Source of the DNA: Gammaproteobacteria bacterium
GTDB taxonomy: Bacteria; Pseudomonadota; Gammaproteobacteria; GRL18
Reading direction: 5' to 3'
Length of the DNA: 12,902 bases
NCBI GenBank assembly: GCA_013139395.1
Contig: WTAX01000536.1
Span: 1 to 12,902 of the forward strand
This document shows, in pieces, positions 1-12,902 of the stretch. The translations under genes and the position numbers were made by a program. Position 1 is the first letter of the stretch. Each line of letters starts with the position of its first letter. The notes beneath the pieces are model-generated. The model saw nothing but the letters and a program-made list of their open reading frames with translations, did no database searches and was not told the DNA's origin.

Positions 1-155
1 AGTAAATAATCAATATCTGCCAATTCTATTTGTTCAATATTCTTTGGGCAGGCGCTATTTTCAGTGTCTTCCATCTGAGTGGCAATAGGCAAATATGTCT
101 GACAGGCATTTAAAAATAATAGCATTAATATTAATAAAATCAGTTTGTTCAACAT
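1..155 (-). CDS. Partial lipoprotein, last visible gene of the vWA/ExbB cluster (3' end outside window)
   Basis: The reading frame is open from an ATG at 155 down to the window edge, giving about 51 residues. It begins MLNKLILLILMLLFLNACQT, a classic lipoprotein signal: short basic start, hydrophobic core, and lipobox LNAC with the lipidated Cys at residue 18. Gln follows the Cys rather than Asp, which by the Lol sorting rule points to the outer membrane. A second ATG in frame at 161 is possible, but the AGAG just before it is correctly spaced only for the 155 start. The mature part begins TYLPIATQMEDTENSACPKN and contains one more Cys. The gene follows the second vWA gene after 49 bases with no visible terminator, so it probably belongs to the same transcript. 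Too little of the mature protein is visible to assign a family. Confidence 0.75.
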   Translation of the reverse strand, partial: MLNKLILLILMLLFLNACQTYLPIATQMEDTENSACPKNIEQIELADIDYL

Positions 156-204
156 AAACATCTCTATTTTCAGGTACTGCTTTTAGTCACAGGATCCATT
201 TTAA

Positions 205-1206
205 CTATTTTGTATGAGTTAAACCAACAAAACTACCATTATTATTTTCTGCCAGCTTTCTCATTAATGCTGAAAATCGGGCTATATTCATTTCTGTGCC
301 AGGATGACTAAATAATACCGGAAATCCAACCGCATTAATACGTACTCTTTTTTTACCCCGGCTGTTTCTACGATTCAACCTGTCAACTGTGTCTAACAGG
401 GACTGTATTGAGCCGCGAGAGAAATCATCACCAAAAACAAATAATGATAGTTGTTTATCGGTCGCATAAAAGTGCTTAATAGCGTATGTGATGCCTTCTT
501 CGGGTGATGAATTAGAAAAAGGCTCCCAGGATGATAATCGTTTTAATATTGAGCGTCTTCTTGCGGGTGTATCACTAATCCATTTACCGGCATATTGACT
601 GAACATATAATCACCCATATCATTCATCACCTGAATGCCTTTTACATTGGGGTGTATGTCTAATATTTCTTTCATTTTTTTTCTAACCAACGGCCAGGCA
701 AAATTTTTCATCGATCCTGAAGTATCAATGATAAAGATAATATATTCACTATTAACACTAATACCCCCCACGGTATTTTGTTTATTGATCACTGGTTTAT
801 TTTTTTGCAGGCGGCGCATTTCATCTGTTAATGTCTGTATTGCCTGACTCATTTTTTGTTCTATAATTTTTTGTGCAACTAAGTTCTGACTGCTTTCTTT
901 TGCTTCACCTTTGACGGTTTTCAATTGTGTTAATTTTATTTCATAGTTTTGAGTTATTTGCTGCAGCTGTTGTTCTGAATTGATTAATTCACTCTCTACC
1001 TGTTTTATTTCATCCTGTTTAATTATAAGTTGCTGCTGCAGGTCACTGAGCGTCTGTCTTAAATCAGCCGTTGCTTCTTCAACAACAATAGGCTGTGATA
1101 TCTTGCTTATTACTAATAATAAAATAATGGCACCAAAGCCACAGGAGATCACATCTAAGAAAGACAGATTAAAAATTTCTATCGCTTTTCTCTGCTTATG
1201 CTTCAC
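205..1206 (-). CDS. Membrane-anchored coiled-coil vWA protein with ExbD/TolR-like TM helix (second paralogue)
   Basis: 333 residues. Order of parts: short basic N-terminus (1-10); one transmembrane helix (about 15-36) with the motif FNLSFLDVISCGFGA and an Asp at 18; Gln/Glu/Lys-rich coiled coil (about 45-137); vWA domain (about 152-330). The MIDAS metal site begins DTSGS (D161, S163, S165), and the later acidic position is FGDD (D260/D261). The middle MIDAS position seems to be Ser (near 233-234) rather than Thr. The helix-plus-Asp layout matches the ion-carrying subunit of TolR/ExbD/MotB, but no TolR/ExbD or OmpA-like peptidoglycan-binding domain follows; the vWA domain takes its place. The start is a GTG at 1206 overlapping the upstream stop by four bases (GTGA), suggesting translational coupling to the first vWA gene. 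I infer a rod subunit working with the ExbB-like channel encoded at 2319-3119. The general vWA assignment is firm; the motor role is inference. Confidence 0.88.
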   Translation of the reverse strand: MKHKQRKAIEIFNLSFLDVISCGFGAIILLLVISKISQPIVVEEATADLRQTLSDLQQQLIIKQDEIKQVESELINSEQQLQQITQNYEIKLTQLKTVKGEAKESSQNLVAQKIIEQKMSQAIQTLTDEMRRLQKNKPVINKQNTVGGISVNSEYIIFIIDTSGSMKNFAWPLVRKKMKEILDIHPNVKGIQVMNDMGDYMFSQYAGKWISDTPARRRSILKRLSSWEPFSNSSPEEGITYAIKHFYATDKQLSLFVFGDDFSRGSIQSLLDTVDRLNRRNSRGKKRVRINAVGFPVLFSHPGTEMNIARFSALMRKLAENNNGSFVGLTHTK

Positions 1207-2303
1207 GGCCAGTCTCGACTTGGTGTCATAAAGGATCCATTAGTATCAATAGCTAATTTCCAATATAGTGATGCAGCCATTGGATCACCTTCCATCGGTA
1301 ATAAAATCGTATTCACTGGAATTCTTGATGGAATAATTTTAATTGCCTTACTAAATAATTCAATTCTTTCAGAGGGAGAGACTTTTCGTTTATTGCTTTT
1401 CTTATTACCCTGAGTTGGTAAGCCGTCAGTAATTAAAATAATATTATCAGGTTTTTGTTTTAATTTTAGGTTTGCTGCAAACGCTTTACTTAAATTTGTT
1501 CCATTTTCAGGTACTAATTGCTGCAATCGTTTAAACATTCTATTCATATGTGCCTGATCACTGGTTTTTATCCATTGATACGCCTGGTTATCAGCCAGTG
1601 ATTGAGTCTCTTTGTTAAAACTAACAATTAAAAACTGACTGCTTTTAGGTAAATTGGCCACCATCCATTTAACACTTTCAACTGCCTGCAGCCATTTACG
1701 TGCTGATTTTTTTATGCTGTTTGATAGGTTTCTTTTGACAATAATATTAACAATGGTTTCATCTAACATCGAAGCTGAGTTATCCAACAGGATCAATACT
1801 CTTTTACCCCCTAATTTTAAACCTGTTAAATACTGACGATGACCATCACCTTCATATTGACGTACTTTATTACCACTTTGCTTTTGAGAAGCTTCATTCT
1901 TTTTCTGTTGCTGAATATTTCTTTTTTCAATAGCTTTAATCTCATGCTGCAGATCTTTGACCTGTTTTTTTAATGCCTGAGTCTTACTGCTGTTCCGGCT
2001 ATTTTTTTTATCGATAGTCTGTAATGATTTATTGGTTTTCGTTAATTTGTGCTGTATTTCCTGCGTTTGCTGATAATTAGATGCTAATAATTTTTGCATA
2101 TTACTCTGTCGAATAGCTGCCGCCTTAGTCTCGTTGTCAAGTTGCTCGACTTGTATACGCAACTCTTCATTTTTAATTTTATTATCACTGACAATATGTG
2201 AATTAATTATCAATACTAATAAGACAACCGCACCAAAACCACAAAACATGATATCTAAAAATGCTAAATTAAAAGAATTAATTGTGCTGTTTTTCTTTTT
2301 CAT
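1203..2303 (-). CDS. Membrane-anchored coiled-coil vWA protein with ExbD/TolR-like TM helix (first paralogue)
   Basis: 366 residues. Order of parts: basic N-terminus; transmembrane helix (about 14-37) with FNLAFLDIMFCGFGA and an Asp at 17; long coiled coil rich in Gln, Lys and Asn (about 42-145); vWA domain (about 166-360). The MIDAS motif looks complete: DNSAS (D174, S176, S178), T269 in NGTNLSKAF, and D293 in ITDG. The topology should be N-terminus in, vWA domain in the periplasm. It shares the unusual FNLxFLDxxxCGFGA helix with the next gene, so the two are paralogues that may form a heterodimer, as ExbD/TolR/MotB-type subunits work as dimers. It starts 15 bases after the channel gene and its end overlaps the next start by four bases. 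No Shine-Dalgarno sequence is obvious before the ATG at 2303. Function beyond metal-dependent protein binding is unknown. Confidence 0.9.
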   Translation of the reverse strand: MKKKNSTINSFNLAFLDIMFCGFGAVVLLVLIINSHIVSDNKIKNEELRIQVEQLDNETKAAAIRQSNMQKLLASNYQQTQEIQHKLTKTNKSLQTIDKKNSRNSSKTQALKKQVKDLQHEIKAIEKRNIQQQKKNEASQKQSGNKVRQYEGDGHRQYLTGLKLGGKRVLILLDNSASMLDETIVNIIVKRNLSNSIKKSARKWLQAVESVKWMVANLPKSSQFLIVSFNKETQSLADNQAYQWIKTSDQAHMNRMFKRLQQLVPENGTNLSKAFAANLKLKQKPDNIILITDGLPTQGNKKSNKRKVSPSERIELFSKAIKIIPSRIPVNTILLPMEGDPMAASLYWKLAIDTNGSFMTPSRDWP

Positions 2304-2318
2304 TAAAAATCAATTGGG

Positions 2319-3119
2319 CTAGCTTCTTAATCTTGAGACTAGATTTTGATCGCAGTAATCTTCTGAATCCAGTACCAGACGTTCCTGTAGTAATTGCAGT
2401 TGATGAATAAAAAACATCAGTACGATGGAAATCACCAGTGCAATAAATGTTGAATTAAATGCCACCCCTAATGATTCGGTCACACCGGTTATATCTCCCT
2501 CCATTGCTCTATTAGCTTGTGATAAGGCATCACCAATACCTCTAACGGTTCCTATAAAGCCTACCGAGGGAATTGCCCATGCAATATAGCGAATAATGGA
2601 TAATTCTGTTTCCAGTCTTTGTGCTTCTGATTCACAAATATCTCGCATGGCTGAATGCGCATCATGCACATTGCGTGTCGCAGAAAAACGCTGCACAGTC
2701 ATTTTTAATGCTCTGGGCAATAAGTAATGATGAATATTCTCCGGGAATTCACTTATTCGTTGTAATAGTGATTTTGTATCTTCCGGCCCTATGGGTAAAT
2801 CAAACGGTAGCTTTAAGAGATCAACATCTAATAGTTTATTTTGTTTCCATGATGATAAGCCCTTAAAACTCATAATCGCTAATGCCCAGAACATTAAAAT
2901 AAAGCAGGCTTCCTGTTCATAATCTCTTACTACCACATAAAAATTACGTTTTTGAACATAGGATGTATCCGCAAGCATTGCTTTGTGTTCAGCCTGCATA
3001 AAACTATCAGCCTGTGGCCGGATGACAGATATATAGACACTATGAACAATAATAAAGGCAATTAGCAGTGAAAAGATTTGATATATTAATTCCGTTGGAA
3101 TGTAACTTCTATTATTCAT
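2319..3119 (-). CDS. MotA/TolQ/ExbB-family ion-channel protein
   Basis: 266 residues from the ATG at 3119. Hydrophobic segments, counted from that start, lie at about 12-33, 70-87, 175-199 and 214-240. The segments lie around a roughly 36-residue external loop and a roughly 90-residue cytoplasmic region, a four-helix MotA-like arrangement. The last two helices carry the family signature: IPSVGFIGTVRGIGDAL, then VTESLGVAFNSTFIALVIS. These match the TolQ/ExbB pattern G-x-x-GTV-x-GI and the following A/T-rich helix, including a Thr in each helix (GTV and NST) where ExbB and TolQ have theirs in the ion path. In-frame TTG (3131) and GTG (3128) starts exist further upstream. I prefer the ATG because GGTG sits six bases before it and nothing resembling a ribosome site precedes the TTG. 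It directly precedes two genes for single-pass proteins with a transmembrane Asp, the normal ExbB-ExbD or MotA-MotB order. Family confident; ion and physiological role unknown. Confidence 0.9.
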   Translation of the reverse strand: MNNRSYIPTELIYQIFSLLIAFIIVHSVYISVIRPQADSFMQAEHKAMLADTSYVQKRNFYVVVRDYEQEACFILMFWALAIMSFKGLSSWKQNKLLDVDLLKLPFDLPIGPEDTKSLLQRISEFPENIHHYLLPRALKMTVQRFSATRNVHDAHSAMRDICESEAQRLETELSIIRYIAWAIPSVGFIGTVRGIGDALSQANRAMEGDITGVTESLGVAFNSTFIALVISIVLMFFIHQLQLLQERLVLDSEDYCDQNLVSRLRS

Positions 3120-3233
3120 GATTGACACCAATACAGGTTTTTTAATTGTTTAATGTATATTTTTAAATAACGTTTGTTAGCTTATGGTTACTATTTTTAT
3201 ACAATATATATATATATGATTTAAGTAGTTAAT
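3120..3233 (-). promoter_or_regulatory. Intergenic gap with a possible promoter containing an (AT)7 repeat
   Basis: This is the longest gap inside the cluster, about 114 bases between the small secreted protein and the ExbB-like gene. It is almost pure A+T. On the minus strand TTAAAT and TATAAA (the latter near 3196-3201) are separated by 17 bases, and the spacer is largely an (AT)7 repeat at 3204-3217. This is a weak promoter match. I see no hairpin followed by a T-run that would act as a terminator. The gap may mark an internal promoter giving separate expression of the channel/vWA half, but in DNA this AT-rich such matches arise by chance. Confidence 0.25.
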
Positions 3234-3461
3234 TTATATATCAACAGGAAAAGATACTGAACTATCCGCATTTATTTTTTCACTGGGAATAAATTTAACT
3301 GGCTTTTTTATCGATTGCTTTATTTTTCTTTCTTTAGAACTTGTTGCTTGCTGTTGTTTTTTTTGCGTTTCTTGTTGTTCATCAGAATATACCAGTGAAA
3401 ACACAGGTATAATAAAAATACAGAAAAAAATAAGACTAAGCATCACTTTCATATCTTTCAT
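3234..3461 (-). CDS. Small secreted (periplasmic) protein, unknown family
   Basis: 75 residues. It has a clear Sec signal peptide (MKDMKVMLSL, then a hydrophobic core to about residue 20) with a likely cut after VYS at 26. The mature part is about 49 residues: a Gln/Lys-rich stretch (27-55) and a more structured-looking tail with FIPSEKINADSSVSFPVDI at the C-terminus. The ATG at 3461 overlaps the stop of the FHA/PEGA/SUMF1 gene by four bases (ATGA), supporting a real, translationally coupled gene despite the small size. In-frame Met codons at 4 and 7 are alternative starts. The Cys at 13 lies in the signal core and there is no lipobox. I do not recognise the family. Position suggests a small periplasmic partner of the SUMF1 protein or of the motor that follows. 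Confidence 0.7.
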   Translation of the reverse strand: MKDMKVMLSLIFFCIFIIPVFSLVYSDEQQETQKKQQQATSSKERKIKQSIKKPVKFIPSEKINADSSVSFPVDI

Positions 3462-6046
3462 TGAGCATACCTTGCTAATCTAAAACCAATATCATTGGCT
3501 TTTTTCTTACTATAACTTCGATAGCTCAATCTTAATTCTGTGATAGATGCATCACGCCAGCTAGCATCTCTCACTACTTTATGTGTTCCTTTTTTCGGGC
3601 CTTTTGGATTTAACGAGACTTTATTTCCTGATTGTCCAGAAGTAGGGGAGTAATAATCCTGACACCATTCCGAGACATTACCGCCTAAATCATAAAAGCC
3701 CATTTCATTTTTGGCATAACTTCCAATCGGTGCTGAGACACTTTGTTGATCATTATAGCCGCTAATCGTATTAGTGATATGTGTGCTGGCAGAATCATCT
3801 GCAAAGTTGCCGCTACCGTTTATAGGTGGATAATTACCATTCCAGGAATATTTTTTTTGATTTTTTCCTCTTGCCGCTAAAACCCATTCTGCTTCAAAGG
3901 GTAATCGATAGCCTTTATTGTCAGCATTGATATCAACCGGGCTCATTTTTCCATTTTCTTCTTTGTAATAGACTTCAATTGATTCTCGTTTACTTAACCA
4001 GTTAGCAAATCTGGCGGCATCCTGCCATGAAACATTAACTACAGGTTGATTATTCAGGTTAAGTGATTCATTATTTGTACTGCCTGAATTATGTGATTTT
4101 TTAAATTGTCGGTATTGTTTATTGCTTATCTCTTTTTCTGATAAATAATAAGCATAGTTTAATTGTATTTTATGTTCACTTTCATTGGAGCTTCGACCTG
4201 CTTCATTTTTCCTGGAACCCATCTTAAATAGTGCAGGCTGAACTAATATCATTTTTTGTTTGATGATATTTCGATAATTTTTGTTGTTTCCTGAATGGTT
4301 TTTATTATCATTTTTTTTATTTACAGTTTTAGTGACACTCGCCGATGATTTCTTCACACTATTTTTTTTCAAGATAAAGCTAATATTTTTACTATAAGCA
4401 TTAATGGTAATTTTTTTACTTTGTGTCTGATATCCTTTTGCCTGAACTTTAAGTAAATGATTTTTATTTGTTAAATTGAATTTTCCGGAATTTTCTTTTT
4501 GTTTTTTTCCATCGATATATAAGTCTGCATGTTTCGGTGAGACGCTGATAAAAACCAGACCTTTTTTTGCTGTTAATTTAAACTCTTCTTCTATACTTAT
4601 CTCTGGTTCTAATTTAACTATTTTTTTAGTGGTTTCAAAACCCTGTAAACTTAATTCAATTGTATGTTCCTGATAGGGGCTTAGTTTTAATGTTTGGGGT
4701 GTTTTACCAAGATACTGATCATCAACACGTATAATACTTTGTGAAGGGATTGAGCTTAAGTGTAAAATTCCATCTTCCGGCTCAAGCTCAAATGGTTTAA
4801 GACTCAGTTTATCTCCCGCCTTAATTGTAACTTGTTCTGTTTTTTCTTTAAATTTTTCCTTAGTGGCAAGAATAGTATACTGGCCTGTAATTAATTCAAT
4901 TTCTGTTACACCATTGATAACATTGTCATAAACTACTGATTTATTATCACTTGCTGAAGTGATAATTATTTTTGTCTCTTTTTGTGATGATTCGAGCCTC
5001 GCTATTCCCCAGTTTTGTTGTAATTTAATTTTGTATTTTTGCTGTTGGTTCTTTCCTTCAACCTTAATTTTTTGTTCATAGGCTTTATAGCGCGGATTAA
5101 TAATCCTTACATTATGTACTCCCTTATCCACTTCATATTGACGTAAAGTCATTTCATTGCTTGTATGGGCTAATAATATATCATCAATATAAATCTCATT
5201 ATTTTGTTCAGGGTTTATATCAAACTGAATAATTCCCGGTGTTTCTTTCATGGTAAAGGAAAAGTCATTATTTTCAACATTAATATCCAATGTACTACTA
5301 AGCGTTTTATATCCAATTTTTTTAGCTTCCAGTATGTATTTACCACTGAGCATAATATAGCGCTGATCAATTTTTATAGCAGGTAGAAAGCCTTTTAAAT
5401 TGATGCTATCAGCCTCTGGTTTAATATTAATAACAACTGTTTGTGCAAATAAAACAAAACCTGCTGCCAGCATTAGCAGTACTAATAACACTGGAATTAA
5501 TTTATATTTTGCTATTTTGTTTTTTGCACGATCAGGTTTCGTAGGACTCATCTTAAAATCTTTTAAAACTGATGTTTTTTGTTGCTGATTGTTAATGTTA
5601 TTATTATACTTATCACTATTCAGGGGGGGAATGATAACAGGGGCTTCAGGTTTTTTTGTGACTGTCATTAATACCTTATCACCTGAAACACTATAAATAA
5701 TTATCATTTTTTCAATTTGTATTATATCGCCTGATTTTAACCATACCGATTTTTTTATTATTTCATCATTATGAAATATGGTACCACTTATGCCATCTTC
5801 ATCTGGCTGAAAAAATAAATGATTGTCTTCTTCTGCAATATAACCGAAGATTTTTTTTTCTTGCTCCTTTTTTGTTTGTTCTTTTTTTGCTTGTTCACTT
5901 TTTAATAGTTCAGAGTTTTCATTAAGTGGTGCTATTAACAGTTGTCTTTCTTCTTGTATGAAATAAATTTTAAGCGGCAAATCAGCAGAACACATTTCTA
6001 TATGTTCTTTTTTATCATCATAGAAAATTTCTATCAATCGTGTCAT
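3458..6046 (-). CDS. FHA-like / TM / PEGA-repeat / SUMF1 (FGE-sulfatase fold) membrane protein
   Basis: 862 residues. The cytoplasmic N-terminus (1-125) looks like a divergent FHA domain: its end, HNDEIIKKSVWLKSGDIIQI (92-111), fits the 'NG..i...v.L..GD.I.ig' strands, but I cannot find the usual phosphothreonine-binding Arg and SxxH residues. A charged (EQxKK)3 repeat (51-65) interrupts it. One transmembrane helix follows at about 183-205. The periplasmic part has about five PEGA-like beta repeats (about 203-267, 271-341, 345-420, 427-492, 497-560), the clearest being IRVDDQYLGKTPQTLKLSP and LYIDGKKQK. A Lys/Asn-rich linker (561-595) leads to a SUMF1 domain (598-860) with MILVQPALFKMGS, PVVNVSWQDAARFANWLS, YRLPFEAEWVLAARG, MGFYDLGGNVSEWCQDYY and IGFRLAR. 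The two active-site cysteines of formylglycine-generating enzyme are absent from the C-terminal part, so a binding or scaffold role is more likely than catalysis. It overlaps both neighbours by four bases. Confidence 0.9.
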   Translation of the reverse strand: MTRLIEIFYDDKKEHIEMCSADLPLKIYFIQEERQLLIAPLNENSELLKSEQAKKEQTKKEQEKKIFGYIAEEDNHLFFQPDEDGISGTIFHNDEIIKKSVWLKSGDIIQIEKMIIIYSVSGDKVLMTVTKKPEAPVIIPPLNSDKYNNNINNQQQKTSVLKDFKMSPTKPDRAKNKIAKYKLIPVLLVLLMLAAGFVLFAQTVVINIKPEADSINLKGFLPAIKIDQRYIMLSGKYILEAKKIGYKTLSSTLDINVENNDFSFTMKETPGIIQFDINPEQNNEIYIDDILLAHTSNEMTLRQYEVDKGVHNVRIINPRYKAYEQKIKVEGKNQQQKYKIKLQQNWGIARLESSQKETKIIITSASDNKSVVYDNVINGVTEIELITGQYTILATKEKFKEKTEQVTIKAGDKLSLKPFELEPEDGILHLSSIPSQSIIRVDDQYLGKTPQTLKLSPYQEHTIELSLQGFETTKKIVKLEPEISIEEEFKLTAKKGLVFISVSPKHADLYIDGKKQKENSGKFNLTNKNHLLKVQAKGYQTQSKKITINAYSKNISFILKKNSVKKSSASVTKTVNKKNDNKNHSGNNKNYRNIIKQKMILVQPALFKMGSRKNEAGRSSNESEHKIQLNYAYYLSEKEISNKQYRQFKKSHNSGSTNNESLNLNNQPVVNVSWQDAARFANWLSKRESIEVYYKEENGKMSPVDINADNKGYRLPFEAEWVLAARGKNQKKYSWNGNYPPINGSGNFADDSASTHITNTISGYNDQQSVSAPIGSYAKNEMGFYDLGGNVSEWCQDYYSPTSGQSGNKVSLNPKGPKKGTHKVVRDASWRDASITELRLSYRSYSKKKANDIGFRLARYAQ

Positions 6047-7206
6047 ATTGTTTCTTTACACTTTACATTGAGTATAATTAATTGATCGGCGGCAGTTATG
6101 ACTACCTTCTTTCTAACATCACGATATCCCTCTCTTGAACCTACTATAGTATAATGACCTGGTCTTAATGTTAGTTTCTTTTCTGTTAATTTTCCAAAGC
6201 TGCCAACTTTATATATAGAGATTTCTGTTAAATTATCTGATTGTATTGTGACTTTTATTGGTATCGATGCTTCGTTTATGATCTTCTCTGCTGTTGAGAT
6301 TTTTCTTGTTAATCCTGGTGTTGTACTTAAGGGATATAACAGTTGCCGTTTTTCTTTAAGTTCACTCTTTATCAACTGGATTGAATTTTTTGCATTAGTT
6401 AATACTTTATCATCACTTAAACGTTCTGGTTTTTCTACAATATTATTGAGTATTGTATTTAGCTTCAGGTAAACATTTGCACGTTGTTTTTTTACTATAA
6501 TACTATTGATGTTAGCATCTATGGATAATATTTTTTTATAAACATTTATTGCCTGCAGCCATTGTTCATTTTTTTCTTCTTGTTGAGCAGTTTGTATTAA
6601 GTTATTTATTGTTAGTTGTTTTCTTTTATCAGTAATTCTTTGTTTAAGCTCTTTTATTACAGGTTCATTGGCTTTTAGCAGTCTGGCTACTGTCAGGTTT
6701 TTTTCTGCACGGTTAAAGTTATTTTTTTCTATTGCGGAAAGTACTTCGCTGATATTTTTATTAAATTCTTTCTCTAACGTTTCTTCTTCTAGCTTTTGTT
6801 TTAATACAGTTTCTTCTTCATTTTTTTTATTTACCAACTCAAGCTCAGCAGCTCGTTCTTTTTTTTCTTCAGTGTTAATTTCTGCTTCTTTTAGAAACTC
6901 TTTTTTTTTCTCTTCCTCTACGATTTTTTTTATTGGTTCACTGAATTCTTTAGTTACCTCTTTTTCTTCTTTGTCCTTATTAATTATTATTGTTTTTTCA
7001 GGTATCTTTTTGGGTTCACCAGTAGGAGGGGAGGAGGGTGGTGATAATAATAAACTTATTATAATTAAGATCAGACATATAATAGTACCCAGAAGTATTA
7101 GAATCAGGCTAGAAGATTTATTATTACTGGAAATACTATTTTCCATATCTTCTTTTATCTGTGCTTCCACACTGGAAGAGGGTGCTTTCAGGTTCACTTT
7201 GTCCAA
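6043..7206 (-). CDS. Single-pass membrane protein with coiled coil and C-terminal PEGA-like domain
   Basis: 387 residues. Parts in order: cytoplasmic tail (1-32); transmembrane helix (about 33-54); Pro-rich spacer (SPPSSPPTGEPKK); Glu/Lys-rich coiled coil (about 75-150); helical, TPR-like region (about 152-255) containing EKNNFNRAEKNLTVARLL and EKNEQWLQAINVYKKILSID; further helices to about 312; and a PEGA-like domain (about 316-381) with LTLRPGHYTIVGSREGYRDV. The coiled coil plus periplasmic C-terminal domain recalls TolA-like linkers in shape only. The assigned start is TTG at 7206, with TGAG eight bases before it; GTG at 7197 and ATG at 7146 are in-frame alternatives and the true start is uncertain. 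It follows the lipoprotein gene by 43 bases and its stop overlaps the FHA/PEGA/SUMF1 start (ATGA), so the two PEGA proteins are probably made together and may pair in the periplasm. Confidence 0.82.
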   Translation of the reverse strand: MDKVNLKAPSSSVEAQIKEDMENSISSNNKSSSLILILLGTIICLILIIISLLLSPPSSPPTGEPKKIPEKTIIINKDKEEKEVTKEFSEPIKKIVEEEKKKEFLKEAEINTEEKKERAAELELVNKKNEEETVLKQKLEEETLEKEFNKNISEVLSAIEKNNFNRAEKNLTVARLLKANEPVIKELKQRITDKRKQLTINNLIQTAQQEEKNEQWLQAINVYKKILSIDANINSIIVKKQRANVYLKLNTILNNIVEKPERLSDDKVLTNAKNSIQLIKSELKEKRQLLYPLSTTPGLTRKISTAEKIINEASIPIKVTIQSDNLTEISIYKVGSFGKLTEKKLTLRPGHYTIVGSREGYRDVRKKVVITAADQLIILNVKCKETI

Positions 7207-7249
7207 TTTGTTAACTCATTTTATCTTTTAATTGCTTTTTCCAAGACCC

Positions 7250-8503
7250 TTAGAATCCAGTTTCTTTATGATAGATTTTTTTTAATAATTGTCGCCACTT
7301 ACCATATTGCTGATCGGCAGTCCCTGTCAATTTCATGGTTTTTCCATCAACATCAATAACAACCGGCTCTACTTCTATTTCAAAAGATGCCCCTAATTCT
7401 TCAATTACTTCTTTATTTATTTCACTTTCTTTACTTGTTTGAATTCCACTATAGACAGCATAACCACCACCGGCAATCATTACTGTTCTGAGTGCACCCG
7501 TTCTATTAACTACATCTGAATTTTTTGATGCTCCTAAGGCTATAGCACCAATAATTGCCACTGCACCCAATATTTTTTGTGTTAGTGCTTTTCGCTCGAT
7601 TTCCCTGATACTTTCTAATTCTTCACATCTGAATTTTCGCCAGTTATCATAGCTATCCCAGATATCACTATAATAGACATCATAATAATTATTAAGAGTA
7701 TCGATGAGCATGTCATCTCTGGCTTTAATTGAACGTACTCTTGCCAACATAGTGTCATTATCTGATGGTAATTTTCTTAAATGGAATTTTCCTTCTTTAT
7801 CTTTTGCAATGTAACTTGAAAAAGTTTCAGCTGCCATAAAGTTAGCAAATCTCAGTTCAGCAATTTCTTTAATGCGTTTAATTTCAGCGCTCTTTATTTG
7901 TAGTCTGTATTCTATAATATCATTGGATATTTCATTATATATGTTCTGAAATCTATCGTTTCTTTCTGCTTCTGTAATTTTTTGTTGATCGACTCCCACA
8001 GTTTCTTCATAGTTTTTTTCAAACCATTTATTATTACCGGCATCAAATACTTCTATTGCTAATTCTATATTTTCACCATCAGAATTAATGATTTTTCCTT
8101 TAACTATAACTTCACTGCCTTCATTATCATCAGGCACTACTCTTACGTTCCCCCAATAACCTGTTCGCTGCATCGTATATTTTAAATGTATCGGCATAAA
8201 ACGGGCTTCAGCACTTCTTATTTCTTCTGATAAACCTCTTTTATCATCTTCATCTGTAGGCAATTCACCTGGTTCAAATTGTTTTATTGATACATTTAAT
8301 AATTCACTTTCTTTTATTTCATAAGGAGCCATTATGGGTTTTACATCTTCTTTTACATTATATAGTACTGTTGAACAGGCATTTAACATCAGAATAACGA
8401 TGAGTAAACTCACAAATTTAGCTTTATTTATTATTTTTGAGCTATTGTTTGTTAGAGTATTTATTGCAACTGCTCGTTTTAGTTTGTTATTCTGTTCCAT
8501 CAT
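7250..8503 (-). CDS. Large lipoprotein of unknown family, probably outer membrane
   Basis: 417 residues. A long basic N-terminus (1-29) precedes a hydrophobic core and the lipobox LNAC, with the lipidated Cys at 43; Ser follows, which favours outer-membrane sorting. The first mature domain (about 50-170) includes RTGYWGNVRVVP, VIVKGKIINSDGE and DAGNNKWFEKNYEETV, a beta-rich region. A long helical stretch (about 175-310, many Glu, Arg, Lys) follows, then a Gly/Ala-rich hydrophobic segment (about 311-355: GAVAIIGAIALGA and VMIAGGGYAVYSG) resembling a glycine zipper able to insert in or associate with a membrane. A beta-rich tail has PVVIDVDGKTMKLTGTADQQY. The ATG at 8503 overlaps the previous stop by four bases; a second ATG follows at once at 8500. 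I cannot assign a family. Its place in the operon suggests the outer-membrane anchor of the system. Confidence 0.85.
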   Translation of the reverse strand: MMEQNNKLKRAVAINTLTNNSSKIINKAKFVSLLIVILMLNACSTVLYNVKEDVKPIMAPYEIKESELLNVSIKQFEPGELPTDEDDKRGLSEEIRSAEARFMPIHLKYTMQRTGYWGNVRVVPDDNEGSEVIVKGKIINSDGENIELAIEVFDAGNNKWFEKNYEETVGVDQQKITEAERNDRFQNIYNEISNDIIEYRLQIKSAEIKRIKEIAELRFANFMAAETFSSYIAKDKEGKFHLRKLPSDNDTMLARVRSIKARDDMLIDTLNNYYDVYYSDIWDSYDNWRKFRCEELESIREIERKALTQKILGAVAIIGAIALGASKNSDVVNRTGALRTVMIAGGGYAVYSGIQTSKESEINKEVIEELGASFEIEVEPVVIDVDGKTMKLTGTADQQYGKWRQLLKKIYHKETGF

Positions 8504-9327
8504 TCTTTGCCGATTGTCCGTTTATACTTATAGTATTCATCCCAGAGTTTTTCTTTAAGTTCCGGGTTAGTTTCATTTTCTGCTGCTTCTTTTAATTGTC
8601 TTGCTACAATATCATCATCAATTTCATCTAATTTCTTTCTCTTATAGCTTTTATTTTTTGCCTGGTTATTCTTACCTTTTGAGCGAGAATTCTCACTAGT
8701 GGTATTCTGTTTATTGCTATTGCTATTGCTATTTTTTTCTTTTCCTGCTTCTTTATTGTCCTCTCTACTTGAATCAGCTGCATCACCTGTTTCTTTGCCT
8801 GATAAATTTTCTGTACCGTTGACGTCGCTACTTCTATCACTTCCCTGAGCAGCTTTATTCTGGTTAATTTTGGCTATTTTTTCATCTTCTATCAATAACA
8901 TCTCATCAAATTCTCCCAGGGCAGTCATAAATTCGTCATCTAATGATTCTATTTTTTCTTTTGTTGTTTGATGATTATCATTTGTATTTGCTTCCATGTG
9001 ATTTGTACTACAAGCTAAGTCCTGTACTGATTCTTCCCCGTATTCCTTAATTAATTTAGTACAATAACTGTTTATCTTGAATGATAGATAATCTATAAAT
9101 ATTGAATACTCTTTTATAATTGTCTTATCTTTAATCGGTGAGTATTGTGCTAATAGTAATTCTTGATATTTTTTTCTGGTAATATCCAGGGCAGTAATTG
9201 TTTCACTAACGCTTTGATAATTATTAGAAAATTGTTTTTTAGAATAGGTATTCAGGGAATAGGCTGCCTTGTTTATGGTGATTAATATAAACAGGGCAAT
9301 TATGCAGGCAGTTATTTTTTTTTTCAT
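8500..9327 (-). CDS. Secreted low-complexity protein, first gene of the cluster
   Basis: 275 residues. A Sec signal peptide (1-24, ending NKAAYS) is followed by a helical domain (about 30-150) with two Cys (89, 106) that could pair in the periplasm. A hydrophilic, probably disordered Ser/Asn/Lys/Glu linker follows (about 155-230, including an SNSNSN stretch). It ends in a charged helical tail, DEIDDDIVARQLKEAAE, then NPELKEKLWDEYYKYKR. The tail looks structured and is likely the conserved working part. The ATG at 9327 is followed by a run of ten A residues (plus-strand T run 9315-9324). The ribosome site is poor: GAGG lies about 14 bases upstream. The end overlaps the lipoprotein start by four bases. 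I do not recognise a family; low-complexity content makes homology calls unsafe. Confidence 0.75.
   Translation of the reverse strand: MKKKITACIIALFILITINKAAYSLNTYSKKQFSNNYQSVSETITALDITRKKYQELLLAQYSPIKDKTIIKEYSIFIDYLSFKINSYCTKLIKEYGEESVQDLACSTNHMEANTNDNHQTTKEKIESLDDEFMTALGEFDEMLLIEDEKIAKINQNKAAQGSDRSSDVNGTENLSGKETGDAADSSREDNKEAGKEKNSNSNSNKQNTTSENSRSKGKNNQAKNKSYKRKKLDEIDDDIVARQLKEAAENETNPELKEKLWDEYYKYKRTIGKE
8712..8732. repeat. Hexanucleotide tandem repeat (TATTGC, about 3.5 copies)
   Basis: The plus strand reads TATTGC three and a half times in tandem. It encodes the SNSNSN stretch of the secreted protein linker. Because the unit is six bases, copy-number change would alter linker length without breaking the frame. 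Confidence 0.7.
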
Positions 9328-9348
9328 TGAACATCCATTATCCTCGCA

Positions 9349-9377
9349 TTAACTACAATCCTTATAATTGTAGTTAA
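9349..9377. promoter_or_regulatory. 11-bp perfect inverted repeat in the leader of the cluster (possible operator)
   Basis: TTAACTACAAT (9349-9359) is repeated as its exact reverse complement ATTGTAGTTAA (9367-9377) around a seven-base centre. It lies between the predicted -10 box and the first gene. On the minus strand it is not followed by a T-run, so it does not look like an intrinsic terminator for gyrB. Its position at or just after the expected transcription start fits a repressor-type operator, or a leader RNA hairpin. No second copy was seen in the window. Confidence 0.5.
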
Positions 9378-9389
9378 GTTTTACTCTCT

Positions 9390-9395
9390 ATTATA
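9390..9395 (-). promoter_or_regulatory. Candidate -10 box of the vWA/ExbB cluster promoter
   Basis: The minus strand has a perfect TATAAT at 9395-9390, 63 bases before the first ATG of the cluster. No good TTGACA-like -35 box lies 16-18 bases upstream (the best is ATAAAC), so the promoter would be weak or dependent on an activator. Transcription would start near 9383 and run directly into the inverted repeat. Such boxes can arise by chance in AT-rich DNA. Confidence 0.4.
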
Positions 9396-9465
9396 TACAC
9401 AGCTAATATTAAGTTTATTTTTGCGAACAGTATATCAATCCATAGCTTAATGAATAATGAATCAC

Positions 9466-11961
<2,496 letters not shown>

Positions 11962-12020
11962 TTATATTAAATCTATTTATTTAAAATCATTTGATTAATC
12001 AACTGACAAGTACTTCAACC

Positions 12021-12026
12021 ATTATA
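12021..12026 (-). promoter_or_regulatory. Candidate -10 box for gyrB
   Basis: Minus-strand TATAAT in the context GGAGTATAATGG, about 93 bases before the gyrB ATG. The -35 region 17 bases upstream (AAGAAG) is poor. A supercoiling-sensitive promoter would be normal for gyrB, but the sequence alone cannot show that. Confidence 0.35.
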
Positions 12027-12098
12027 CTCCATCTTTTCTTAATCTTCTTCTTTTAGTTCGCATATTGTTTGCTCACTATTTACTTTATTTTTGTAATT

Positions 12099-12107
12099 TT
12101 ATTCACA
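12099..12107 (+). promoter_or_regulatory. DnaA box (TTATTCACA)
   Basis: Exact match to the TTATNCACA DnaA-binding consensus, in the recF-gyrB gap, two bases from a second box in the same orientation. Confidence 0.65.
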
Positions 12108-12109
12108 AC

Positions 12110-12118
12110 TTATCCACA
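12110..12118 (+). promoter_or_regulatory. DnaA box (TTATCCACA)
   Basis: Perfect high-affinity DnaA box, spaced 11 bases (start to start) from the neighbouring TTATTCACA, so both lie on nearly the same helix face. The pair sits just after recF. It may let DnaA act on gyrB transcription or form part of an origin-proximal DnaA-binding cluster. Confidence 0.75.
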
Positions 12119-12132
12119 GTTTTCTAACAACT

Positions 12133-12902
12133 TTATTCATTATGTTTCACGTGAAACATTTTATGTTCAGCATTTTTAAGAAAACTAAATCTGCTTTTGT
12201 TAGTGGTTGTAGCTATTACCTGACAATCAAGTGTAGCTAGTATAGTAAATAATATTTCTAAATTTTTTGAATCAAGCTCACTATCAATATCATCTAATAA
12301 AAGCAAATTATGAATTCGCATATTATCAATTTCAATTAGATAACGAAATTGAGCTAAGATAAGACATATTATAACAATCTTCTTTTGACCTCTTGAGAGA
12401 ATATCTTTTGCAAGATTCTTATTTATGCTAATTCTTAATTCACATCTATGTGTACCGTAACGTGTAAATCCAGCAGATACATCTTCATTAAGTTTTGTCT
12501 CTAAATATTCGGCATAGTTTAATTCTTTGCTCCAGCCTTGATAATAGTTCAAGGAGATCTGTTCGGATAATGAAGAAGAAAATAATGATAAATATTCATT
12601 AAAATATGATGTAATATTTAACACTTGTCTGGAACGGTATTCATTCAATTTATTATTAAGCTCAATTAATTGAGGATTCCAGCAATTAATTAATTCTAAC
12701 TGTTGAGCACTTAATTTATTATTCTTTTTGAAGTTATTTGAAGATTTTGAGAGAACATTATTCCTATTGTTTAGAATTTTTTTATAGGATCTCCAATCAG
12801 ATAAAAAAGAATGTTCCACGTGAAACACTCCCCAATCTATAAATTTTCGGCGTATAGATGGCCCGGCATCTAATAAGGTAAAACTTTCAGGTGTAATTAA
12901 TC
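12133..12902 (-). CDS. recF: DNA replication and repair protein RecF, C-terminal two thirds (5' end outside window)
   Basis: The frame is open across the window edge; 255 residues are visible of a family about 350-375 long. The GTG at 12828 is not a real start, because the frame continues upstream as LLDAGPSIRRKFIDWGVFHVEH, matching the RecF 'GPS.RR.FLDWG' region. Later come GFTRYGTHRCEL (family GFT..GPHR.DL), the ABC-type signature SRGQKK (near 12380-12396) and the Walker B/D-loop LLLLDDIDSELD (near 12271-12306). The Walker A motif would be outside the window. RecF is an SMC-like ATPase that with RecO and RecR loads RecA at single-strand gaps. The protein ends MFHVKHNE-stop. Both histidine-rich FHV[EK]H peptides are encoded by parS-like palindromes. 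The Cys after HR in GTHRCEL replaces a usual Ala or Asp. Confidence 0.95.
   Translation of the reverse strand, partial: LITPESFTLLDAGPSIRRKFIDWGVFHVEHSFLSDWRSYKKILNNRNNVLSKSSNNFKKNNKLSAQQLELINCWNPQLIELNNKLNEYRSRQVLNITSYFNEYLSLFSSSLSEQISLNYYQGWSKELNYAEYLETKLNEDVSAGFTRYGTHRCELRISINKNLAKDILSRGQKKIVIICLILAQFRYLIEIDNMRIHNLLLLDDIDSELDSKNLEILFTILATLDCQVIATTTNKSRFSFLKNAEHKMFHVKHNE
12143..12158. promoter_or_regulatory. parS: parS site (TGTTTCACGTGAAACA), perfect palindrome
   Basis: Exact 16-bp palindrome identical to the well-known ParB-binding consensus; symmetry extends to 18 bp (12142-12159). ParB would load here as the centromere-like site for chromosome partition. It lies within the last codons of recF and specifies the peptide MFHVKH. 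The origin-proximal location fits known parS placement. parA and parB are not in the window. Confidence 0.88.
12812..12827. promoter_or_regulatory. parS: parS site (TGTTCCACGTGAAACA), one mismatch from perfect symmetry
   Basis: Matches the parS consensus TGTTNCACGTGAAACA. It is 669 bp from the other site, centre to centre, and also inside recF, where it encodes the FHVEH peptide following IDWGV. Confidence 0.85.

Follow-up and report, generated by a model that had tools for sequence, protein, structure and literature searches.

An eight-gene envelope operon that probably encodes a trans-envelope motor with vWA rod proteins

Ion-driven motors of the 5:2 kind pair a membrane ring with a rod that stands in its pore. 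The gammaproteobacterial contig WTAX01000536.1 (12,902 nucleotides, referred to here as the window) raises the question of whether such a ring, two von Willebrand factor A (vWA) proteins and a set of envelope proteins encoded beside them form one machine, and whether that machine has been described. The window is an entire contig of a fragmented genome that is 79% complete, and the reading of its minus strand ends at base 1. We believe that eight of its genes make up a horizontally mobile operon, whose product is probably a 5:2-type motor spanning the envelope. That the proteins form a complex, that it rotates and what it does are inferred from the evidence below.

The locus and its envelope proteins

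Between positions 9327 and 1, the minus strand carries eight full genes and a ninth that the contig end truncates. The eight genes stand in the order S, L, C, F, s, Q, A, B, which is that of the conserved operon. Four junctions (S/L, C/F, F/s and A/B) are overlaps of 4 bases, while L and C are separated by 43 bases, s and Q by 102 and Q and A by 15. The nine same-strand genes with four 4-base overlaps described in the sequence-only reading were therefore borne out, with eight complete and the ninth truncated.

S (8500..9327, minus strand, as are all genes below) is a secreted protein of 275 residues with a low-complexity middle. Its C-terminal stretch is strongly conserved and, in an alignment of 21 sequences, is invariant at D238, D239, R243, Q244, E247, A248, A249, W262, Y265 and other positions. 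The small protein s (3234..3461) has 75 residues and an N-terminal hydrophobic segment. No Pfam family was found above cut-off for S, s or L. L (7250..8503) is a lipoprotein of 417 residues with an invariant Cys43, and residues ~48 to 206 are predicted to adopt a domain of the FlgT/PelC/CsgG/DUF330/TolB-N type, followed by long helices. A sequence-profile search of the PDB with L returned nothing below an E value of 0.8, and L did not match TolB by sequence profile. The C-terminal half of L gave structural matches to the helical-pore proteins SmhB and AhlB; their TM-scores were near 0.2 with rmsd values of ~15 to 19, and this likeness was not used.

Two outer membrane lipoproteins had been proposed, and L is the one that belongs to the core. 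The other is the gene start at 1..161, which is cut by the contig end. A full-length homologue in a relative (L021) matches PF13036, the LpoB family (31.0 bits; cut-off, 22.3). Of 97 loci, 13 contained a homologue, and every one of these belongs to the genus and family of the window's organism or to their near kin, which places this gene outside the conserved core.

C (6043..7206, 387 residues) has an N-terminal hydrophobic helix (34 to 52), a helical middle and a PEGA-like C-terminal domain. The PEGA match is below the Pfam cut-off in the window protein. The window's C gave no tetratricopeptide repeat (TPR) match, and TPR_2 was found in 17 of 25 aligned family members.

The largest protein, F (3458..6046, 862 residues), has a hydrophobic helix at 183 to 201, PEGA repeats (4.2e-24) and a SUMF1/FGE-sulfatase domain at 597 to 859 (4e-43). 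FHA was matched by Pfam only at 0.1. However, the AlphaFold2 model of the N terminus had nearly all FHA domains as its top structural matches, and residues 1 to 130 are predicted to be a degenerate FHA fold. We take the phosphothreonine-binding residues of FHA domains to be GR, S..H and N. In a 28-row alignment of F, Asn is conserved at its place, whereas the positions of Arg, Ser and His show no conservation of these residues. For the SUMF1 domain, the GldK model gave the best match (5.7e-34, 118.1 bits), though this lies far below the NCBIfam equivalog cut-off of 350 bits. The catalytic cysteine pair of FGE presumably lies near the C terminus. No invariant Cys was found in this domain in 36 rows, and the window's F has no Cys in its last 40 residues. 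Across 62 rows, the commonest Cys columns held 33 and 30 and fell in the NWLS and EWCHDYY regions, away from the presumed site. The SUMF1 domain thus has no conserved cysteine pair, and in our proposed reading it would be noncatalytic.

These domains could also belong to a signaling complex in which ion flow is sensed or gated by the channel together with the vWA proteins and a chain of FHA, SUMF1 and lipoprotein parts relays the signal, with no mechanical work. In the regulation of type VI secretion, a vWA kinase works together with a lipoprotein and a SUMF1 protein, and this precedent, the FHA fold on F and an additional gene with a C-terminal FHA domain directly upstream of A in some loci are consistent with signaling. 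However, none of the eight proteins gave a kinase match (Pfam, E up to 1), and the ion-path residues of the channel and rods are kept in every gap-free row. In addition to the binding residues missing from the window's F, the FHA part is absent from the start of F in the one locus from another class that was examined in full. This implies that FHA is not an essential sensor. Overall, we consider a signaling complex unlikely, though it is the strongest of the alternatives.

Conservation and spread of the operon

We located 80 named loci through B and counted each gene wherever enough upstream DNA was present. A accompanied B in 60 of 60 loci, Q was found in 56 of 56, s in 53 of 53, F in 45 of 45, C in 38 of 39, and L and S each in 31 of 33. 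In several deeper loci, s was weak or not found. Gene order and content were fixed across loci, including those of distantly related bacteria. When vWA and L were searched separately in 274 gammaproteobacterial genomes (own genome included), vWA was found in 20, L in 19 and both in 18, leaving 2 with vWA only, 1 with L only and 253 with neither (Fisher P = 5e-25). By genus, 14 were shared of 15 and 15 among 221 genera (P = 4e-20). Outside the gammaproteobacteria, the operon is present in Desulfobacterota and in a second class of proteobacteria, and L was matched in 13 of 13 vWA-bearing genomes of one family in another class. Desulfopila sp. IMCC35008 is among the carriers. Co-occurrence in other genomes had been set beforehand as the test of whether these genes form a real unit, and it held.

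To look for a ninth core gene, we ran a crude gene caller over the 80 named loci, and no cluster outside the eight families exceeded 10 loci. Two such clusters reached 10 loci; by eye, one resembles antisense frames of the operon and the other GAF-domain proteins.

Alternatively, one operon could hold two modules, a motor of Q, A and B and a separate envelope complex of SUMF1, PEGA, TPR and lipoprotein parts that does not touch it. The motor proposed by Williams-Jones et al. in 2025 (PMC12204202) covers, in the sections considered here, a TolQ-like protein and vWA pair alone. Furthermore, G235 carries A, B, F, C and S with neither L nor Q found beside them, and in G114, Q is placed behind B. 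We nevertheless judge this arrangement to be improbable, as co-occurrence and order are nearly complete across classes and phyla.

The window's copy branches among the Desulfobacterota copies, which suggests that the operon was horizontally transferred. Plasmid-borne spread was dropped as an explanation, since tblastn with B gave no match in 72,556 plasmid records.

The channel and the vWA rods

Q (2319..3131) has a probable ATG start at 3119, which gives 266 residues, equal to the length of its near homologues. It matches PF01618 (3.9e-16, 59.4 bits; cut-off, 22.9), and a sequence-profile search of the PDB found nothing at E 0.1. Hydrophobic segments lie at 19 to 37, 75 to 93 and 224 to 242, and the stretch at ~180 to 200 aligns with the second helix of ExbB, so the predicted layout is MotA-like with four helices. 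Thr195 and Thr228 are kept in 77 of 77 aligned rows.

Both vWA proteins have an N-terminal pore-type helix with an Asp, a coiled-coil-like middle and a vWA-type domain, and they are 30% identical over B residues 4 to 137. A (1203..2303, 366 residues) has a VWA_2 match at 2.6e-7, above the Pfam cut-off, while the matches of B (205..1206, 333 residues; metal-site motif DTSGSM) to VWA_2 (0.002) and VWA (0.004) fall below it. The pore-helix Asp of A is present in 86 of 89 rows, the remaining 3 being gaps; in its DxSxS motif, the Asp is kept in 88 of 89 rows and both Ser in 89 of 89. In the B family, Asp18 and DxSxS are each kept in 92 of 92 rows. The ion-path residues of Q, A and B align with those of the ExbB/ExbD and MotA/MotB-like proteins encoded in this genome. 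Two features of 5:2 motors are present, a ring subunit of the MotA/TolQ/ExbB family and a single-helix rod with a conserved Asp. B matched MotB weakly (E 0.45 and 0.67), and that likeness was not used. By Pfam, neither A nor B has an OmpA-type wall-binding domain.

We found no ExbD relative in 97 loci, nor in these and 13 further stretches at E 0.05, using two ExbD queries that find each other at ~1e-17. The ExbD-like helix proposed for the vWA proteins is supported by this result and by the aligned Asp in A and B. The lack of ExbD relatives also argues against a divergent Tol-Pal or Ton system, a reading that the TolQ-like Q and the predicted fold of L, as in the first domain of TolB, would favor. 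No TolR relative occurs in the loci, and no Pfam match to TolA, the TolB propeller or Pal/OmpA was found on the eight proteins; the sequence-profile match of L to TolB is likewise absent. In this genome, contig C130 carries an ExbB-ExbD set and, after it, a frame that is TonB-like by eye, and a second ExbB-ExbD pair is also present. We therefore regard this origin as very improbable and dropped a Tol-Pal or Ton paralogue. A Zorya-like antiphage system is least probable of all and was also dropped, since Q matches the ZorA2 model only weakly (6.7e-5, 20 bits) and, in a scan of seven of the eight proteins (all but s), ZorB, ZorC, ZorD and ZorE were not matched and the remaining hits were weak and belonged to unrelated systems.

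A candidate machine and its relatives

The sequence-only reading knew of no described motor that combines a vWA-tipped rod with partners such as these. For the rod, this is not supported as worded, given the work of Williams-Jones et al. (PMC12204202), who modeled with AlphaFold3 a motor made from a TolQ-like protein and a heterologous vWA pair with a pore helix, encoded without tolR or exbD. That TPH-vWA proposal was the only relevant description found in the open-licence PMC literature (preprints aside). By its description, the family resembles the window in its TolQ-like gene, its heterologous vWA pair without SHLS, its Asp pore helix, its Thr ring and the absence of tolR and exbD; the literal SHLS motif is absent from the window's A and B. 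However, for this family the section and legend mention neither a lipoprotein nor a TPR or FHA/PEGA/SUMF1 partner, all of which the operon here has, and the TPR gene that does appear there is named for another, first vWA family. In the part of that text considered, SUMF1 and PEGA occur 0 times, and the scaffold of F, C, L, S and s does not appear. Hence, the motor core has been proposed in print, and the full eight-part set seems undescribed. New here are the FlgT/PelC/CsgG/TolB-N-like domain predicted for L, the degenerate FHA fold of F and its SUMF1 domain without the conserved cysteine pair.

Other motors share single features. The gliding motor AglRQS likewise has one MotA-like ring gene and two rod proteins with an Asp helix, but its rods are described as MotB homologues (PMC9389320) and those here are vWA proteins. 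MotAB shares the four-helix layout and the Asp helix and differs in its OmpA-type wall-binding domain, for which A and B gave no Pfam match. In the GldKLMN/type IX secretion motor, a pentameric ring holds a dimeric rod and the motor is reported to act on SUMF1-like outer parts (PMC8986121), and GldJ is described as a SUMF1 homologue without an active site, related to GldK (PMC9127263). However, the rod is GldM there and vWA here, and F is an inner membrane protein rather than an outer membrane lipoprotein, matching in its SUMF1 domain alone.

In the motor that we favor, Q would form a ring in the inner membrane. By homology, and as in the model published for relatives, its pore would take up a single helix from A and another from B, and their Asp residues would carry the ion beside two Thr rings of Q. 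Ion flow would turn or tilt the A-B rod, on which two vWA heads would be lifted into the periplasm. With their DxSxS motif kept, these heads may be metal-dependent grips, not a cell wall anchor. F and C, in the same membrane, would build a collar in the periplasm from PEGA, TPR and noncatalytic SUMF1 domains, in a role like that of SUMF1-like GldK/GldJ around the GldLM motor. On the outer membrane, L would be the likely receiver of force, given a predicted fold common to the ring-forming FlgT, PelC and CsgG and the first domain of TolB. The force could be used in secretion, to move the cell over surfaces or to maintain the outer membrane or wall. A more specific version, which we put forward tentatively, is a distinct undescribed machine in which two unlike metal-site vWA grips of a 5:2 motor cyclically seize the SUMF1/PEGA/TPR collar and drive a ring of FlgT/PelC/CsgG-kind lipoproteins, passed horizontally between sulfur-cycle bacteria and serving in secretion, movement on surfaces or growth of the wall.

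Taken together, a published proposal of a vWA-tipped ion motor, for which partners were not named, becomes a defined set of eight genes with a candidate ring, rod, collar and outer membrane receiver. What such motors drive can thus be tested by gene removal and structure. Our data also suggest a scaffolding role for noncatalytic SUMF1 domains alongside envelope motors of more than one kind.

Operon layout and co-occurrence of its genes

The source genome is fragmented (3.2 Mb, 550 contigs, 79% complete), and the window is one complete contig of it (G000:C482). The same-strand run of genes with four 4-base overlaps reported by the sequence-only reading was confirmed as eight minus-strand genes, S, L, C, F, s, Q, A, and B (9327 to 205), with exact 4-base overlaps at four adjacent gene pairs, followed on the same strand by a ninth gene of which only the start (beginning at 161) precedes truncation by the contig end. 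Upstream of the operon are frames resembling recF (cut) and then gyrB, both named by eye. gyrB also precedes the operon at loci L018 and L021 but was not found in the other 94 loci, most of which are too short to reach that position. On the other side, many near relatives carry behind B a gene of the LpoB lipoprotein family (window 1-161; L021:11086-11574), which Pfam describes as a peptidoglycan-synthase activator. Downstream of it lies a conserved gene of ~185 codons (L021:11618-12172).

We searched GTDB genomes for homologues of B, which gave at least 557 relatives among at least 587 pattern matches, and kept the best 80. The loci collected served to build a profile for each of the eight proteins, and with these profiles we scored which genes lie upstream of B on its strand. 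Where upstream DNA was sufficient, A was found at 60/60 loci, Q at 56/56, s at 53/53, F at 45/45, C at 38/39 (exception, L046), and L and S each at 31/33 (exceptions, L046 and L093), counts that are biased towards presence because the profiles derive from those very loci.

As an independent test, the vWA and L alignments were run separately on 274 gammaproteobacterial genomes, including the source genome. Co-occurrence in other genomes, proposed as a check on the unit, was found for vWA and L, with 20 genomes matching vWA, 19 matching L, 18 matching both, and 253 matching neither (Fisher P = 5e-25; 4e-20 when counted by genus). Genomes G110 and G235 had vWA without L, and G207 had L without vWA. 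Two of the 20 vWA genomes, G003 and G110, gave one weak match each, of A-type strength, and the L match in G003 contains six internal stops. L and B lay on the same contig in 12 of the 18 genomes, ~5.5 to 8.6 kb apart; in the other 6, whose assemblies consist of between 90 and 560 pieces, the L and vWA matches were on separate contigs.

Among 299 genomes sampled across the phylum, 15 matched vWA, and 13 of these belong to one family of another class, all of which also matched L (in G406 only a fragment, where a contig ends). The Desulfopila genome G579 is itself one of 3 matching genomes among 247 from its phylum. A set of 40 relatives gave B matches in 15 genomes, counting the source genome. 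Thirteen further stretches were read, and S, L, C, F, Q, A, and B were all present in 11. One of the other two, from G235, contained S, C, F, A, and B, but neither L nor Q was found, and in G114 Q was located behind B. The set is therefore patchy (20/274 in the gammaproteobacterial sample), yet its genes stay together.

The second exception is from G207, a one-contig genome; there C and L are broken and S is a piece, and F, Q, A, and B were not found in the 15.5 kb of L169 (G207:C1:1834000-1849500); the operon seems to be decaying there. Among the deeper loci, s was weak in L166 and not found in L167, L168, L177, and L178, so it is either fast-evolving or dispensable.

The probable motor core and its published precedent

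Q scored above the Pfam cut-off for MotA_ExbB. It has hydrophobic segments at residues 19-37, 75-93, and 224-242, and a stretch at ~180-200 aligns with the second helix of ExbB, from which we predict four helices in a MotA-like layout. Thr195 and Thr228 of Q align with threonines of the source genome's ExbB proteins and are conserved in 77/77 rows. The proposed ExbD-like helix of the vWA proteins was supported: the first-helix Asp of A and B aligns with the Asp of the source genome's ExbD and MotB-like proteins and is present in 92/92 rows for B and 86/89 for A, where the remaining 3 rows have a gap. DxSxS is likewise retained as a motif (B, 92/92 rows; A, Asp in 88/89 and both Ser in 89/89). 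We found no relative of ExbD across 97 loci, nor at an E value of 0.05 in these plus the 13 further stretches, in a search where two ExbD queries recovered each other at ~1e-17.

In the source genome, MotA_ExbB is matched six times and ExbD twice. Its ExbD genes adjoin other ExbB genes, one set being followed by a TonB-like frame, and two more MotA_ExbB genes adjoin MotB-like frames (frames named by eye). The sixth match falls on a gene of 324 codons whose C-terminal tail is long; this gene lies on contig G000:C21 (L151), which carries neither ExbD match. In some deeper-branching loci, an extra gene of ~430-470 codons directly precedes A and, wherever Q comes ahead of A, separates the two (L091:7245-8660, L093:7485-8909, and L174:9707-11071; similar in L095, L170, L171, L172, L175, and L176). 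Three of four scanned copies have a C-terminal FHA domain (Pfam, E 1.6e-11 to 1.8e-12), and our impression is of a putative actin/Hsp70-type ATPase-like N-terminal part.

In the portion of Williams-Jones et al. 2025 available (PMC12204202), vWA proteins bear a TolR/ExbD-like pore helix and form heterologous pairs, their genes adjoin tolQ-like genes with tolR absent, and the vWA pair is proposed to rotate inside a ring. Q, A, and B match this family in its described features. The statement that no described motor has a vWA-ended rod is, as worded, not supported in view of that proposal. SUMF1 and PEGA are not mentioned in the same portion of text, and the literature searched gave no other relevant description of such a system. 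The motor idea is already in print; the complete operon appears to be absent from the papers searched.

Candidate scaffold, lipoprotein, and small partners

F has one hydrophobic helix, and its N terminus adopts an FHA fold in an AlphaFold2 model (pLDDT 88), with nearly all listed structural matches being FHA domains. The residues that we take to bind phosphothreonine in FHA domains were not found in this part. Across 36 aligned members, PEGA and SUMF1 were each detected in 36 and Pfam FHA in 2. At L166, the locus from another class that was read, F (L166:5601-7661) lacks the FHA part and begins with a short cytoplasmic tail. The nearest model for the SUMF1 domain is GldK (118 bits, far below the 350-bit cut-off), and this domain has no conserved cysteine pair. 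Likewise, the GldK relative GldJ is described, in a passage of PMC9127263, as lacking the SUMF1 active site, and passages of PMC8986121 propose that the GldLM motor turns a GldKNO ring.

C also has one hydrophobic helix, with TPR_2 in 17/25 aligned members, the window's own C not among them. The lipobox-type Cys of L is invariant in 36 rows. Of 7994 proteins scored, 634 are related to L at an E value of 1e-3 or below, and the 120 listed carry no Pfam domain; in the model of L (pLDDT 87), residues 48-206 are predicted to resemble FlgT, PelC, CsgG, DUF330, and the first domain of TolB. S is secreted, with a strongly conserved C-terminal stretch, and s (75 residues) has a hydrophobic segment at its N terminus.

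Spread and proposed mechanism

A quick, midpoint-rooted tree of the joined Q, A, and B proteins from 77 loci has long branches, carries taxon labels from submitters' titles, and includes no single-clade test. A supported 24-row group (SH-aLRT 97) unites the window and the three relatives closest to it with 16 Thermodesulfobacteriota and 4 rows that carry the label Myxococcota; the main group, 26 rows of which 25 are Pseudomonadota, is separate. This placement suggests that the operon may have entered the window's lineage by horizontal transfer. At L070, on a contig filed as a Halobacteria archaeon, Q, A, and B are near-identical to those of the Ectothiorhodospiraceae bin L079, and the archaeal label is probably a binning error.

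In gene content, order, co-occurrence, conserved residues, and predicted folds, the eight-gene operon is a real, coherent system. We propose that Q would form a ring around a rod of A and B, that ion flow would drive its motion, that the vWA heads could act as a grip in contact with F and C, and that force may be passed to L. The LpoB-family gene is the sole hint outside the core to what that force would serve.
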